The notes below the pieces were generated by a model. It ran no database searches, was not told the DNA's origin, and saw only the letters and a list, made by a program, of their open reading frames with translations. Below are positions 1 to 64,000 of a stretch of DNA of 64,000 nucleotides, one piece after another. A program made the translations under genes and the position numbers. The stretch is from Betaproteobacteria bacterium (GTDB lineage Bacteria > Acidobacteriota > Terriglobia > Acidiferrales > UBA7541): contig CAJCHZ010000047.1 of assembly GCA_903970165.1 (NCBI GenBank), positions 1 to 64,000 on the forward strand, written 5' to 3'. Numbering within the stretch: the first letter of the stretch is position 1; the number at the start of each line of letters is the position of its first letter.

Positions 1-333
1 GGCGGCTACGCAGCGCTTAATATGGGCGACTCCAGCTACGGCAAGTTCGACAAGCGCATTTACACCGATCTGGCCAGCGACCACCCCATCGATCTCTGCC
101 GCTATCAGGTCGCCAACTGCTACATGGGCCGCTCCGGCCTCATCAACAGCGGCGGAGCCTCCGGTGCCAACGATTTCGAAGAGGCAGTGACTACCGCCGT
201 CATCAATAAGCGCGCGGGCGGGACCGGCCTCATCTCCGGCCGCAAAGCCTTCCAGCGCCCCATGTCCGAAGGCGTCCTGCTGTTGAACGCCATCCAGGAC
301 GTCTACCTGAGCCCCGACGTCACCGTAGCGTAA
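1..333 (+). CDS. Class I fructose-bisphosphate aldolase, C-terminal part (5' end outside window)
   Basis: The frame is open from base 1 and ends at TAA 331-333, so only the last 110 residues are present. The text [20 protein letters not shown], then [17 protein letters not shown] and [12 protein letters not shown] matches what I know of the C-terminal barrel strands of bacterial class I (Schiff-base) fructose-1,6-bisphosphate aldolases. The SGG and GLISGRKAF segments lie in the phosphate-binding region. The enzyme would interconvert fructose-1,6-bisphosphate with dihydroxyacetone phosphate and glyceraldehyde-3-phosphate in the cytoplasm. The Schiff-base lysine should lie upstream of the window and cannot be checked. 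The ATG at 22 is internal, because homologous sequence continues before it. Confidence 0.75.
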
Positions 334-452
334 TGTGCGTAGAGGGGGACCTTTAGGTCCGCCTCTATCCCTGACGAAAAATGCCCTGCTAAAGGCGTCG
401 TGTTTGTGGAGGGCTTCGCAGAAAAGCGGCCCTGCCGAATGCCCGTAACCCA

Positions 453-627
453 TTTAGATGCAACACTTACACGTATTGGACCATCTGGCAGGACTTCGCG
501 TGCTTCCTGTCTATCAACTCCCCCAAAATCAACAAGTTGCGGCGATCAAGCGGTTCTAAACCGAGCACTTGCTCATTGTGTACTTAAACCCTTTAGCTGC
601 AACACTTACAAAAATGGCGGGAGGGGT
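453..627 (+). repeat. Degenerate copy of the paired TTTAGAATGAACACTT dispersed repeat
   Basis: The 381-base gap between the aldolase and the SDR gene holds no convincing gene. It contains TTTAGATGCAACACTT at 453-468, a weaker TCTAAACCGAGCACTT at 555-570, and TTTAGCTGCAACACTTAC at 592-609, followed by a GGCGGGAGGGGT tail ending at 627. The same word and G-rich tail recur near 18.2 kb and 59.8 kb. This copy is the most diverged, and its last two units are 37 rather than 51 bases apart. Confidence 0.5.
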
Positions 628-714
628 CAAGGTGTCGAGCGACCTTCATTTCCTCTGCGCCAGAAATTCCTCAGCAACATCCAAGTGTTACCTTGAACCA
701 TGGAGGAAAGACTC

Positions 715-1488
715 GTGACTAAACGATTGGAAGGGAAAGTAGCCGCAATCACCGGAGGCAATCAAGGCATCGGCTTGGGCATTGCTGAGCGCTTTATCCA
801 GGAAGGGGCGGCTGTCTCGATTTGCTATCTCTCGGACAAGACCGGCACCGAAAAGACCGTCGAGGGTCTGCGCAGAGGCGGCGGAAAGGCCGTGGCTATT
901 CAGGCGGACGTCTCAAAACTAGCCGACGGCCAGCGATTCATCTCGGAAACGGTTTCTCAGCTGGGCGAGCTGGACATCCTGGTAAACAACGCCGGCGTCG
1001 AAAAGCGCGCCAGCTTCTGGGACGTCACCGAGGCTGATTTCGATTTCGTGCTCAACGTAAACCTGAAAGGGCTGTTCTTCATGACCCAGGCTTTTGTTCG
1101 CTACGCGATGCAGACCAAGCGCGCTGGAAAAATCATCAACATCAGCTCCGTTCATGAGGAGCTTCCTTTCCCTCATTTCACTTCCTACTGTGCCAGCAAA
1201 GGCGCCCTGAAGATGATCACGCGCAACCTTTCCATCGAGCTGGCGCCGCTAGGCCTCACCATAAACAATATCGCCCCCGGCGCTATCGAAACGCCCATCA
1301 ATAAGAATCTTCTGAACGATCCAGTCAAGCTCAAGAGCCTGCTGGAAAATATCCCGCTGAAGCGACTTGGAAATCCACGGGACGTCGCCTCCATTGCGGC
1401 CTTCCTTGCTGCCGACGAATCCAGCTACGTCACGGGAACCACATTTGTAGTAGATGGCGGACTGACCTGGAACTATGAAGAGCAATAA
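715..1488 (+). CDS. SDR-family NAD(P)-dependent oxidoreductase (glucose 1-dehydrogenase-like)
   Basis: A classical short-chain dehydrogenase of about 257 residues. The Rossmann glycine motif GGNQGIGLG lies near residues 15-23, followed by NNAG, the catalytic serine in INISSVHE, and the YCASK catalytic Tyr/Lys pair. The C-terminal DGGLTW ending is usual for the family. Such enzymes reduce or oxidise alcohol and carbonyl substrates with NAD(P)H; the substrate cannot be read here, and glucose 1-dehydrogenase or 3-oxoacyl reductase names would only be by resemblance. I chose GTG 715 because GGAGG at 702-706 sits 8 bases before it. The in-frame ATG at 700 overlaps that ribosome-binding site and would add five residues. 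The gene stands alone and converges with rpe. Confidence 0.85.
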   Translation: MTKRLEGKVAAITGGNQGIGLGIAERFIQEGAAVSICYLSDKTGTEKTVEGLRRGGGKAVAIQADVSKLADGQRFISETVSQLGELDILVNNAGVEKRASFWDVTEADFDFVLNVNLKGLFFMTQAFVRYAMQTKRAGKIINISSVHEELPFPHFTSYCASKGALKMITRNLSIELAPLGLTINNIAPGAIETPINKNLLNDPVKLKSLLENIPLKRLGNPRDVASIAAFLAADESSYVTGTTFVVDGGLTWNYEEQ

Positions 1489-1595
1489 GCAAAGCCGAGC
1501 CTGCGCAGGTAGAGGCGTCTGCCTACGGATGACCGTTCGGCCTTCGCCGATCGCCGCCACCGGGCACGGCTCCGTTTTGACGGGACGAACGTATT

Positions 1596-2348
1596 TTATG
1601 TTTTGCGCAGCGAGCGGTCTGACTTGGAACCACGCGCAGCAGTAGCAGCGCGCCGAAGCCGTGGCTTTGGTTCGCCTTGAGCAGCAGCCGAACGCGCCGT
1701 CGCCAGGAGTTTCCTCGCATTTTCGCGAATATCGCCGTGCGAGAAAACCGCGCTTCCGGCGACGAGAATCTCAGCCCCGGCCCGCACGATATCTCCCACG
1801 GTGTCCAGCGCCACTCCGCCGTCAATCTCAATCCGGAATCCGAATCCCCGCGATTCGCGGATGCGCGCCAGCGCGGCAACTTTCTTCAGCGCGTTCGCAA
1901 TAAAATGCTGCGCGCCAAAGCCCGGATTCACGGACATCACCAGGACGTGGTGCACTATCTCCAAAACTTCATCCAGCATGTGCACCGGAGTCGCAGGATT
2001 AATCACCACACCAGGCTTGCAACCATGCGATTCAATCAGATGCAGGGTGCGGTCCAGGTGAACGCAAGCCTCCTGATGCACGGAAATCCAGTTCGCGCCG
2101 GCCTCCGCAAACGCCGGAATATATTCATCCGCATTCTCGATCATCAGGTGGCAGTCGAACGTAGCATCGGGAATCGTCTTGCGGAGAGAAGCCACGACCG
2201 CCGGCCCGATCGTGAGGTTCGGCACAAAGTGCCCGTCCATCACGTCGAGGTGCAATACAGTGCCGCCGCCATCGAGCGCAGCTTTCGCGTCCACGCCCAA
2301 TTGCGCAAAATTCGCGGACAAAATCGAGGGTGCCAGTTCCATGGTCAT
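1596..2348 (-). CDS. rpe: Ribulose-phosphate 3-epimerase
   Basis: Interconverts ribulose-5-phosphate and xylulose-5-phosphate in the pentose phosphate pathway. Family signatures are all present: LAPSILSANFAQLG at the N-terminus, LHLDVMDGHFVPNLTIGP, the CHLMIE strand, MSVNPGFGAQ and IDGGV, which supply the metal-binding His/Asp residues and the phosphate grip. The start is the ATG at 2348 (MTMELAP), preceded by AAGGAAGG; an upstream in-frame start at 2396 would add 16 unrelated residues. The protein is about 250 residues, longer than the usual 215-230. The excess is a basic Ala/Arg-rich C-terminal tail after the barrel with no motif I recognise. It converges with the SDR gene. Confidence 0.93.
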   Translation of the reverse strand: MTMELAPSILSANFAQLGVDAKAALDGGGTVLHLDVMDGHFVPNLTIGPAVVASLRKTIPDATFDCHLMIENADEYIPAFAEAGANWISVHQEACVHLDRTLHLIESHGCKPGVVINPATPVHMLDEVLEIVHHVLVMSVNPGFGAQHFIANALKKVAALARIRESRGFGFRIEIDGGVALDTVGDIVRAGAEILVAGSAVFSHGDIRENARKLLATARSAAAQGEPKPRLRRAATAARGSKSDRSLRKT

Positions 2349-2496
2349 GAGCGGCGCGCCTTCCTTTCCGGCACAGGGCCGATTATACTCGAACACGAGC
2401 GCGATGCCGTAAGCGCGCTATGTGCTTAAACTTATCTGTAAGCCAAAATGCATCGCAGGCTTCACCGGCATGTCCTTTGATGCGGGAGGTATGTAA

Positions 2497-2895
2497 ATGC
2501 AGTTCCGCCCATTGCGTTCGATGATGATTAGTGGCTCGGTGTTTTTAATTTTTTTCTGTGGTGGTTTGCCCGCCGCCCAAGAGCCGCAAGTTCCCGTCGT
2601 GGACGGCGGTCTCGGCTCCTGCCGCGCGGATTTTACGGTGAAGGATGGCTCGGACAAGCCTCTTTATAACGCCAAGGTTCACGTCACCATTAAGTACGGA
2701 TTCTTCGACAAGCGTAAGACGGATCTGGAAGTCGGTACCAACAGCGACGGCAAGGCCAGTATCACCGGTTTGCCCAATGCGCCCAAGAAGCCTATCGAAT
2801 TTACTATCAAAAGCGGCACCGTCTCAAAAGACCTGACCATGGACCCTTCCGAGAAATGCGTCGCCAAATTCGATGTCACTCTGACGGTTCATTAA
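2497..2895 (+). CDS. Exported 132-residue protein with a transthyretin-like fold, function unknown
   Basis: I do not recognise the family by name. Residues 1-27 form a signal peptide (two arginines, hydrophobic stretch, AAQ cleavage region). The mature part, about 105 residues, reads as one small beta-sandwich: SDKPLYNAKVHVTIKYG, TNSDGKASITGLP and IEFTIKSG resemble the carboxypeptidase regulatory-like or transthyretin-like repeats common on secreted proteins. Two cysteines (in GSCRAD and EKCVAK) could form a disulfide. GGGAGG before the ATG gives a good ribosome-binding site. It is a single gene between the divergent rpe and the convergent Gfo/Idh/MocA gene. Confidence 0.7.
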   Translation: MQFRPLRSMMISGSVFLIFFCGGLPAAQEPQVPVVDGGLGSCRADFTVKDGSDKPLYNAKVHVTIKYGFFDKRKTDLEVGTNSDGKASITGLPNAPKKPIEFTIKSGTVSKDLTMDPSEKCVAKFDVTLTVH

Positions 2896-2953
2896 CTTTC
2901 ACGCGTTCAATGGAATTTGCTTGAAAGCGGAGCGGTAAACCTGCCGCTACATT

Positions 2954-4003
2954 TCAGCAACTCAGCGGAATTGTGCAGCGGCTCTTGCTGCTTTCGCGAG
3001 CCACTTCCAGTAATCGCATCACATCCAGCGCCCACTCCGGCTGCACCGCCAGATTCGCTTTGCCAAGAATCGCGTCGCGTAGATTGGCATAAAAATCGCG
3101 GTAGTCGCAGTTCGCGGAGGGCATCCGCCGTTGCGTGAACGTCCCGTCATCGGAAACGGTGGTCAACAGCCCCCAATTTTCCTCAGGTTCCGCGCCCCAC
3201 GGCGCATCCACAGGCAAGTGGCCACGCCGAAGGTTGCCCTCCTGCGGATCGACGGTCACTTTAACGTACGCACCCCGCGTTCCAAGCAGAGTAAATCGCG
3301 GCCGCGTTGCAGCCGCCAGTATGGAGGAGCGCAAATCGGCTCGCACGCCGCTCGCATAGTGAAACGTGAGGTCGAAGGCATCGTCTGCGAGACCGCCTTC
3401 CCGCTCGATGCGAATGTCCGCCGTCACAGCCTGCGGCATCCCGAAAAGCACAAGCGCGTGATCGATGAGGTGCGGCGCAATATCAAAAAATATTCCCGTG
3501 CCCGGCCCGGTTTTCTCCCGCCACGCGCCCGCACGAAGCTGCGGACGAAAGCGGTCATAGTTGCTCTCAAAGCGGACGATGCGTCCCAGCGTGCCGCCCG
3601 CAACGAGTTGCGCGATCGCCTGAAAATCGCCGTCATACCTTCGATTCTGGTAGACGGTAAGCAACTGGCCTTTCTGCTCCGCAAACTCGACCAGCGCAAC
3701 CGCCTCTTCCAGCGTGGTCGTGAATGGCTTATCCACGAGCACATCCCGCCCTGCAGCCAGGCACTTGTGCGCAAGGGGATAATGCGAATCGTTCGGCGTG
3801 GCTATGACCACAAGACGAATTTCAGGAATAGAGAGAAGCTCCTCCAAGGTGCGCACAATCCGTGCACCGGGATAAGCCTCGCATGTCTCGTTCCCGCTGC
3901 GTTGCAAAATCGCCGCCAGCCGCAGTCCCGGGACACGCGAAATCACCTGCGCATGAAAGGCGCGCCCCGCCAGCCCAAATCCGATAAGTCCAACGTCAAT
4001 CAT
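2954..4003 (-). CDS. Gfo/Idh/MocA-family oxidoreductase
   Basis: An NAD(P)-dependent sugar or inositol-type dehydrogenase of about 349 residues. The N-terminal Rossmann motif VGLIGFGLAGRAFH is followed by VIATPNDSHYPLA and the family signature VDKPFTTT, which carries the catalytic lysine of the EKP-type motif (here DKP). The C-terminal half, with FFDIAPHLIDHALVLFG, is the usual alpha/beta substrate domain; the His in that segment is typical. I chose ATG 4003 (MIDVGLIG) over TTG 4015 because GGA lies 8-9 bases upstream and the sequence then starts at the first Rossmann strand. The substrate is not predictable. It diverges from the MFS gene across 153 bases. Confidence 0.88.
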   Translation of the reverse strand: MIDVGLIGFGLAGRAFHAQVISRVPGLRLAAILQRSGNETCEAYPGARIVRTLEELLSIPEIRLVVIATPNDSHYPLAHKCLAAGRDVLVDKPFTTTLEEAVALVEFAEQKGQLLTVYQNRRYDGDFQAIAQLVAGGTLGRIVRFESNYDRFRPQLRAGAWREKTGPGTGIFFDIAPHLIDHALVLFGMPQAVTADIRIEREGGLADDAFDLTFHYASGVRADLRSSILAAATRPRFTLLGTRGAYVKVTVDPQEGNLRRGHLPVDAPWGAEPEENWGLLTTVSDDGTFTQRRMPSANCDYRDFYANLRDAILGKANLAVQPEWALDVMRLLEVARESSKSRCTIPLSC

Positions 4004-4156
4004 GAAAGCATCCAAGTCTGGAACACGAAAGCACTCTGAAAGGGCCCTTCATACTATCGCAATGGCAAATGCTCAGGATTGGATTTTCTCGATTATGAAA
4101 ATGTTGTCAACGACGTTGCCCCCGGCCCTTGCGTCCTGCAAAATGGTTGATAGTCT

Positions 4157-5335
4157 GTGACCACACAAGCCATCGCTCTCAATGCCGCCGCGCGCCAGCG
4201 CTACCTGCTGGTGCTTCTCTTCGCCGGATTCGTTCTTACCGGTGTTGAGATTACGCTCGCCGGACCCATGCTCCCGCTTTTCATCCAGCGGTGGTCGCTG
4301 ACGGATTCACAGGCCGGAATTTTTTTCACGCTTGAGTTTGGCTTTTCTCTAGCCGGTGTGTGGATCTCAAGCTTGATCACCCATTATTTCGGCAGCCGCA
4401 CCTCTCTCGTTCTGGGTTACCTGCTCATCGGCTTTGGCCTCGCCATCGTGAACGCATCTTCCATGAACGTAGCGCTCTTCGCCCTTGGCGCCCTGGGATT
4501 CGGCTATGGCCTCGTCGTTCCAGTGACCAATGTCACCGTCGCGGAAATCGGCGGCTTGCGCAGCGCCTCGCTCGTCAGTCTAGTTAATTTCGCCTGGGGA
4601 GTTGGCTCCTTCGCCATTCCTCTCCTCGTACTGGTCGCGCTGAAAGGCGCGTTCCTTACGAAGATGCTTTATATCTTTGCGGGATTCGGAGGCCTACTCG
4701 CTTTCTCTTTCCTTTTTTCGCATGTTCCCGAGCACCAGGAAGCCACACCTCGTTCGGAAACTTCCGCGTCCCCCAAAGTCGGCATGGTCATAACCGCCAC
4801 TCTCGCCGCTCTCTTTTTTCTTTATGTTGCCACGGAAGTCAGCTTCGGCAGCTGGGCGGCCGCGCACGTCAAGCGCCTCGCCGGCAACGGAAACAGCCTG
4901 GCCACCCTGGCTCCCATGTTTTTCTACGGCGGGCTCATGACCGGCCGCGCGCTGGCACCGCTGATTCTCCCACACGTCCGCGAACTGCGCCTTGTCTGGA
5001 CCGCGCTGAGCGCTGTCGTGTTTTTCGGTTTTATCTTTGTTTTCGCCGGCACGCAGCGGACTGCATTCGTTAGCGTGGCGGCCACCGGTCTTGGCTGCGC
5101 CACCGTTTTCCCCATCTATGTCGCATGGCTCTCGCGGTGGTATGGCGACCAGATTACGCACGTCCGCGGCGTGATGTTTTCGATGTCCTCGATTGGATCG
5201 GCCTCCGCGCCGGGAATTGTGGGTTTTGTGTCCACGCATGCCGGCGGCTTGCGCGCTGGCCTGTTCGTACCGCTGGTATGCGCTCTGCTCATGATTGTTC
5301 TGCTCTTCCTTGTGCGCCGCCAGGCCGCCGCCTGA
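4157..5335 (+). CDS. MFS transporter, fucose-permease-like
   Basis: A 392-residue inner-membrane carrier with about twelve hydrophobic segments, starting at GTG 4157. The order of segments (YLLVLLFAGFVLTGVE, FFTLEFGFSLAG, SLVLGYLLIGFGLAI, ALGFGYGLVVPVTN and so on) and the central loop near residues 185-215 fit the major facilitator fold. The N-terminal text with PLFIQRW-LTDSQAG resembles sugar MFS proteins of the FucP/NagP type, but the substrate is uncertain. The kinase gene starts 15 bases after its stop, so transporter, kinase and regulator may be co-transcribed. Confidence 0.85.
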   Translation: MTTQAIALNAAARQRYLLVLLFAGFVLTGVEITLAGPMLPLFIQRWSLTDSQAGIFFTLEFGFSLAGVWISSLITHYFGSRTSLVLGYLLIGFGLAIVNASSMNVALFALGALGFGYGLVVPVTNVTVAEIGGLRSASLVSLVNFAWGVGSFAIPLLVLVALKGAFLTKMLYIFAGFGGLLAFSFLFSHVPEHQEATPRSETSASPKVGMVITATLAALFFLYVATEVSFGSWAAAHVKRLAGNGNSLATLAPMFFYGGLMTGRALAPLILPHVRELRLVWTALSAVVFFGFIFVFAGTQRTAFVSVAATGLGCATVFPIYVAWLSRWYGDQITHVRGVMFSMSSIGSASAPGIVGFVSTHAGGLRAGLFVPLVCALLMIVLLFLVRRQAAA

Positions 5336-5349
5336 GGTATTCTCTTTTC

Positions 5350-6687
5350 GTGCCAACAGATCCGCAGCGCTCGCCCACAACAGGTCTCCTGCTCGGGCTG
5401 ATCATCACGTTAGCCGCGGTCGTCGCCTATTCGTTTTACATCACCGTGCAACTCAATGGCCTGCGCCAACTGCAAAGCGAAATGGTCGACCGCAACCGTA
5501 AGGACTCTTTGCAGTTGCTGCGCGTGCAGAACGATCTCAATTCCGTTGCGCTGGCGATGCGCGACATGCTGGATGCCAGCGAGCCGTACCCGCTCACGGC
5601 GTGGACCGCGCAATTCGAACGTATTCGCGGCGACCTTGCCGCCGCGCTGCATCTAGAAGAACAATTGGCGGGAGCTAACCGCACCGCCGATCAGCGAAAA
5701 TTTCTCAGTCAATCGGTAGCGCAATTCTGGGATGCAGTTGATCGCATGTTTGCGCTTGCCGCCCAAGGAAAAGAAACGGACGCGCGCGAGCAAATCCGTT
5801 TGACGCTACAAGCGCGGCAGGAATCGCTTAGCACGGCGGTTTCACGCTTGCTGGTGCAAAACAACGAAGGCGAAGAACAGGCAGCAAGCCGCATCACGCA
5901 AATCTACGATGGAGTCCAGCGACAGCTTTATTTATTCCTCGGCGCCACGCTTGTCGCCATCGTACTCACGAGCTTTTATTCGATCCGCTCAAACCGCATT
6001 ATTTTTGCAAAGCTGTCCGCGCTTTCCGAGCAGCGCAGCGACCTTGCGCAAAAGCTGATCTCGACCCAGGAAGCCACGTTACGGCACATCTCGCGCGAAC
6101 TGCACGACGAATTTGGCCAAGTGCTGACAGCCATAGGCTCGCTGCTGGGCCGCGCGGGAAACCACTTGCCCAAAGGATCAAAAGTCCGCGAAGAAGTACA
6201 GGAAGTTCGCGAGATCGCGCAAACCACGCTCGATAATATTCGCAGCCTCTCGCAAGCCCTCCATCCAGTGCTGCTCGAAGAAACCGGACTGGTGAGCACT
6301 CTGGACTGGTATATTCCAACGGTCGAACGCCAAACGGGCCTCACGCTGAACTACGAAAAATCAGGCGCTCCGTTCGCACTCGACGGCGCCGCGAGCGTGC
6401 ATGTTTATCGCGTTCTGCAAGAAGCGCTGAACAACGTTAGCCGCCATTCTGGCGCGAAGGAAGCGTGGATTCGCCTGAAATTTTCACCGGAAGCACTGGA
6501 GCTGGAAGTAGAAGACCATGGAAAAGGAATCGTGGCGGAAAAAAACGGCCGCGGCATTGGGCTGGTAGCCATGCGCGAACGCGCAGTGCTAATCGGCGGC
6601 ACGCTTGTGCTTCTACGCCCGGCAAATGGCGGCACGACAGTCCGTCTCCAAATCTCTCGTCAGAAAGTCGAATCTCATGCCAGCTAA
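5350..6687 (+). CDS. Sensor histidine kinase, NarL/DesK type (HisKA_3)
   Basis: A membrane kinase of 445 residues. A first membrane segment near residues 10-30 and a second near 190-212 enclose a helical periplasmic sensor of about 155 residues. The phosphoacceptor is His252 in ISRELHDEFGQ, the signature of the HisKA_3 family that pairs with LuxR-type regulators. The HATPase domain follows, with the N-box ALNNVSRHSGA, EDHGKGI and the G-box GRGIGLVAMRERA near residue 400. I start it at GTG 5350, just past the transporter stop. The frame is open back to 5125 but that part overlaps the transporter and makes no sense as protein. It overlaps the regulator gene by 11 bases. Confidence 0.85.
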   Translation: MPTDPQRSPTTGLLLGLIITLAAVVAYSFYITVQLNGLRQLQSEMVDRNRKDSLQLLRVQNDLNSVALAMRDMLDASEPYPLTAWTAQFERIRGDLAAALHLEEQLAGANRTADQRKFLSQSVAQFWDAVDRMFALAAQGKETDAREQIRLTLQARQESLSTAVSRLLVQNNEGEEQAASRITQIYDGVQRQLYLFLGATLVAIVLTSFYSIRSNRIIFAKLSALSEQRSDLAQKLISTQEATLRHISRELHDEFGQVLTAIGSLLGRAGNHLPKGSKVREEVQEVREIAQTTLDNIRSLSQALHPVLLEETGLVSTLDWYIPTVERQTGLTLNYEKSGAPFALDGAASVHVYRVLQEALNNVSRHSGAKEAWIRLKFSPEALELEVEDHGKGIVAEKNGRGIGLVAMRERAVLIGGTLVLLRPANGGTTVRLQISRQKVESHAS

Positions 6688-7309
6688 GCTGACCGTCTTA
6701 TTGGTAGATGATCATGCACTCGTTCGTCTCGGCTTCCGCCGCATCCTGGAAGACGATGCGGAAATCGAGGTCGTGGGCGAAGCGAGCACCGGCGAAGAAG
6801 CGGTGGGTCTGGCCAAAAAGCACCATCCAGCCGTGACTGTCATGGATTGCGCGCTGCCCGGAATGAGCGGCCTGGACGCCACCCGAAAAATTCTCGAGGC
6901 CAATCCTGCAGCGGCTATTTTGATGCTCAGCATGCATTCGGAAGACACGCTGGTGCGCCAGGCGCTGCATGCCGGCGCCCGCGGTTACATTTTGAAAAAT
7001 GCGATGGACCTCGATCTCGCCAATGCGATCAAGCGCGTAGCCGCAGGCGAAAAAGTCCTCGACCCACAAGTCACGCGCCCTGCCGCTGCGCTGAAAGGTG
7101 AACGCGAAGGCGGCCTGACGCCACGCGAACTGGAAGTCCTGCAACATATTGTTGCCGGCAAATCCAACCGGGAAATCGCCGCCGAATTGAATCTCAGCGC
7201 GAACACGGTCTCCGTGCATCGCGCGAACATCATGGATGCGCTCGGCATTCACAAAACTGCAGAGCTCGTGGTTTACGCGATTCGGAACGGCCTGGTGAAC
7301 CTGCCTTGA
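6677..7309 (+). CDS. Response regulator, NarL/FixJ type with LuxR-type DNA-binding domain
   Basis: A 210-residue receiver plus helix-turn-helix protein. LLVDDH gives the acidic pocket and Asp57 in VMDCALPGMSG is the expected phosphorylation site; the receiver lysine is in YILKNAM. The C-terminal part GLTPRELEVLQHIVAGKSNREIAAEL is a textbook LuxR/GerE domain. The ATG at 6677 lies inside the end of the kinase gene, giving translational coupling, so it should be that kinase's partner. Its own stop overlaps the TTG start of the next gene (TTGA), which suggests the CRTAC1 protein is made from the same message. Confidence 0.92.
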   Translation: MPAKLTVLLVDDHALVRLGFRRILEDDAEIEVVGEASTGEEAVGLAKKHHPAVTVMDCALPGMSGLDATRKILEANPAAAILMLSMHSEDTLVRQALHAGARGYILKNAMDLDLANAIKRVAAGEKVLDPQVTRPAAALKGEREGGLTPRELEVLQHIVAGKSNREIAAELNLSANTVSVHRANIMDALGIHKTAELVVYAIRNGLVNLP

Positions 7310-8991
7310 ACCGCCGTGATTTCCTGGCACGCGCGATAGCAGCCGGTTTCGGTACGGCAATGTCGCCCCCGCGCATTTTCGGAGCACCGAGCGCCGATCC
7401 CGGTTTTCACCTCACCAATGTAACGGCCGCAGCGGGCATCGATTTTCGGCACAACAGCGGTGCCTACGGCGGAAAGCTTCTCCCGGAAACGCTTGGCTCC
7501 GGCTGCGCCTTCCTGGATTACGACCGCGACGGCTGGCAGGACATTCTTCTCATCAACGGAATGGATTGGCCCGGCTACGGCCGGCAGCGCTCGACGCTAA
7601 AGCTTTATCGCAACAACCGTAACGGCACGTTCACCGACGTAACAAAATCCGCCGGCCTCGATATCGAGCTTTACGGAATGGGCGTAGCGGTCGGCGATTA
7701 TAACAACGACGGCTTTCCCGATATTTTCATCAGCTGCGTGGGCCAAAGCCGTCTCTTCCGCAACACCGGCAAAGGCTCGTTTGTGGACGTAACAAAATCG
7801 AGCGGTCTGCAAAACCATCAAGGATTCAGCACCTCCGCGCTCTGGTTCGATTACGACCGCGACGGCCTCCTCGATCTTTTTGTCTGCAATTACGTCCGCT
7901 GGTCGCCCGAGCATGACGTCTTCTGCAGCCTTGACGGCACGCACAAATCCTACTGTACGCCCGAAGCCTACCGCGGCGATACCTGCTGGCTCTTCCACAA
8001 TCGCGGCGATGGCACTTTCGAAGATGTCACCGCTCCAAGTGGGATCTTTGACAGCAGTTCGAAGTCGCTCGGCGTGGCGATGTTTGATTACGATCATGAC
8101 GGCTGGCCGGATTTGCTGGTGGCTAACGATACGCAACCGAACAAGCTCTACAAGAATCTTCGCAACGGAAAATTCAAGGACGTCGCCGTCGAAGCCGGAC
8201 TCGCTTTCAGCGCCGAAGGCAAGGCCCGCGCCGGAATGGGCGTCGATACCGGCGATTTTGAAAACTCCAGCAAATCCGGCGTAGCCATTACCAATTTCGA
8301 TAACGAAATGATCGGCCTCTATCGCTCGTCAAGCCCAGGCACGTTCGACGACATCGCCATCCCCTCGGGGTTGGGCGCCGCTTCCCGCAGCACTCTCGGC
8401 TTCGGCTGCGCCTTTTTCGACGCCAACCTCGACGGCCTCCTGGATCTAGCCGTAGCCAATGGCCACATTGACGAAACCGTCCGCAACATTCGTGGAAACG
8501 TTGGCTACGCGCAACCGCCGCAACTTTTCCTGAATCTGGGCGCTGACAAATTCCGCGACGTCGCAAGCGAAGTCGGCGGCGGTTTCCAAACGCCCATCGT
8601 CGGACGCGGCCTTGCTTACGCCGACTTCGACCGCGACGGCGATCTGGATCTGCTCCTCACAACGAACAACGGCCCGGCTTATTTGTACCGCAACGATCAA
8701 ACCGCGGGAAACCGGAGCATTCGTTTCCAGTTAATCGGCACAAAATCAAACCGTGACGCGATCGGCGCGTCCGTAAAAATCTTTCTCGCAGGGCAAATAC
8801 AGTCGAGATGGGTGCGGGGAGGATCAAGCTATCTCTCTCAGTCTGAACTGCCCGTGACTTTCGGGGTAGGGAAGAGCGAAAAGATCGAGCGGGTGACGAT
8901 CGCCTGGCCGAGCGGCACAATGGAAGAGTACAAAGATTTAGCGGCCGGGAGAGCCTACGAAATTACTGAATCAAAAGGGCTTACAAAATAG
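7306..8991 (+). CDS. CRTAC1-family exported protein with VCBS/FG-GAP repeats and ASPIC/UnbV domain
   Basis: A 561-residue secreted protein. The N-terminus NRRDFLARAIAAGFG is a twin-arginine-type signal, implying export of a folded protein. The body contains a series of calcium-binding-like repeats (DYDRDGWQDI, DYNNDGFPDI, DYDRDGLLDL, DYDHDGWPDL, DFDRDGDLDL), predicted to form a beta-propeller. The last 90 residues (NRDAIGASVKIFLAGQ, WVRGGSSYLSQSE, WPSGTMEEY) are the ASPIC/UnbV domain. The function of this family in bacteria is not well established; adhesion or extracellular substrate binding is usually suggested. It begins with a TTG overlapping the regulator stop, so it is translationally coupled to the two-component system. 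Confidence 0.9.
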   Translation: MNRRDFLARAIAAGFGTAMSPPRIFGAPSADPGFHLTNVTAAAGIDFRHNSGAYGGKLLPETLGSGCAFLDYDRDGWQDILLINGMDWPGYGRQRSTLKLYRNNRNGTFTDVTKSAGLDIELYGMGVAVGDYNNDGFPDIFISCVGQSRLFRNTGKGSFVDVTKSSGLQNHQGFSTSALWFDYDRDGLLDLFVCNYVRWSPEHDVFCSLDGTHKSYCTPEAYRGDTCWLFHNRGDGTFEDVTAPSGIFDSSSKSLGVAMFDYDHDGWPDLLVANDTQPNKLYKNLRNGKFKDVAVEAGLAFSAEGKARAGMGVDTGDFENSSKSGVAITNFDNEMIGLYRSSSPGTFDDIAIPSGLGAASRSTLGFGCAFFDANLDGLLDLAVANGHIDETVRNIRGNVGYAQPPQLFLNLGADKFRDVASEVGGGFQTPIVGRGLAYADFDRDGDLDLLLTTNNGPAYLYRNDQTAGNRSIRFQLIGTKSNRDAIGASVKIFLAGQIQSRWVRGGSSYLSQSELPVTFGVGKSEKIERVTIAWPSGTMEEYKDLAAGRAYEITESKGLTK

Positions 8992-9114
8992 TTGCCTCCC
9001 CTAATTGTTTTGCGCTATTGCCACTTTTTTCGCCTCTCGCTATAACATGGACAACCTGAATTGCTTCCCCATCCGACCGAGTTCATGGCGACGTGGAGGC
9101 ACCCCAAAGCACCC

Positions 9115-9151
9115 GCGGCCGACGCCCGCACAGCGTCGGCCGCCTTTATTT
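9115..9151 (+). terminator. Rho-independent terminator after the CRTAC1 gene
   Basis: An 11-base perfect inverted repeat, GCGGCCGACGC at 9115-9125 and GCGTCGGCCGC at 9133-9143, with a 7-base loop, is followed by CTTTATTT. It lies in the 262-base gap between the CRTAC1 stop and the selenoprotein start and would end rightward transcription of the kinase-regulator-CRTAC1 message. Confidence 0.7.
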
Positions 9152-9253
9152 GTGGCAGGCAGTTTGCGAGATTCGAATGGAACGCAGCGCGAACAAGTTC
9201 GTTTCTCAATCATTATATAATTTCTAGAAGAAAGTCCTTTGGAGCGACATGCG

Positions 9254-9838
9254 ATGACCTGGATCAAAACGGTTCGAATGGAAGAGGATGAGGATCTAAA
9301 GACAGCAATTGAAGAAGAGCGCAAGTTCTATCCTGCCGAATACGCCACGCCGGTTGCCTCTGTTTTCGCGGGAGTGGACCAGAGCATTGTTGGTTCGCAC
9401 TCGCTCTTCCCCGATGTGCTTTTTCACGCGTTCAGCACCTTCGGTTCGCTGATGTCTCCTGATTTACCCCTGAAGCGCCACCAGCACGAAATGATCGCTA
9501 CGATGGTTTCGGTCACGAACCGGTGTCACTATTGAATCGAATCTCACGCAGAGTTTCTGCGTCGCGTGACTTTGAATGAGGAAATGGTGGAAGCGCTCAA
9601 GAAAGATTATCGCACCGCGCCAATCACGGAACAGGACCGCACGATGGTGGAGTATGTTGTGAAATTGACGAAAGACGCGACGAAAGTCTCGCCTGAGGAC
9701 CACGTAAAATTGCGTGCAGCCGGTTTCGATGACCGCGGAATTTTGCAGATCACATTGATTGCGTCATGGTTCAACTACATCAATCGCGTGGCAGATGCAC
9801 TTGGGGTTGGGCGTGAGCCAAGCGTGGTCGCGAAATAG
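9254..9838 (+). CDS. Predicted selenoprotein: AhpD/peroxidase-related enzyme with a Cys-x-x-Sec active site
   Basis: Two consecutive open stretches in one frame are separated by a single TGA at 9533-9535. Before it the protein reads [14 protein letters not shown]; after it, [11 protein letters not shown] and about 90 more residues of the same family. In AhpD-like peroxidase-related proteins (carboxymuconolactone decarboxylase superfamily) this is the CxxCxxxH redox motif, normally NRCxYCxxSH, so the TGA replaces the second catalytic cysteine. Read through with selenocysteine the product is 194 residues, the usual length for the family. A hairpin directly downstream fits a bacterial SECIS element. 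The start is ATG 9254, with GGAG nine bases upstream. The role would be thiol-dependent peroxide reduction. The alternative is a nonsense mutation, but the position and hairpin argue against chance. Confidence 0.85.
9546..9562 (+). promoter_or_regulatory. Candidate bacterial SECIS element inside the selenoprotein gene
   Basis: ACGCAG at 9546-9551 pairs perfectly with CTGCGT at 9557-9562 around the loop AGTTT. There are 16 bases between the UGA (9533-9535) and the loop, and a G is the second loop base. Bacterial SECIS elements as generally described have an apical loop 16-37 bases after the UGA with a G among its first two bases, so this fits. The A and T at the ends of the loop could add a seventh pair, leaving loop GTT. 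It would recruit SelB carrying selenocysteyl-tRNA. Confidence 0.7.
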
Positions 9839-9859
9839 AGAAGATCGCTCAGCGCAGCG

Positions 9860-10552
9860 CTAGACTCCTGCATCCGCTCTGCTTGCGCCGATTCCAAGCT
9901 CCCCGAAACGAGCAACGACGCCACTTTTCTCCAGCCACTTTCCGGTCGCGGTATGACTCAAATCATGCTGAGACAGTGCGCGCAGGTCGGATTCGTCGTC
10001 CACATCCATTTCCAGGCGTACGTTTCGCCTCACGATGATTCGTGCATCGGTTTGTTCCGCTTCCCGCCGATGTTTGGCAAAGCTATGGGGTCCGAAGTGG
10101 GAAGGAAAGAGAGCCGGAGGCGTGCGTAGAATGGCATTGGTGCCTGTGCCGTCGCGCGAAGGTACCATAACCACTGCCGGCGCGGCACATTCCGTTGCCA
10201 AGAGTTCATCGATGTCGCCCGATTGGACGAGCGGAAGATCAAGCGGCAATCGCAGCAGGCCAGTGACGCCGCGCTCCGCGCAAAGGCGCGACGCAAAATC
10301 GACCGAAGCGCTTTCCGAGATTTGTTGTTCCTCTTGCAAGACCTCCCAGCCATTTTTCTCCGCGGTCGCAATGGCAGGCGGGTAGTTTGTGACCACAAAT
10401 ATTTTCTGAGCGAGCGTCACGCCGCATATCGCTCTGACGGTGTCCGCCAACATGGCGCTCGCTAGATCAAAACGTTCCTCGGGCGTCAGCACGGATGCGA
10501 GGCGCTGCTTCGCATTCCGCAAATCCTTGATAGGTAGGACCAGCGCACGCAT
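9860..10552 (-). CDS. cofC: 2-phospho-L-lactate (or phosphoenolpyruvate) guanylyltransferase, F420 biosynthesis
   Basis: A nucleotidyltransferase of 230 residues with the CofC/FbiD pattern: ALVLPIKDLRNAKQRLASVLTPEER at the N-terminus (residues about 3-27, the GTP-binding start), LRLPLDLPLVQSGDID with the metal-binding aspartates, and MVPSRDGTGTNAIL followed by GPHSFAKH. It activates a phospho-organic acid with GTP to make the side-chain precursor of coenzyme F420. ATG 10552 is chosen, with GGGAG about ten bases upstream; GTG 10570 is an alternative. It diverges from an F420:NADPH oxidoreductase gene, which supports the F420 assignment. The other F420 genes (cofD, cofE, cofG/H) are not in the window. 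Confidence 0.85.
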   Translation of the reverse strand: MRALVLPIKDLRNAKQRLASVLTPEERFDLASAMLADTVRAICGVTLAQKIFVVTNYPPAIATAEKNGWEVLQEEQQISESASVDFASRLCAERGVTGLLRLPLDLPLVQSGDIDELLATECAAPAVVMVPSRDGTGTNAILRTPPALFPSHFGPHSFAKHRREAEQTDARIIVRRNVRLEMDVDDESDLRALSQHDLSHTATGKWLEKSGVVARFGELGIGASRADAGV

Positions 10553-10820
10553 CGAACTATGCTCCCTCACCTATTGCAGGCGCAAACGCGAACTTTTTGC
10601 ATGGTTCGGAGTTTTCAAGTGGGCCCGATGCTTTGGCATGGTATCTTTTTGCTCGCATGCTTCCGCTCCATGCACATCTCGAGTGAGCACTGCTTTGTTC
10701 GCCAAGCGGGGCTGAGGCCATCGTACCAGAGCTTGTGCGAGGTCAGGGAGCGGCCAGTTCAGCGGACGGGGCGCTTGCAGGATGGGCGCAGGTAAATCGG
10801 CAAGACGGAGCGCATTTGGA

Positions 10821-11501
10821 ATGACACGAAAAATCGGGATTCTGGGCGGAACGGGGCCGGAAGGCTCGGGCCTGGCGTATCGCTGGGCGCGCGCCGGCGA
10901 AGAAATTGTAATTGGCTCGCGTGATCCGGCTCGTGCGGCGGAGACAGCCGCGCAAGTGCGCGCTCGTATTGGCGGCTCCGCGAAAATGGAAGGCGCGGAT
11001 AACGTAACAACAGCTTCGCAATGCGATGTCGTGGTCCTCACGGTTCCTTTCTCCGGCTGCGCAGCACTCTTGAAACAGTTGAAGAGCGTGTGGAAGCCGG
11101 GAACTGTGGTTATTGACACAACGGTTCCGCTCGCTGCGTCCGTTGGGGGATCGCCCACACGCATGCTCGGCGTTTGGCAAGGCTCCGCCGCCGAACAAAC
11201 CAGGGAGCTACTTCCCGCGGGAGTGAGCGTCGCGGCCGCGCTTCAGAATCTTGGCGCAGAACTGCTTGCCAAAGACGAACCCGTCGACTGCGACATCCTG
11301 GTCTGCAGCGATGATGAAAAAGCCACGCAGATCGCCTCTGAGCTTGCGGAGAAAATTCCCGGCGCCCGGGCCATTAACGGAGGCAAGCTGGAAAACGCGC
11401 GCATCGTCGAGTCGCTCACCGCGCTGCTCATCGGAATCAACATGCGCCACAAAGTTCACAGCGCCGGTATTCGCTTCACGGGCTTGCCCGCAAGAAAATA
11501 G
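10821..11501 (+). CDS. npdG: NADPH-dependent F420 reductase (F420:NADPH oxidoreductase)
   Basis: A 226-residue Rossmann protein beginning KIGILGGTGPEGSGLAYRWARAGEEIVIGSRD; the GGTGPEG loop and IGSRDP are typical of Fno/NpdG enzymes, which transfer hydride between NADPH and coenzyme F420. Further family text is VVLTVPFSG, VVIDTTVPL, and the C-terminal INGGKLENARIVESLTALLIGIN. The start at ATG 10821 places the protein at the first Rossmann strand; an in-frame ATG at 10782 would add 13 unlikely residues. It faces cofC across 268 bases that show no other gene. Together they suggest the organism makes and uses F420. Confidence 0.88.
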   Translation: MTRKIGILGGTGPEGSGLAYRWARAGEEIVIGSRDPARAAETAAQVRARIGGSAKMEGADNVTTASQCDVVVLTVPFSGCAALLKQLKSVWKPGTVVIDTTVPLAASVGGSPTRMLGVWQGSAAEQTRELLPAGVSVAAALQNLGAELLAKDEPVDCDILVCSDDEKATQIASELAEKIPGARAINGGKLENARIVESLTALLIGINMRHKVHSAGIRFTGLPARK

Positions 11502-11580
11502 CGGAACCTCGCGCCGCAAAGCCATCCCTTCCTGTCAGAACTTGCGTTGACTGCGTCTCCGTTGCGCCTTAGCATCAAGC

Positions 11581-12987
11581 ATGGGTTCCTCAGCGAAGCT
11601 CAAGTTTCCTCCCGGCCCTCCTGGCGGGCTCAGAACGTGGATGACTGGGCCGCTTAAGAACGGCGATCCGCTTGGCTATTTCACCGGCATCGCCCGCAAG
11701 TACGGCGACATCGCTGGCTTGCGCATTCTGAATTTCAAGATCTTCCTCATCAACCATCCCGATTACATCGAAGACGTTCTGGTCAATCATCCGCGCAAAT
11801 TCATCAAAGGCCGTATCCTCAAAGCAAACAAGCGCGTTTTTGGAGATGGCCTGCTGACCAGCGAAGGCGACTTCTGGCTGCGGCAGCGGCGCTTGGCGCA
11901 GCCTGCGTTTCACCGCGCCCGCATCGCCGGTTACGGCGCCACGATGGTCGAGTACACGGAGCGGCTTCTCGACGAATGGCGGCACGGCGAAGAGCGCGAC
12001 CTCCACAAAGAAATGATGCGCCTCACACTGCAAATCGTCGGCAAAACGCTCTTCGATGCCGACGTCGAACGTGACGCGCACAACGTCGGCAAATCCCTCG
12101 AACTCCTGCTTGAGCTTGGCGCGGATTTCCGGCGCACCATTTTTATTCCGCAGTGGCTGCCGACTCCGACGAACCTGCGCCTGGAGCTGGCGATCCGGCG
12201 GATCGAAAAAGTTTTGTACCGCATCATCGCGGACAAACGCGCGTCGGGCCGGGATGCCGGCGATCTGCTCTCCATGCTGCTCGCCGCTCAGGACGAGGAC
12301 GGCTCGCGTATGACCGACAAACAGCTTCGCGATGAGGCCATCACGCTTTTCCTCGCGGGACACGAGACCACTGCGAATACTCTCTCCTGGACATGGTGGC
12401 TGTTGGCGCAAGACGCCGCCGTCGAGGCGAAACTTCACGCAGAGCTGGAAAGTGTTTTAGGCGGGCGCACTCCTTCACTGGAGGACCTCCCCAAACTTGT
12501 TTATACGAGTCATGTGATCACCGAGTCTTTGCGTCTTTATCCTGCTGCCTGGGGAACGGCGCGCACGGCCATCGAAGACCACGAAATCGCCGGCTACAAA
12601 GTGCCGCGCGGCTCAGGCGTCTCGTTTGCGCAGTGGACGGTACACCGCGACGAGCGTTGGTACGACGCGCCAGAGGAGTTTCGCCCCGAGCGGTGGGAGG
12701 GCGACCTGATGAAGCGCCTTCCGCGCTTCGCTTATTTCCCTTTCGGAGGCGGGCCGCGCCAGTGTATCGGAAGCAATTTTGCGCTGATGGAGGCCGCGCT
12801 GATTCTCGCGACCATCGCGCAAAAATTCCGGTTTCGACTCGTAGAGGGTCATCCCGTTGTGCCGCTGGCATCCATAACGCTTCGGCCGAGATATGGTGTC
12901 CGCGCCGTGCTTGAATCGCGTCCTGTTCGCAGCGGCGACGCCGACAGCGACCGCAAGCCCCAATTCTCTGGTCAGCTCCCCCGCTGA
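11581..12987 (+). CDS. Cytochrome P450
   Basis: A 468-residue soluble P450. All three hallmark motifs are present: the I-helix oxygen-activation motif AGHETTAN near residue 259, the K-helix ESLRLYPAAW near residue 315, and the haem loop FPFGGGPRQCIGSNFALMEA with the haem-ligand cysteine at residue 395. The N-terminal FPPGPPGG resembles the proline-rich hinge of microsomal-like P450s but no membrane anchor precedes it. No ferredoxin or reductase gene is adjacent, so the electron donor is elsewhere and the substrate cannot be named. It starts at ATG 11581, 79 bases after the F420 reductase, and converges with the S9 peptidase gene 15 bases away. Confidence 0.93.
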   Translation: MGSSAKLKFPPGPPGGLRTWMTGPLKNGDPLGYFTGIARKYGDIAGLRILNFKIFLINHPDYIEDVLVNHPRKFIKGRILKANKRVFGDGLLTSEGDFWLRQRRLAQPAFHRARIAGYGATMVEYTERLLDEWRHGEERDLHKEMMRLTLQIVGKTLFDADVERDAHNVGKSLELLLELGADFRRTIFIPQWLPTPTNLRLELAIRRIEKVLYRIIADKRASGRDAGDLLSMLLAAQDEDGSRMTDKQLRDEAITLFLAGHETTANTLSWTWWLLAQDAAVEAKLHAELESVLGGRTPSLEDLPKLVYTSHVITESLRLYPAAWGTARTAIEDHEIAGYKVPRGSGVSFAQWTVHRDERWYDAPEEFRPERWEGDLMKRLPRFAYFPFGGGPRQCIGSNFALMEAALILATIAQKFRFRLVEGHPVVPLASITLRPRYGVRAVLESRPVRSGDADSDRKPQFSGQLPR

Positions 12988-13002
12988 CGCGTTGACACGG
13001 TA

Positions 13003-15777
13003 TTACTCTTTGAATTTTTTGCTTGGCGTGGCTTGCTTTTGGCGCTGCAGTTCCAGGATATCGGCCGCTGTGTCTGATGAGCCGAGCAGCCAATGAGCAA
13101 AAAAATCTCCGCGCGCCACGATGACGTAACTATTGATCGGCATATAGGAATGTCGCATGCCGGGGTACACAAAAACTTCAAAGCGCTTGTTGGCTTTGAT
13201 GAGTGCATCGGCCAGACGCATGGAGTTAACCATGCTCACGTTGTCGTCCATGTCGCCGGTGGTGATCATCAGGTGGCCTTTTAGATTTTTGGCGATTTCC
13301 GAGTTTTTGTCGATTTCGTACAAAAATTTCTCGGTTCCATCTTTTTGCGTTTCTTCGCGCACCCCGTGGTATTTCTCGCTCCAGGTCGTGTTGTAGACGT
13401 TGTTGTCATGGTTGCCGGATTCAGACCAGCCGGCCTTATAGAAATCGGGGTACTGGAGGAGCGCCGCAGCAGTCATGAAGCCGCCTCCCGAGTGTCCCCA
13501 CATGCCCACACGAGTCAAATCAATAAAAGGATGCGTTGCCGCGAGGCGTTCGGCGGCGGCTTTTTTGTCGGCGAGGCCATAGTCGCGAAGGTTGCCGTAG
13601 CCGTACGCGTCATACCATTTGTCGCGCTGCGGGCTGCCGCCGCGGTTGCCGACTTCGATGACGATGAAGCCGAGCTGAGCCAGCGGGACGTTGGTGCTTT
13701 TTGGCGAAAAAGATTTTGTGACCTGCTCGACTTGCGGGCCCGGATAGACGAACTCGATCAGCGGATATTTTCGCGTTGGGTCAAAGTCAAAAGGCTTGTA
13801 CATTACGCCGTACAGGTCCGTGATGCCGTCGTCGGCCTTGACTTTGAAAATCTCTGGATATTTGAAACCGGCTTCGAGCAGTTGCGAGACGTCCGTCGTC
13901 TCGAGTTCGGCGAGCTGTGTGCCTTGCGTATCAAATAGGACGGATTTTGGAGCTGTGTCCACGCGCGAATAAGTGTCCGCAAAATATTTGCCGGAATCGG
14001 GCGCGCTGAAAGCATGATTGAAATTTCCAGGGGTGAGCAGTTTGAGACCCGAGCCGTCTAGTGACACGCGATAGAGGTGCTGGAAGTAGGGATCTTCGCC
14101 GGGCTCGCGGCCATTCGCGGAGAAATAAAGAAACCGCGCCTTTTCGTCGAGCGCGAAGATCGTGTCGGTGACGTATTCCCCCGAGGTAATTTGGTTTTTC
14201 AGTTTGCCGTCACCGTCATACAGATAGTAGTGAGCCCACCCGTCGCGTTCAGACCACCAGATGAGTTCCTTTCCGTTATCAACGATGCGGAGCGGCTTGG
14301 TGCTCATCCAGACGTTGGAATGCTCTTCGATCAGCTTTTGAGATTTGCCGGTAGCGGGGTCCGCCACGCCGACATTTACAGAGCGAAAATCGCGGCTGCG
14401 GGCCGTGAAGTAGAGCTTGTCGGAAGTTTCGGCGAGCCATCGGCGAGGTTCGCGCATCAGCGGGGCAGGATTTTCCCGATTCTCTTCCTGGTCCTGGCGA
14501 AGCTCTTCACGATCGCGTTCGGTTGCCGGAGCGTCGGCGATAGACAGGACTTCGTCGGCGAAATATTTTGGCTGAACCACGGCGTGTTCTTTGCTTCCGA
14601 TATCGATGATGTCGATTTCGCTCAAAGGAACATTGGCTTCGCCGGGCAGGGAATAAGGACGCGCTTCGAGAATGGGCCGAGGATTTGTGAGTGAGTGGAT
14701 GACCCAATAGTCGCCGACTTTGCGGTTGTCTTCACGTTCCACGGCAATTTTTTTGGAATCTTTGGACCAGTGAATGGTGATCGGGGGAGTACGCACGCCG
14801 GCTTTGTTTGCATCGCCCTTGGTTTCTTTTTTGAGCTGATCGGATTGTTCGGGCAGAAGAACTCGCGCGTAGCTGTATTTTTCGATGCCGTCCGTGGTGA
14901 GTTGCGTTTCCACGACGGTCGCGTCGCCCGCTTTTTTCAGGGCTTTGACGTAATTTTCCGCGTCCATTACATAAAGATTGTAACCGCGCGCGAAAATGAC
15001 CAGCTTTTCATCAGGAGACACGGAAGCCCACAGCGGCTTTTTTTTCGGCGGCTCGACGCCATCAAGGCGCGTGAGTTTGGCCGTCGCGATGTCGAATTCG
15101 AAGTAAGTAATTCTGGTGTCGTCGGGTTTTTCCGCGGCTGGTCCCGCCGCTGGCGTGGCTTGCCCTTGCAGCTCGCCTTGCTTCGTTTCGCCCTCTTTGC
15201 CTTGTTCTTCGATGTCTTCCTGGCTCTTTTCTTTTTTCGGTTCGTTCGGCACAACGGCGTTTTTCCGAATCTCCACTTCGAAGCGGAACTTGGTATCTTT
15301 TTCGACCAGTTTCAGGCGCTTGATCGGAAGGTGCTGCGCGTCATAAGGGAAACCCGTCAGCGTGGAGAGAGTCGCCGCAATCTTGGCGTTATCCCACAGT
15401 GGCACTTTGGATTTCTTGAGCGGGTCTACGATGTAATACTTCGTGCCTTCGGTAGTTTGGTAGCTGTACCAAAATTTGTCGGACTGCGTGAACCAATGCG
15501 GCGTAACGGCAAGATCAAAGACAAGTTTGTTCACACTGTCCGGCAGGAAGCGTGCTTCCAGCGCATAGTTTGGAGTGGTCACTGCCGTAAGGGTTCCGGG
15601 AGTTGCGGTATCGGAGCGTGCCGCGTCAGCAGTCCTCGCGTTCGCCGGGCCGTTGGGAGTTTGCGCAGCGAGACTCAACACAACCAAGGCGGAAGTGATC
15701 AGCAAAACCAGGGAACCCCAAGGGATCCGCCTAGGATTTCGCTTTGACGCACTTCTCCGCACAGTCGCCGATTTCAT
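13003..15777 (-). CDS. Exported S9-family prolyl oligopeptidase (dipeptidyl-peptidase IV-like)
   Basis: A 924-residue peptidase. A signal anchor lies at residues 20-40 after a basic N-terminus, so it is exported. The first two thirds form a beta-propeller with an N-terminal DPPIV-like layout and an acidic/Glu-Lys-rich insertion near residues 170-220. The C-terminal alpha/beta-hydrolase domain carries the nucleophile Ser763 in GHSGGG, an aspartate in the TGDMDDNV region and the catalytic His in GMRHSYMP. It should release dipeptides or process peptides in the periplasm. GGAGGA lies about ten bases before ATG 15777. A second very large exported protease is encoded at about 20.4-23.8 kb, suggesting protein scavenging. 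Confidence 0.9.
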   Translation of the reverse strand: MKSATVRRSASKRNPRRIPWGSLVLLITSALVVLSLAAQTPNGPANARTADAARSDTATPGTLTAVTTPNYALEARFLPDSVNKLVFDLAVTPHWFTQSDKFWYSYQTTEGTKYYIVDPLKKSKVPLWDNAKIAATLSTLTGFPYDAQHLPIKRLKLVEKDTKFRFEVEIRKNAVVPNEPKKEKSQEDIEEQGKEGETKQGELQGQATPAAGPAAEKPDDTRITYFEFDIATAKLTRLDGVEPPKKKPLWASVSPDEKLVIFARGYNLYVMDAENYVKALKKAGDATVVETQLTTDGIEKYSYARVLLPEQSDQLKKETKGDANKAGVRTPPITIHWSKDSKKIAVEREDNRKVGDYWVIHSLTNPRPILEARPYSLPGEANVPLSEIDIIDIGSKEHAVVQPKYFADEVLSIADAPATERDREELRQDQEENRENPAPLMREPRRWLAETSDKLYFTARSRDFRSVNVGVADPATGKSQKLIEEHSNVWMSTKPLRIVDNGKELIWWSERDGWAHYYLYDGDGKLKNQITSGEYVTDTIFALDEKARFLYFSANGREPGEDPYFQHLYRVSLDGSGLKLLTPGNFNHAFSAPDSGKYFADTYSRVDTAPKSVLFDTQGTQLAELETTDVSQLLEAGFKYPEIFKVKADDGITDLYGVMYKPFDFDPTRKYPLIEFVYPGPQVEQVTKSFSPKSTNVPLAQLGFIVIEVGNRGGSPQRDKWYDAYGYGNLRDYGLADKKAAAERLAATHPFIDLTRVGMWGHSGGGFMTAAALLQYPDFYKAGWSESGNHDNNVYNTTWSEKYHGVREETQKDGTEKFLYEIDKNSEIAKNLKGHLMITTGDMDDNVSMVNSMRLADALIKANKRFEVFVYPGMRHSYMPINSYVIVARGDFFAHWLLGSSDTAADILELQRQKQATPSKKFKE

Positions 15778-16012
15778 GGCTGGGCTTCCTCCAGATTGCT
15801 TTGGTGATTGGTGCTCAGGCTATCTACCCCACGGGCGGGGCATTATAGTCCAATCGGCCTTTGTCTGGTACGGGAGCCTGGAATTTGAGGGCGAGACGCG
15901 CGCACTATTTGCCGAGGCAGGCAGAAAAGTAGAACAGCGTGCTCCCTGGCGAGAACTCCGGGGAGAAACACTCCGGAATAGTGCATCCGAGATTTTTTTG
16001 AAGTGCCGAGAC

Positions 16013-16210
16013 TTACTTTATCGCGTGCTTAAGGCGTTTGGTGGCTTTTTCCAATTGCCGCTTGAGGATTCCCACTTGTTTCGCGATCGCTTCCAGTTCT
16101 TCTTTGGCGAGTGACCCTGCTTCCACCACTTTGTGCGCTTTGCGGTCTGCTTTGCCTAGAGCCCCGCCGACCTTTGCGGCGACTTCCGTGAGCTTGCTCT
16201 TTTTGGCCAT
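16013..16210 (-). CDS. Small basic coiled-coil protein (65 residues), function unknown
   Basis: Not a family I can name. GGGAGGAAG stands in ideal position before ATG 16210, which is the main reason for calling it. The product is rich in lysine and alanine (MAKKSKLTEVAAKVGGALG at the N-terminus) and its second half, KEELEAIAKQVGILKRQLEK, has heptad spacing for a short coiled coil. It lies between the S9 peptidase and the site-2 protease gene on the same strand. The 235 bases between it and the S9 start show no gene. A nucleoid-associated or histone-H1-like role is possible for such a basic protein but is only a guess. Confidence 0.65.
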   Translation of the reverse strand: MAKKSKLTEVAAKVGGALGKADRKAHKVVEAGSLAKEELEAIAKQVGILKRQLEKATKRLKHAIK

Positions 16211-16298
16211 GTGCTTCCTCCCTCAGAGTTGGATGCCATCCTATACCGAAGGGGTGCGATTGGACTAATGAAGATACTTAAAAAATGTACGAGCGGAG

Positions 16299-17450
16299 CT
16301 ACTTGCTGGCTGTGCCGAAGGAGAGCGGTCCCAATTCGGAGCGGGTTTGCATGACGCGGAGAATGGAATCGCGTGTGACCATGCCGATGATGTGCGCAGC
16401 GCCATCGTCGGAGCCGGAGACGATGGGCATCTGATTGATGTCGGCGGTCAGGAGGCGCTCAAGCAGTCCAAGTAGAGGTTCGTCCGGCGTGGCCCAGAGG
16501 ATTCGTTCGCGCGGTATCATCACGGCCTGCACGGATGTGAGATCCCATTCGTCGCGCGGGACGCTGTTGAGCTTGTGCACGTTCATCATCCCCACGAGCC
16601 GGTCTTCGGTGATTACGAGATGGCAGCGGCGCCCCGTGCGCAGGACTTCGGCGCCGTACTCTTCGAGCGAAATGGCACGGCCTACCGTCGGCACTTCCTG
16701 GCTCATCACGTCGGCGGCACGAAGGCCTGTGAGCGTTTCGCGGATGGCGAGTTGCGCGACGCTCTCCTGCGCGGCGTTCAGAAGAAAGAAGCCGATGATA
16801 ACGGTCCAAAGACCAAACCCAACAGAGCCCTTGAACACCGCAAAGCCGCCAAGAAGAATCATGGCGTAGGCGATCAGGCGGCCGCTGGTGCCGGCGACGC
16901 GCGTGGCGCGTGAAAAATTCTTGGTCGCGCCCCAGATGATGGCCCGGAATATCCGGCCGCCATCCAGCGGAAATCCTGGCAGTAGATTAAAAACCGCCAG
17001 CCACAGATTCGTGGCCGAGAGCCAGGTACAAACCGAAACTACGCTCTCGTTTCCCGGAAAAACTTTGATCAAGGCCCAGAAGAGTGCCGCAAGTATTCCG
17101 CTGGCGAAAGGTCCGGCGACCGCAATGTTGAATTCCTGGATTGCTTTGGAGGGATCGCGCTCGATACTGGCGACGCCGCCGAAGATGAAGAGCGTGATCG
17201 AGAGAACCCGGATTTTATAGTGCTGGGCAACGACACTGTGCGCAAGCTCGTGAAATAGCAGGGAAGCGAAGAAAAGAACGCTAGTGGAAAGACCTACACT
17301 CCATAACTGAGTAGAAGTCCAGCCGGGCTTCTGCTGCTCAAATTGCGAAAACAAGAGGTAGGTGAGCCCGGCAAAAACAATGACCCATGTCGAGTGCAGA
17401 TAGATGGGTATTCCAAGGATTTTGCCGATGCGCATTCCAGGCCGTGCCAT
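16299..17450 (-). CDS. Site-2-protease-family membrane metalloprotease with CBS pair
   Basis: A 383-residue M50 peptidase. The zinc motif HELAH is at residues 67-71 inside a membrane segment and the second motif NLLPGFPLDGG at about 155-165. Six hydrophobic segments fit the group III (SpoIVFB-like) topology. Residues about 240-375 form two CBS domains (VMSQEVPTVGRA, LVGMMNVHKLN, IPRERILWATPDEP, IIGMVTRDSI), which probably bind adenine nucleotides and regulate cleavage. The substrate is unknown; enzymes of this type cut membrane-bound transcription factors or remnants of signal peptides. The start at ATG 17450 has GAGAGGAAA upstream. The gene directly upstream is a decayed membrane-protein gene. 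Confidence 0.9.
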   Translation of the reverse strand: MARPGMRIGKILGIPIYLHSTWVIVFAGLTYLLFSQFEQQKPGWTSTQLWSVGLSTSVLFFASLLFHELAHSVVAQHYKIRVLSITLFIFGGVASIERDPSKAIQEFNIAVAGPFASGILAALFWALIKVFPGNESVVSVCTWLSATNLWLAVFNLLPGFPLDGGRIFRAIIWGATKNFSRATRVAGTSGRLIAYAMILLGGFAVFKGSVGFGLWTVIIGFFLLNAAQESVAQLAIRETLTGLRAADVMSQEVPTVGRAISLEEYGAEVLRTGRRCHLVITEDRLVGMMNVHKLNSVPRDEWDLTSVQAVMIPRERILWATPDEPLLGLLERLLTADINQMPIVSGSDDGAAHIIGMVTRDSILRVMQTRSELGPLSFGTASK

Positions 17451-17637
17451 ATCGAATCGTTTCCTCTCGTTGACACTACTAGGATAGCTCTGATTGCAGG
17501 CGCCGCCAAACGGTACCGGCTACGGTTGATCGCAGTTGATCGAGTTGATCGGCTATGGGCTCGCGTCGGCGAGTTCATCGGGCTTTCAACCTGCCGTGCG
17601 GCTTGCGGGGAAAACTATTCAGAGATTGGGTTCTGAA

Positions 17638-18075
17638 CTAAGGATGGCCAGGTGCTGGCGCGGGCAGCGTCGTTCTGTTGTATGACTTCGCAAAACGAAC
17701 CCGTATCAGACAGAAAATCAACAAAACGAGCGGAACGAGCGTGAGAAATATTTACAAGCCTGTACTAAATAAGGCTGGCGACTGGTGTTGCCCGATTCCC
17801 ATGGACGAAAGCAATCTCAGCGGACGGTTGGAAGGTCCCAGGAAAAAAGAGCCTTACGCGATGAACAGTCCAAAGCACATTCGCCAGAGATGACGCGCGA
17901 CGCGCTTTGCTCCGAACAGACCGCCGCTCACGAGCTTGCGAATGTCCCCAGCGGCGGCAAGCAGACAGATGGAACCCAGGAAGAAAAACATTCCAACTGG
18001 AACGCCGCCTTGTGATCGTGTCCCGCTACTCAGCACACGAATACCGCTTACCCAGAGGGGCACGCCAATCCCCAT
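17638..18075 (-). pseudogene. Decayed multi-pass membrane protein gene with two in-frame TAA codons
   Basis: Reading leftward from ATG 18075, the frame gives GVPLWVSGIRVLSSGTRSQGG, AAAGDIRKLVSGG and RHLWRMCFGLFIA, stops at TAA 17854-17856, then continues in the same frame with GSFFLGPSNRPLRLL to a second TAA at 17752-17754, then FLTLVPLVLLIFCLIRVRFAKSYN to TAG 17638-17640. Three hydrophobic segments span the stops. I recall intact conserved membrane proteins with HLWRMCFALFIASGSFFLG and a final LIFWLVRVRF segment, so Ser and Tyr codons have probably become TAA. The 5' part is missing too: a stop lies just upstream of the ATG, and the dispersed repeat begins about 70 bases further. Confidence 0.65.
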
Positions 18076-18143
18076 AGGAAATCAGCAGTGCAGCCGTTTT
18101 TTTTGTCCATGCCCCCTGCAACGACCAAAGGTCCCCAACCACC

Positions 18144-18304
18144 TTAAAATCAACACTTACAGAAAAAACGCAGCGTTTTACAGTGTTTTGAGGCTCCCAC
18201 CCTCCTTTAAGCGCTTTAGAATCAACACTTGCAAAAGTGTATCAAAACAAACGACTTCAACCCCATTTAGAATGAACACTTATGAAAAAACAGGGGGAGG
18301 GGGT
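18144..18304 (+). repeat. Dispersed paired repeat, best-preserved long copy
   Basis: Two units, TTTAGAATCAACACTT from 18215 and TTTAGAATGAACACTT from 18266, start exactly 51 bases apart. Between them is GTATCAAAACAAACGACTTC. A partial unit, TTAAAATCAACACTTAC, lies at 18144-18160. The last unit is followed by a run of A then AGGGGGAGGGGGT. The same word, spacer, spacing and G-rich tail recur at about 59.8 kb. It sits in the 1 kb stretch between the site-2 protease gene and a small membrane protein gene, next to the pseudogene. Confidence 0.7.
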
Positions 18305-18454
18305 AGGGGACCCCACTTGCGTCCGCTCACCCACGCCGTGTTTTGCACCACACAGCGAGCTCCTCTCGCTAGAAAGCTAAGTCCTGCATTTTCAACGGAG
18401 TTGAACTTGGCGCCAGGCGTGCCATTCCCATTACCGCAGGACAGGGAGGCAACC

Positions 18455-18652
18455 ATGATCGCCATGCTGAACTTCGCCACACTGGTTATAAGCACCATCC
18501 TTGCCGCGGCTGCCGCCGTAGCACTCAACTCGATGCTGCTGAAGGCAATGTTCGTTCTTATGCGCCCGGCGACGGCCCAACGCGTCGCAGCCCCAACACG
18601 CCTGGCTAGCGGAACGGCCCAGCTAGCGCGGGCTTACGCGTCGCATCGCTAA
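18455..18652 (+). CDS. Small membrane protein (65 residues) upstream of SPFH gene
   Basis: No family recognised. AGGGAGG at 18443-18449 stands five bases before ATG 18455, a strong ribosome-binding site. Residues 4-40 are hydrophobic with a long alanine run (ISTILAAAAAVALNSMLLKAMFVLM), one or two membrane helices, and the C-terminus is basic and alanine-rich. It is followed after 125 bases by the SPFH-domain gene on the same strand, so the two may be co-transcribed. The 125 bases are very G+C-rich with several short inverted repeats. A longer frame upstream exists but runs through the dispersed repeat and is not credible. Confidence 0.55.
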   Translation: MIAMLNFATLVISTILAAAAAVALNSMLLKAMFVLMRPATAQRVAAPTRLASGTAQLARAYASHR

Positions 18653-18777
18653 AGACCACACCTGCGTCAGGACGGCCCGCCACGGTGCGGGCAGGACTCC
18701 CGGCCCCACGTGAGCGGCGGAGCGGACGGTCACCTCTTCGCCGCAGCGCCCGGGAGTGAGAGGGAAGGAGCAACACG

Positions 18778-20181
18778 ATGCTGGCTTTGAAGTATTTGCT
18801 GATGATTCTTGGGGTTGGATTGTTTGGAAGTTCCGGCGCATTGGTGGTTTATGACATTTATATCGCGGAGCAGTTGCGGCGTCTTCTGGCGCGTAACAAA
18901 GCGACGGGCGCAGGCACGGGAACGGGGGCGGAAACTGGGCTGGCAGCGCGCCGCCCTTTAGGGCCGGTCCGCTCGGGACTCGCCCAGCGGCTCGCGTTTT
19001 TGTCGTTAGTGCCGATTTTGTTGTCGCTGAGCATCGTGGTGGTTCCGGACGGCACCGCCGGCGTACGCGTCAGCCAGATTTGGGGCGCGCAACGCGGAAC
19101 GTTGTACCCGGGAGTGCACTTCGTCACGCCGCTCGTCGATAGCGTGGCTTTATATGACACGCGGGAGCAGGTTTATTCGACGCTGGCGAGCGCTTTGGCG
19201 AAGTCGGACAGCGAGGTGCTGATCGTGCAGGCGCGTGAGGGGTTGAACATTGGTCTGGCTGTTTCGGTGCGTTACCGGTTGGATCCGCGGCGGCTGGATA
19301 CGATTCACGCGAATCTGCCGCAGCCAGTGGGCGAGCAAGTGGTTGCTCCAGTGGTGTCCACCACTTACCGGCAGATGGCGCCGAATTATGTGACGCAGGA
19401 AATTTTCGCTACGAAGCGCGAGGAGTTGCGCGCGAAAGCTGCTGCAGCCATTACAGCGCGCCTCGAGAGCGACGGAATCCTGGTGCGCGAAGTTTTGCTG
19501 CGGGATTTGCAGCTTCCGGCGGAATACGCGAAGGGTCTGGAGGGCTTGCTGCTGAAAGAACAGGAAAACGAGCGATTGGGCACGGAGCAGGAGATCAAAC
19601 AGAAGGAAGTGAAGATTGCCGAGCTCGAAGCGGAGGCACAGAAAGCCCGCGATGTGAAGCAGGCCGAAGGGCAGGCGGCTGTGCGCGTTTTGCAGGCGAA
19701 AGGGGAAGCCGACGCGATGCAGTACACCTTGCCTTTGAAGCAGAAGCAGATCGAGCAGACCAAGCTGGAGGCGGAAGCTCGCAAAGAAGCCACGCTGCAA
19801 AATGCGGACGCTGCGGCACAAGCCAAAATTATTGACAGCAAGGCGGAAGTCGAGCGGCAGAAAAATCTGTCAGAGGCGGAAGCTAACCGAATTCGCGTTA
19901 CGGCTGCCGCCGATGCGGAGCGGATGAAATTCGAGGCTGCCGTACTGAAGCAGAATCCGATGCTGATTCAGAAGATTATTGCGGAAAGGTTGTCGGACAA
20001 ATTGCAAATCATGATGGTGCCCATGGACGGAAAGAATTTTTTTGCGAATGACGTGATGCACTCGGCGTTTTCGGGTGTTACAGCCGGAAACAATTCCGGG
20101 ACGGATGATTCCGGGGATGCCGACGGTGCGGCGCAGGCGCCGGCTGTCAGTGCGCAGAAGAGGCCGTCGAAGAGGCCTTAA
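18778..20181 (+). CDS. SPFH/Band 7 membrane protein (prohibitin/HflK-like)
   Basis: A 467-residue protein with two N-terminal hydrophobic segments (about residues 5-27 and 70-90). The SPFH domain follows at about 92-270 (VVVPDGTAGVRVSQIWGAQRGTLYPG is its start). Residues about 255-410 form a long charged coiled coil rich in Glu/Lys/Ala/Gln (EQEIKQKEVKIAELEAEAQK), and the tail is Gly/Ala/Pro-rich. Such proteins build large ring-shaped scaffolds in the membrane and control proteases or lipid domains. The ATG at 18778 has GGAAGGAG upstream. A second SPFH protein, a flotillin, is encoded at about 31.4 kb. The long tail after the coiled coil is more like eukaryotic-type prohibitins than HflK. Confidence 0.85.
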   Translation: MLALKYLLMILGVGLFGSSGALVVYDIYIAEQLRRLLARNKATGAGTGTGAETGLAARRPLGPVRSGLAQRLAFLSLVPILLSLSIVVVPDGTAGVRVSQIWGAQRGTLYPGVHFVTPLVDSVALYDTREQVYSTLASALAKSDSEVLIVQAREGLNIGLAVSVRYRLDPRRLDTIHANLPQPVGEQVVAPVVSTTYRQMAPNYVTQEIFATKREELRAKAAAAITARLESDGILVREVLLRDLQLPAEYAKGLEGLLLKEQENERLGTEQEIKQKEVKIAELEAEAQKARDVKQAEGQAAVRVLQAKGEADAMQYTLPLKQKQIEQTKLEAEARKEATLQNADAAAQAKIIDSKAEVERQKNLSEAEANRIRVTAAADAERMKFEAAVLKQNPMLIQKIIAERLSDKLQIMMVPMDGKNFFANDVMHSAFSGVTAGNNSGTDDSGDADGAAQAPAVSAQKRPSKRP

Positions 20182-20234
20182 AGAGCATCGGCGCGAGCTT
20201 GATTGCCCCGGAATTTGCTTTGCCAAAGATCGCC

Positions 20235-20254
20235 CAGACTAAAGTCTGTGCCAC
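20235..20254 (-). repeat. Short hairpin repeat GTGGCACAGRCTTTAGYCTG, copy 1
   Basis: Read on the minus strand this is GTGGCACAGACTTTAGTCTG. It forms a 6-base-pair hairpin (CAGACT/AGTCTG). A second copy on the plus strand at 60001-60020 differs at two bases that pair with each other, so the stem is kept. It lies between the SPFH gene and the tricorn-like gene. Confidence 0.5.
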
Positions 20255-20318
20255 AAGTTCCGCTAGCCAAAACCCCTGTGGGTGGCTCGGGACGCATCGT
20301 CGGAGAGGAGGAAAGATC

Positions 20319-20417
20319 ATGAGCATACAGGCAAGCACCGCCGCGCTTCGCCAAATTTGCCAGAGGTTATTCCTTCGCCAGCGACGCGGGCCGTGCCACC
20401 CGGCTAGCGGCCGCTGA
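20319..20417 (+). CDS. Possible 32-residue peptide with a strong ribosome-binding site
   Basis: GAGAGGAGGAAAG ends four bases before ATG 20319, one of the strongest Shine-Dalgarno sequences in the window. The frame encodes only 32 residues (MSIQASTAALRQICQRLF at the start, then basic) and ends at TGA 20417, five bases before the convergent tricorn-like gene. I recognise no family. The signal could be real for a micropeptide or be a remnant of a decayed gene. Confidence 0.3.
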   Translation: MSIQASTAALRQICQRLFLRQRRGPCHPASGR

Positions 20418-20422
20418 GCTTG

Positions 20423-23400
20423 TTAGTTCGAGCCCGGAAATTTCGGGCGTGGCGGTAGGCCCTTGTAATCCTTCAGTGCCTCTTTGGCTAGTTCGATGGC
20501 TTTTTCCAATTGGGGATCGTGGCCTTCCACGACCTGGTCTGGGCGCTGGGGCACTACATAATCGGGGTCGACGCCGTGGTTTTCCACGGCCCAGGAGCCG
20601 CCCTTTTCCCAGGAGTAGAAGCCGGCGCTTGGCGCGGTAACGAAGCCGCCGTCACGCAGGGGTGCGCCGCGGTTGATTCCTACGAGGCCGCCCCATGTTC
20701 GCGTACCCACGATCGGACCGATTTTCTCGAAACGGAAGAGCCATGGAAACAGATCGCCGCCGGAGCCTGCCATTTCGTTGACGATCATGACTTTTGGTCC
20801 GTAGATGGCGACCGGTGGATACGGATTGTCTTTGCCATCACGGACGGAAATTACGGCGAGAAGTGTGCGCTTGAGTTTTTCGGTATAGAAATCGGGTACC
20901 TGACCGCCCGCGTTGTAGCGTTCGTCCACGATCATGCCTTCTTTGTCGAGTTGGCCGGTGAGTTGTTTGTCGAACGCAATGATTCCGGGGATGGTGGTGT
21001 CCGGAACGTGCATGTAGCCAATGCGGCCGCCCGTCGCTTCGGCGACTTTACGTCGGTTGGATTCGATCCAATCGAGATAGCGGACGCCGGTTTCGCTGGA
21101 GGCGGGCTTTACGGTGATTTCCCAGGCGCCATCGGCGCTGGGTTTGCTGTTTATTTCTAGCGCGACGAGTTTTCCGGCGAGATCCTGGAAATAAGAATAG
21201 ATATCCTGAGTGGATCGGGCTTCCTGGCCATTCACGGCAATCAGATAATCGCCCGTTTTTACCTTCAGGCCGGGTTCGTTCAGCGGGGAACGGGTCGCGT
21301 CGTTCCAGTTTTCGCCGGGATAAATTTTCGTGATGCGATAAAAGCCGCCGTCGGCTTCATAGTCGGCGCCAAGCATGCCCACGCTGACGTGTGGTTTTTT
21401 CGGTTGCTCGCCGCCGCCGACGTAGGTGTGGGAGGTGCTGAGCTCAGCGATGAGTTCGCCGATCAAGTAATTCAGATCGCTCCGATGCGCAACCCAAGGC
21501 AGAAGCGCTTCGTAACGCTCACCTAGTTTCTGCCAGTTGTGGCCGGTCATGTTGGGGTCCCAGTAGAAATCACGCTCGATGCGCCAAGCTTCGTGATAGA
21601 TCTGTCGCCATTCCTCGCGCGGGTCAATCTTCACCTGCATTCCGGAGAGATTGAGTTTTCCGGCGCCAACCTTGGCTTTGCCGGGAACAGCATCGGTGAT
21701 ACCGACGACGGGGCCAGCTTTATAGAGGACTTTTTTGCCCTCTTTGTCGAGATCGTAGCCTTCGATTCCTTCGAGGAGTACTTTGTCCTCCCGCTTGCCT
21801 ACATCGTAGACATGAAGGACATTTTGCGGGCCGTCATTGTCCATGCCGAACTGGCGCGCTTCCTGCGGCGTGGTGACGTAGAAGATTTTGTCTTTGCGGG
21901 CATCAAGATTGCTCAGGATGCCGGCTGAAATCGGGACGGGCGCGATTCGATGGCTGATACCGTCGAGGTCGATTTGGAGCGGCTTCACTGCTTCGGGTTT
22001 CTTGTCTTCCTTTTGTTCGTCGGACTTTTGATCTCCTTCCTTGGCATCATCGGCCTTCTTGTCCTCTTTCTTTCTGTCGTCCTTTGATTTTTCCTCGTCA
22101 CTTTCCGGTTTGAAGGGGGATGCTTCGTCGGCCTTCAGGGTAACGGCGAAGATGCCGTCGGTCGAGTAGTAGTTGTAGCGTTGATCCAACTGGCCGATGC
22201 TTGGGAAGAAATAACGCGTCGAGATGTAATAAAGATATTTGCCGTTGCGGTCGAAAACGGGATTGTTGTCGCTATAGAAGCCGGCGGAGACTTCGGTGAT
22301 TTTCTTGGTGCCAAGCGAATAGAGGAAAACGTCGTTGGCGCCGCGGCGGTGCGGCTTGGAATATGCGAGCCAGAGGCTGTCCGGGGACCACGACGCGTCA
22401 TTGATGAGGCCGTAGTCGGAAGTGTCCACGAGGACGGGCTTTTTGTCGTCAAGGCTAACGTACCAAAGCTGATTGGACTTGTCCCAGTAAGCCAGTTTCT
22501 TGCTGTCGGGGGACCACGTCGGGCCGAAGCGGTAGATACCGCCGTCGCTCGTGATGCGCGTTTCGTCGCCGCCCATCTGCGGTCGTGTATAGACTTCGTA
22601 CTCTCCGGTTTTGTCTGAAAGATAGGCGATCCACTTTCCATCGGGCGACCACGCAGGATTGAGTTCGTGGGCGCTGGAATGCTCCGTCGTCAGAGTGCGC
22701 ACGCTGCCGTGTTCGGCGGGGACAGTGAAGATATTCCCGCGGGCTTCCACTACCGCGCGTGCGCCTGAGGGAGAAATGGTGAGGCCGCCGATATTTTGCG
22801 CGACGCTCTTGAATTCGGGGCGGGCTTCGATGTCTTCCGCGCGCACTTCGATGGGGAGATTGCGCGTCTTGCCGCTGGCGAGATTGTATTCGTAGAGCAG
22901 GCCACCATTTTCGTAGACGATAGCGTCTGGACCGAGGCTCGGCCACTTGATGTCGAACTCCTGATAATCGGTGAGCTTTTTGGTTTGCTTCGACGCGAGG
23001 TCGTAGCTGAACAGATTCATGACGCCTTCGCGGTCGCTGATGAAATAGATGGAGTTGCCGTGCCACATGGGGAACATATCCATGCCCGCGGTTTTAGGCA
23101 GCTCTTCGTAGGTGTTCTTTTTCAGGTCGTAGATGGCGATGGGAAGGCTCCAGCCGCCGCGATAGCGCTTCCAGGTGCGGAATTCCTGCGACGTTTCGAG
23201 GTAGGCGATTTTGCCGCCGTCCGGAGAAAACGATGTGAGGTCGCCGCGGGGGACAGGCAGCGCATGAGGGCTGCCACCCTGCGGTGAAACTATATAGAGC
23301 TTGGTCGTGCGGCCGAGCGGCACGCTAAAACGATCGGAACGGAAGAGAATGTTTTTGCCGTCCGGCGTCCAGCCGAGAACGATGTCGTTCGAAGGATGAA

Positions 23401-23773
23401 AGGTCAGGCGCTTGGGCTCGCCGCCTTCGGCGGAGATGACGTAGACGTCGGGGTTGCCGTCGTATTCGCCTGTGAACGCGATCCACTTGCCGTCGGGTGA
23501 AAACTTCGGAAAGAGTTCGTCGCCGACTCCAGAAGTCAGCCGCCTGGCAGCGCCCCCTTCACGCGAGGCGATCCACAGGTCACCGGCGTACGCGAAAACG
23601 ACTCTGTCTTTAGAGATGTCCGCGTAGCGCAGGAGGCGCGTCGGTCCAGGGGGCACTTGATTCGCAGCGGAGGACTGCGCTGGGGCCGGCGTCGCGGACG
23701 CCGTAGCGAGGCAAGCTAACGCAGCCAAGCTCGACCACAGCAGTATATTCAGACGACTGGAAGTCCGATTCAT
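20423..23773 (-). CDS. Exported tricorn-protease-like S41 peptidase
   Basis: An 1116-residue protein with a signal peptide (residues 1-32). The N-terminal half has WD40/PD40-like propeller blades (FSPDGKWIAFTGEYDGNPDVYV, WSPDGKWIAYLSDKTGEYEVY, WSPDSKKLAYWDKSNQLW). Residues about 555-600 are a Lys/Glu/Asp-rich linker. The C-terminal part contains the tricorn core, with His782 in ELSTSHTYVGGG, a PDZ domain (LKVKTGDYLIAVNGQEA), and the nucleophile Ser1004 in EMAGSGGDLFPW. Tricorn proteases cut oligopeptides into short peptides; here export suggests a periplasmic role. AAAGG precedes ATG 23773. It diverges from the next operon and forms a protein-degradation theme with the S9 peptidase. Confidence 0.92.
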   Translation of the reverse strand: MNRTSSRLNILLWSSLAALACLATASATPAPAQSSAANQVPPGPTRLLRYADISKDRVVFAYAGDLWIASREGGAARRLTSGVGDELFPKFSPDGKWIAFTGEYDGNPDVYVISAEGGEPKRLTFHPSNDIVLGWTPDGKNILFRSDRFSVPLGRTTKLYIVSPQGGSPHALPVPRGDLTSFSPDGGKIAYLETSQEFRTWKRYRGGWSLPIAIYDLKKNTYEELPKTAGMDMFPMWHGNSIYFISDREGVMNLFSYDLASKQTKKLTDYQEFDIKWPSLGPDAIVYENGGLLYEYNLASGKTRNLPIEVRAEDIEARPEFKSVAQNIGGLTISPSGARAVVEARGNIFTVPAEHGSVRTLTTEHSSAHELNPAWSPDGKWIAYLSDKTGEYEVYTRPQMGGDETRITSDGGIYRFGPTWSPDSKKLAYWDKSNQLWYVSLDDKKPVLVDTSDYGLINDASWSPDSLWLAYSKPHRRGANDVFLYSLGTKKITEVSAGFYSDNNPVFDRNGKYLYYISTRYFFPSIGQLDQRYNYYSTDGIFAVTLKADEASPFKPESDEEKSKDDRKKEDKKADDAKEGDQKSDEQKEDKKPEAVKPLQIDLDGISHRIAPVPISAGILSNLDARKDKIFYVTTPQEARQFGMDNDGPQNVLHVYDVGKREDKVLLEGIEGYDLDKEGKKVLYKAGPVVGITDAVPGKAKVGAGKLNLSGMQVKIDPREEWRQIYHEAWRIERDFYWDPNMTGHNWQKLGERYEALLPWVAHRSDLNYLIGELIAELSTSHTYVGGGEQPKKPHVSVGMLGADYEADGGFYRITKIYPGENWNDATRSPLNEPGLKVKTGDYLIAVNGQEARSTQDIYSYFQDLAGKLVALEINSKPSADGAWEITVKPASSETGVRYLDWIESNRRKVAEATGGRIGYMHVPDTTIPGIIAFDKQLTGQLDKEGMIVDERYNAGGQVPDFYTEKLKRTLLAVISVRDGKDNPYPPVAIYGPKVMIVNEMAGSGGDLFPWLFRFEKIGPIVGTRTWGGLVGINRGAPLRDGGFVTAPSAGFYSWEKGGSWAVENHGVDPDYVVPQRPDQVVEGHDPQLEKAIELAKEALKDYKGLPPRPKFPGSN

Positions 23774-23977
23774 TCGATTACCTTTCGAGACAGAGATCTC
23801 CGCGCGGCACTGGCCTCTTAGATGGACGTATGCTTGCTCAAAATGTTTCGCCAGGGCAGATGTACTCGGGAAACGAGGTCCAATTTCCCGCAGGATGTTC
23901 CAATTCGCTACAGAACGCTGGTGCGCCGGCGTCTATTCCCTGTTTTTGCAGCCGTGATATCATCATGCGTCAAGCCT

Positions 23978-25039
23978 GTGTACGCCAAGCAAAATTTCTT
24001 TTTGGGGCGCCCGCCCGGTCTCGCGGTTTTGTGTCAGCTGCCCGGTCTTGTTCTTCTTTTATTGCCACTTTTTGTTCCACTTTTTCTTCCAATGGCACTA
24101 CGCGCCGGTCCCCTGGAAGATGCGGCACACAAATTGGCGTTAAAGGTGTGTCTCGACCCGCATAAATCGTCGTTCCGGGTGCAATGGCTGGAATCTTCCG
24201 AAGCCTCCAGCTACCTGACCGACTCGCGCAAGAAAATATTCCTGGACCAGCTTTCTGCTTGCGGAATTTCGCTTACGGAAAACGCGGATGCTCCGGCTCT
24301 GAAGGTCAACATCAGCGTTACGGCCACAAATGTGTTGCTGACGGCGGATGCGGCGAACGTTGAGGGCGGCAGACAAATCCGCATGGTAGAAATTCCGCGA
24401 AGCTCGTTGTTCAGCCAAAGAGACTTGGCATCGGCGCCCCATCTGATGAGCGAAATACTTTGGGGGCAGGAAAAACCGATTCAGAGCGCGATGGAATGGG
24501 TCGATTCCGCGACGCAGGAACGTTTTCTGTTTTTAGTGGGCGATGGAGTGTTTGTTCGACGGCGCTTCGTGAGCGGCTCCTGGGAGCTGCTGGATACAAC
24601 GGAATTGCCGGCCACCAGCCGACGCCTCCGAAATGGAGAGGGGACGTTTCTCTACGGCGCCTCCGATGCAAAGCCACGTTTGCTTGTCCGCGGAAAGCTG
24701 TGCGACTTCAATGTCGCAGGACGCGTTTCCTTCAACTGTAGTGAGAGCCGCGCGCCGTCAGGCGATACGATGCTTTTATCCAATTGTGAGGACCTTCCGC
24801 GAAAGCTCATCAGCGGAAGCGGCGACTATACCCAGACAGACAAAATCCTTCTGGCGCGCAAAGAAGGAAAGGAAGAAGGCGCCGCGCCGGAGGAAAAGTA
24901 TGGGGCTCCGGTGGAGGTGCCGGGGCCGGTACTCGACATCAGCGTTGCGCCGGATCAGAAGGCGGCATTCGCTTCGGTGAGGAATCTTTCCACAGGGAAC
25001 TATGAGGTTTATCGAATTACGGCTGTCTGCAGCGATTAG
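23978..25039 (+). CDS. Exported protein of unknown function, first gene of a sensing operon
   Basis: Not a family I can name. After a hydrophobic signal segment (LPGLVLLLLPLFVPLFLPMALRAGP) come about 300 residues with the KLALKVCLDPHKSSFRVQWLESSEASSYLTDSRKKIFLDQL segment at their N-terminal end and beta-rich text further on (ERFLFLVGDGVFVRR, LDISVAPDQKAAFASVRNLSTGNYEVYRI), which ends like propeller blades. The start is uncertain: the frame is open from 23822, but the signal segment is placed best by GTG 23978, without a clear ribosome-binding site. Its end overlaps the solute-binding-protein gene by 38 bases, so the two are translationally linked. Confidence 0.65.
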   Translation: MYAKQNFFLGRPPGLAVLCQLPGLVLLLLPLFVPLFLPMALRAGPLEDAAHKLALKVCLDPHKSSFRVQWLESSEASSYLTDSRKKIFLDQLSACGISLTENADAPALKVNISVTATNVLLTADAANVEGGRQIRMVEIPRSSLFSQRDLASAPHLMSEILWGQEKPIQSAMEWVDSATQERFLFLVGDGVFVRRRFVSGSWELLDTTELPATSRRLRNGEGTFLYGASDAKPRLLVRGKLCDFNVAGRVSFNCSESRAPSGDTMLLSNCEDLPRKLISGSGDYTQTDKILLARKEGKEEGAAPEEKYGAPVEVPGPVLDISVAPDQKAAFASVRNLSTGNYEVYRITAVCSD

Positions 25040-26576
25040 CTTGCTCCTGACTGCGGCACAAATATTTTGGGCGTCGCCGCTACGAGCGGCGACGAACCCA
25101 CGGTCGGGAGGGACGCTGCGCGTTGAGCTGCATGCTGCCAGCGTGTCGCTCGATCCACGCGAGTGGCAAGCCGGGTCGCTCGAATCGGCGACGAGCGAAA
25201 AGATGGCGGCGCTTGTTTTTGAACGGCTGGTGGAGCTCGATAATTACGGACGATTTCAGCCTCTGCTGGCAACGGAGTGGTCGCACGATGCTTCCAGCAA
25301 ACGCTGGCAATTTATCATTCGAGGTGGCGTCAAGTTTTCCGACGGCACGGCGCTGACGGCGGCGAACGTTGTTACCGCCCTGCAGCCGCTGCTTCCTTCT
25401 ACGCAGCAAATCTCGCCTTCTGGCAACGTGATTGTGATTCAGTCGTCCGTGCCGGTGCCCGATTTGCTCGAGCAAATTGCCTCCGGACCGTACTTTGTGT
25501 ATCGAGTGCTTCCGGGCGGGCAACTCGCGGGAACAGGCCCTTTTGTTTTGGGGGAAGCTCCCGTAGCTTCGGCCAATACGGCTGCCGTCACAAGGGCGCA
25601 TCTCTACTTTCGTGCGAACGAAGATGCCTGGTCCGGGCGGCCGTTTGTTGACGGTATTGACGTCCTGCTGGGCGTGCCCCCGCTGCGCGCCATGTTCGAT
25701 TTGCAGCTGGGCAAGGCGGATTTGGCCGAACTTGCGCCCGATCTGGTTCCGCGTGCAAGGCAGAGCAATCTGCGGATCTGGACGTCCGAGCCGGTGACGC
25801 TTTACGCGTTGCGATTTGATGATGCGCAAAACTCGGCCTCCTCGTCTGATGCTCGTCTGCGCGAGGCACTTTCGTTGTCGATTGACCGCGGCACCATGGC
25901 CAACGTGTTGCTCCAGAGGCAAGCCGAACCTGCGGCAGCCCTTTTGCCGCAGTGGCTCTCGGGATATGCTTTCCTCTTCAACGTGGATGCCAATCTAGAA
26001 CGCGCAAAGGAATTGCACCGTGCAATTTCGGCCAATGCCACCGCGGGCGCCGATATGCTGCGGCTTTGCGTCGATCTGCCAGGCGATTTGCCGAAGCTTC
26101 TAGGAGAGCGTGTCGCGGTGAACGCGCGGCAGGCTTCGATGGTCGTGCAGGTGGTTAGCCGTGCCGCTGCTGATGCTCCCGGGGGCGTCCATCTCTTCGC
26201 ATGGCACTATTCTTCTCTTTCTTCGCGCTCCGAACTCGATTCGCTGTTTGCGGCATATAATCTGAGCGAGGCTCCCGAGATGAACGCCACGAGCACCGAC
26301 CACGAACAACTCTATGAACGCGAGCGGCGTGTTCTGGAAGACCGCCGGGTGCTACCTCTTGTGGTGCAAGCGGAGTCCGTTGGCCTCGGCGCGACGGTAC
26401 GCGACTGGATGCCTGCACGCTGGGGCCAATGGCACCTTGCCGATGTTTGGCTTGATCTCCCGGCAACCGCTCCTTCCGCGTTATCGAATACTTTTTCGAA
26501 TGCTCCGAACGCGGCCACCCCTGGCGTACAATCTGTCACGCCATTGCGCACTCCCGCCCCCGGAGCAAAGCCATGA
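25002..26576 (+). CDS. Family-5 extracellular solute-binding protein (peptide/nickel type) without a permease
   Basis: A 524-residue periplasmic binding protein with a signal peptide (residues 1-29). Family text: SGGTLRVELHAASVSLDPREW, VFERLVELDNYGRFQPLLATEWSHD, KRWQFIIRGGVKFSDGTALTAANVV, and LREALSLSIDRGTMANVLL. These are characteristic SBP_bac_5 segments that bind oligopeptides or other ligands for ABC importers. No permease or ATPase is nearby. Instead the gene overlaps a sensor kinase gene by four bases (ATGA), so I infer a sensory role, presenting ligand to the kinase. AGGGAA precedes ATG 25002. The Pro/Ala-rich C-terminal tail of about 40 residues is unusual. Confidence 0.82.
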   Translation: MRFIELRLSAAISLLLTAAQIFWASPLRAATNPRSGGTLRVELHAASVSLDPREWQAGSLESATSEKMAALVFERLVELDNYGRFQPLLATEWSHDASSKRWQFIIRGGVKFSDGTALTAANVVTALQPLLPSTQQISPSGNVIVIQSSVPVPDLLEQIASGPYFVYRVLPGGQLAGTGPFVLGEAPVASANTAAVTRAHLYFRANEDAWSGRPFVDGIDVLLGVPPLRAMFDLQLGKADLAELAPDLVPRARQSNLRIWTSEPVTLYALRFDDAQNSASSSDARLREALSLSIDRGTMANVLLQRQAEPAAALLPQWLSGYAFLFNVDANLERAKELHRAISANATAGADMLRLCVDLPGDLPKLLGERVAVNARQASMVVQVVSRAAADAPGGVHLFAWHYSSLSSRSELDSLFAAYNLSEAPEMNATSTDHEQLYERERRVLEDRRVLPLVVQAESVGLGATVRDWMPARWGQWHLADVWLDLPATAPSALSNTFSNAPNAATPGVQSVTPLRTPAPGAKP

Positions 26577-28444
26577 GCTTTCGCACAAAACTGTTTTTTA
26601 TTTTTTCGGTGAGCGTGCTTGCCTCGGTTTCCCTGGTGGCTTATGGCGTTACGCATTACACGCAAGCCTCATTCGAAGAATTGGATGCGCAGCGAACCGA
26701 AGCCCTTGTGACCCAGTTCAAGTCGGAGTACGCGCAGCGTGGCGAGGAAGTTCTTCAGCAGGTCAAGAATATTGCCGGTTCCGAAGCAAGCATTCGAACC
26801 GCCATTGAGCTCTCGCGCCCAAACCCGGACCAATCTCTCTTCGTGCATGACGCACGAGGAGCCGCAGAAGATCACGGACTTGACTATCTCGAAATTGTGA
26901 ACTCGGATGGCACGCTTATTTCTTCGTATCAGTATTCCGCGCGCGTCGGCTACAAGGATGATTTGTTCAGCACTCCCCAGGATTGGAACGAATCCACGTT
27001 CTTTTTGAGACGGGAAGAGCTTCCGGATGGCGTGGCGCTGTCGCTCACGGCCGTTCGAACTGCGCCTGATACGCAGAAGCCCATCTACTTTGTTGGCGGC
27101 CGCAAGCTGGATCAGAACTTCCTCTCTTCCCTGGTTCTTCCATCCGGCATGCGCACTCTTTTGTATGGAAATCTGGAGCCCAGTTTTTCGGCGGCGTCGC
27201 TAATTGATGCAAACGGGACGGTGCAACAGGCGGACCGATTCGAATCGTTGATCCAGGCGGTGCAAATGCAGCCGAAACCGCTGGTGAAAACCATCGAATG
27301 GTCCAACAATGCCGCCGACGCCGAGACATTTCATGCCATTCCTTTGCCCGGGCGCAACAACGAATTGCTTGGCGTGCTGTTGGTGGGCAGTTCGCGCCGG
27401 GAGCTGGTTTTGTTGACGCGGCACATCTTGCAGATCGCCGCCGTAGTGGCCGGTGCCGCGCTCCTGGTGGGCCTGCTGATCAGCTTGTGGGTGTCGGCGC
27501 GAATTACGCGGCCTCTTGAAGAATTGGCGGAAGGCGCGCACAAAGTGGCTTCCGGTAGATGGGACACCGTCATTGAGTTGCGTGGGCGGGATGAAATTGG
27601 GCAGCTTGCGTCAGCGTTCAATGAAATGACGCAGACGCTGGCCACGCAGCGCGAACAGCTTGTGCAGACGGAACGCGTGGCTGCCTGGCGCGAACTTGCG
27701 CGGCGGCTTGCGCATGAGCTGCGCAACCCACTGTTTCCGTTGCAGATTACTGTTGAGAATCTGCAGAAGGCACGGCAGCTGGACGCAAAGCAGTTTCTCG
27801 AAGTTTTCAACGAATCGACGGCGACGTTGAGGGCGGAGCTCGCGAATCTCAATACTATCGTTGGACGCTTCAGCGACTTCTCAAAAATGCCTGCGCCGCA
27901 TTTCTCGCGCCTCAACGTGAACGAAGCATTGCGCAACGCCGTGCGTTTGTTCGAGCCACAGTTTAACGCGGTGGGCAAGCCGCCGGTAATTCCGGAATAT
28001 TTCTTGACTGAGCCGCTGCCGGAGATCGACGCCGACGCCGACCTTTTGCACCGCGCGTTTCAGAATCTGGTTCTGAACGCCCTTGACGCCATGCCCGCGG
28101 GCGGCACGCTGACCATGCGCACCTCGGAGCATGAGGGCAGCGTTCGAATCGAGGTCTCCGACACGGGAAAGGGCCTGACGCCCGAGGAATGTTCCCGGCT
28201 TTTCACGCCTTACTACACGACAAAAGTACAGGGAACCGGCCTGGGGCTCGCGATTATTCAATCGGTTGTCAGCGATCATCATGGAACGATTTCCGTTTCA
28301 AGCGACGAGGGCCGCGGCACAACCTTCCGCATTGAGTTGCCACAGCGCCAAACGCTTCAGCCCGCGCCGGCGCCCACAGAAACGCTGGCTGAGAAAAAGC
28401 CGCCCCAGGACTCGCAGAGCATCACCGTGGCTGCCTCCGACTGA
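26573..28444 (+). CDS. Sensor histidine kinase, NtrY-like (HAMP, HisKA, HATPase)
   Basis: A 623-residue membrane kinase. Membrane helix 1 is at residues 6-27, then a periplasmic sensor of about 250 residues, helix 2 near 284-307 and a HAMP domain (ARITRPLEELAEGAHKVASG). The phosphoacceptor is His381 in RRLAHELRNPLFPLQ; the text LAHELRNPLFPLQITVENL is typical of kinases paired with NtrC-type regulators. The ATPase part has NLVLNALDAMPAGG, VSDTGKGL and GTGLGLAI. The C-terminal 30 residues are Pro/Ala-rich. It starts at ATGA overlapping the solute-binding-protein gene and is followed 24 bases later by its sigma-54 regulator, a complete signalling operon. Confidence 0.9.
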   Translation: MSFRTKLFFIFSVSVLASVSLVAYGVTHYTQASFEELDAQRTEALVTQFKSEYAQRGEEVLQQVKNIAGSEASIRTAIELSRPNPDQSLFVHDARGAAEDHGLDYLEIVNSDGTLISSYQYSARVGYKDDLFSTPQDWNESTFFLRREELPDGVALSLTAVRTAPDTQKPIYFVGGRKLDQNFLSSLVLPSGMRTLLYGNLEPSFSAASLIDANGTVQQADRFESLIQAVQMQPKPLVKTIEWSNNAADAETFHAIPLPGRNNELLGVLLVGSSRRELVLLTRHILQIAAVVAGAALLVGLLISLWVSARITRPLEELAEGAHKVASGRWDTVIELRGRDEIGQLASAFNEMTQTLATQREQLVQTERVAAWRELARRLAHELRNPLFPLQITVENLQKARQLDAKQFLEVFNESTATLRAELANLNTIVGRFSDFSKMPAPHFSRLNVNEALRNAVRLFEPQFNAVGKPPVIPEYFLTEPLPEIDADADLLHRAFQNLVLNALDAMPAGGTLTMRTSEHEGSVRIEVSDTGKGLTPEECSRLFTPYYTTKVQGTGLGLAIIQSVVSDHHGTISVSSDEGRGTTFRIELPQRQTLQPAPAPTETLAEKKPPQDSQSITVAASD

Positions 28445-28468
28445 TGCGCTGCCGCAAAGGACAATCGT

Positions 28469-29863
28469 TTGCCACGCAAAGCACATCTTCTGCTCGTTGA
28501 CGACGACCCCAACACGCTGGCTTCGCTTTCTCGAGCTTTCCGACTTGCCGGGCATGAGGCGACGGTTTGCGACAACGCGCCGCGGGCTTTGGAACTGCTG
28601 CGCACGGAAAGCTTCGACTTGATTCTTTCCGACGTCGTGATGCCTGGCAAGAGCGGGATCGAGCTGCTCGAAGATTTGAAAAATGCCGGTGTAAAAACGC
28701 CCATCGTGCTCATCTCTGGCCAGGCGAATGTCGAGATGGCGGTGAAAGCGACCAGGTTGGGTGCGCTGGATTTTCTGGAAAAGCCCCTTTCTACGGACAA
28801 GCTGTTAGTAACGGTGGAGAATGCGCTGCGGCTTTCCCGTCTCGAAGACGAAAATCGTGAGCTGCGGCATCGGCTAGGGAAGCACGAACTGGTCGGCTCG
28901 GGGCCGGCGATGAAAAAGCTCGTCGCGCAGATTGAACGCGTCGCCGCCAGCGAAACGCGCGTTTGCATTCTTGGCGAGACGGGCACAGGTAAAGAACTTG
29001 TTGCTCGCGCGATTCATGAAAAATCGCAGCGACACGGAAATGCCTTCGTCACTTTGAATTGCGCCGCTGTCCCGGCGGAATTGATCGAATCGGAACTCTT
29101 CGGCCACGAAAAAGGCGCGTTTACCGGTGCGGCGGCAAAGCATCTCGGCAAGTTCGAACAAGCCGAAGGCGGCACGCTTTTCCTTGACGAAATCGGCGAT
29201 ATGCCCGTGTCCATGCAGGCGAAACTCCTGCGCGTCCTCGAAGAAGGCGAAGTCGAACGCGTCGGCGGCGACAAGCCGATTCGCGTGAACGTGCGCGTAC
29301 TGGTCGCTACGCATCGCAACCTTGAAGACCTCGTGAAGCAAAATGCCTTCCGTCGCGATCTGTTTCACCGCATTTACGTTTTTCCTTTGTTGTTGCCGCC
29401 TTTGCGCGAGCGAACGGAGGACTTCGCCGATCTTATTGTCCATTTCGCCCGGCAGGTCGTCGCGCAAAACGGCTGGAAGGAAAAACTCTTCGCTGCGGAC
29501 GCTATCTCGGAATTGCGTCGCTACACCTGGCCGGGCAACGTGCGCGAGCTGCGCAATGTCGTCGAGCGCCTAGTGCTTCTCTCCTCGGAAGACTCCATCG
29601 CGGCTGCCGACGTGCGTCTAGTTCTTCCTCCCGAAGACCTGGGCGCAGCTGCCGCGGTCTTCTCGAGTATTGGAGGCGCGGCGACAGGAACGCTTGCGGA
29701 ACGCACGGAAGCATTCGAGAAGGAAGTGCTTCTCTCAGAAATCAAGCGCCACAATTTTCACATGACGAATGTAGCCCGCGCTCTCGGCCTGGAGCGCAGC
29801 CACCTCTATAAGAAATGCCAGCAGCTGGGAATCGATTTGCAATCGCTGCGCAAACCAGACTAA
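28469..29863 (+). CDS. Sigma-54-dependent response regulator (NtrC family)
   Basis: A 464-residue regulator starting at TTG 28469, with AAAGGA about nine bases upstream. The receiver has LLVDDDPN and Asp55 in LSDVVMPGKSG. The AAA+ domain has the Walker A GETGTGKE, the sigma-54 contact loop GAFTGAAAK and Walker B GGTLFLDEIGDMP. The C-terminal Fis-type helix-turn-helix reads HNFHMTNVARALGLERSHLYKKCQQLG. It activates sigma-54 promoters when phosphorylated, presumably by the adjacent kinase. No obvious -24/-12 promoter was recognised next to it, so its targets are unknown. Confidence 0.93.
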   Translation: MPRKAHLLLVDDDPNTLASLSRAFRLAGHEATVCDNAPRALELLRTESFDLILSDVVMPGKSGIELLEDLKNAGVKTPIVLISGQANVEMAVKATRLGALDFLEKPLSTDKLLVTVENALRLSRLEDENRELRHRLGKHELVGSGPAMKKLVAQIERVAASETRVCILGETGTGKELVARAIHEKSQRHGNAFVTLNCAAVPAELIESELFGHEKGAFTGAAAKHLGKFEQAEGGTLFLDEIGDMPVSMQAKLLRVLEEGEVERVGGDKPIRVNVRVLVATHRNLEDLVKQNAFRRDLFHRIYVFPLLLPPLRERTEDFADLIVHFARQVVAQNGWKEKLFAADAISELRRYTWPGNVRELRNVVERLVLLSSEDSIAAADVRLVLPPEDLGAAAAVFSSIGGAATGTLAERTEAFEKEVLLSEIKRHNFHMTNVARALGLERSHLYKKCQQLGIDLQSLRKPD

Positions 29864-30063
29864 TCCAAAAGGAAAAAAGAAAGATGGCACGAAGCATCGT
29901 GCCCTGCAATCGGCTGCGTGCCTCCGGGCTCGCTAGAACCACTTTTTCCTGCATCTTTTGCAGATTGGGCTGTAACTCATTGAAAATAGGGAAAATATAA
30001 TCCTTTACACGAAATAGCGAAAAGTAATAAATTCTTTGCAGATTGCAATATGTGGGTCCTCCG

Positions 30064-30576
30064 ATGACTCTTGGAAACAAACTCCGTTCTCTTCGCGCTG
30101 TAGAGGGTTCCTTGCGTGGCTTGGGGCGTTCCATGACGCAACAAGAGTTGGTCGCTGCCATGAAAAAAGAAGTAGGCCGCGGCCTCAGCCAGGCGTATCT
30201 CTCGCAAATCGAAAGCGGCACGCGCCCGCACCTGACTCACGGCACGCGCACGCTCCTCGCGCGCTTCTTCCGCGTCTATCCCGGCTTTCTCGTGGACGAC
30301 CCGGAAGGCTACACGCCCGAGCTGCAGTCGTCGCTCCGCGTCGTCGACGCCAAGATCGACTCCTGGCTCTACGCCGGCGCCGAACAGTTTGCCGCCGACC
30401 CGGAGTTGCGCCGCGGCCTCTTGGCCATCGCGGAAGTGGAAGATTCGCGCCGCGCAATTTTGCTGCTTGCGGAAATTCTTCGTACGCCTGGACTGGCCGA
30501 ACGACTCGGCGAAGTTCTGCATCATGGCAAGCATCACGGTAACGGTCATCCACCACCGGGTTCGCTGAACAACTAA
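30064..30576 (+). CDS. XRE-family transcriptional regulator
   Basis: A 170-residue DNA-binding protein. Residues about 1-65 are a lambda-repressor-type helix-turn-helix domain: GNKLRSLRAVEGS, MTQQELVAAMKKE, GLSQAYLSQIESGTRPHLTHGTRTLLARFF. The C-terminal half is helical (AAGVEDSRRAILLLAEI-like, here AIAEVEDSRRAILLLAEILR) and ends with a His/Gly/Pro-rich tail. ATG 30064 is chosen over TTG 30043 because the domain begins there. It precedes the NfeD-like, flotillin and PspA genes on the same strand with a 64-base gap, so it may control them. The region upstream is A+T-rich compared with its surroundings and probably holds the promoter. Confidence 0.8.
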   Translation: MTLGNKLRSLRAVEGSLRGLGRSMTQQELVAAMKKEVGRGLSQAYLSQIESGTRPHLTHGTRTLLARFFRVYPGFLVDDPEGYTPELQSSLRVVDAKIDSWLYAGAEQFAADPELRRGLLAIAEVEDSRRAILLLAEILRTPGLAERLGEVLHHGKHHGNGHPPPGSLNN

Positions 30577-30640
30577 AGCGGGCTCGGCTAACGTCTCGAA
30601 CCCAGTCTGCGCAGCGGTTTGCTGCGTCTCGAGGTGCCTC

Positions 30641-31258
30641 ATGACCTGGTCTGATATCTATCTCTTCTGCTTCATTGTGGGATTTACGCTCAGCGTGCTC
30701 TCGTTTCTCGCTGGCGCGGTGAACATTCACCTGCCGTTCCATATTCACCTGCCATTTCACGGAGCGCATCATGCAGGCGGATTTTCGACAAGTGGTCAGG
30801 CGCACGGCGGAGCACTGCGTGGCGCGGGCAAAGGCGCTGGCCACATGTCCTGGCTGAACGCTTCGACCATCCTCGCCTTCCTAGCGTGGTTTGGAGGCAT
30901 CGGCTACATACTCACCAAGCACTCGCACCTTGTGGGGCTGTCGATCCTCGGATTTGCGCTGCTGTCGGGGCTTTTCGCTGGAATGCTCGTCTTTCAATTC
31001 ATGGCGCGCATCACGAAAGCCACCAGCGGGCAGATGCTCGACTGGGACTATCGCGTGGAAGGCACCGTGGGGATGGTAAGCATGACCATCCGCGAAAGCG
31101 GAACGGGCGAAGTCATCTTCGAGCAAAACGGCGCCCGCAAAAGCTGCGGTGCGCGTAGCGACGATGGCACGAGTTTGGCGAAGGGAACTGAGGTAGTCAT
31201 CTCGCGCTATGAAGGTGGAATTGCTTACGTGAAGCGCTGGGATGAATTCACAAAGTAG
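30641..31258 (+). CDS. NfeD-like membrane protein with a His-rich insert
   Basis: A 205-residue protein: membrane helix at 5-27, then a histidine-rich stretch at about 29-70 (the tandem HLPFHIHLPFHGAHHAGG, followed by SGQAHGG and GHMSW), two further helices at about 73-115, and a C-terminal OB-fold-like domain (GTVGMVSMTIRESGTGEVIFEQNG, GTEVVISRYEGGIAYVKRW). The C-terminal domain resembles soluble NfeD domains, and NfeD genes stand next to flotillin genes in many bacteria, as here (96-base gap). The doubled HLPFH block comes from an 18-base near-perfect tandem repeat. The His-rich part could bind metal ions, but that is inference. The role is probably to assist flotillin assembly. Confidence 0.75.
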   Translation: MTWSDIYLFCFIVGFTLSVLSFLAGAVNIHLPFHIHLPFHGAHHAGGFSTSGQAHGGALRGAGKGAGHMSWLNASTILAFLAWFGGIGYILTKHSHLVGLSILGFALLSGLFAGMLVFQFMARITKATSGQMLDWDYRVEGTVGMVSMTIRESGTGEVIFEQNGARKSCGARSDDGTSLAKGTEVVISRYEGGIAYVKRWDEFTK

Positions 31259-31353
31259 GCGCGACTGTAACGTGCAGGAGCATCGCGAAGCAAAAAGTTT
31301 CTCGGGCTGAGGCACGATGCAAACAGTCCGGTCAGAAGAAAGAGGAGGTCCTT

Positions 31354-32799
31354 ATGGGCGATTTTTCGAGTGTATGGGTCATGGCCGGGTTATTGGTCCT
31401 CGTAATCCTCGTGATTTTAATCACGTTTGCCCGGATGTTGCGGAAAGTCGGGCCGCACGAAGCGCTGGTGATTTACGGCATTCGCGGGCCGCGGACGGTT
31501 ACGAACGGCGGCACGATCATTCTTCCGATGCTGGAACAGTGCCGCGAACTCTCGCTGGAGCTGATGTCGTTTGACGTCGCTCCGCAGCAGAGCCTTTACA
31601 CGAACCAGGGCGTTGCCGTCACGGTCGAGGCGGTCGCTCAGCTGAAAGTAAAGTCGGATCCCGTGTCGATCCGCACTGCCGCAGAACAGTTCCTTACAAA
31701 ACGGCCGGAGCAGCGCGAAGGCCTCATCCGGCTTGTTATGGAAGGCCATCTCCGCGGCATCATCGGCCAACTCACGGTCGAGCAAATCGTCAAAGAACCG
31801 GAAATGGTCGGCGACCGCATGCGTTCCACGTGCGCCGCCGACATGAGCAAGATGGGGCTCGACGTAGTGAGCTTTACGCTGAAGGAAGTTCGCGACAAGA
31901 ACGAGTACATCACCAACATGGGCCGGCCGGACATTGCGCGAATCAAGCGCGACGCGGAAGTAGCCGCAGCCGAAGCCGACCGCGACATCGCCATCAAGCG
32001 TGCGGAATCTCAACGCGCCTCGGCTGTTGCGAAAGCGCAAGCAGATCAGGAACGCGTGGCCGCCGAAACGGCTTCTCTTGCCAAGCAAGCCGAAGCGGAA
32101 CGCGACCTGGACATCAAAAAAGCCAGCTACCTGGAAATGACCAAGAAAGCCCAAGCCACTGCTGACAAGGCCTACGAAATCGAAACCAACGTCATGCAGC
32201 AAAAGGTGGTGGAAGAGTCCGTCCGCGTCCAGCAAATCGAGCGCGAAGCGCAAGTTAAAGTGCAGGACGCCGAAATCAACCGCCGTGAAAAGGAACTCAT
32301 CGCCACCGTCCTCAAACAGGCGGAAATCGAGCGTCAGCGGATCGAAACGCTCGCCAACGCCGAACGTCAGCGCCTGATGAGCGAAGCCGAAGGCCGTGCC
32401 TCCGCCATTCGCGCGCAAGGTGAAGCCGAAGCCGAAATCATCTTCAAGAAAGGCGAAGCGGAAGCCAAAGCCATGAACATCAAGGCTGAAGCGTTCCAGG
32501 AGTACAACCAAGCCGCGGTGATTGACAAACTGATCAGCAGTTTGCCGGAAGTCGTGCGCGCTCTCGCCGAGCCGCTCGGCAAGGTCGACAAGGTTACCAT
32601 CGTCTCCACCGGAAACGGCGACGCTGCCGGCGCTTACAAGCTCACTGGCGACATCACGAAGATTGCCGCGCAAGTCCCGGCCCTCTTCGAAGCCCTTTCC
32701 GGCATGCAAGTCTCAGACTTGCTCAGCAAAGTCCGCATGATCGGCGACAAAGCGCCCAAGCCGGAGCCGCCACAGGCGCCGGTGGTCAAGAAGTCCTAA
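31354..32799 (+). CDS. Flotillin-family SPFH protein
   Basis: A 481-residue flotillin. A single N-terminal membrane segment (residues 8-28) is followed by the SPFH domain (VGPHEALVIYGIRGPRTVTNGGTIILPMLEQC onward to about residue 200) and the flotillin coiled coil at about 205-385 with repeated Ala/Glu/Lys text (AEADRDIAIKRAESQRASAV, QGEAEAEIIFKKGEAEAKAM). The C-terminal domain ends with proline-rich residues. Flotillins form membrane microdomain scaffolds that affect fluidity and secretion. AGGAGGT stands a few bases before ATG 31354. It sits with NfeD-like, small membrane and PspA genes, a membrane-protection set. Confidence 0.95.
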   Translation: MGDFSSVWVMAGLLVLVILVILITFARMLRKVGPHEALVIYGIRGPRTVTNGGTIILPMLEQCRELSLELMSFDVAPQQSLYTNQGVAVTVEAVAQLKVKSDPVSIRTAAEQFLTKRPEQREGLIRLVMEGHLRGIIGQLTVEQIVKEPEMVGDRMRSTCAADMSKMGLDVVSFTLKEVRDKNEYITNMGRPDIARIKRDAEVAAAEADRDIAIKRAESQRASAVAKAQADQERVAAETASLAKQAEAERDLDIKKASYLEMTKKAQATADKAYEIETNVMQQKVVEESVRVQQIEREAQVKVQDAEINRREKELIATVLKQAEIERQRIETLANAERQRLMSEAEGRASAIRAQGEAEAEIIFKKGEAEAKAMNIKAEAFQEYNQAAVIDKLISSLPEVVRALAEPLGKVDKVTIVSTGNGDAAGAYKLTGDITKIAAQVPALFEALSGMQVSDLLSKVRMIGDKAPKPEPPQAPVVKKS

Positions 32800-32869
32800 C
32801 GTTCGCTTCCGTCCCGGTGGGCACGCGAGTGCCCGCCGAGGACGCTCAAATGGCAGTTGGGGGACGGCC

Positions 32870-33040
32870 ATGACGTGGAGAGATGAGCTTCTCGTTTACT
32901 GGATTCTCTGGATGGTGCTGGTTAGTTTTGTGGCGCGACACCTTTTCGATGGGGCGATTTACCTGATGGAACATGTAGCGTCAGCAACCGTTTTTTGCAT
33001 TCCCGGCCTACTTCATTTGTTCGCCGGACATTTGCGTTAG
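32870..33040 (+). CDS. Small membrane protein (56 residues) between flotillin and PspA
   Basis: The frame runs from ATG 32870 to TAG 33040 and encodes a hydrophobic peptide with two candidate helices: LLVYWILWMVLVSFVARHLF and ASATVFCIPGLLHLFAGH. A G-rich GGGGGACGG precedes the ATG, a usable though not perfect ribosome-binding site. It fills most of the 286-base gap between the flotillin and PspA genes, in the same direction. No family is recognised. Small membrane proteins are known partners in PspA systems (PspB and PspC are small), so a role as a membrane sensor or anchor is a fair hypothesis. Confidence 0.5.
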   Translation: MTWRDELLVYWILWMVLVSFVARHLFDGAIYLMEHVASATVFCIPGLLHLFAGHLR

Positions 33041-33085
33041 CCGGAAAGCTGCAAAGGGTTTCCGTTGTTTGAAAGGAGAAATGTC

Positions 33086-33751
33086 ATGGGACTTTTAGAG
33101 AGAGTGGGTACGTTAATCCGGGCCAATCTGAACGACATGATCGACCGCGCGGAAGACCCGGAGAAAATGATCAAGCAGGTGATGATGGACATGGAGAATC
33201 AGTATCTCCAGGTCAAGACGCAGGTTGCGGTTTCGATCGCCGACCAGCACATGCTCGAAAAGAAGCTGCGTGAGAACGAGGATGCGGGGAAGGACTGGAT
33301 GCGCAAAGCCGAGATCGCCGTGGACAAGGCTCAGGACGATCTAGCGCGCGCGGCTCTGGACCGCTTTCACACTTCGCAGCGGCTGACGCAGAGCTACAAA
33401 GAGCAGGTGGACGATCAGAAACTGCAAGTCGATGCTTTGAAGAGCGCGTTGCAGAAGCTCGAACAAAAGCTGGAAGAAGCAAAGTCCAAGCGCGATCTGC
33501 TGCTGGCTCGCCATCGCCGCAGCGTTGCTTTGGGCAAGGCTGCTCGGGCGCAGACCGCTCTCGGGGAAGACTCGAAGAGTGCCACCTTCGACCGGCTCAA
33601 GGACCGCGTGCATCACACGGAATCCGTGGCCACCGCCGAAGTCGAGCTGATCACCGACGACATGGGCGAAAAGCTCACGCGCCTTGATCGTGATAACGAA
33701 GTTGAGCGGTTGCTCGAAGATTTGAAGACGCGCCGGCGCCTGCCGGGCTGA
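33086..33751 (+). CDS. pspA: PspA/IM30-family membrane-stress protein
   Basis: A 221-residue ESCRT-III-like protein that coats and stabilises the inner membrane. The family start GLLERVGTLIRANLNDMIDRAEDPEKMIKQ gives the amphipathic helix and helix 1; the remainder is a long charged hairpin coiled coil (VSIADQHMLEKKLRENEDAG through KLQVDALKSALQKLEQKLEE). The C-terminal VERLLEDLKTRRR closes it. I start at ATG 33086, with AAGGAGA seven bases upstream; an in-frame TTG at 33065 is upstream of that site. It is the last gene of the flotillin group. No PspF-like activator or PspB/C homologue is visible. Confidence 0.93.
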   Translation: MGLLERVGTLIRANLNDMIDRAEDPEKMIKQVMMDMENQYLQVKTQVAVSIADQHMLEKKLRENEDAGKDWMRKAEIAVDKAQDDLARAALDRFHTSQRLTQSYKEQVDDQKLQVDALKSALQKLEQKLEEAKSKRDLLLARHRRSVALGKAARAQTALGEDSKSATFDRLKDRVHHTESVATAEVELITDDMGEKLTRLDRDNEVERLLEDLKTRRRLPG

Positions 33752-33768
33752 GTAGCAAGGCGGCCTTG

Positions 33769-34404
33769 TTAAAGTTGGCTTGAAAAATAGATCAAGACCA
33801 GCGTAATGACGTTGATTCCCACGGAAACCAGGAACGCCGGCATGCGGTCCACTCCGTCCACCTCTTCAAAGACAAGCATGAAGACGGCGGTCCAAGCGAC
33901 GCCGGCGGCTATGGGTCCGACGACTGGGATTATAATTAAACTATTGACAAACCAACCTAATAGCAGCGGACGAAGGACACCAACAAGAGTCCCCGTGGCG
34001 CCCAGAAACCATTTGGCGATGAAATGGCATAAGCCAAGCTGCGCTGCGCCAATGACGCCATAGGCCATCCAAACGAACAGCAGCCCCAGGAGGATGCCCC
34101 AAAAGGCGGTGCCGGGAGTTTCTCGATCGTGGCGTAGTATGCCTGGCAGGCTGTTGACGAAGAAAATGGCGGCAGCGGCGATGGCAGAGAAGACTGCGCC
34201 GTAAAAGAGGGAATCGGCATCACGGGCAGCCCGGCGGACGGCCATATCGTCCCAGCGAACGATCTGGAAAGCCAGGCGTAGATAGTAGCCAAGGGCGAAC
34301 CCATCGGGCGGAGGTTCGGCTTCCTCCGGCGACAGGGGTGGAGCGACACCGGAGCAGACGTGAGTGAAACCTTGTACGAGCATCCCGCACACTTCGCATT
34401 TCAT
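33769..34404 (-). CDS. Yip1-domain membrane protein with N-terminal zinc-binding motif
   Basis: A 211-residue protein. The N-terminus MKCEVCGMLVQGFTHVCSG has CxxC and a further His-x-Cys, a small zinc-ribbon. Five hydrophobic segments follow (SLFYGAVFSAIAAAAIFFVNSL, WGILLGLLFVWMAYGVIGAA, LLGWFVNSLIIIPVVGPIAAGVAWTAVFMLVFEEV and others), in the Yip1-like pattern I know from bacterial membrane proteins of unknown function. The start at ATG 34404 has GGAGG six bases upstream. The frame is open much further upstream but there it overlaps the polysaccharide deacetylase gene on the other strand. It converges with pspA. Confidence 0.75.
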   Translation of the reverse strand: MKCEVCGMLVQGFTHVCSGVAPPLSPEEAEPPPDGFALGYYLRLAFQIVRWDDMAVRRAARDADSLFYGAVFSAIAAAAIFFVNSLPGILRHDRETPGTAFWGILLGLLFVWMAYGVIGAAQLGLCHFIAKWFLGATGTLVGVLRPLLLGWFVNSLIIIPVVGPIAAGVAWTAVFMLVFEEVDGVDRMPAFLVSVGINVITLVLIYFSSQL

Positions 34405-34524
34405 GGCGGCCTCCGGCGAAGGGGAACAGGCAGACTTTAGCACGATCCGCGCGTCTAAATTGGGGAACCAGACGTTCCATGTGCGCGTACTGTATGTGTG
34501 TCTTAACGTGCGAGAATACAAACG

Positions 34525-35298
34525 ATGAATCCTTGGATGATCGGTGGACCAGCTCTCCTGACGACCGCGGTTGCGGGATTGGCGGCTTACGGCGCAGTAA
34601 ACTCTCGCTCGCAACTCTTCGGATCGGCCATTTGCCGGACGAATTCGGCACGCAAACTGGCCCTGACATTCGATGACGGACCGAATCCGGCGATTACGCC
34701 GAAGCTTCTGGACCTTCTGGATCGTCATAAGGCGCGTGCGACTTTTTTTGTGATTGGAAAGTTCGCACGGGAGTGCCCGGAACTGCTGAAGGAAACGGCG
34801 GCACGCGGGCACGTGATCGGCAATCACACGGATGCGCACCCGAACCTCTTTTGGCTGAAGCCCGATCAAATCACGGTGGAGTTGCGCTGCTGCAATTATT
34901 CCATTGCGGCCGCGACGGGCGAAAAGCCGCGATGGTTCCGGCCGCCCTTTGGCTACCGAAATCCGTGGGTGATTCCGGCGGCGCGCGAATTGAGCCAGAG
35001 GGCGGTGATGTGGACGCTTTTGCCCGGCGACTGGCGCGCTACTTCTTCGGAATGGCTGATCCCGCGCATGAAATCGGTGGCCGAGAATGCGCAGCGCAAT
35101 CTGGCGGGAGATGCGAGAGCGCAGAACAGCGCAAATGGGGCGGGAGACATTGTTGCCCTCCACGACGGCGGGCACCGTCAATTAAACGCCGACCGGCTGC
35201 CCACCTTGGCGGCCCTCGAATACTGGATGCCACGCTGGCGTGACCTGGGCCTCGAATTTGTTACAATTGAAGAAGCGGTGAATGCACCCGCTGGCTAA
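34525..35298 (+). CDS. Polysaccharide deacetylase (NodB-like, CE4)
   Basis: A 257-residue protein with a hydrophobic N-terminus (residues 8-25), probably a membrane anchor. The NodB motifs are intact: LTFDDGPNP with the catalytic base and metal-ligand Asp50/Asp51, GNHTDAHPN with the metal ligands His101 and His105, WFRPPFGYRNP, and LHDGGHR near the C-terminus. Enzymes of this family remove acetyl groups from chitin-like polymers or peptidoglycan in the cell wall. It is followed after two bases by the zinc-ribbon gene, so the two are probably co-transcribed. The gap from the divergent Yip1 gene is 120 bases. Confidence 0.9.
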   Translation: MNPWMIGGPALLTTAVAGLAAYGAVNSRSQLFGSAICRTNSARKLALTFDDGPNPAITPKLLDLLDRHKARATFFVIGKFARECPELLKETAARGHVIGNHTDAHPNLFWLKPDQITVELRCCNYSIAAATGEKPRWFRPPFGYRNPWVIPAARELSQRAVMWTLLPGDWRATSSEWLIPRMKSVAENAQRNLAGDARAQNSANGAGDIVALHDGGHRQLNADRLPTLAALEYWMPRWRDLGLEFVTIEEAVNAPAG

Positions 35299-35300
35299 CT

Positions 35301-35615
35301 ATGGACGAGCGCGCGTTTTACACGGAAAAAGAAGAAACGAGAAAGATCAAGCTGGTGTGCCCGAGCTGCCGCGGAGAATTTGAGTTTCCTGTGCGCTGGA
35401 AAGTTTCGCGCAAAAAGAGGGAACTGCCGCGCGGGGCGGGAGAAGAAGACCGCAGAAAATTTGCCAAAGCCACTTCGTTCATGGTGCGGCTGGATGACCT
35501 GGTCGCCTGCTACAAATGTCGCAAGCGCTTTGAGCTGACCGGGCAATCGACCGTGCTGATCAATGACAATCTCGGCGACCCCAACGCTGATCCTGAGAAT
35601 TTCGGAAACCGCTGA
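35301..35615 (+). CDS. Zinc-ribbon protein (104 residues), function unknown
   Basis: The ATG at 35301 follows the deacetylase stop by two bases. CPSC near residue 20 and CYKC near residue 73 would form one zinc site from two CxxC knuckles. The segment between is basic (RWKVSRKKRELPRG), and the C-terminus is acidic and polar. I cannot name the family; such two-knuckle proteins often bind nucleic acid or act in assembly. Translational coupling to a cell-wall deacetylase is the only context. Confidence 0.65.
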   Translation: MDERAFYTEKEETRKIKLVCPSCRGEFEFPVRWKVSRKKRELPRGAGEEDRRKFAKATSFMVRLDDLVACYKCRKRFELTGQSTVLINDNLGDPNADPENFGNR

Positions 35616-35682
35616 TGGTTTTTGTTGCGGCGGCGAAGAACGGAATTTGAAACTCGAAATTGGAAATTCGAGAATACCCACT

Positions 35683-35883
35683 CTAGATTTCTGGATACAT
35701 TTCAAAGAACGCCGAGACGGATTCGTGGAATGTGGTTTCGATTTCCTCTTTAGTGCCTTCGATCAGGTGCATGGTGATGCGGGCGGTCCGGCCGTTTTTC
35801 AGAACAACCGTCGCGTCTTTCAGTTCGCCTAGTTCTTCTTCAGGGAGCAACCGCATTCCATAGATGAGCGCCAGTTTCGCCAT
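35683..35883 (-). CDS. Small hypothetical protein (66 residues)
   Basis: The frame from ATG 35883 encodes an acidic protein with alternating beta and helix text: ALIYGMRLLPEEELGELKDATVVLKNGRTARITMHLIEGTKEEI and so on. GAGGG lies about ten bases before the start. The sequence is composed like a real folded domain (no low complexity) and has no competing frame, so I accept it, but I do not recognise the family. It converges with the zinc-ribbon gene. Confidence 0.55.
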   Translation of the reverse strand: MAKLALIYGMRLLPEEELGELKDATVVLKNGRTARITMHLIEGTKEEIETTFHESVSAFFEMYPEI

Positions 35884-36247
35884 ATCCCAAGCCCTCTTTC
35901 TTCCTCGCCACTGCAGATTGTTTGAGGCTACTCAGTTTCCCTAGGCGGCGTCAACGGCAGCGATGAGAGCTTCTCACGTCAGGCTGGCCATGGCGTGGAA
36001 AGCCAGCGAGTGTCAGAAATTGGTGGCGGGGAGGCGCGAGCCCTAGCAGAGTCCCCGGATCGGGTGGCAAGGCGGGGCAGTCAGGTGGGCTTCCAGGAAG
36101 GGAATCAAGTCTTTTAGATTCAATAGAATGAGTGGGATTTTGCTTAAGTGTCATTTCCCCAGGTTCGCGAAATTCTTTCAGAGCGGATTGGTGCCTCTAT
36201 TGCAATTTGACAATTGAGTGATTCCTGAATTCGTGTCGGGAGGCGGC
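35884..36247. other. Intergenic stretch without a recognised gene
   Basis: About 360 bases between two divergently oriented genes. No frame on either strand shows a recognisable domain, and I see no RNA gene, strong hairpin or copy of the window's repeats. The part from 36100 on is A+T-richer and may carry the promoter of the exported protein gene that follows. Confidence 0.4.
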
Positions 36248-36868
36248 GTGCCGCAAAAACAACTACGGCGGATTTCCTCAGGATTGATTTTCTTGGTTTT
36301 CTGCGGAGGGCTTGCGGCATCAGCACGGGAGCCCGTGGTCGCCAGCGAAAGGGTCTCCGACGCTGATGGCGGTATGGTCCAGGCAACCGCGGAAGATATT
36401 TCACCGCTTCCGATCCAACTGACCGATGAGCAAGCAAAGGCACCCCAGCTCTTGTCGTCTGGCGTTCCAAGCAGCACTCGTTCCGTTCGATGCATGTACA
36501 ACGGCTTTTACCAAAGTGCTCACAACCATCCGCTGACGCCAAAACAAGTCTCCATAAGGGAAGCGGTTTACGGCTTCCGAGGGAACACGCATCAATTTGT
36601 GCATGTCGAACTCAAGGACGGAAAGGTCTTGACTGGCACTGTTGCCGAGGCAAACGACCAGAATTTCCAGCTAAAGACCGGCATCCTGTCTGCCTTTAAG
36701 ACGATAACCTACAGCCAATTGGCCGAAACGCCGCGCGCAGTTCCCGCCGTGGGGACGCGAGTCCTACATACACTGAAATGGACAGGCCTCGTCATCGCTA
36801 TTGTTCCTGCCATTCCTCTCGGCGTGTTGTTGATACCCCTGTTTTTGCTGGGCGTTTTTCAAGACTAA
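36248..36868 (+). CDS. Exported or membrane protein with an Hfq/LSm-like beta segment, function unknown
   Basis: A 206-residue protein starting at GTG 36248, with GGGAGG four bases upstream. Residues 6-28 are a signal peptide (RRISSGLIFLVFCGGLAASA). The middle part FVHVELKDGKVLTGTVAEANDQNFQLKTG resembles the small SH3/Sm-like segment (xVxLKDGxxLxGxVxExxxxxFxLxxxxG) found in several exported acidobacterial proteins. The C-terminus has one membrane helix (WTGLVIAIVPAIPLGVLLIPLFLLGVF). GTG 36218 is a possible longer start. No functional guess is justified beyond envelope location. Confidence 0.6.
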   Translation: MPQKQLRRISSGLIFLVFCGGLAASAREPVVASERVSDADGGMVQATAEDISPLPIQLTDEQAKAPQLLSSGVPSSTRSVRCMYNGFYQSAHNHPLTPKQVSIREAVYGFRGNTHQFVHVELKDGKVLTGTVAEANDQNFQLKTGILSAFKTITYSQLAETPRAVPAVGTRVLHTLKWTGLVIAIVPAIPLGVLLIPLFLLGVFQD

Positions 36869-36989
36869 AATTACCTCTTCCGCATACGGCAGCCCTTGAA
36901 ATTCGCTCTCCCTCTGTGTACGCAGGCGCTATACTCAGGCATCCGGTTCCTGGTTTGGGGCATCGCACCAAGCATAACGGAGGGATGTG

Positions 36990-37775
36990 ATGAGAGATCT
37001 GCGTTTCCTGACGATTCGCCTGGCACCGTTGGTGCTGGCCTGCTTGGCCGCGTTTGCGCCATTCACGAGGGCGCAGCAGCCGGATGGGCCGCAGACATCG
37101 CCCCCGCCTCCGGCGGCTGCACCGCAACCTGCACCCGCGGCGAAGCCCGCTTCCACGGAAAAAATCAGAATTCCTTCCGGCACGCACGTCGCTGTAGTAC
37201 TTGAAAACGGCATCTCCACGCGCGGGGCAAAAGCCGGCGATTCGGTTTACTTCCACACTTCGTTTCCCATTACGATGAACAATCGCGTCGTCGTTCCCGT
37301 TGGCTCTTATCTTCGTGGGGAATTGCTGGAAACCAAGCGGCCTGGGCGAGTGAAGGGGCGCGGCGAATTCCGGATGCGGCTGGACACCTTGATTTTTCCG
37401 ACGGGCTATACCGTGGATCTAAATGCGGCGCCGCGCACAGCGGATTCCGGCGGAAAAGAGACCATGGACTCGGAGGGAAAAGTGATCGGCGCAGGAAGCA
37501 AGGGCAAAGATGTGGAGACCGTGGCCGGAACGACAGCCACGGGGGCTGGCATCGGCGCAATCGCCGATGGCCCCAAGGGACTTGGGATTGGCGCCGGGAT
37601 CGGTGCGGTTGCGGGGCTGGGGGCAATCCTTTTGACGCGTGGTCCAGAAGCCGAATTGCCGCGCGGTTCGACGCTGGATATTGTGCTGGAGCACGAATTG
37701 TTGCTCGACAGCAACCAGATTCAGTTTGCAAACGTCGGGACCCCGCAGCCGATCACGCCGCCTCGCGCGCAGTAG
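36990..37775 (+). CDS. Exported protein with a TrbI/VirB10-like beta domain and glycine-rich segment
   Basis: A 261-residue protein with a signal peptide (about residues 1-28), a Pro/Ala-rich linker (PPPPAAAPQPAPAAKP), a beta domain (IPSGTHVAVVLENGISTRGAKAGDSVYF, VVVPVGSYLRGELLETKRPGR), a glycine-rich hydrophobic stretch (GTTATGAGIGAIADGPKGLGIGAGIGAVAGLGAILLT) and a closing strand RGSTLDIVLEHELLL. The beta parts resemble the C-terminal domain of TrbI/VirB10-type proteins, but no conjugation gene is nearby, so I do not infer secretion. The gene at 43187-43966 encodes a relative with the same order of parts. GGAGGG at 36979-36984 favours ATG 36990. Confidence 0.65.
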   Translation: MRDLRFLTIRLAPLVLACLAAFAPFTRAQQPDGPQTSPPPPAAAPQPAPAAKPASTEKIRIPSGTHVAVVLENGISTRGAKAGDSVYFHTSFPITMNNRVVVPVGSYLRGELLETKRPGRVKGRGEFRMRLDTLIFPTGYTVDLNAAPRTADSGGKETMDSEGKVIGAGSKGKDVETVAGTTATGAGIGAIADGPKGLGIGAGIGAVAGLGAILLTRGPEAELPRGSTLDIVLEHELLLDSNQIQFANVGTPQPITPPRAQ

Positions 37776-37819
37776 TAGTTCTGCAAATCTTAATTAGTGA
37801 ATTTTTTATTGGCGAACGT

Positions 37820-38941
37820 TCAGCGGTTTGCGGAAGCCGATTGAAAACGCATCGGGCTGAAGCGTTCCCAATCCAGAGAGACACTTTGCTTCGTTATCCA
37901 TTCGCGTATCAAGCGCGCGGTGACTGGGGTGAGAAGAATTCCTCCTCGAAAGTGACCTGTAGCGATGAGAAGTCCCTCGACGTCGGTTGGCCCGAGGATC
38001 GGCAAATGGTCGGGCGAATCGGGGCGGAGGCCCGCCCAGGTTTCTTCGACGCGAGAGTTCGCGAGTCCGGGCGAGAGTTCGATAGCCCCAGCGAGAATTT
38101 TTTCCAAGCCCCCCGCTGTGAGACCTTTTTCGAAACCGGTGTATTCGACCGTTGCGCCGGCGAGAACTCTGCCGTCGTTTCTGGGCACGAGATAGATTTT
38201 TTCTGACCAGAGAACCCGTTCCATTTTCAATGCATACGCGCGTAAGGAGACCATCTGGCCTTTTGCCGGTCGGACGGGTGCGTAGGTGGCTGCGCCTTCG
38301 ATTTTTGCGGAAAAACAGCCTGCGGCAATTACCGTCCATTGTGCCTCGATTCTTTCGTTTTTGAATTGCAGCCCGGTGCAGCGGCTGCCTTCGCGGCAGA
38401 TCGATTCCGCGGCGCTCCCCGGGAAAAAGTGCACGCCACTTTTGCGCGCGGCATCGAGGACGGCTTGCGTCAAAGCTCGATTATCTACCGAGGCTTCGTC
38501 AGGGCGAAGGACAGCGGCTTCGAGGTCATCGCTGAGGCTGGGCTCGAGAACGCGGGCATCGCCGGCACTGAGCGGCTCGGCTTTCAGGCCGAGGCCATGG
38601 TGAAGAGCAATCACTGTACTGAGTTCTTCGCGCGCGTCGCGGCTGAAGATTGCCTGCAGTGTGCCTTTCGGGCGATAGCCCGCGCTTTGACCAGAGATTC
38701 CTTCAACCATCCCTACGAATTCCGGATAGATTGCCATGCTCGCTTTGGCTAGCGGCACGAGCGGGATCATCGACGCGTTCTCCGGGGCAGGGGAAAGAAT
38801 TCCTGCGCCTGCCCAAGACGATTCCTGGCCCGGTTCCTGACGGTCGAACAATGCGACTTTCCATCCTGCTCGCGCGAGTTCGAGCGCGATGGAGGCGCCT
38901 ATCAGGCCCCCGCCTGCGACGGCTACGTCAAACTTTTTCAT
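37820..38941 (-). CDS. thiO: Glycine oxidase-type FAD-dependent amino acid oxidase
   Basis: A 373-residue flavoprotein of the DAO family. The dinucleotide motif VAVAGGGLIGASIALELARAG is at residues 6-26, followed by VALFDRQEPGQESSWAGAGILSP, a text typical of ThiO. The C-terminal EETWAGLRPDSPDHLPILGP and ATGHFRGGILLTPVTARLI close the FAD site. ThiO oxidises glycine to iminoacetate for the thiazole half of thiamine in aerobes. No thiS, thiG or thiE gene adjoins it, so a different amino acid oxidase role remains possible. It converges with the preceding exported protein gene. Confidence 0.85.
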   Translation of the reverse strand: MKKFDVAVAGGGLIGASIALELARAGWKVALFDRQEPGQESSWAGAGILSPAPENASMIPLVPLAKASMAIYPEFVGMVEGISGQSAGYRPKGTLQAIFSRDAREELSTVIALHHGLGLKAEPLSAGDARVLEPSLSDDLEAAVLRPDEASVDNRALTQAVLDAARKSGVHFFPGSAAESICREGSRCTGLQFKNERIEAQWTVIAAGCFSAKIEGAATYAPVRPAKGQMVSLRAYALKMERVLWSEKIYLVPRNDGRVLAGATVEYTGFEKGLTAGGLEKILAGAIELSPGLANSRVEETWAGLRPDSPDHLPILGPTDVEGLLIATGHFRGGILLTPVTARLIREWITKQSVSLDWERFSPMRFQSASANR

Positions 38942-39027
38942 GAAGTTATCTTAGCGCATCCGGACGTGGTGTTCATGTTGGCCCGGCCGCAGGAAAAATG
39001 CCGCTAGAATGGCGGGGCTACGCGGAG

Positions 39028-39618
39028 CTACAGCGACGCCGCTAGTTCTTCAGACAGCACTTGGGCTTTTTTGGCTAATTCGCGGGCGCGTCCCCAGTCG
39101 CCGGAGTTTCCGGCTTCGCGCGCGTCGGAAATAAAGCTGCGGATCTTGGAAGCCATGTCCGATTGCATCGCGTTCAGGGATTTCCCTGCGGTTGAGGCGA
39201 GGTTGTGTTCCGCAGCGTTCAAGCTCTGATTGGTTTCGCGCTGAAGCAACGATGCTTGCTGTGGCGGAAGGTCTGGAACGATTTGCGGCGTTTCCGGTTT
39301 TCCGACAGGAGCTGTTTGAGATGGAGATGGCGTCGCAGTCCGCGGTCTTGCGGGACCGGTTCGCGCAACCGGCAGAGGAGCAGGCGGTGGTGGCGCTTCG
39401 ATATTGAGCTCTGGGGAAATATCTGGAACATTTTGGGCTGTTGAAGAGCGTTGTGCCGCAACTGGCCGAACGAGTACGGCGGTCTGCCAGGGGATCGTGG
39501 GTTTTGCTCGCGCGGCGCATCCGCTCAAAATAAGGGCGCCGCAACTCACTCCAGAGAGAAGAACGAGCGCGCGCTTCCGCTTCGCGGAACTCAACTGCTG
39601 GGTCGAGGTTTCCGTCAT
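39028..39618 (-). CDS. Lipoprotein of unknown function
   Basis: A 196-residue protein whose N-terminus carries a lipobox: hydrophobic VLLSGVSCGALILSGCAARA, with cysteine as the predicted lipidated residue near position 34. The mature part starts with a long Pro/Ala-rich linker (APPPPAPLPVARTGPARPR) and ends in a helical domain (LNAAEHNLASTAGKSLNAMQSDMASKIRSFISDAREAG) with a SDWGRARELAKKAQVL-type helix resembling repeats that track with TPR proteins. ATG 39618 is chosen over TTG 39624. It lies 25 bases downstream of the sensor kinase gene on the same strand, so it may be part of that signalling operon. Confidence 0.7.
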   Translation of the reverse strand: MTETSTQQLSSAKRKRALVLLSGVSCGALILSGCAARAKPTIPWQTAVLVRPVAAQRSSTAQNVPDISPELNIEAPPPPAPLPVARTGPARPRTATPSPSQTAPVGKPETPQIVPDLPPQQASLLQRETNQSLNAAEHNLASTAGKSLNAMQSDMASKIRSFISDAREAGNSGDWGRARELAKKAQVLSEELAASL

Positions 39619-39643
39619 ATTCAATTTAGTTCGGCCGCGCGCA

Positions 39644-41500
39644 TCAGGCTGCGAGCGGCAGCTCGATTCGAAACGTCGTGCCCTTGCCGACTTCCGTCGT
39701 GAAGTCTATCGAACCGTTGAGAAGCTGCACAATGCGAAAGGTACTGGCCAAGCCGATGCCGCTGCCGCCGGGGCGCGTAGTAAAAAAAAGCTGAAAGATT
39801 TTCTGCCGATTTTCAGGAGGAATTCCTTTGCCGGTGTCGCCGACGGTAATTTCCGCCATCTCTCCGCGGCGGCTCAGGACCAGGCGCAATTGGCCGCCGC
39901 TGGGCATGGCTTCACCGGCGTTCAGGACCAGGTTCAGCACGGCCTGCTTGAGCAGCGCGCGGTCCACGTAAACTTCAGGAACGTCGATTGGCAGAAGCTG
40001 CGCAACTTGAATGTTGGCTTTCTGCATTTGGTGCTGCGCGATTTCGAGAACTTCTTTCAGCAGTTCCGCGAGCTGCGTGGCCTCCAGCCGTATGTCCATG
40101 GGTCGGGTGAAATCGAGGAAGCGCTTTACTACGGCATCGAGGCGGTCAATTTCTTTGTCGAGGACCTGGACAGCTTGTTTCGCGCCGGTGTCGGAGTCGG
40201 GCGGCAGCGATTCTTTCAGGTTTTCGAGCCAGAGGCGCATCGAATTGAGTGGATTTTTGACTTCGTGCGCGACGCCTGCCGTGATTCGGCCCAGCGCCGC
40301 GAGGCGCTCGCTGACTTGCAGTTGCGTATTGATGCTTTCGAGTGAATCAAGATCGCGTAGCGTTACAAGTGCGCCCATGCGCTCGCCGTCTTCCTGAATG
40401 GCCTGCACGCTTACGCTGACGCGCTTCTCGCCCTCCGTTGTTTTCAATTCGATTTCCGCGGCAACTTCGAGTAATTCGTCGCCTTCGATGTGCAGCGCTT
40501 CGTGAAGCGGGTGGCCGACCGGAAAAATGTCGGTTACGCGCCTTCCCAGAAACTGCCCGGCGGGAGCGCCTAAAAACTTTTCCGCTGCCGGGCTGACCAT
40601 CACCGCGCGCGCGTCGCGCGTGAAAAGAATCAGGCCGTCCTCGAGTCCCGCCATCACCGAGTTCATGTTTTCGCGCATGGTGCTGAAAATTTCATGCACA
40701 CCACGCAGCTGCTGGCCGACTTGAGTGATCTTGCGGCTGACCTGGCCAAGTTCGTCGCCGCTTCCGCCAAACCCAGTCACTTCCGGAATAGGTGAATCGT
40801 ATTGACCCGCAGAGATACGATCTAGTTGCGCGGAAATTTTCGCAAGGGGCGCAAGCGCCGCGCGGCTCACCACTGCCGCGAGGAGCGTCGAAATGATCAG
40901 TGCAAAGAGGACGATCGTCGCAAGCTTCCGCAAGCTCGGCAGGAGCTCAGTAACCAATAATCCAGAAGAAATGGCGACTCGTACCTCGCCGAATGGCTCG
41001 GTGTCATTGTCGAATGGATAATCGAACTCATAAACTCTGGGAGTTCCGGCGAGAATTCGCACAGCATGGCTCAAACCGCGCTGGGTAAGCTGATTGAGCG
41101 GTGTCCACCGCGCAGCGAACTTTCCTTGCCTTGATTCATCCGTGGACACCAAAACCAGGCCGTCCACATCCGTGATCGAAACCTCATAAATCGAGAAAGA
41201 CGACTTGGCGGCGTCCAGTTGGGCGTGCAGGAGTTCATCGATCTCGAAGACGTGTCGCACATAGTCGTGGACGTCCCTGGCGCTCGTTGATTCCGGCCGA
41301 AGACCTTCATTTGGGGCATTGAGCACTGCACGATGCGCGGAACGGAATACCTGGTCAGCAATTTGTGCGGCACTTTTGTCCGTCTGCTGAAGGACTTGAT
41401 CGAGAAGTTGCGCCACAATAACCACGCACACAGCCGCCACGACCAGCAGCACGAGTCCGGTCATTACCAGCGTGAGTTTTGTTCGCAGCCGTAGCTGCAT
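39644..41500 (-). CDS. Sensor histidine kinase with HAMP and PAS domains (second NtrC-type system)
   Basis: A 618-residue membrane kinase: helix 1 at about 10-32, a periplasmic sensor of about 150 residues, helix 2 near 190-210, HAMP (ALAPLAKISAQLDRISAGQYD), PAS (MRENMNSVMAGLEDGLILFTRDARAVMVSPAAEKFLG), and HisKA with His412 in GVAHEVKNPLNSMRLWLENL. The ATPase domain has NLVLNAGEAMPSGG, VGDTGKGIPPEN and GSGIGLA. The ATG at 41500 has TAGGAA upstream, overlapping the stop of its regulator, so the two genes are translationally linked. The signal is unknown. A lipoprotein gene follows it. Confidence 0.9.
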   Translation of the reverse strand: MQLRLRTKLTLVMTGLVLLVVAAVCVVIVAQLLDQVLQQTDKSAAQIADQVFRSAHRAVLNAPNEGLRPESTSARDVHDYVRHVFEIDELLHAQLDAAKSSFSIYEVSITDVDGLVLVSTDESRQGKFAARWTPLNQLTQRGLSHAVRILAGTPRVYEFDYPFDNDTEPFGEVRVAISSGLLVTELLPSLRKLATIVLFALIISTLLAAVVSRAALAPLAKISAQLDRISAGQYDSPIPEVTGFGGSGDELGQVSRKITQVGQQLRGVHEIFSTMRENMNSVMAGLEDGLILFTRDARAVMVSPAAEKFLGAPAGQFLGRRVTDIFPVGHPLHEALHIEGDELLEVAAEIELKTTEGEKRVSVSVQAIQEDGERMGALVTLRDLDSLESINTQLQVSERLAALGRITAGVAHEVKNPLNSMRLWLENLKESLPPDSDTGAKQAVQVLDKEIDRLDAVVKRFLDFTRPMDIRLEATQLAELLKEVLEIAQHQMQKANIQVAQLLPIDVPEVYVDRALLKQAVLNLVLNAGEAMPSGGQLRLVLSRRGEMAEITVGDTGKGIPPENRQKIFQLFFTTRPGGSGIGLASTFRIVQLLNGSIDFTTEVGKGTTFRIELPLAA

Positions 41501-41509
41501 CGCGGGTTC

Positions 41510-42934
41510 CTACTCTGCCTCGGCGCGATCGCCGCCGTATTCTTTCAACTTATTGTGGAGAGTCTTAAGGCTAATAGCGAGTAGCTCGGCTGCGCGCGTT
41601 TTGTTATTACCGGTTGCATTCAGCGTTTGCAGGATTAGCTCGCGCTCCATGGCGTCCACGGTTGTTCCAACCGGGAATTTTATCGAAGAGAGGTCGCTGG
41701 GACTTTTCGGTGAAGTTTTGCCGAATTCGCCCGGAAGGCAAGCGCGTGTGATGAGTTCTTTGTCGCACATGATGGTGGCGCGCTCGAGGACGTTACGAAG
41801 CTCGCGAATATTCCCCGGCCACGTATGGCTCATGAAAATTTCCTGGACTTCGGCGCCGATTCCGCGCACGTGCTTGCCATGCTTGGCGTTGACGTCGCGC
41901 ATGATGTGTTCAACCAGAAGCGGGATGTCGTCTTTATGTTCTCGGAGCGGTGGCAGATTGATGTGGAACACGTTCAGGCGAAAATAAAGATCCTGGCGCA
42001 ACTCGCCGGCGGCCACGGCCTTTTCCGGGTCCTTGTTCGTTGCGGCCAGGACCCGAACGTCCACCGGCGTCTCGCTCTTGCTTCCAAGGCGGCGAACTTT
42101 TCGGTCTTCCAATACGCGCAGGAGTTTGGCCTGCGTTGGCGCAGGCATTTCGCCGATTTCGTCGAGCAGAAGCGTGCCGTTGTCGGCGAGCTCGAAGCAG
42201 CCGATGCGGCGTTCCGCTGCGCCGGTGAAGGCGCCGCGCTCGTGACCAAAAATTTCGCTTTCCATCAGCGATTCCGGAATCGCGGAACAATTGATGGGGA
42301 CAAATGGGCCGGTGGCGCGGGGAGACAGTTTGTGAATCGTACGCGCGACGATCTCCTTGCCGGAGCCGGTTTCGCCGGTGATCAGGACGGACGCAGAGCT
42401 TGGCGCAGCCAATTCCACGATGCGCATTACTTCCTGCATGGGTTTTGACGCGCCTACGAGATCGCCCAAGCGGCCGGCTTCGCGCAACTGGCGCTGCAGT
42501 ACGACAAGTTGGCGCGCGTCACGCGCTTTGCTTAGCGCGCGATCGAGCAGTGCGCGCAGCACCGGACCTTTGAGAGGTTTTTCGATGTACCAGAACGCGC
42601 CGGATTCGATGGCCGCTACCGCGCGCTCTTCGCTGCCCTTGCCGGTGATGATGACCGCTGGCACGTCCAGCAACTCCGGGCCAAGCTGTTTAATCAAGTC
42701 CAGGCCATTCATGCCGGGCAGCTCGACGTCCGCAATGAGCGTGTCGGGTTGATAGCTTCCGAATTTCGCAAGCGCTTCTTCTGCGGTGGCCACGCCAAGC
42801 ACATCAAAGCCCCATCGTTGCAGGAGCTGCTCGTAGCCCTTCCGCGCGTTGTCTTCGTCTTCGACAATCAGCACACGGTCTTTGCGCTCGAGCGGTTCCA
42901 TCGCGCGAACTGCGCTTCGTCCTTCATCGCCCAT
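41510..42934 (-). CDS. Sigma-54-dependent response regulator (NtrC family)
   Basis: A 474-residue regulator. Receiver: VLIVEDEDNARKGY with phosphoacceptor Asp69 in LIADVELPGMNG. AAA+ domain: Walker A GETGSGKE, the sigma-54 loop GAFTGAAERR, Walker B GTLLLDEIGEMP, and the arginine region LPPLREHKDDIP. C-terminal Fis-type helix-turn-helix: NATGNNKTRAAELLAISLKTLHNKLKEYG. Start ATG 42934 has GAGAGG about nine bases upstream. It is the first gene of the leftward regulator-kinase-lipoprotein set and should work with the kinase that follows. Confidence 0.92.
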   Translation of the reverse strand: MGDEGRSAVRAMEPLERKDRVLIVEDEDNARKGYEQLLQRWGFDVLGVATAEEALAKFGSYQPDTLIADVELPGMNGLDLIKQLGPELLDVPAVIITGKGSEERAVAAIESGAFWYIEKPLKGPVLRALLDRALSKARDARQLVVLQRQLREAGRLGDLVGASKPMQEVMRIVELAAPSSASVLITGETGSGKEIVARTIHKLSPRATGPFVPINCSAIPESLMESEIFGHERGAFTGAAERRIGCFELADNGTLLLDEIGEMPAPTQAKLLRVLEDRKVRRLGSKSETPVDVRVLAATNKDPEKAVAAGELRQDLYFRLNVFHINLPPLREHKDDIPLLVEHIMRDVNAKHGKHVRGIGAEVQEIFMSHTWPGNIRELRNVLERATIMCDKELITRACLPGEFGKTSPKSPSDLSSIKFPVGTTVDAMERELILQTLNATGNNKTRAAELLAISLKTLHNKLKEYGGDRAEAE

Positions 42935-43186
42935 GCGTGTACGCCTCTCTCATGCGGGTGGTCTTATTTTGGCAGATTCTTGTGCGGGCAGGGTAGTTTG
43001 ACTGTAGCAAGCGGACGCTGGGATTGCCAAGCGGTCGCTACAATTAGGCGGGGCAGGCGAAACCGTACAGATGAAAAGTTGATCGCTCGAATGCCAAAGC
43101 CGGCGCAGCCTCCGTTCTGCGCCGTCTCATCCCCGGCATCCGTCAAATCCTCGGAAGGTGCGGTGCATCGTGCCCTTGCAAAATAT

Positions 43187-43966
43187 TCACTCTTTTACTA
43201 GATAGAGGGCGCGCTCCAGCTCCAACTCGAGTTTTGTGCCTTTTGGCAGATTCATTTCCTGTCCGCGCCCTATCTCCGCCAGATACGCGGTGAGCGCTCC
43301 CATTGCGGCGCCCTCCGCAGCCTCTTTCTTGTCCTTGTCTTTTACGCCCTTTGCGGCGCCGAGCGCCGCACCTTTGGCTGCTGCTTGCGCCGCGTCCTGC
43401 TGCGAGCTGCTTCGTCCCTCGATCAACCCTTCCTGGCCGGGCTTGGTTCGCACATTGTGCTCGCCGGGGACGCTGACAACTTCCGCGACGATCGGCAAAT
43501 GTCCAAAATTGGTATGGATTTCGTCGAATGTCAGCCAGATTCGCGCGCGGCCGGTGTTGCCAGCCGCTTCCACGTGGCTTATGTGGCCTTCGATCTCTGC
43601 GCCCGAGGGCAGGTAGAATCCGCTGCCCGCTTCCAGCGGCTCAAGAGTTTTCACCTTGAATTTCGCGCGCTCTACAGTCCCCTTTGTTCCCAATTCGTCT
43701 TCAAGCGACACCAGGAATTTCGTGCCGGGCACGACGCCGTAGGTTTCCAGCGGCAATCCGTGGCGATTGCCGTCGGCGGGCTTTGTTTCCTGGCCTTCGT
43801 TCTTTCGAATGTGGTCTTCGGAGATGACTGGTTTCTCTCCGGAATCCTGCGGAGGCTGCTCCTGCGAAGCCTGCTGTGCCCGCGCCAGGCCCGCGATGCC
43901 GCAATCCAGGACTGCGCTCAGAGCCATGAGTCCCGACAAAATATTTCTCCGATTTTTCGCCTGCAT
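43187..43966 (-). CDS. Exported protein with TrbI/VirB10-like domain, relative of the 36990-37775 product
   Basis: A 259-residue protein: signal peptide at about residues 1-30, an acidic Gln/Glu/Lys-rich linker, a beta domain (VVPGTKFLVSLEDELGTKGTVERAKFKVKTLEPLE, YLPSGAEIEGHISHVEAAGNTGRARIWLTFDEI), an Ala/Gly-rich region (AAKGAALGAAKGVKDKDKKEAAEGAAMGALTAY) and a final strand LPKGTKLELELERALYLV. This order matches the protein encoded at 36990-37775, so the two are paralogues. AGGAGG stands ideally before ATG 43966. Function unknown; an envelope location is likely. Confidence 0.68.
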   Translation of the reverse strand: MQAKNRRNILSGLMALSAVLDCGIAGLARAQQASQEQPPQDSGEKPVISEDHIRKNEGQETKPADGNRHGLPLETYGVVPGTKFLVSLEDELGTKGTVERAKFKVKTLEPLEAGSGFYLPSGAEIEGHISHVEAAGNTGRARIWLTFDEIHTNFGHLPIVAEVVSVPGEHNVRTKPGQEGLIEGRSSSQQDAAQAAAKGAALGAAKGVKDKDKKEAAEGAAMGALTAYLAEIGRGQEMNLPKGTKLELELERALYLVKE

Positions 43967-44191
43967 GCTTGCCTCCTGAATCCCATCCCAGTCGTGCAGA
44001 TATGCATGCTCTCCGCCATAGTCGGCATTTCCTGGCTTCTGTAAGTGGCTGGTAATTCAGACGGTTGAAAGCATCGCGTCGGCGCGTTTTGAGGAGGGCG
44101 GGAAAGTGTCGTGAATTTGCGGCGCAACAGTGCCTGCCAATGCCGACACTGGCTCGCTACAACCCATTTTGTACCCGAGACTCCCGAGGAG

Positions 44192-44887
44192 TTATTTCGA
44201 GAGGAATCGACGGATTCTGGCCAGCACCTGCGCATACATTGCGGGCGTCACGCGTCCGGTCTGCGTATTTTGCTGGCTGGGATGATAGACGCCAAAGAGC
44301 CGCCCGCTATCGCCCGGCAATTCTGCCTCAGCGCCGTGCGCAAAACGAAAGGCAGCCCTCGATGCGATCGTGCCGCGCTGCTTCAGAATTTCCAGATAGG
44401 CATCCCAGGCGATTTTCCCAAGCGCCAGCACGGCGCGCGGCCTTAAAACATCCATCTCGCGCTCCAAATAGCCTCGGCAATTCTGAATTTCGGAGGGCAA
44501 GGGTTTATTTGCCGGGGGCGCACAGCGAATCGTCGCGGCAATATAGGCGTTGTTCAGCCGTAAGCCGTCGTCGCGTCGCACCGAAGTTGGTTGATTCGCG
44601 AAACCAGCCGCATAGAGGGCCGCAAAAAGAAAATCTGCCGACCGGTCTCCGGTAAAAACGCGTCCAGTGCGGTTTCCGCCGTGCGCCGCGGGAGCCAGCC
44701 CGAGTATCAGCAGCTTTGCATCCGCATCGCCGAATCCAGGGATGGGCTTACCCCAGTACGTCCAATCGCGAAAGGCGCGGCGTTTTTCTCGGGCCACTCT
44801 TTCGCGATATTCGACCAGCCGCGGGCACTTCCGGCAAGCCACAATCTCTTCGTTCAATACTGCGAGAAGGGCGCTTTTGTCGGGCAT
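44192..44887 (-). CDS. Family 5 uracil-DNA glycosylase (UdgB)
   Basis: A 231-residue base-excision repair enzyme that removes uracil (and in this family hypoxanthine and other lesions) from DNA. The motif-1 text LGLAPAAHGGNRTGRVFTGDRS is characteristic of family 5, which differs from family 4 in lacking the GEGPGxxED motif. Cysteines at 18 and 21 (CRKC), with CAPP and NCRGYLE further on, provide the four ligands for the iron-sulfur cluster. Motif 2 reads VYHPSQQNTQTGRV near residue 200. No clear ribosome-binding site precedes ATG 44887. It is followed by two other leftward-oriented or neighbouring metabolic genes with no functional link. Confidence 0.88.
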   Translation of the reverse strand: MPDKSALLAVLNEEIVACRKCPRLVEYRERVAREKRRAFRDWTYWGKPIPGFGDADAKLLILGLAPAAHGGNRTGRVFTGDRSADFLFAALYAAGFANQPTSVRRDDGLRLNNAYIAATIRCAPPANKPLPSEIQNCRGYLEREMDVLRPRAVLALGKIAWDAYLEILKQRGTIASRAAFRFAHGAEAELPGDSGRLFGVYHPSQQNTQTGRVTPAMYAQVLARIRRFLSK

Positions 44888-44917
44888 AGTGGAAAGGAGA
44901 ACTTGCTTGCGAATTTC

Positions 44918-45766
44918 TCAACCAGTCTTGCGCGCCATCATGCGGTTCAGTTCGGCGTAAGGAATCGTAACCTGCGTCAACGAATCGTACGACCCGTGCG
45001 CAAGCCAGTCTTTCGCGACGCGCCGAAAAGCCCCCATCGCTGCCCGCATCGCTGAAGAGCCTGCGCTCACGCGAGCGACTCCCATCTTCTCCAATTCGCT
45101 GAGCGATGGACAGCCCGGCGAAGCCAGAATGTTGAGCGGCGCGCCGATCGTTTTCACCAGTTTTTCAATAGTTTCTCGATCGCAGAGACCCGGCACAAAC
45201 AAGCAATCCGCGCCAGCTTCGCGATAAGCGCGCAGCCGTTCGACAGTCCGTTCGAATCGCGTTTCCGCCGGTCCGATAGGCATCAAATAAATGTCCGTGC
45301 GCGCATTGATTACCACCGGCACACCGAGCGCCGCCGCCGTTTCTCGAATTGCACGGATCTTCTTCACTTGCAATCCTAGCTCGACGTGGGAACTCTCATC
45401 GTCTCCGGTGATGTCCTCGAAGTTCAGCCCTACGGCCCCCGCGGCAATCATTGCTTTCGTGAACTCCGCGATTTCTTCCGGCGTTTTGCCGTACCCCGAT
45501 TCCAGATCAGCCGTGACGGGAACACCCACCGCTTCTGTAATCCGAACAACGGCACCCAGCATCTCTCTTTGAGAAATACGCTGCCCATCTGGAAATCCGA
45601 GCGAAAACGCCACCGCGGCGCTGCTCGTCGCGATGGCGGGATGTCCCAACTCTTCCAGGATTCGCGCGGTAACCACATCCCACGCATTCGGCAGTGCCAA
45701 AATTCGCGGCCCGTGGTGCAATTTCCTAAGCTTCTCAGCTTTCTCCGCTTGCGCCTTGATGTCCAT
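44918..45766 (-). CDS. Isocitrate lyase/PEP mutase-family enzyme
   Basis: A 282-residue TIM-barrel protein. The ILALPNAWDVVTARILEELGHPAIATSSAAVAFSLGFPDG start, VPVTADLESGYGKTPEE, VGLNFEDITGD and VINARTDIYL match the PEP mutase/isocitrate lyase superfamily, with the metal-binding Asp/Glu residues in the ADLESGYG and LNFED segments. The signature KKCGH of true isocitrate lyase is absent; members of this clade include oxaloacetate decarboxylase-like and carboxyphosphonoenolpyruvate-related enzymes. The substrate is therefore open. GGAG precedes ATG 45766 by seven bases. It is separated from the uracil-DNA glycosylase gene by only 30 bases. Confidence 0.85.
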   Translation of the reverse strand: MDIKAQAEKAEKLRKLHHGPRILALPNAWDVVTARILEELGHPAIATSSAAVAFSLGFPDGQRISQREMLGAVVRITEAVGVPVTADLESGYGKTPEEIAEFTKAMIAAGAVGLNFEDITGDDESSHVELGLQVKKIRAIRETAAALGVPVVINARTDIYLMPIGPAETRFERTVERLRAYREAGADCLFVPGLCDRETIEKLVKTIGAPLNILASPGCPSLSELEKMGVARVSAGSSAMRAAMGAFRRVAKDWLAHGSYDSLTQVTIPYAELNRMMARKTG

Positions 45767-45867
45767 GAAAAGACTCCAACCTTGAACCTGCGGTAACTGC
45801 CAGACAGTTTAAGGTTAGCTATTCGTCTCTAAAATCGAAACATCCAATATGGAGAGCCATTTCTGCG

Positions 45868-46650
45868 CTATTGCAGAATGGCAAGCACCTCGTCATGAAT
45901 CTTTCCGTTCGTGCTGATCATGTTCCCGCTGTAAATCGAACGCTTTCCGTTCAGGTCAGTTGCGCGGCCGCCAGCTTCCTCCACGATCAGCCCCAGTGGG
46001 GCCAAGTCCCACGCCTTCGAATGCAAGTCCAGCGCCGCCTCAGTCGAACCCTCGGCGACCAGCATGTGCTGCCAGAATCCGCCAAGCGAGCGCCCGTGCC
46101 GCGCGGCATCCAGAAGTCGCCGCATCTTGTCGATCTTCTCTCGATTCTTATTCGGCCCTGTACCGCCCGTAAACGCCATCCCCTCATTTAACTTCTCTAC
46201 TTTTGAAACGTGAATTCTCTTTCCATTCCGCCACGCGCCTTCGCCGCGATACGCCCACCAGCGCACGCCCAGCGCGGGCGCACTCGCCATTCCCGCTACA
46301 ATCTCTCCATCGCGCTCGATTCCCAGCAGAGTCCCAAACGTCCCAATCCCGCGCGAAAACTCTTCCGTTCCATCGATGGGGTCAATGATCAAGCGCGCTC
46401 GGCCTGTCGCCGCTGGCCCCTTCGCATTTTCGCCGCCCATCTCTTCTCCAAGAACATCCATGGCCAGCCCGCTCGCCGCCACTTTAGCGCGGGCCATTTC
46501 TTCCACACCGCGGTCCGCTTGCGTCACCGCCGAGCCGTCCTCTTTTTTGTCGATGCGAATTTCATCCGCCCGGAAATACCGCATCGCGATGTCGTCGGCT
46601 TCCCGTGCCAGTTCTTCCAGTAACGCCCCATACTCCGCCTTGAATCCCAT
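45868..46650 (-). CDS. Inositol-monophosphatase-family phosphatase (histidinol-phosphatase-like)
   Basis: A 260-residue Mg-dependent phosphatase. Motifs: EEMGGEN near residue 70 (family EE), the metal-binding IIDPIDGTEEFSRGIGTFGTLLGI near 90, and WDLAPLGLIVEEAGG with the WD dipeptide near 220. The ending resembles HisN-type histidinol-phosphatases, but inositol monophosphatase or 3'-phosphoadenosine phosphatase is also possible. I start at ATG 46650, with AAGGAGAAGG directly upstream; the frame is open to 46704. It diverges from trpC across 84 bases that hold a 12-base palindrome and a sigma-70-like promoter. Confidence 0.82.
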   Translation of the reverse strand: MGFKAEYGALLEELAREADDIAMRYFRADEIRIDKKEDGSAVTQADRGVEEMARAKVAASGLAMDVLGEEMGGENAKGPAATGRARLIIDPIDGTEEFSRGIGTFGTLLGIERDGEIVAGMASAPALGVRWWAYRGEGAWRNGKRIHVSKVEKLNEGMAFTGGTGPNKNREKIDKMRRLLDAARHGRSLGGFWQHMLVAEGSTEAALDLHSKAWDLAPLGLIVEEAGGRATDLNGKRSIYSGNMISTNGKIHDEVLAILQ

Positions 46651-46659
46651 GCCTTCTCC

Positions 46660-46671
46660 TTGACCGGTCAA
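46660..46671. promoter_or_regulatory. Perfect 12-base palindrome between the phosphatase gene and trpC
   Basis: TTGACCGGTCAA reads the same on both strands. It stands 9 bases before the phosphatase start and 63 before trpC, partly overlapping the phosphatase ribosome-binding site. It is a plausible operator for a dimeric repressor acting on one or both genes. A chance palindrome of this length is not rare enough to exclude. Confidence 0.35.
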
Positions 46672-46697
46672 TCGCCGCTTGTATCCCGCCACAGCAT

Positions 46698-46726
46698 TTG
46701 ACACTATTATCGCCCGTCCTTAGCAT
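46698..46726 (+). promoter_or_regulatory. Candidate sigma-70 promoter of the trp/aro cluster
   Basis: TTGACA at 46698-46703 is a perfect -35, followed after 17 bases by TAGCAT at 46721-46726 (4 of 6 for the -10). Transcription would start near 46733, only about two bases before the trpC ATG at 46735. No Shine-Dalgarno sequence precedes that ATG, so the message would be leaderless or nearly so. Confidence 0.55.
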
Positions 46727-46734
46727 ACAAACGA

Positions 46735-47553
46735 ATGGCCATGAGCGCTCAAGCAGACAGTGGAACCGTCCTCGAACGCATTCTGCGCGCACGCCGGCTT
46801 GAGGTCGATCACCGCAAACGCGTCCTTCCGGAAGCTGCGCTGCGTTACGGCGTCAAAGCTGCTACGCCTCTTCGCGATTTTCCCGCCGCCCTCACACGCG
46901 ATTCCCTCAACGTTATCGCCGAGCTGAAGCCTGCATCGCCTTCCAGAGGTGTTCTTCGTGATCCATTTCATCCCATCGAGTTGGCGCAAACTCTGGAAGC
47001 CGCCGGCGCTGCCGTTCTGTCCGTTCTAACCGAAGGCGAATTCTTTCGCGGCTCTCTGAAAAATCTCCGCGATGCCCGCAACGCGGTAAAAATTCCGGTT
47101 TTCCGTAAGGATTTTATCTTTGATCCCTGGCAAGTCTGGGAAACGCGCGCGAATGACGCCGACAGCTTCTTGCTGATGGTCGCGGCTCTCGGCGACGGGC
47201 TCCTTCGCGAACTCCTCGCCCTCGGCCGCGAACTCGGTATGGAGCCGCTCGTCGAAGTTCACACTGCCGCCGAACTCGATCGCGCTCTCGCCGCCGAAGC
47301 CCGCATCATTGGCGTGAACAATCGCGATTTGAACACGCTTGGCCTTCGCGTCGAAACTTCTTTCGAACTCGTCGACCGCATCCCCGATGAGTGCATGGCC
47401 GTAAGCGAATCCGGCCTTCGCAACCACGGTGACCTCGCCAAACTACGTGATGCGGGTTTCGACGCTTTTCTGATCGGCGAAAGCCTGATGCTTTCTCCCG
47501 ATCCTGCGGCTGCTCTGGGAGCATTTCTCGGCCGCTCCGAGCTGCCTGTTTAA
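46735..47553 (+). CDS. trpC: Indole-3-glycerol phosphate synthase
   Basis: A 272-residue barrel enzyme that closes the indole ring from carboxyphenylaminodeoxyribulose phosphate. Signature segments: VIAELKPASPSRG (catalytic Lys and phosphate contact), SVLTEGEFFRGSLKNL, IPVFRKDFIFDPWQV (second catalytic Lys), LVEVHTAAELDRAL, IGVNNRDLNTL and ESGLRNHGDL. It heads the aromatic amino-acid cluster. The start may be ATG 46735 or 46741; a sigma-70-like promoter ends so close that the transcript is probably leaderless. trpE, trpG and trpD are not in the window. Confidence 0.95.
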   Translation: MAMSAQADSGTVLERILRARRLEVDHRKRVLPEAALRYGVKAATPLRDFPAALTRDSLNVIAELKPASPSRGVLRDPFHPIELAQTLEAAGAAVLSVLTEGEFFRGSLKNLRDARNAVKIPVFRKDFIFDPWQVWETRANDADSFLLMVAALGDGLLRELLALGRELGMEPLVEVHTAAELDRALAAEARIIGVNNRDLNTLGLRVETSFELVDRIPDECMAVSESGLRNHGDLAKLRDAGFDAFLIGESLMLSPDPAAALGAFLGRSELPV

Positions 47554-47560
47554 AAACGCC

Positions 47561-48262
47561 ATGGTCCTCGTCAAGATCTGCGGCATCACGAACTGGCCGG
47601 ACGCCAAGGCGGCGTGCGACGCGGGCGCCAACATGCTCGGCTTCAACTTCTACGAAAAAAGTCTGCGCCGCGTTTCCACCGTCGAAGCCGCTACGATACG
47701 CGCAAAGCTGCCCGCGGAAGTTCAGTCCGTCGGCATCTTTGTAAATGCGAAACCCGCCGACATCATTTCTCTCAACGCGTTCGTGCGTTTCACCGCTGCC
47801 CAGTTGCACGGCGACGAGACCCCGGCCATCGTCTCCGATGTCGCCCGCGTCATTCCCGTCATTAAGGCGTTTCGCGTAGGTGCGGATTTTCCCGTTTCGT
47901 CGCTCGACAAATATCTCGACGCCTTCGGGTTTTTGCTGGATGGTTCTCGAGGAGGCCAATTTGGTGGCACGGGTGCCAACGCGGATTGGAATGTTGCGAG
48001 AAAAGCTGCAACCGCGCACCGTATTCTTTTAGCGGGGGGCCTGACTGCTGAAAACGTTGGCGCTGCGATTCGCGCGGTGCGTCCATATGCCGTGGACGTC
48101 GCTGGCGGCGTGGAATCTAAGCCCGGCAAAAAGGATCTCGCTAAGCTCCAGGCTTTTATAGAAGAAGTGCGCCGTGCTGATGAGCAGTTGACGGCGCAAC
48201 AAACGGGGCAAGCGGAACAGTCATTGCTTTCCGGCTCCGACACCGAGAAAAAAACACCATGA
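47561..48262 (+). CDS. trpF: Phosphoribosylanthranilate isomerase
   Basis: A 233-residue barrel enzyme for the Amadori step before Trp[32 protein letters not shown] carries the catalytic Cys7. [18 protein letters not shown] holds the catalytic Asp, and [14 protein letters not shown] and [15 protein letters not shown] are the phosphate-binding loops. The gene starts seven bases after trpC and its TGA overlaps the ATG of trpB (ATGA), so translation is coupled. The C-terminal tail of about 30 residues ([19 protein letters not shown]...) extends past the usual end and looks disordered. Confidence 0.95.
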
Positions 48263-49509
48263 GTTCGACCCTGCATACTGCAACCCTCGCTCCAGGCCGT
48301 TTCGGGCCTTACGGCGGCCGTTACGTTCCCGAAACGCTGATGGTTCCGCTGTTCGAACTGGAGCGCGCGTATGAAGCCGCAAAATCCGACCCGCAATTCC
48401 AGGTAGAGTTCGCCAGCCTCCTGAAAAATTTCGCCGGCCGCCCCACGCCTCTGCAATTCGCTGCGCGGCTAACCTCGCACTTGGGTGGCCCCCGCATTTA
48501 CATCAAGCGCGAAGATCTGCTGCACACCGGCGCTCACAAAATCAACAACGCCATCGGCCAGGGCTTGCTGGCCGTAAAAATGGGCAAACCGCGCATCGTT
48601 GCCGAGACCGGGGCCGGCCAGCACGGCGTCGCCTCCGCAACGGTCGCTGCGCACCTCGGTCTCGAATGCGTGGTCTACATGGGCACCGAAGACATGGCGC
48701 GGCAGTCGCTCAATGTCTCACGCATGCGCATGCTCGGTGCGCAAGTCGTGGGCGTCGAGTCCGGCAGCCGCACCTTGAAAGACGCCATCAACGAAGCCAT
48801 GCGCGATTGGGTCACCAATGTTCGCAACACGCATTATCTGCTTGGATCGGTGCTGGGCGCGCATCCTTATCCCACGATGGTGCGCGATTTTCACTCCGTC
48901 ATCGGCCGCGAGGCCCGCGAACAAATCCTTGCCGCAGAAAAGCGCCTCCCCACACATCTTTTCGCCTGCGTAGGCGGCGGTTCGAACGCCATCGGCCTTT
49001 TTCACCAATTCCTGCGCGACCCAGGCGTAAAAATGGTCGGCATCGAAGCGGGCGGCCGCGGCGGTCAACTCGGCGAACACGCCGCGCGTCTTGCCGCGCA
49101 TCAAGGTTTCACTGGCGCGCGCCCCGGCGTCCTGCAAGGCACCTACACGTATATCCTGCAAACGGAAGACGGCCAGATCGCCACCACGCATTCCATCTCT
49201 GCCGGCCTCGACTACCCCGCTATCGGTCCCGAACACGCCTGGCTAGCCGACGAAGGCCGCGCCGAATACTCCGCCGTCACCGATCAAGGCGCCCTCGAAG
49301 CAGCGCGCCTCCTATCGCGCACCGAAGGCATCATCCCTGCGCTCGAATCGGCTCACGCGGTAGCGGGCCTCATCGAGCGCATTTCTCCTAATTCCTCGTC
49401 GAACGCCGATCGCCCGCGCCTTACTCCCGACGACCTCGTCATCGTCAATCTCTCCGGTCGCGGCGACAAAGACATGGACACCTACACGCGCGCCTTCGGT
49501 ACAAAATGA
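48259..49509 (+). CDS. trpB: Tryptophan synthase beta chain
   Basis: A 416-residue pyridoxal-phosphate enzyme that condenses indole with serine. The PLP lysine is Lys94 in [41 protein letters not shown] (phosphate loop) and [14 protein letters not shown] are family landmarks. This is TrpB1, the form that pairs with TrpA. It starts with the ATGA overlap and precedes trpA by 108 bases. Confidence 0.97.
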
Positions 49510-49617
49510 GTAGCATCTCTTCTAGGGGCGCGGTACATCCTGCCCGACGTTGCCGCCCATGCCGTTCGCAGCATTCCCGTCTTTCCGCATATTTCTGCTA
49601 ATCTTTGTCTCTCCTTT

Positions 49618-50484
49618 ATGTCTGCCGCTGCTCCAAACGCGACGCGCATCGCCGAACGGTTCGCCGACCTTCGCGAATCCGGCGAACTGGGCATTGTCGC
49701 GTACATTACTGCAGGCGACCCTACGCTTCCCGCCACGCACAAATTTGTTCTGGCATTAGCCGATGCCGGCGCTGACGTGATCGAACTAGGCATACCGTTC
49801 AGCGATCCGCTCGCCGATGGCCCGACGATCCAACGAGCCTCCGAACGCGCCCTTAAAACGCACACCACCCTCGCCCAAGTGATCGATCTCGTTCGCGAAA
49901 TCCGCAAATCCAGCGAGGTCCCTATTGTCCTCTTCGGCTATTACAATCCCGTGCTCCAGATGGGCTTAGAAAGATTTGCGTCGGCTGCCGCAAACGCCGG
50001 CGCCGATGGCGCTCTAATCACCGATCTCACGCCCGAAGAATCGGACGACTATCGCCAAATTCTCGCCGCGCACAATCTCGACACAATCTTTCTCGGCGCT
50101 CCCACGTCAACCGACGAGCGCCTCGCTAAAATCGCTGCCGCATCTTCCGGTTTTCTCTACCTGATTTCCCGCACGGGCGTAACCGGCGCGAAAGATGCCC
50201 TTCCCGACGATCTGCCCGCGCTTCTGCGGCGCGCACGCAAAGTCACGCAACTTCCCATTGCCGTCGGTTTCGGCATCTCGCTCCCGGGCCACGTCTCCGT
50301 TCTTGGCGGCCTGGCCGACGCAGCCGTCGTCGGCTCTGCGCTAGTCTCCGAAATCGAAAAAGCTACCATGCAAGACTCTTCGCCCGCGGCGATAGACGCA
50401 GCCGCAAGCGCCCTTGCCATACGCGTGCGCTCTCTAAAAGAAGCCGCCCGCCACGGCCTATCCCGCCGCGAGGTCGCCCCATGA
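49618..50484 (+). CDS. trpA: Tryptophan synthase alpha chain
   Basis: A 288-residue barrel enzyme that releases indole from indole-3-glycerol phosphate. The catalytic acid is Glu56 and the second catalytic acid Asp67 in VIELGIPFSDPLADGPTIQ. GALITDLTPEESDDY and YLISRTGVTGAKDALPDDL, and VGFGISLPGHV with GSALVSEIE, follow the family order. The C-terminal tail after ALVSEIEKA is somewhat extended (about 40 residues). No clear ribosome-binding site precedes ATG 49618. It follows trpB by 108 bases and is followed by a chorismate mutase gene. Confidence 0.96.
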   Translation: MSAAAPNATRIAERFADLRESGELGIVAYITAGDPTLPATHKFVLALADAGADVIELGIPFSDPLADGPTIQRASERALKTHTTLAQVIDLVREIRKSSEVPIVLFGYYNPVLQMGLERFASAAANAGADGALITDLTPEESDDYRQILAAHNLDTIFLGAPTSTDERLAKIAAASSGFLYLISRTGVTGAKDALPDDLPALLRRARKVTQLPIAVGFGISLPGHVSVLGGLADAAVVGSALVSEIEKATMQDSSPAAIDAAASALAIRVRSLKEAARHGLSRREVAP

Positions 50485-50508
50485 TATTTCGGGGACCAGC
50501 CAGCCTGT

Positions 50509-50534
50509 TGTCATTCCGAGCGAAGCGAGAACTC
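50509..50534 (+). repeat. Intergenic repeat of the TCATTCCGAGCGAAGCGAG type
   Basis: TCATTCCGAGCGAAGCGAG at 50511-50529, in the gap between trpA and the chorismate mutase gene, belongs to a short sequence I know to recur in the intergenic space of many bacterial genomes (usually as GTCATTCCGAGCG...AGCGAGGAATCT). This copy has the imperfect palindrome CGAGCGAAGCGAG within it. Its function is not known. Confidence 0.45.
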
Positions 50535-50596
50535 TTTTCCATCGAGCGTTTTTTGCGCGAGAAAATCTGCTTTTTCTTTCCAGTTGAGGTTCTGCG

Positions 50597-50893
50597 ATGA
50601 ACCTCTCCGACTGGCGCCGCCGAATAGATGAAATTGATAAACAACTCGTCCGACTTCTCAACGAGCGCTCGCACTGCGCCCTCGAAATCGGCAAACTCAA
50701 GCAAGCGGCCAACCTCCCTTTGTACCAGCCCGACCGCGAGAACGAAGTCCTCGCCAACGCTGAGCGCAACAACCCCGGCCCGCTCACCGATGCCGCCATC
50801 CGGCGCCTTTTCGAACGCATCATCGACGAAGCCCGCGCCGCCGAACGCAACGCCATGCACCCTGACGGCAAGCCCAAAGGCGGGAATGAATGA
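50597..50893 (+). CDS. Chorismate mutase (AroQ type)
   Basis: A 98-residue all-helical protein that rearranges chorismate to prephenate, the first step to Phe and Tyr. The N-terminal helix WRRRIDEIDKQLVRLLNERSHCALEIGKLKQ holds the conserved Arg, Asp and Lys residues of AroQ active sites. LYQPDRENEVLANAERNNPGPLTDAAIRRLFERIIDEARAAE gives the remaining helices with the catalytic Arg/Glu. It is a single domain: no prephenate dehydratase follows. Its stop is 169 bases before the DAHP synthase start. Confidence 0.92.
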   Translation: MNLSDWRRRIDEIDKQLVRLLNERSHCALEIGKLKQAANLPLYQPDRENEVLANAERNNPGPLTDAAIRRLFERIIDEARAAERNAMHPDGKPKGGNE

Positions 50894-50931
50894 CCGCGCG
50901 CCGTAGTCTCTATAGCTGCGATGTTTCAACT

Positions 50932-51011
50932 CGCCACCGTAGTGGCGGGTCTTCCGACCGGTGTTTTTTCCGGGATTCAGATTTCCATGTAGCGCCGGGC
51001 TTCAACCCGGC
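50932..51011 (+). other. Two hairpins with a T-run before the DAHP synthase gene
   Basis: CGCCAC/GTGGCG at 50932-50937 and 50942-50947, and GCCGGG/CCCGGC at 50994-50999 and 51006-51011 around loop CTTCAA. Between them GGTC/GACC precedes a T6 run at 50964-50969, so the first part could act as a weak terminator or attenuator between chorismate mutase and DAHP synthase. The second hairpin resembles intergenic GCCGGGCTTCAACCCGGC repeats. No leader peptide is evident. Confidence 0.4.
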
Positions 51012-51062
51012 ATCTTCGCGGCGTAATCACGGACCGCAACAAAAAAGGACACAGGCAATCTC

Positions 51063-52082
51063 ATGGTCATCGTAATGCAAGAAGGCGCCACCGACGCCCA
51101 AATCCAGCATGTCATCGATCGTCTGATCGGCAGCGGCTTTAACGTTCACCGATCCACGGGCGAATCGCATACGGTTCTTGGTGCCGTAGGCGTTCACCGC
51201 GATTTCGATCATCGCGACTTCGAACTCCTCGAGGGTGTGCGCGAAGTCATGCGCATCACGCAACCCTTCAAGCTGGCCAGCCGCCAGTTCAAACCTGAAG
51301 GCACCGTGGTTGATCTGGGCCGAGGCGTAAAAATCGGCGGCAATGAAGTCGTGGTAGCCGCGGGCCCCTGCTCGGTCGAATCCCACGATCAAATCCACTC
51401 CGTTGCCGAAAGCGTCGCAAAAGCCGGCGCAAAAATCCTCCGAGCCGGCGCTTTCAAGCCGCGCACATCCCCTTACGCCTTTCAGGGCATGGGCGAACCG
51501 GGCCTCAAGCTCATGCGCGAAGCCGCCGACAAATTCAATCTCTTCACCGTCAGTGAGGTGATGGACGCCTCGCAAATCCAGATGATGCTCGAATATGTGG
51601 ATGTCTTTCAGGTTGGCGCCCGAAACATGCAAAACTACTTCCTCCTTCGCGCCCTCGGCGAAATCCGTAAACCTGTCCTTCTGAAACGCGGCCTCTCTGC
51701 AACCATGGAAGAACTTCTGATGAGCGCCGAATACATCCTCGCAGGCGGCAACTACAACGTAATCCTCTGCGAACGCGGCATCCGCACGTTCGAAACGTAC
51801 ACGCGCAACACGCTCGACATCGCTGCCATCCCCGTCATCAAAAAACTCTCGCACCTGCCGATGCTTGCCGACCCCTCGCACGGCACCGGCCGCCGCGACA
51901 AAGTCCCGCCCATGGCCCGCGCCGCCGTAGCCGCAGGCGCCGATGGCCTGTTAATCGAAGTTCACAACGACCCCGACCACGCCCTCTCCGACGGCGCGCA
52001 ATCCTTGGATCCGGAAACCTTCACCCAACTCATGGCCGAACTCCGCATCATCGCCCCAGCCATCGGCCGCCGCATGGCGTAG
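51063..52082 (+). CDS. aroF: 3-deoxy-7-phosphoheptulonate synthase (DAHP synthase, type I-beta with regulatory N-domain)
   Basis: A 339-residue enzyme joining phosphoenolpyruvate and erythrose-4-phosphate, the entry to the shikimate pathway. Residues 1-70 ([31 protein letters not shown]) form the ferredoxin-like domain that in Thermotoga-type enzymes binds Tyr or Phe as feedback inhibitors. The barrel has [58 protein letters not shown] and [12 protein letters not shown], containing the metal ligands and PEP site. It belongs with the chorismate mutase and tyrA genes around it. AGG lies upstream of ATG 51063 without a strong site. Confidence 0.95.
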
Positions 52083-52134
52083 CATCCTCCAGATGGATGC
52101 CAGCCCGGGTCAGCAATTCGGAGGACCGTGAACC

Positions 52135-52812
52135 ATGGCGGACACCAAGCCCAATTCGGATTCGGCCATCGACCCGGCGCTTTCGACCTACGCCAAACAA
52201 TCGCGGATCCGCGCTCGCGGCGGCCTCCAGTTGGTCGCCGTTACGCTCGCGATAACGGCCGTCGTTTACTGGCGCTGGGGCTTCGGCCCCTGGATCAAAT
52301 TACTACTTGCCCTCGCCGGATTGTTCGCGATCGGTCCGATTTTTACGTTCACAATCGCACCCGGCTTGATACGTGCAACAGCCCGCCGCCGCGCAGCGAA
52401 AGCGCGCCTGGCGGCTCCCGCCCCCGTTCGTGAATTCTCTCCGAATCACGATTTTGAACAGGTGAGAGGCGATGATCAGGATTATCTGGAGCGCAGAATT
52501 CTCGTTGACGACCAACCCTTTGCCATCAGGATTTCCCAGAAACTTTCAGCAGAGAAAATGAGACAAGCGCGGATTTTTGCGCAGAGGTTGTTGGCGGATC
52601 CCCGGAAAACGATGCAGAAATTTTACGACTTCAAACTGCGCGAAGCCCAAAAGATGCCAAACTTTGCTGAAGAGATTAAAAAGCTTGAAATCGACTATAT
52701 TTGGCTGGGCCCGAAAATCGGCGAAATCACCTTCACGGAAGAATCAGGAGGCGAGCCTTGGACAGCGGCCTTCACGAACGATGATTTTTGCAATCTACAG
52801 TTGGAAAATTGA
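52135..52812 (+). CDS. Membrane protein of unknown function inside the aromatic cluster
   Basis: A 225-residue protein with GGAGGA a few bases before ATG 52135. Two membrane helices are at about residues 33-48 and 54-76 (WIKLLLALAGLFAIGPIFTFTIAPGL), followed by a basic stretch (RRRAAKARL). The cytoplasmic C-terminal domain of about 120 residues (ERRILVDDQPFAIRISQKL, KMRQARIFAQRLLADPRKTMQKFYDFKLREAQKMP, KLEIDYIWLGPKIGEITFTEESGG) has an alternating beta/helix pattern I cannot name. It lies between the DAHP synthase and tyrA genes in the same direction, with gaps of 52 and 30 bases. Nothing in it suggests amino-acid metabolism. Confidence 0.72.
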   Translation: MADTKPNSDSAIDPALSTYAKQSRIRARGGLQLVAVTLAITAVVYWRWGFGPWIKLLLALAGLFAIGPIFTFTIAPGLIRATARRRAAKARLAAPAPVREFSPNHDFEQVRGDDQDYLERRILVDDQPFAIRISQKLSAEKMRQARIFAQRLLADPRKTMQKFYDFKLREAQKMPNFAEEIKKLEIDYIWLGPKIGEITFTEESGGEPWTAAFTNDDFCNLQLEN

Positions 52813-52842
52813 ACGAGGCAGAAAAGGTCTAGCCCGGACAAC

Positions 52843-53715
52843 ATGTCTCCCCATCTAATCAATCGTGTCACGATCCTCGGCACCGGCCTCATCGGCGGCT
52901 CCTTCGCCTTGGCCCTCCGCAAATACGCACCCGATATCCACATCACCGGTTGGGACCGTCCCGAAGTCGTCCGCGAAGCACAAGCCCGCAACGTGATCGC
53001 CGCCGCCGTCACCGGCGACCTGGCACCCGCGCTGGAAAACGCTGATCTCGTCTACATCGCCCTTCCCATCGGCGCCACGCTCGATCTCCTCCCTGAAGTT
53101 GCGCGCCTCGCCGCGCCCAACGCTCTTGTCACCGACGCCTGCAGCACCAAACTCCGCATCATCGAATCTGCGATCGACCATTTCGCCGACGACGCAACCC
53201 AACTCTTCCTCGGCGGACATCCGATGGCAGGCAGGGAACTTTCTGGAGTCGCCCACGCCGACGCCGATCTCTTTCGCAACAACAGCTACGCCCTGATCGG
53301 CGCGTCTTCCGAGCGACAGGACGCGCGTGTCTCCGCGTTTGTAAAAATCCTGGAAAAAATCGGCGCGCGCCCGCTCTGGTTTGGCGCGCAGCAACACGAC
53401 TACGCCGTCGGCCTAGCCTCTCATCTCCCTCAGCTCGCCGCCGTAGCCCTCGGCTCCTTCCTCTACGATCATCTCGACGAAAACGGCCTGCCCATTACCC
53501 TTGCGGGCCCAGGCCTGCGCGACTCTCTCCGCCTCGCCGGCAGCCCCTACTCCACCTGGCGCGACATTGTCCTCACCAACAAAGAAGTTCTCTCTGCCTC
53601 CCTCGACCTATTTGCCCGCCGCCTCGACGACCTCCGCGAAAAACTAGCCTCCCGCGACCTAGAAGCCGATTTCGACGCCGCCAACGAACTCTACAAACTC
53701 CTCCGTTCGATGTGA
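52843..53715 (+). CDS. tyrA: Prephenate/arogenate dehydrogenase
   Basis: A 290-residue enzyme making 4-hydroxyphenylpyruvate (or tyrosine from arogenate). The NAD-binding text is ILGTGLIGGSFALALRKY at residues 10-27. LVTDACSTKLRI and LGGHPMAGRELSG (with the catalytic His) mark the family, and LASHLPQLAAVALGSFL gives the second His region. No ACT domain is present. It closes the aromatic cluster begun by trpC and starts 30 bases after the membrane protein gene. C-terminal helices resemble usual TyrA length. Confidence 0.93.
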   Translation: MSPHLINRVTILGTGLIGGSFALALRKYAPDIHITGWDRPEVVREAQARNVIAAAVTGDLAPALENADLVYIALPIGATLDLLPEVARLAAPNALVTDACSTKLRIIESAIDHFADDATQLFLGGHPMAGRELSGVAHADADLFRNNSYALIGASSERQDARVSAFVKILEKIGARPLWFGAQQHDYAVGLASHLPQLAAVALGSFLYDHLDENGLPITLAGPGLRDSLRLAGSPYSTWRDIVLTNKEVLSASLDLFARRLDDLREKLASRDLEADFDAANELYKLLRSM

Positions 53716-53772
53716 TGGCCCGCTTCCTCACCCGTCGCGCGGCCCGTGGCGCTGAACATCAAAACATCGGAT

Positions 53773-54033
53773 ATGAGTGTTCAGGTGCCAGTTATGCTTG
53801 ATAAACGCAAAATCGACTGGGCCAAGTGCCCCACTGTTCAGTTCAATCCGCAGATCCATCATGGGCGTCCTGTTCTTGCCGGAACGCGCATGCCGGTGGA
53901 TGACTTGGTGAGCAACTATGATGCTGGCGTTTAGCCCCCGGAAATAGCCCAGCTTTTCGAGTTGCCGTTGCAACAGGTGCTGCAAGTCCTTGCTTTCGCA
54001 GCAAAAGCACGAGATGCAAGTCCTGTTCGATAA
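53773..54033 (+). pseudogene. DUF433 antitoxin-like gene interrupted by an in-frame amber codon
   Basis: The frame from ATG 53773 (or 53794, MLDKRKIDW) reads NPQIHHGRPVLAGTRMPVDDLVSNYDAGV, then TAG at 53932-53934, then PPEIAQLFELPLQQVLQVLAFAAKA in the same frame to TAA 54031-54033. Together these make a normal DUF433 domain, in which helix text like SPEEIA-x-F-x-LP follows the DAGV segment. So a sense codon has become TAG. DUF433 proteins are antitoxins paired with DUF5615/PIN-like toxins, and the toxin gene overlaps the end of this gene. The truncated product would keep the N-terminal part but lose the helix-turn-helix-like end. Confidence 0.75.
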
Positions 54034-54349
54034 AAATGTTCCTGTTCCTCTGCGGCATTCTCTTACACATCGTCGGGTGCGAACGGCAGCAGAGCAGGAA
54101 TGGGGAACACTTTCAAACGGCCAACCCATCGCCGAAGCAGAAAAAGAAGGATTTGATCTGTTGCTGAGATGCGATCAAAACGTCACTGATCAGCAAAATC
54201 TTTCCAGGCGTCAACTTTCCATGGTGGTTTTGGGCTCTAACATCTGGCCTTCTGTCCAATCTAAACCGATGGAGATCGTCGCGGCTGTTGATAGAGCCAG
54301 GCCCGGTTCTTTCGAATTCCTCGAGATACCCCCTCCGAGACGCCGCTAA
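54014..54349 (+). CDS. DUF5615 PIN-like toxin candidate
   Basis: A 111-residue protein starting MQVLFDKNVPVPLRHSLTHRRV, with the acidic residue in LFDKN that DUF5615 PIN-like proteins use in the metal site; FDLLLRCDQNVTDQQNLSRRQLSMVVLGSN holds the second acidic position and the strand-loop characteristic of the family. It is expected to be an RNase. Its ATG at 54014 overlaps the end of the upstream DUF433 gene, the usual toxin-antitoxin order. The toxin frame is intact although the antitoxin is interrupted. The C-terminus (FLEIPPPRRR) appears complete. Confidence 0.78.
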   Translation: MQVLFDKNVPVPLRHSLTHRRVRTAAEQEWGTLSNGQPIAEAEKEGFDLLLRCDQNVTDQQNLSRRQLSMVVLGSNIWPSVQSKPMEIVAAVDRARPGSFEFLEIPPPRRR

Positions 54350-54515
54350 CGAGTTCTAAAAACTCTTCTGTTCGATTTAGAGGCGAACTCGCGACGCCCT
54401 TCCTGTTTGTTCGCATCCTCGCTCCCCTTTACGAAATCCCCTAGCTCGAAATACCAGACTAACCGTATGGCCGCCAGTCTTCTCTCCTGCCACGATCGCT
54501 GATGGAGGATCTCAC

Positions 54516-54776
54516 ATGCGCAAGTACATCACTTCGCTTTGCCTTTCTGCCGCTCTTCTAGCGCCAGTTGCCATTGTGGCTGCAGCGCCAACTTCGCCGC
54601 AGGACCATCGCTACTACGACAAGGAACACAAGGACTATCACAATTGGGACGATAAGGAGCAGTCCGCTTGGGGTCGTTTCCTCGCGGAGAAACACCGTAA
54701 GGATCACGAGTTCGAGAGAGCTAACGAGAAGGAACAGCAGGAATACTGGGCTTGGCGTCACAGCCATCCTGATTGA
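54516..54776 (+). CDS. Small exported charged protein (86 residues)
   Basis: GGAGG stands eight bases before ATG 54516. Residues 1-24 form a signal peptide (MRKYITSLCLSAALLAPVAIV), and the mature protein is strongly charged and rich in His, Asp, Glu, Lys and Trp (DHRYYDKEHKDYHNWDDKEQ, RKDHEFERANEKEQQEYWAWRHSHP). This resembles small periplasmic proteins of acidobacteria for which no function is known. An exact 19-base inverted repeat follows the stop and probably ends transcription. Confidence 0.7.
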   Translation: MRKYITSLCLSAALLAPVAIVAAAPTSPQDHRYYDKEHKDYHNWDDKEQSAWGRFLAEKHRKDHEFERANEKEQQEYWAWRHSHPD

Positions 54777-54824
54777 TAAGTTCTAACTCCAGGCGTAAAA
54801 CCCTTCAAATCAATGGACCATCTG

Positions 54825-54869
54825 GGTTTCGAAGCCTTGGCTGCTTGCCTCAGCCAAGGCTTCGAAACC
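54825..54869. repeat. Perfect 19-base inverted repeat between convergent genes
   Basis: GGTTTCGAAGCCTTGGCTG at 54825-54843 and its exact complement at 54851-54869, loop of 7 bases. It lies between the end of the small exported protein gene and the end of the outer-membrane barrel gene. No T-run follows on either side, so it may be a factor-dependent bidirectional terminator or a mobile REP-like element. Confidence 0.6.
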
Positions 54870-54903
54870 GTCGAGAAACTCCATCAAATCTCCCGCCAAA
54901 TTC

Positions 54904-56502
54904 CTACCAAGCTCCTTCTTTCTTCCCCAGCCACCAGACCACCCCAACCGAAGCCGTCTGCTGCTCCTTGCTCAACACCCCATTCGAACTCGTAAAAAAC
55001 GACGGCCGGTTCGAAAAATCCCGCCGCCATTCGTACCGCATCAAAAACCCATCATAAAGTTTGTAATCAAACGTCGCGGTAGTCTCCTTCAACGCCTGCG
55101 TAATCCCGCTGAAAAGCCCTCCGCGATCCGAGAGATATTCCGTTCGCCCACCCACAGAGAACCTCCGCGAGAGCTGGTACTTCACGTAAGCCGCTCCACC
55201 AATCACATGAGAGGGAGCCGACGACTCTCCCAGCGCCGTATTCGTATTCTGCCATTCGCGCTCGATCACGTAATCGCCTTCCAGTGCAAACGTCAGCTTC
55301 GGCGCTGCCTGCCAGCTTACGTACGAATCAAAAATGTGCAGCTTGCCGTTCGGCGCGGGTGTAATCGCCTGAAACGTCAATCCAGGCTGCACCGGAATCG
55401 GCCCGCTTGACGCCACGTCGATCCTGTCAGGGTGTTCCTGCCCAATGTAGTAGTTCACGTTCCACGTAATATTTTTATTCGGCGTCAGCGTAAATCCGAA
55501 CAACTCGTCCTTATATCCATTCGTCGCTTCCACCTGATTCGTGCCGTTCACCACCCAGTAGTTCAATGTCAGCTTGTCATTGACCTTGTAGGCTGCGCGC
55601 ACACCCATGTGATAAAACGGCAGAAAATCAAACCAGTACGCCCGCGAGTAGTTGATCTGGTCTTTCGTATAATTTCCCTCGATCCCGATCGAACTTCCAA
55701 ATTTCCCGATATCGATCGTCAAGCCGTTCCCTATCGGCGCCACATACGTCCCATAAGCCTGAAAAATATTCCGGTAAATATCCGGTCGCGGCTCGTTCGT
55801 GGGATTTCCCTGCAAAGTGTCCGTCGCCTGCCCGAATTGCAAATCCAGGCGCATTCCAAACGGGCTTCCGTCCGCGACATCGGGCGCCCGCTCAAAAACC
55901 ACGTCCGCTTGATTGAGGCTGATGTTGTTGCTCAAAACGTCGTAAGCGCGCAGCGCGTTTACTCGCCCGACCGGATTGTTGAAGTTGTATTCGTAATATT
56001 CGTCGAAAAGGAAATTCAGCGTAGCTCCGTGCAGAAATCCGGAGATCCCTTGCTCTTCCGCGGTTGCGGGTGTTTTGGCCGCGTCAGGCGAGACGTTCTG
56101 CACAGGCGCGGGGGATGCCGAACCGGTCGCAATCTCTGCCGGCGCACTTGTAGCACTCGCAGGCGACACCGTTGCCGCAGCCGCCCCAGCCGTGCGTGCG
56201 TTGCCAGCAACGAGATTCTTTCTCCCAATATTCACAGCCGAAGCAGCCTTCTCTTCCTTCAGCTGGCTTTCCAAGTCCGCCACGCGCGTCAACAAACTCT
56301 CCACCACCGCCCGTAATTCCTTCACTTCTGCAGCCGACGCCGGCGCCTGAGTATTCTCCTGTGCCCAACTCGGAACACAGCACGCCATTAGCGCGAGAAG
56401 ACTCCCCATCGAATAACTCACCCAAACGCTACGGTTCACATTTTTTGTGGTTGAATCACTGCGAACTTTTTTCAGAGGACGAAGCAAAACAAGGCTGATC
56501 AT
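54904..56502 (-). CDS. Outer-membrane beta-barrel protein (BBP2 / porin-like)
   Basis: A 532-residue protein. After a basic N-terminal part and signal segment (SYSMGSLLALMACCVPSWAQ) comes a short coiled coil (VKELRAVVESLLTRVADLESQLKEEK), an Ala/Ser/Pro-rich linker, and from about residue 165 a series of amphipathic strands (LNFLFDEYYEYNFNNP, MRLDLQFGQATDTL, IDIGKFGSSIG, YYIGQEHPDR, YLSDRGGLF, YKLYDGFLMRYEWRRDFS) ending with aromatic residue VVWWLGKKEGAW. This order, FGSSIGIEGN included, is that of BBP2-type barrels of unknown transport role. ATG 56502 is preceded by AAGAG; a later ATG before the signal segment is possible. A small membrane protein gene is divergent. Confidence 0.82.
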   Translation of the reverse strand: MISLVLLRPLKKVRSDSTTKNVNRSVWVSYSMGSLLALMACCVPSWAQENTQAPASAAEVKELRAVVESLLTRVADLESQLKEEKAASAVNIGRKNLVAGNARTAGAAAATVSPASATSAPAEIATGSASPAPVQNVSPDAAKTPATAEEQGISGFLHGATLNFLFDEYYEYNFNNPVGRVNALRAYDVLSNNISLNQADVVFERAPDVADGSPFGMRLDLQFGQATDTLQGNPTNEPRPDIYRNIFQAYGTYVAPIGNGLTIDIGKFGSSIGIEGNYTKDQINYSRAYWFDFLPFYHMGVRAAYKVNDKLTLNYWVVNGTNQVEATNGYKDELFGFTLTPNKNITWNVNYYIGQEHPDRIDVASSGPIPVQPGLTFQAITPAPNGKLHIFDSYVSWQAAPKLTFALEGDYVIEREWQNTNTALGESSAPSHVIGGAAYVKYQLSRRFSVGGRTEYLSDRGGLFSGITQALKETTATFDYKLYDGFLMRYEWRRDFSNRPSFFTSSNGVLSKEQQTASVGVVWWLGKKEGAW

Positions 56503-56646
56503 GGAAACTCTTTCCCGGTTGGCGCCTGGCCGGCACCAACCGTGCAACAGCCTCCGAGTTTACCCCGCTTCGTAACTTATGCCCTCGCGCCCGCGTAATA
56601 ATTCGCAAGTGGCACGCCGACATGCCCGTGCCGCTCCGGAGCGCCC

Positions 56647-57108
56647 TTGTCTCGACCTCAAACCGCCAGCACAGCTGCTCTCTCAAATTCCGAAGCAGGT
56701 CGGTCCGCCGCCGTATTCCCTTGGTGGCTCCAGGCCATCGTTCTCCTTGGCGCACTCCTCCTGGCGGCAGGTGCGCTCATCGCCTTACTGAATCCTGCGA
56801 TGCTCGTCTCTCCCCATGACGGAATCAACACTGCCGTTCACATTTACGCGGGCTATCTTTTCTCGCGCAACATTGCTCTGGCTATCTTGTTGGCGGCCTC
56901 ACTACTCTTCCGCTCGAAATCCACTCTAAATACACTAATTTTGCTGACCGCTTTCATTCAACTCCTGGATGCGGTGGTGGATTGTTTGGAAGGCCGGTGG
57001 ACCATTGTCCCCGGCGTAATCGTGTTTGGCCTTCTGTTTCTCGTAGCCGCGGCTCGCCTCTCAGGTCACCCCTCCTGGCGCAAACAAGCCTGGAGCGGTT
57101 CTAGATAG
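56647..57108 (+). CDS. Four-helix membrane protein, function unknown
   Basis: A 153-residue hydrophobic protein with helices at about 26-48 (WWLQAIVLLGALLLAAGALIALLNP), 65-85 (AGYLFSRNIALAILLAASLLF), 93-110 (LNTLILLTAFIQLLDAVVDC) and 118-138. The topology is like small DoxX/DUF4267-type membrane proteins. The start at TTG 56647 has no good ribosome-binding site and a start further inside is possible. It runs divergently from the outer-membrane barrel gene and converges with the glycoside hydrolase gene. Confidence 0.6.
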   Translation: MSRPQTASTAALSNSEAGRSAAVFPWWLQAIVLLGALLLAAGALIALLNPAMLVSPHDGINTAVHIYAGYLFSRNIALAILLAASLLFRSKSTLNTLILLTAFIQLLDAVVDCLEGRWTIVPGVIVFGLLFLVAAARLSGHPSWRKQAWSGSR

Positions 57109-57180
57109 CCCGCACATCCCGCCTCGTTCGGGCACACCACTGCACCGCACACTCACACTCTCAAATTTCAATTTCGCTAT

Positions 57181-59463
57181 CTAAAAATTTGCCTTCACGC
57201 TCAACGGTAAATCCGCCGAAGATCCTCCAACCATAAACGTATAGCTCCCCGGCGCCAATTTCCACCCATCCGCCGCCTCGTCAAAAATCGACAAGTATTT
57301 TGGAATCAGCGTCACGCTAACTTCCTTGCTCTCGCCCGCCTTCAGCCACACTTTGCTCCAACCCACCAGCCGCTTCGGTGGCTCTCCCAATCCCTCGGGA
57401 AGTGACGCATACACTTCCGCAATTTCCGCTCCGTCGCGCTTCCCTGTATTTTTCACCGTAAAGGTCACCGACCGCTCTTTTCCAGTGATCACCCTCAAAC
57501 TGGAATAGCTGAACGAGGTATAGGACAGCCCATACCCAAACGGAAACAGAACAGCCTTCTTCTCCGCGTCATACCACTTGTAGCCTACCTTCAACCCTTC
57601 GTCGTACTTCACGCTGAACGTAGGCTTGGCTTCTCCCGTTTTCATCACTGCCTCTTCGCCGGTCTGTCCCGGCCCCGGCTTCACCAATTGCGGATGCGGC
57701 AAGTCCGCATCGCTCTTCGGAAACGTCATCGGCAGCTTTCCGCTCGGATTCACGTCGCCCGCCAAAATGTCCGTGACGGCGACCGCACCCTTGCTGCCTG
57801 CGTACCACGCCTCCAGCACCGCTCCCACTCGATCGAGCCACGGCATCGTCACCGCCGTCCCCGTTTCCAGCACCACCACCGTCTTCGGATTCGCCGCCGC
57901 CACCGCCGCGATGATGTCGTCCTGCTTCACAGGCAACGACAGATTCTCCAAATCCATTCCCTCGCTTTCCCACTGATACGCAAACACAATCGCTACGTCC
58001 GATCTCTTGGCCAGCGCCGCCGCTGATTCAAGATTCGCGCCCGAATCAAACTCCACCTTCGCCCCTGGGAACTTGTTCTCCAGTACGCTTATCGGCGATG
58101 GTGGAAACCACACCTGCGCCATCCATCCTGCCGACGCTCTCCCCGGTGCATCGACTTGCGCCGACCCACTCCCCGACATCATTCCTTCATTTGCGTGCGG
58201 CCCAATCACCGCAATAGACTTCACCGCACCGCTGCGCAAAGGCAGCAGCCCATTCGTATTCTTGAGCAGCACCGCGCTGCCTTCTTCCACTTTTCGCGCG
58301 GCCGCAAGATTCCCCTCCACGTCTGGCACGCCCTTCTGAATCGGATGATCCACAACGCCGCAGGCAAACTCCGACCGCAGCACGCGCCGCACATGCTCAT
58401 CTAGCTCTGCCTGCGAAACTTTCCCCGCCGCCACCGCTTCCTTCAGCTTCGCTCCAAAAAATTCGTCCAGCGGCTCCTCATTGTCCAAACCTGCCGCCGA
58501 CGCCTTGATCGTGCTGTGCGTTCCTCCCCAGTCCGAAACCACGAATCCTTTGAATCCCCACTGCTTCTTCAGAACATCCGTCAACAAATATTTATTCTCG
58601 CAGGCAAAATCCCCATTCACGGCGTTGTACGAGCACATCACCGCCCCTGGCTGCGCGATTTCCACCCCAATCTCAAACGCCAGCAAATCGCTTTCCCGCA
58701 TCGCCCTCTTCCCGATGATCGAGTCCACTTCATTCCGCCCACTCTCCTGATCGTTCACCGCGTAGTGCTTGATGTCTCCAATCACGTTCTGTGCCTGCTC
58801 GCACTTCATCAAATTGCCCACCAGCGTTCCCGCCAGCACCGGATCCTCGCCCAGATACTCAAATGTTCTGCCGTTGCGTGGCTCCCGCGTAACATTCACG
58901 CCGCCGCCCAGCGTCATGTTGTATCCCTGTGCGCGCAGCTCCTTCCCTATCACCGTTCCAAACGCACACGCCGCTTCCGGATCCCAACTCGCCGCCGCCC
59001 CCAGGTTCGATGGCATCGCCGTCGAGTACCGCCCATTCTCCGCGCTGCTCCGCACTCCATACGCCGCGTCGCTCATCTGAATAAACGGAATCCCCAACCG
59101 CGGTACCCCCAGCACAAATCCTGCCCCGCCATTTCCCAATTCCGGCTCTGGATGCGATACCTCACGCGGCCACCCCGGCATCCCCATCCCGTGCAGCAAA
59201 TCAATCTTCTCGTCGAGCGTCATCTCCTTCAGCACCATCTCTGCCCGCTCGTCCGGCGAAAGCGACGCATTCATCCACGGATGGTTCCGATCTTCCTTCA
59301 CCGGCTCCCCGTGCATCCGATGCTGCGCAAAAACAACCGCGCCAAATCCCATGCTGACAATCGCCGCAGGCCCCAGGTACAGCATCACCGCAGCCAGCAA
59401 GCCAGACACCCCGGCCCGCGCAGCAAAGCCCCGCCGCCCATTCCGCTTCCCGTCAATTTTCAT
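57181..59463 (-). CDS. Glycoside hydrolase family 3 (beta-glucosidase type), exported
   Basis: A 760-residue enzyme. A signal peptide (basic GKRNGRRGFAARAG followed by a hydrophobic stretch) directs export. The N-terminal barrel has LLHGMGMPGWPREV, GRTFEYLGEDPVLAG (the family GRxxExxxEDP motif) and VMCSYNAVNGDFACEN; the nucleophile is Asp311 in VVSDWGGTHS. The second domain has SIAVIGPHANEGMMSGSGSAQVDAPGR and the C-terminal fibronectin-like domain ends with KNTGKRDGAEIAEVYASLPEG. It would release glucose or related sugars from beta-linked oligosaccharides. ATG 59463 is chosen, with GAGGAAAGG upstream; the frame is open to 59556. Upstream lies an inverted repeat that may bind a regulator. Confidence 0.93.
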   Translation of the reverse strand: MKIDGKRNGRRGFAARAGVSGLLAAVMLYLGPAAIVSMGFGAVVFAQHRMHGEPVKEDRNHPWMNASLSPDERAEMVLKEMTLDEKIDLLHGMGMPGWPREVSHPEPELGNGGAGFVLGVPRLGIPFIQMSDAAYGVRSSAENGRYSTAMPSNLGAAASWDPEAACAFGTVIGKELRAQGYNMTLGGGVNVTREPRNGRTFEYLGEDPVLAGTLVGNLMKCEQAQNVIGDIKHYAVNDQESGRNEVDSIIGKRAMRESDLLAFEIGVEIAQPGAVMCSYNAVNGDFACENKYLLTDVLKKQWGFKGFVVSDWGGTHSTIKASAAGLDNEEPLDEFFGAKLKEAVAAGKVSQAELDEHVRRVLRSEFACGVVDHPIQKGVPDVEGNLAAARKVEEGSAVLLKNTNGLLPLRSGAVKSIAVIGPHANEGMMSGSGSAQVDAPGRASAGWMAQVWFPPSPISVLENKFPGAKVEFDSGANLESAAALAKRSDVAIVFAYQWESEGMDLENLSLPVKQDDIIAAVAAANPKTVVVLETGTAVTMPWLDRVGAVLEAWYAGSKGAVAVTDILAGDVNPSGKLPMTFPKSDADLPHPQLVKPGPGQTGEEAVMKTGEAKPTFSVKYDEGLKVGYKWYDAEKKAVLFPFGYGLSYTSFSYSSLRVITGKERSVTFTVKNTGKRDGAEIAEVYASLPEGLGEPPKRLVGWSKVWLKAGESKEVSVTLIPKYLSIFDEAADGWKLAPGSYTFMVGGSSADLPLSVKANF

Positions 59464-59505
59464 TGTGACCTTTCCTCGACAAGTTGAACTCACGCCCGAA
59501 CACTC

Positions 59506-59544
59506 TGTTCGACCCAACACCGCGAACGAATTCCCGGTCGAACA
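59506..59544 (-). promoter_or_regulatory. Inverted repeat upstream of the GH3 gene, candidate operator
   Basis: TGTTCGACC at 59506-59514 and GGTCGAACA at 59536-59544 are exact complements 21 bases apart, 43 to 81 bases before the GH3 start. Spacing of two 9-base arms on nearby helical turns fits a repressor or activator binding site; a leader hairpin is the alternative. CGAACA occurs again at 59497-59502. Confidence 0.4.
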
Positions 59545-59573
59545 CCCCGAATGCATCCAACAAATGTCTCTAT

Positions 59574-59585
59574 AATATCGATATT
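59574..59585. promoter_or_regulatory. AATATCGATATT palindrome in the GH3 upstream region
   Basis: A perfect 12-base palindrome 111-122 bases upstream of the GH3 start in A+T-rich sequence. It may be part of an operator or UP-like region. The rest of the 591-base gap between GH3 and scoA holds the dispersed repeat and no gene I can support; a TTGACA at 59668-59673 lacks a good -10. Confidence 0.3.
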
Positions 59586-59778
59586 TTTCATTATTGCCAC
59601 ATCAAACCGAGCCGCGCCCGCTTTGCCGGCTTCTCTCGGCTCTCGGACCCCAATCGGCAGTTTCCACTTGACAAAACTATAAATATTGTCTTATGTATTT
59701 TAGGTAATCTTGTGGCTCGTCAGTGCAGCGCCAGCGTCCTTGCTGGCTTTTTTTGCTTTGGGAGGAACCCTGAGTCCG

Positions 59779-59864
59779 TTTAGAATGAACACTTCTAAAA
59801 CTGTATCAAAACAAAGGACTTTAACTATCTCTAGAATGAACACTTGTGAGAAACTCGGGAGGGT
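59779..59864 (+). repeat. Dispersed paired repeat, third copy
   Basis: TTTAGAATGAACACTT from 59779 and TCTAGAATGAACACTT from 59830, again exactly 51 bases apart, with CTGTATCAAAACAAAGGACTTT between and a GGGAGGGTG tail. Order, spacing and words match the copy near 18.2 kb. It is between the GH3 gene and scoA. Confidence 0.7.
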
Positions 59865-60000
59865 GCCCCGGTTATTGTTAACTAGAAGCAGCACCTCGCA
59901 CCCTGATGACAGCGCTTGCTTTTTCCACCGTAAACCACAAAACTAGCGCCTCATCCCGACTCGATGGATAAAAGCATCTCCGCCCCCGACACCAGCTTCC

Positions 60001-60020
60001 GTGGCACAGGCTTTAGCCTG
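60001..60020 (+). repeat. Short hairpin repeat GTGGCACAGRCTTTAGYCTG, copy 2
   Basis: GTGGCACAGGCTTTAGCCTG, which matches the minus strand at 20235-20254 except for an A-T pair replaced by G-C within the stem. Because the GTG of this repeat is an in-frame start for scoA, its presence argues that the true start is the later ATG. Confidence 0.5.
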
Positions 60021-60054
60021 CACGCCCATCCACAACGCAGGCGGGGCGTATTCC

Positions 60055-60750
60055 ATGGATAAACGCATCGCAACCGCCGACGCTGCCATCGCCAACCTGG
60101 CCGACGGCGCTACCATCCTGATGGGCGGCTTCGGTCTCTGCGGCATCCCAGAGAACCTGATCGCCGCAGTACGCCGCCGCGGTACCAAAGACCTCACCAT
60201 CGTCAGCAACAACGCCGGCTTGGACGATTTCGGCATCGGCATCCTCCTCCAGAGTCGCCAGGTCAAGAAAATGGTCTCCAGCTACGTTGGTGAAAATAAA
60301 CTCTTTGAACGGCTTGTCTTGAGCGGCGAACTGCAGGTCGAGCTGAACCCGCAGGGCACGCTAGCCGAACGCCTGAGAGCCGGTGGCGCAGGCGTCCCGG
60401 CGTTCTACACCCCAACAGGTGTCGGCACAATGGTCGCCGAAGGCAAGGAAACCCGCGATTTCGACGGCCGCCAATACGTCCTCGAACGCGCCCTCCGCGG
60501 CGATTTCGCCTTCCTTAAAGCCTGGAAAGGTGACCGCTGGGGCAACCTCATTTACCGAAAAACCGCACGCAACTTCAATCCCATGATGGCCACAGCCGCC
60601 GACTACGTAATCGCCGAAGTCGAAGAACTCCTCGACCTCGGCCAATTGCCACCCGATCAGGTTCACACGCCCGGCATCTTCGTCAACGCGATCTTGCAGG
60701 GTCCAAACTACGAAAAGCGCATCGAGCGCCGCACCATGCGCAAGACCTGA
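60055..60750 (+). CDS. scoA: 3-oxoacid CoA-transferase subunit A
   Basis: A 231-residue subunit of succinyl-CoA:3-ketoacid CoA-transferase or a close acetoacetate CoA-transferase. The early glycine-rich segment [19 protein letters not shown], then [10 protein letters not shown] and [49 protein letters not shown], is family text; the subunit lacks the catalytic glutamate, which is in ScoB. ATG 60055 is chosen because the longer GTG 60001 start lies in a repeat. ScoB is encoded 1.4 kb further on, with three unrelated reading frames or fragments in between. Confidence 0.9.
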
Positions 60751-60800
60751 CGAATATGTAGGGCGCGGCATAATGCGCCCCATTCAACTAGGAATGAACC

Positions 60801-61496
60801 ATGTCTCCGCAACGGCCACTTCAAGAACTCCTGGAAGCTACAGAGCCTGCGTGGCCGGCTGTTCAGCGTTGGATCGCGGAGGCTAAGAATTCTGTCGAAG
60901 TTCTTCCTGCGGAGGAAGCTCAGCGGATTCAATTCCTTGTGGAAACCCAGGTGACAACGCGCAGTCCGATGGGTGCCGTGATCTACCACACGGGCGGGTT
61001 GCTGATCGATCAGGGGTGGCTCCGCGTGCTCGGCTCGGGTCATGCCAAGCTTCCGCGCTCCATGCCTGCTTGGAACCGCGGCCGGTCCACGACGCCGGAG
61101 GGCCAGCCGCTTGGTTTCTTGCTCATCGCGGATGATGTTGTCGGCGGTTTCTTTGCGCTGGACGGCGGCGCCTTGGGTGCCGGTAAGGGCGAAGTCTTTT
61201 ACTTCGCTCCCGCCACTCTTCGCTGGGAGCCGATGAACGGGATGAAGTACAGCCAATTCTTGCCATGGTCGTTCAACAGCAATCTCGCAGACTTTTACAA
61301 ATCCATGCGCTGGCCCGGTTGGGAAAGGGAAGTTGCCGCGCTCAACGGAGAGCAAGCACTATCGATCTATCCGTTTCTTTGCACGAAAGAAGGAAAAAAC
61401 ATCGCCAATTGTTCCCGCAAGGCTTGCGCTGTTTCTGAAGTATATTCGCTGAACGTGATCGAACTTCCGAAGCAACTCGCATCTCGCAAGGAGTAG
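60801..61496 (+). CDS. DUF2625-family protein
   Basis: A 231-residue soluble protein of unknown function. Family text: EPAWPAVQRWIAEAKNSVEVLPAEEAQ, LVETQVTTRSPMGAVIYHTGGLLIDQGWLRVLGSGHAKLPRSMPAWN, FLLIADDVVGGFFALDGGALG, and MKYSQFLPWSF. These match what I know as DUF2625, proteins usually in stand-alone genes. The gene sits between scoA and scoB. A 20-base hairpin GGGCGC...GCGCCC (60761-60780) precedes it. It is followed by a fragment of a scoB copy and an Imm1-type gene, so the block looks like inserted accessory DNA. Confidence 0.85.
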   Translation: MSPQRPLQELLEATEPAWPAVQRWIAEAKNSVEVLPAEEAQRIQFLVETQVTTRSPMGAVIYHTGGLLIDQGWLRVLGSGHAKLPRSMPAWNRGRSTTPEGQPLGFLLIADDVVGGFFALDGGALGAGKGEVFYFAPATLRWEPMNGMKYSQFLPWSFNSNLADFYKSMRWPGWEREVAALNGEQALSIYPFLCTKEGKNIANCSRKACAVSEVYSLNVIELPKQLASRKE

Positions 61497-61501
61497 ACTC
61501 G

Positions 61502-61558
61502 ATGCCTCTGACGGACGAACAAAAACGGGAGCGCATCGAGCGGCGAACGGTACGCTAA
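61502..61558 (+). pseudogene. Fossil copy of the scoB 5' end
   Basis: ATG 61502 begins MPLTDEQKRERIERRTVR and stops at TAA 61556-61558 after 18 residues. The true scoB begins [17 protein letters not shown], and the bases agree over the same stretch with scattered changes. I read it as the remaining 5' end of an extra scoB copy, left when the DUF2625/Imm1 block became inserted. Confidence 0.55.
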
Positions 61559-61595
61559 TGAGCCCCCACTTTCCGCGATTCCTGTGGCGACCAAC

Positions 61596-62054
61596 ATGAA
61601 AGTCGAATTTGTAGACATGCAGCAAACAGACAATCCGCTGAACGGGACTTTGATGGTCCGCGCACCGGAATTGGTCAACCTCCTCGAATCACTGCGGAAC
61701 CGAGAACCGTTCGGTCTAGAGCTTGTCGGTGAGAATGACATGACGCTGACCATTTGCCTGGCGGAGACTTATGGGACCGTCCAGTACGCAGCCAAAACCG
61801 GAGAGCCTCCCTACCTGCTGGCGGTCGCCCCGGGAGTCCCTCCGCTGCCCCGCCGTGGCGTGGTAAGCATGCACTCGCTAGCGCTCCAGACCGACTCGGA
61901 AAGAGGCGTAAAGTCGCCGGAGTTCCTTGTGGGCGGAACGGCGACACCGTTTCCAACGAGATACTGCCTGCCCTACGAACTTGTGCGCGACATTGCCGTC
62001 TACTTCCTAGAATGCGGGGAGCGCGAACCGGGCGTGATGTGGGAGTCGATTTAG
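61596..62054 (+). CDS. Imm1-family immunity protein candidate
   Basis: A 152-residue protein. Its C-terminal part, TPFPTRYCLPYELVRDIAVYFLECGEREPGVMWESI, has the pattern FP...(V/L)P-x-E...A-x-x-x-F-x-x-x-G-x-x-P-x-x-V-x-W known from Imm1, an immunity family for polymorphic toxins; the middle LTICLAETYGTVQYAA fits its early strands. An immunity protein would block a partner toxin, but no toxin gene is seen here, so it would be an orphan. ATG 61596 is chosen; GTG 61584 is possible. It lies between the fossil scoB start and the true scoB. Confidence 0.65.
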   Translation: MKVEFVDMQQTDNPLNGTLMVRAPELVNLLESLRNREPFGLELVGENDMTLTICLAETYGTVQYAAKTGEPPYLLAVAPGVPPLPRRGVVSMHSLALQTDSERGVKSPEFLVGGTATPFPTRYCLPYELVRDIAVYFLECGEREPGVMWESI

Positions 62055-62176
62055 CATTCGATATTTGCATCTCGTTCTGCTTATCGTAGCGATTGGTTTC
62101 GCGCCGATGGTGCTCGCAGCGTCCGCACTTGCGCTGTTCGGCGCATTCACCTTGATCGGGAGATTGGCTCAATAGA

Positions 62177-62845
62177 ATGCTAACCGAAGAACAGAAACGC
62201 GAACGCATTGCCCGCCGAATCGCTCTGGAACTGCGCGACGGCTACTATGTCAATCTCGGCATTGGCATGCCCACGCTTGTCGCGAATTACGTACCTAAAG
62301 GCATGGAGGTCGTTCTGCAATCTGAAAACGGCATGCTCGGCGTCGGGCCTTATCCAACCGAGGCGGAAGTCGATCCCGATTTAATCAACGCGGGCAAAGA
62401 AACCGTCACCGAACTTCCCGGCACGTCGTACTTTTCTTCCGCCGATTCGTTTGCCATGATCCGCGGCGGCCACGTGGACCTCACAGTCCTCGGCGCTCTT
62501 CAGGTGGACGAGAAGGGCACTCTCGCCAATTGGGCCATTCCCGGCAAAATGCTCAAAGGCATGGGCGGCGCGATGGACCTGGTCGCCGGTGCCAAGCGCG
62601 TCTTCATCGCCATGGAGCACGCCACGCGCGACAACAACCCCAAAATTCTGAAAAGGTGCACGCTCCCGCTAACCGGCGTCGAAGTCGTCGATCACATCGT
62701 CACCGAACTAGCCTTCATCGACGTCACCCGCGAAGGCCTGGTCCTCCGCGAACTGGCTCCAGACGCCACACTCGAACAAGTCCAATCGCTTACCGAACCA
62801 AAGTTGTTGTTGCCACGCGAAGGCCCCAAGCCAATGCCCGTCTGA
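62177..62845 (+). CDS. scoB: 3-oxoacid CoA-transferase subunit B
   Basis: A 222-residue subunit. [20 protein letters not shown] is the N-terminal signature and Glu50 in [13 protein letters not shown] is the catalytic glutamate that forms the glutamyl-CoA thioester. [29 protein letters not shown] and the ending LREL[16 protein letters not shown] complete the family. It works with ScoA to move CoA between succinate and acetoacetate in ketone-body or butyrate metabolism. It is separated from scoA by inserted genes, an uncommon arrangement. Confidence 0.93.
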
Positions 62846-63133
62846 GCCTGGCCTTCAGAGTGTCCTCTGCGGTCTCTGAGAACACTGTGTAATGCTTTTT
62901 CTTCTGGTCGGTGCGAAGCATCATCTGTAGTGCGCTTTGTCTGATGCCGGACTCGAACCACTGAGGCTACGCGGCGCGCTCCACGCCTGCCGCGGACCAG
63001 CACTATTGCGTGCTTCAAGCCACACGACGCGTCAAGTTTTCTACCTACTCCGCCCGCGCCGTCTAAGAAGCCGCCCGTTTTCAATAAGTTCGAGACGGCA
63101 TCCCCCGTGCCTCACATTCTGGACGGGGGGCCG

Positions 63134-64000
63134 ATGACAATTTGTAAATTCTCCGAACCGTGGCGCGCCGTTCGCGCGGCATGCCGCATCGCGACATTAA
63201 CACTCAGTTGCCTCAAACTGTCGGCCCAGGCACCGCCTGGACCCATACTGCCGATCAGTGAGCTGGGAAAAGCCAAGGTAACAGACACTCAACCACCAGC
63301 CACGCAAACAGTGGAAGCTCCCAAGAAGCCAACGCGCAAGCCATGTTCAGGTTCGTGGAGCTCCGACAGAGACCTCGGTTTCATCGAACGCGACGGCATT
63401 CGCGCCACGGTCGTTGCTGGTGGCTGGGGCATTGCTCTACGCTGGGCAGTTGAAGCGCTGAACAAGGAATACAAATGGACAGTGGATTACGAGCAGCCAG
63501 TTTTCAATGGCGCACCGGACCTATGCAGCCTGAACGGGGGGGCCTTGCAACTCGACTTCACGTCGTTCCGCGCAAGTTATTCGGAGACGCGCGAAAGGAT
63601 GGTTTCCTCGGCCGATCAGGAAAGGGTGCTACGCAAGGTCGTGGAGGGTTACAACCACAGCGGCAATCCTGGTAGATTCGCTGTCCGCAAAGAGAGCCGC
63701 GGCCATTACGCAGTGGTGGGCATGTATGTCGCCAGCGACGAAGGAAAGCTGCAAAAGACCACCCGCCTTCTCGGCGCTCGCGTTTCTATCCCTCGACAGC
63801 GACGCAATGTATCCGAAACGGTCCAACTGGTTCTGGCCGAGCTTTTCGGACAAGGAGTGATGGCAGCAAATGGATTCTCAGCGGCGCAGCTTCAGGATGC
63901 CGGAAGGGCATCTAGTCCTCAAAGTGCCCCTGCCTGGAAAGTTCTGCGGAGGAGTTTGCAGAGAGACGGAAACAAAACGGCCTGGACGCTGGTCTGCGGA
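63134..64000 (+). CDS. Conserved exported protein, C-terminus outside window
   Basis: The frame from ATG 63134 stays open for 289 codons to the window edge. The G-rich GGACGGGGGG stands just before the start. Residues 10-32 form a moderate signal peptide ending in SAQA, followed by a Pro/Thr/Lys linker (PPATQTVEAPKKPTRKPC). The part ALRWAVEALNKEYKWTVDYEQPVF, SYSETRERMVSSADQERVLRKVVEGYNHSGNPGRFAVRKE and VVGMYVASDEGKLQKTTRLLGARVSIPRQRRNVSETVQLVLAEL resembles a conserved exported protein I associate with acidobacteria; I know no function. The 288 bases before it show no gene. Confidence 0.7.
   Translation, partial: MTICKFSEPWRAVRAACRIATLTLSCLKLSAQAPPGPILPISELGKAKVTDTQPPATQTVEAPKKPTRKPCSGSWSSDRDLGFIERDGIRATVVAGGWGIALRWAVEALNKEYKWTVDYEQPVFNGAPDLCSLNGGALQLDFTSFRASYSETRERMVSSADQERVLRKVVEGYNHSGNPGRFAVRKESRGHYAVVGMYVASDEGKLQKTTRLLGARVSIPRQRRNVSETVQLVLAELFGQGVMAANGFSAAQLQDAGRASSPQSAPAWKVLRRSLQRDGNKTAWTLVCG

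Follow-up and report, generated by a model that had tools for sequence, protein, structure and literature searches.

The locus studied here, from a soil acidobacterium, raises the question of whether a TGA in the middle of an otherwise open reading frame ends one protein or encodes selenocysteine (Sec) within a longer one. In the window, by which we mean the whole analysed stretch of 64,000 nucleotides, a single frame on the forward strand (9221-9838) is open save for one TGA at 9533-9535, as the first-pass annotation had already seen when it described two adjacent ORFs sharing one frame. We conclude from the sequence evidence that 9254-9838 is, with a probability of about 96%, a Sec-encoding gene of the TIGR01926 AhpD-like family in which the UGA is read as Sec (Table 1). 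Sec coding, the SECIS hairpin, the Sec machinery, the family and the fold are supported by the sequence, while for the relay, for the reductant and for any chemistry as a peroxidase or disulfide reductase we draw on AhpD.

Table 1 Features of the AhpD-like selenoprotein locus, with residue roles given as predicted.
Feature	Position	Strand	Evidence
GGAG, resembling a ribosome-binding site	9241..9244	+	9 nt before the ATG; aligns with GGAG/GGGG in L017 and L018
AhpD-like (TIGR01926) selenoprotein gene, 194 aa, Sec at residue 94	9254..9838	+	read-through translation; TIGR01926 and CMD Pfam scores
Glu79, putative proton-relay glutamate	9488..9490	+	invariant; E-C-Y-C-H spacing 0/12/14/15/19 as in PA0269 (PMC3141380)
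Cys91, first residue of CxxU, putative resolving Cys	9524..9526	+	invariant in 25 aligned proteins; counterpart of Cys48 in PA0269 and of Cys130 in M. tuberculosis AhpD (PMC3141380)
In-frame UGA, predicted Sec codon (U94), second Cys of CxxC	9533..9535	+	TGA in 81/81 sequences; Cys in PDB homologues and L135
His98, putative relay histidine	9545..9547	+	invariant; corresponds to His55 of PA0269 and His137 of MtAhpD (PMC3141380)
Predicted bSECIS hairpin, stem ACGCAG/CUGCGU, loop AGUUU	9546..9562	+	six frozen codons; consensus fold; compensatory changes in distant paralogues
Stop codon TAG	9836-9838	+	end of the AhpD-like gene

Family assignment of the read-through product

The reading frame starts with an ATG at 9254, and the resulting M-x-W start is kept in relatives in the protein alignment. 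Read through the UGA, the product carries the motif C91-H92-Y93-U94-I-E-S-H98 and matches NCBIfam TIGR01926 with 107 bits (curated cut-off 81.8), residues 53-188 aligning to profile positions 40-176, as well as Pfam CMD with 32 bits (curated cut-off 23). The proposal that family sequence flanks the UGA on either side thus holds for a product of 194 aa, with a TIGR01926 match that crosses the UGA itself. All 25 aligned members match TIGR01926, and E79, C91, U94 and H98 are invariant among them, so that the CxxC(U)xxxH motif and the relay Glu of this family are both present. Furthermore, the UGA had been placed at the second Cys of the motif, and comparison with homologues bears this out, as Cys occupies this position in 3c1l, 2pfx, 2oyo and in the orthologue L135.

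A conserved hairpin downstream of the UGA

Scanning GTDB species genomes, we collected the best 80 relatives, with about 68-90% amino-acid identity, most of them from Acidobacteriota MAGs and a few from assemblies labelled Planctomycetota, which together with the window give 81 sequences. The Sec codon is TGA in 80/80 of these best relatives (81/81 including the window). It is followed by a stem of 6 bp (9546-9551/9557-9562) closed by a 5-nt loop (9552-9556) with G in second place, starting 16 nt past the UGA, exactly as the first-pass annotation had described it. In the 81 sequences, the synonymous codon entropy of codons 98-103, relative to expectation, is reduced to a ratio of 0.00-0.16 (about 0.07) vs 0.88 (SD 0.15) elsewhere, and 0 of 200,000 random six-codon draws were as low; the frozen codons are exactly these six, covering 9546-9562. 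Because the TGA is kept in 81/81 sequences and the codons behind it are synonymously frozen, the conserved hairpin at 9546-9562 is, on comparative grounds, not a product of chance.

The rare stem variants mostly still pair (A-U to G-U, C-G to U-G, G-C to G-U), and the sole break in pairing among the variants of the close set affects the outermost pair. Since the stem scarcely varies, covariation is uninformative within the close set, and compensatory changes are known from distant paralogues only: in TGA-bearing paralogues of the phylum the hairpin keeps its place, and its stem pairs are preserved by compensatory replacement of C-G with G-C, e.g., ACGGAG-AGUUU-CUCCGU (L142) and ACGGAG-CGGGA-CUCCGU (L136). 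Folded in isolation, the elements form the hairpin with energies between -6.2 and -10 kcal/mol, that of the window giving -8.8. Both the isolated element and the alignment consensus add a seventh A-U pair, resulting in 7 bp with a 3-nt loop (GUU) at 17 nt from the UGA, and when 45 nt from the window only are folded, the minimum free energy belongs to a competing structure and not to the 6-bp hairpin. Published limits for bSECIS elements are a loop of 3-9 nt, a stem of 4-16 bp, a G among the first two loop nucleotides, a distance of 16-37 nt to the UGA and an MFE of <= -7.5 kcal/mol (PMC13188914). The suggested agreement with SECIS rules is confirmed in either form, that is 6 bp/AGUUU/16 nt or 7 bp/GUU/17 nt, at -8.8 kcal/mol. 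Rfam matched nothing between 9400 and 9700 with E up to 1 and nothing across the window at the gathering threshold, and the SECIS call is therefore based on the comparative evidence.

Selenocysteine machinery and distribution across the phylum

The first-pass annotation had proposed looking for selA, selB, selC and selD in the rest of the genome, holding that absence of the first three would speak against a selenoprotein; all four were found, selB being split by a contig break. The window's genome contains a tRNA-Sec (63.7 bits) with anticodon UCA according to ARAGORN, selA (547.9 bits) and selD (349.7 bits). The selB gene lies in two contig-end pieces, one on C71 (profile positions 1-79) and the other on C55 (73-578), and as their ends share an exact 24-base overlap, they are most simply read as one gene cut by the assembly. 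Besides the AhpD-like gene, the genome has a second selenoprotein gene, L172 (G000:C56:117859-118626), which encodes FdhA, the alpha subunit of formate dehydrogenase, with an in-frame TGA (RV-UGA-HGP). The FdhA hairpin GGUCUC-AAGUUU-GGGACC is SECIS-like, and its AAGUUU loop is similar to that of the AhpD-like gene.

Among 247 genomes of the phylum, a TGA-type relative (E <= 1e-30) is present in 43 and a stop-free orthologue in one (G014). A tRNA-Sec was detected in 39 of the 43 TGA genomes vs 111 of the 204 others (Fisher p 4e-6, kinship ignored), the counts over the 247 genomes being tallied by hand from the match list. The call was made at E < 1e-10, a threshold set after ARAGORN had typed matches of ~50 bits in G014, G026 and G242 as tRNA-Ser. 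Weak matches of 44-52 bits in G014, G026, G208, G234 and G242 were left out of the count, since those checked with ARAGORN turned out to be tRNA-Ser or another tRNA. In the four of the 43 TGA-bearing genomes with no recognisable tRNA-Sec, all four assemblies are fragmented (270-950 contigs). The only non-TGA orthologue found, L135 (G014:C125), reads NRTRYCSLSH, with Cys at the Sec position and Thr at the place of the first Cys, and no recognisable tRNA-Sec was found in G014, where the best match is a tRNA-Ser. Roughly 1 kb upstream of L135, G014 carries a second AhpD-like gene with a CHFC motif.

Decoding of the UGA as Cys or Trp, or a non-specific read-through of the stop, in either case without selenium, would agree with the Cys that non-Sec homologues have at this position. 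We consider such decoding very improbable, given that the UGA is the sole affected codon of the gene and has a frozen hairpin with G in the loop behind it, that the genome has a tRNA-Sec (UCA) and the other Sec genes, that the UGA of FdhA stands at its classical Sec site, and that no tRNA-Sec is recognisable in the genome of the one TGA-free orthologue.

Conservation of the frame and selection downstream of the UGA

In a sample of the window's family, 20 of 61 genomes gave a match, each with exactly one TGA. Besides the window, the sample holds 15 close orthologues of full length, ten of them belonging to the window's genus; all have the TGA, and these 15 keep the CxxU and the hairpin sequence with single changes at most. 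An intact frame with the same TGA in sister genomes shows that this is no decaying frame, and breaks at other positions in sister strains, which had been named as a reason to abandon the Sec reading, were looked for and did not appear. Moreover, dN/dS downstream of the UGA is 0.027-0.073 in the five computable pairs with the window (sampled median 0.11), which points to purifying selection on this part of the gene. A dead gene with the UGA as nonsense mutation, or a sequencing error, could be suspected because a fresh pseudogene would show a single in-frame stop and because the locus comes from a 131-contig draft genome, and is of negligible probability with the same TGA in the assemblies of 80/80 best relatives and in each of the 15 close orthologues from the family sample, and with purifying selection persisting beyond it. 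Pseudogene, frameshift and recoding readings were thus ruled out by the conservation of the TGA codon and the downstream selection.

Relation to known AhpD-like families

AhpD-like proteins with CxxU were first listed as a new family, with 27 sequences, in the Sargasso Sea survey of 2005 (PMC1088965), were also reported in the GOS survey (PMC2398784) and appear in a 2026 review under the entry 'AhpD-like protein, TIGR01926, CxxU' (PMC13188914). As this family has been catalogued since 2005 (PMC1088965, PMC13188914), the kind is already known and no new class is described here, in line with the first-pass annotation, which had called the class not new. The gene of the window shares with the Sargasso Sea and review family (TIGR01926/COG2128) the NCBIfam family, the CxxU and a stem-loop SECIS after the UGA. 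Whereas marine metagenomes are the main source of the examples in the Sargasso Sea and GOS surveys, the clade of the window belongs to Acidobacteriota, is found largely in assemblies from soil and peat, and has a SECIS that hardly varies, the comparison being by description. A partial literature search found no publication on this Acidobacteriota clade, and the acidobacterial member is new and possibly unannotated. The enzyme is widespread among acidobacteria and probably annotated as two fragments.

NF041238 (AhpD_rel_CFYUT) and NF053654 (GroundWater_YciW) are related families of AhpD-like (seleno)proteins. Membership of the window protein was rejected for both, with 57.3 bits (cut-off 175) and 37.2 bits (cut-off 310), far under the respective cut-offs. 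Acidobacteriota also harbour a second, distant TIGR01926-like CxxU group (L136-L144) with a scattered occurrence and motifs such as NECHYU and NDCYYU; in several of its members the SECIS loop is G-rich.

Fold and putative function

The best matches in fold and sequence are the AhpD-like structures 3c1l, 2pfx, 2oyo, 6k40 and 2prr. The AF2 model is of moderate quality, with a mean pLDDT of 72 and values below 50 for residues 102-106 right after the motif. PA0269 (2O4D), 3c1l, 2pfx, 2oyo and 6k40 share the helical AhpD-like fold, and the E-x11-C-x-Y-C-x3-H spacing is that of PA0269; these five have Cys at the second motif position, whereas the protein of the window has Sec. The spacing of E79/C91/Y93/U94/H98 equals that of E36/C48/Y50/C51/H55 in PA0269 and of E118/C130/H132/C133/H137 in M. 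tuberculosis AhpD (PMC3141380). In comparison with the latter the relay spacing matches, with Tyr in place of His132 and Sec in place of Cys133, while the two folds as a whole match weakly (E about 0.05).

By analogy to AhpD, the protein is most likely a selenol-based thiol peroxidase or disulfide reductase of the AhpD type with an E79/C91/Y93/U94/H98 relay, and for peroxidase chemistry alone we see slightly better than even odds. In the mechanism we propose, the ribosome would insert Sec at the UGA (9533-9535) with the help of tRNA-Sec and of SelB bound to the hairpin at 9546-9562, and the product would fold into an all-helical AhpD-like protomer. The E79/Y93/H98 relay would activate the selenolate of U94, which as the nucleophile would attack a hydroperoxide or an equivalent oxidised substrate. 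The selenenylsulfide then formed between U94 and C91 would be re-reduced by a cellular thiol or disulfide reductase.

The most serious competitor, which we hold to be somewhat less than an even bet, is that the selenoprotein acts as a disulfide reductase or as an AhpD-to-AhpC adaptor and not as a direct peroxidase. M. tuberculosis AhpD is an adaptor for AhpC, and PA0269 itself shows weak reduction of H2O2 as its direct peroxidase activity (PMC3141380). Against an adaptor stands that the gene has no constant neighbour such as AhpC; in addition, L135 retains Cys at the Sec position and has Thr at the first, which suggests that a single nucleophile is indispensable and misfits a pure CxxC dithiol carrier. 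Improbable in our view is another reaction of the selenol nucleophile, e.g., a reductive dehalogenation like the one suggested for Bmp8, a debrominase with the AhpD fold whose structures 6ohi and 6ohj are among the fold matches. As deiodinases illustrate, Sec is capable of this chemistry; yet the match to Bmp8 (E 5e-3 or worse, 14% identity) is weaker than those to the peroxidase-related structures, and no constant neighbour hints at such a pathway.

Returning to the selenol-based peroxidase or reductase, there is a more speculative reading, which we regard as unlikely: the AhpD-like clade centred on Acidobacteriota may be locked to Sec, with no Cys form in a Sec-decoding genome, a near-fixed SECIS and a rare Cys form lacking the first Cys. 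If this were true, Sec would act by itself, making the protein a one-selenol peroxidase that depends on an external reductant. Whatever the chemistry, the frozen SECIS and the matched Cys form make a clean comparative case for bacterial Sec decoding.

Genomic context

No constant partner gene was found among the 81 loci, the commonest neighbour clusters occurring in 24, 20 and 17 of them, and as the flanking genes vary among relatives, they give no clue to a partner. A search for plasmid homologues found none. Just downstream (9860-11501) lie a CofC-like gene (- strand) and a gene resembling the F420-NADP oxidoreductase NpdG (+ strand), both named by eye from their translations; a CofC-like neighbour is present in only 3/81 loci, hence nothing suggests that they form an operon with the selenoprotein gene.

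The region 9048-9160, situated between an FG-GAP-like gene upstream and the selenoprotein gene, contains a strong hairpin resembling a terminator (GCGGCCGACGC..GCGTCGGCCGC), with TTTATTT behind it and GACGTGGAGGCACCCCAAAGCACC and a TATAAC box ahead of it. A 24-base motif of this region is single-copy in the genome and absent, allowing up to 2 mismatches, from 14 sampled members of the genus. The sequence and its hairpin recur upstream of the L017 gene with changed stem letters, and the element is possibly a small RNA or a leader.
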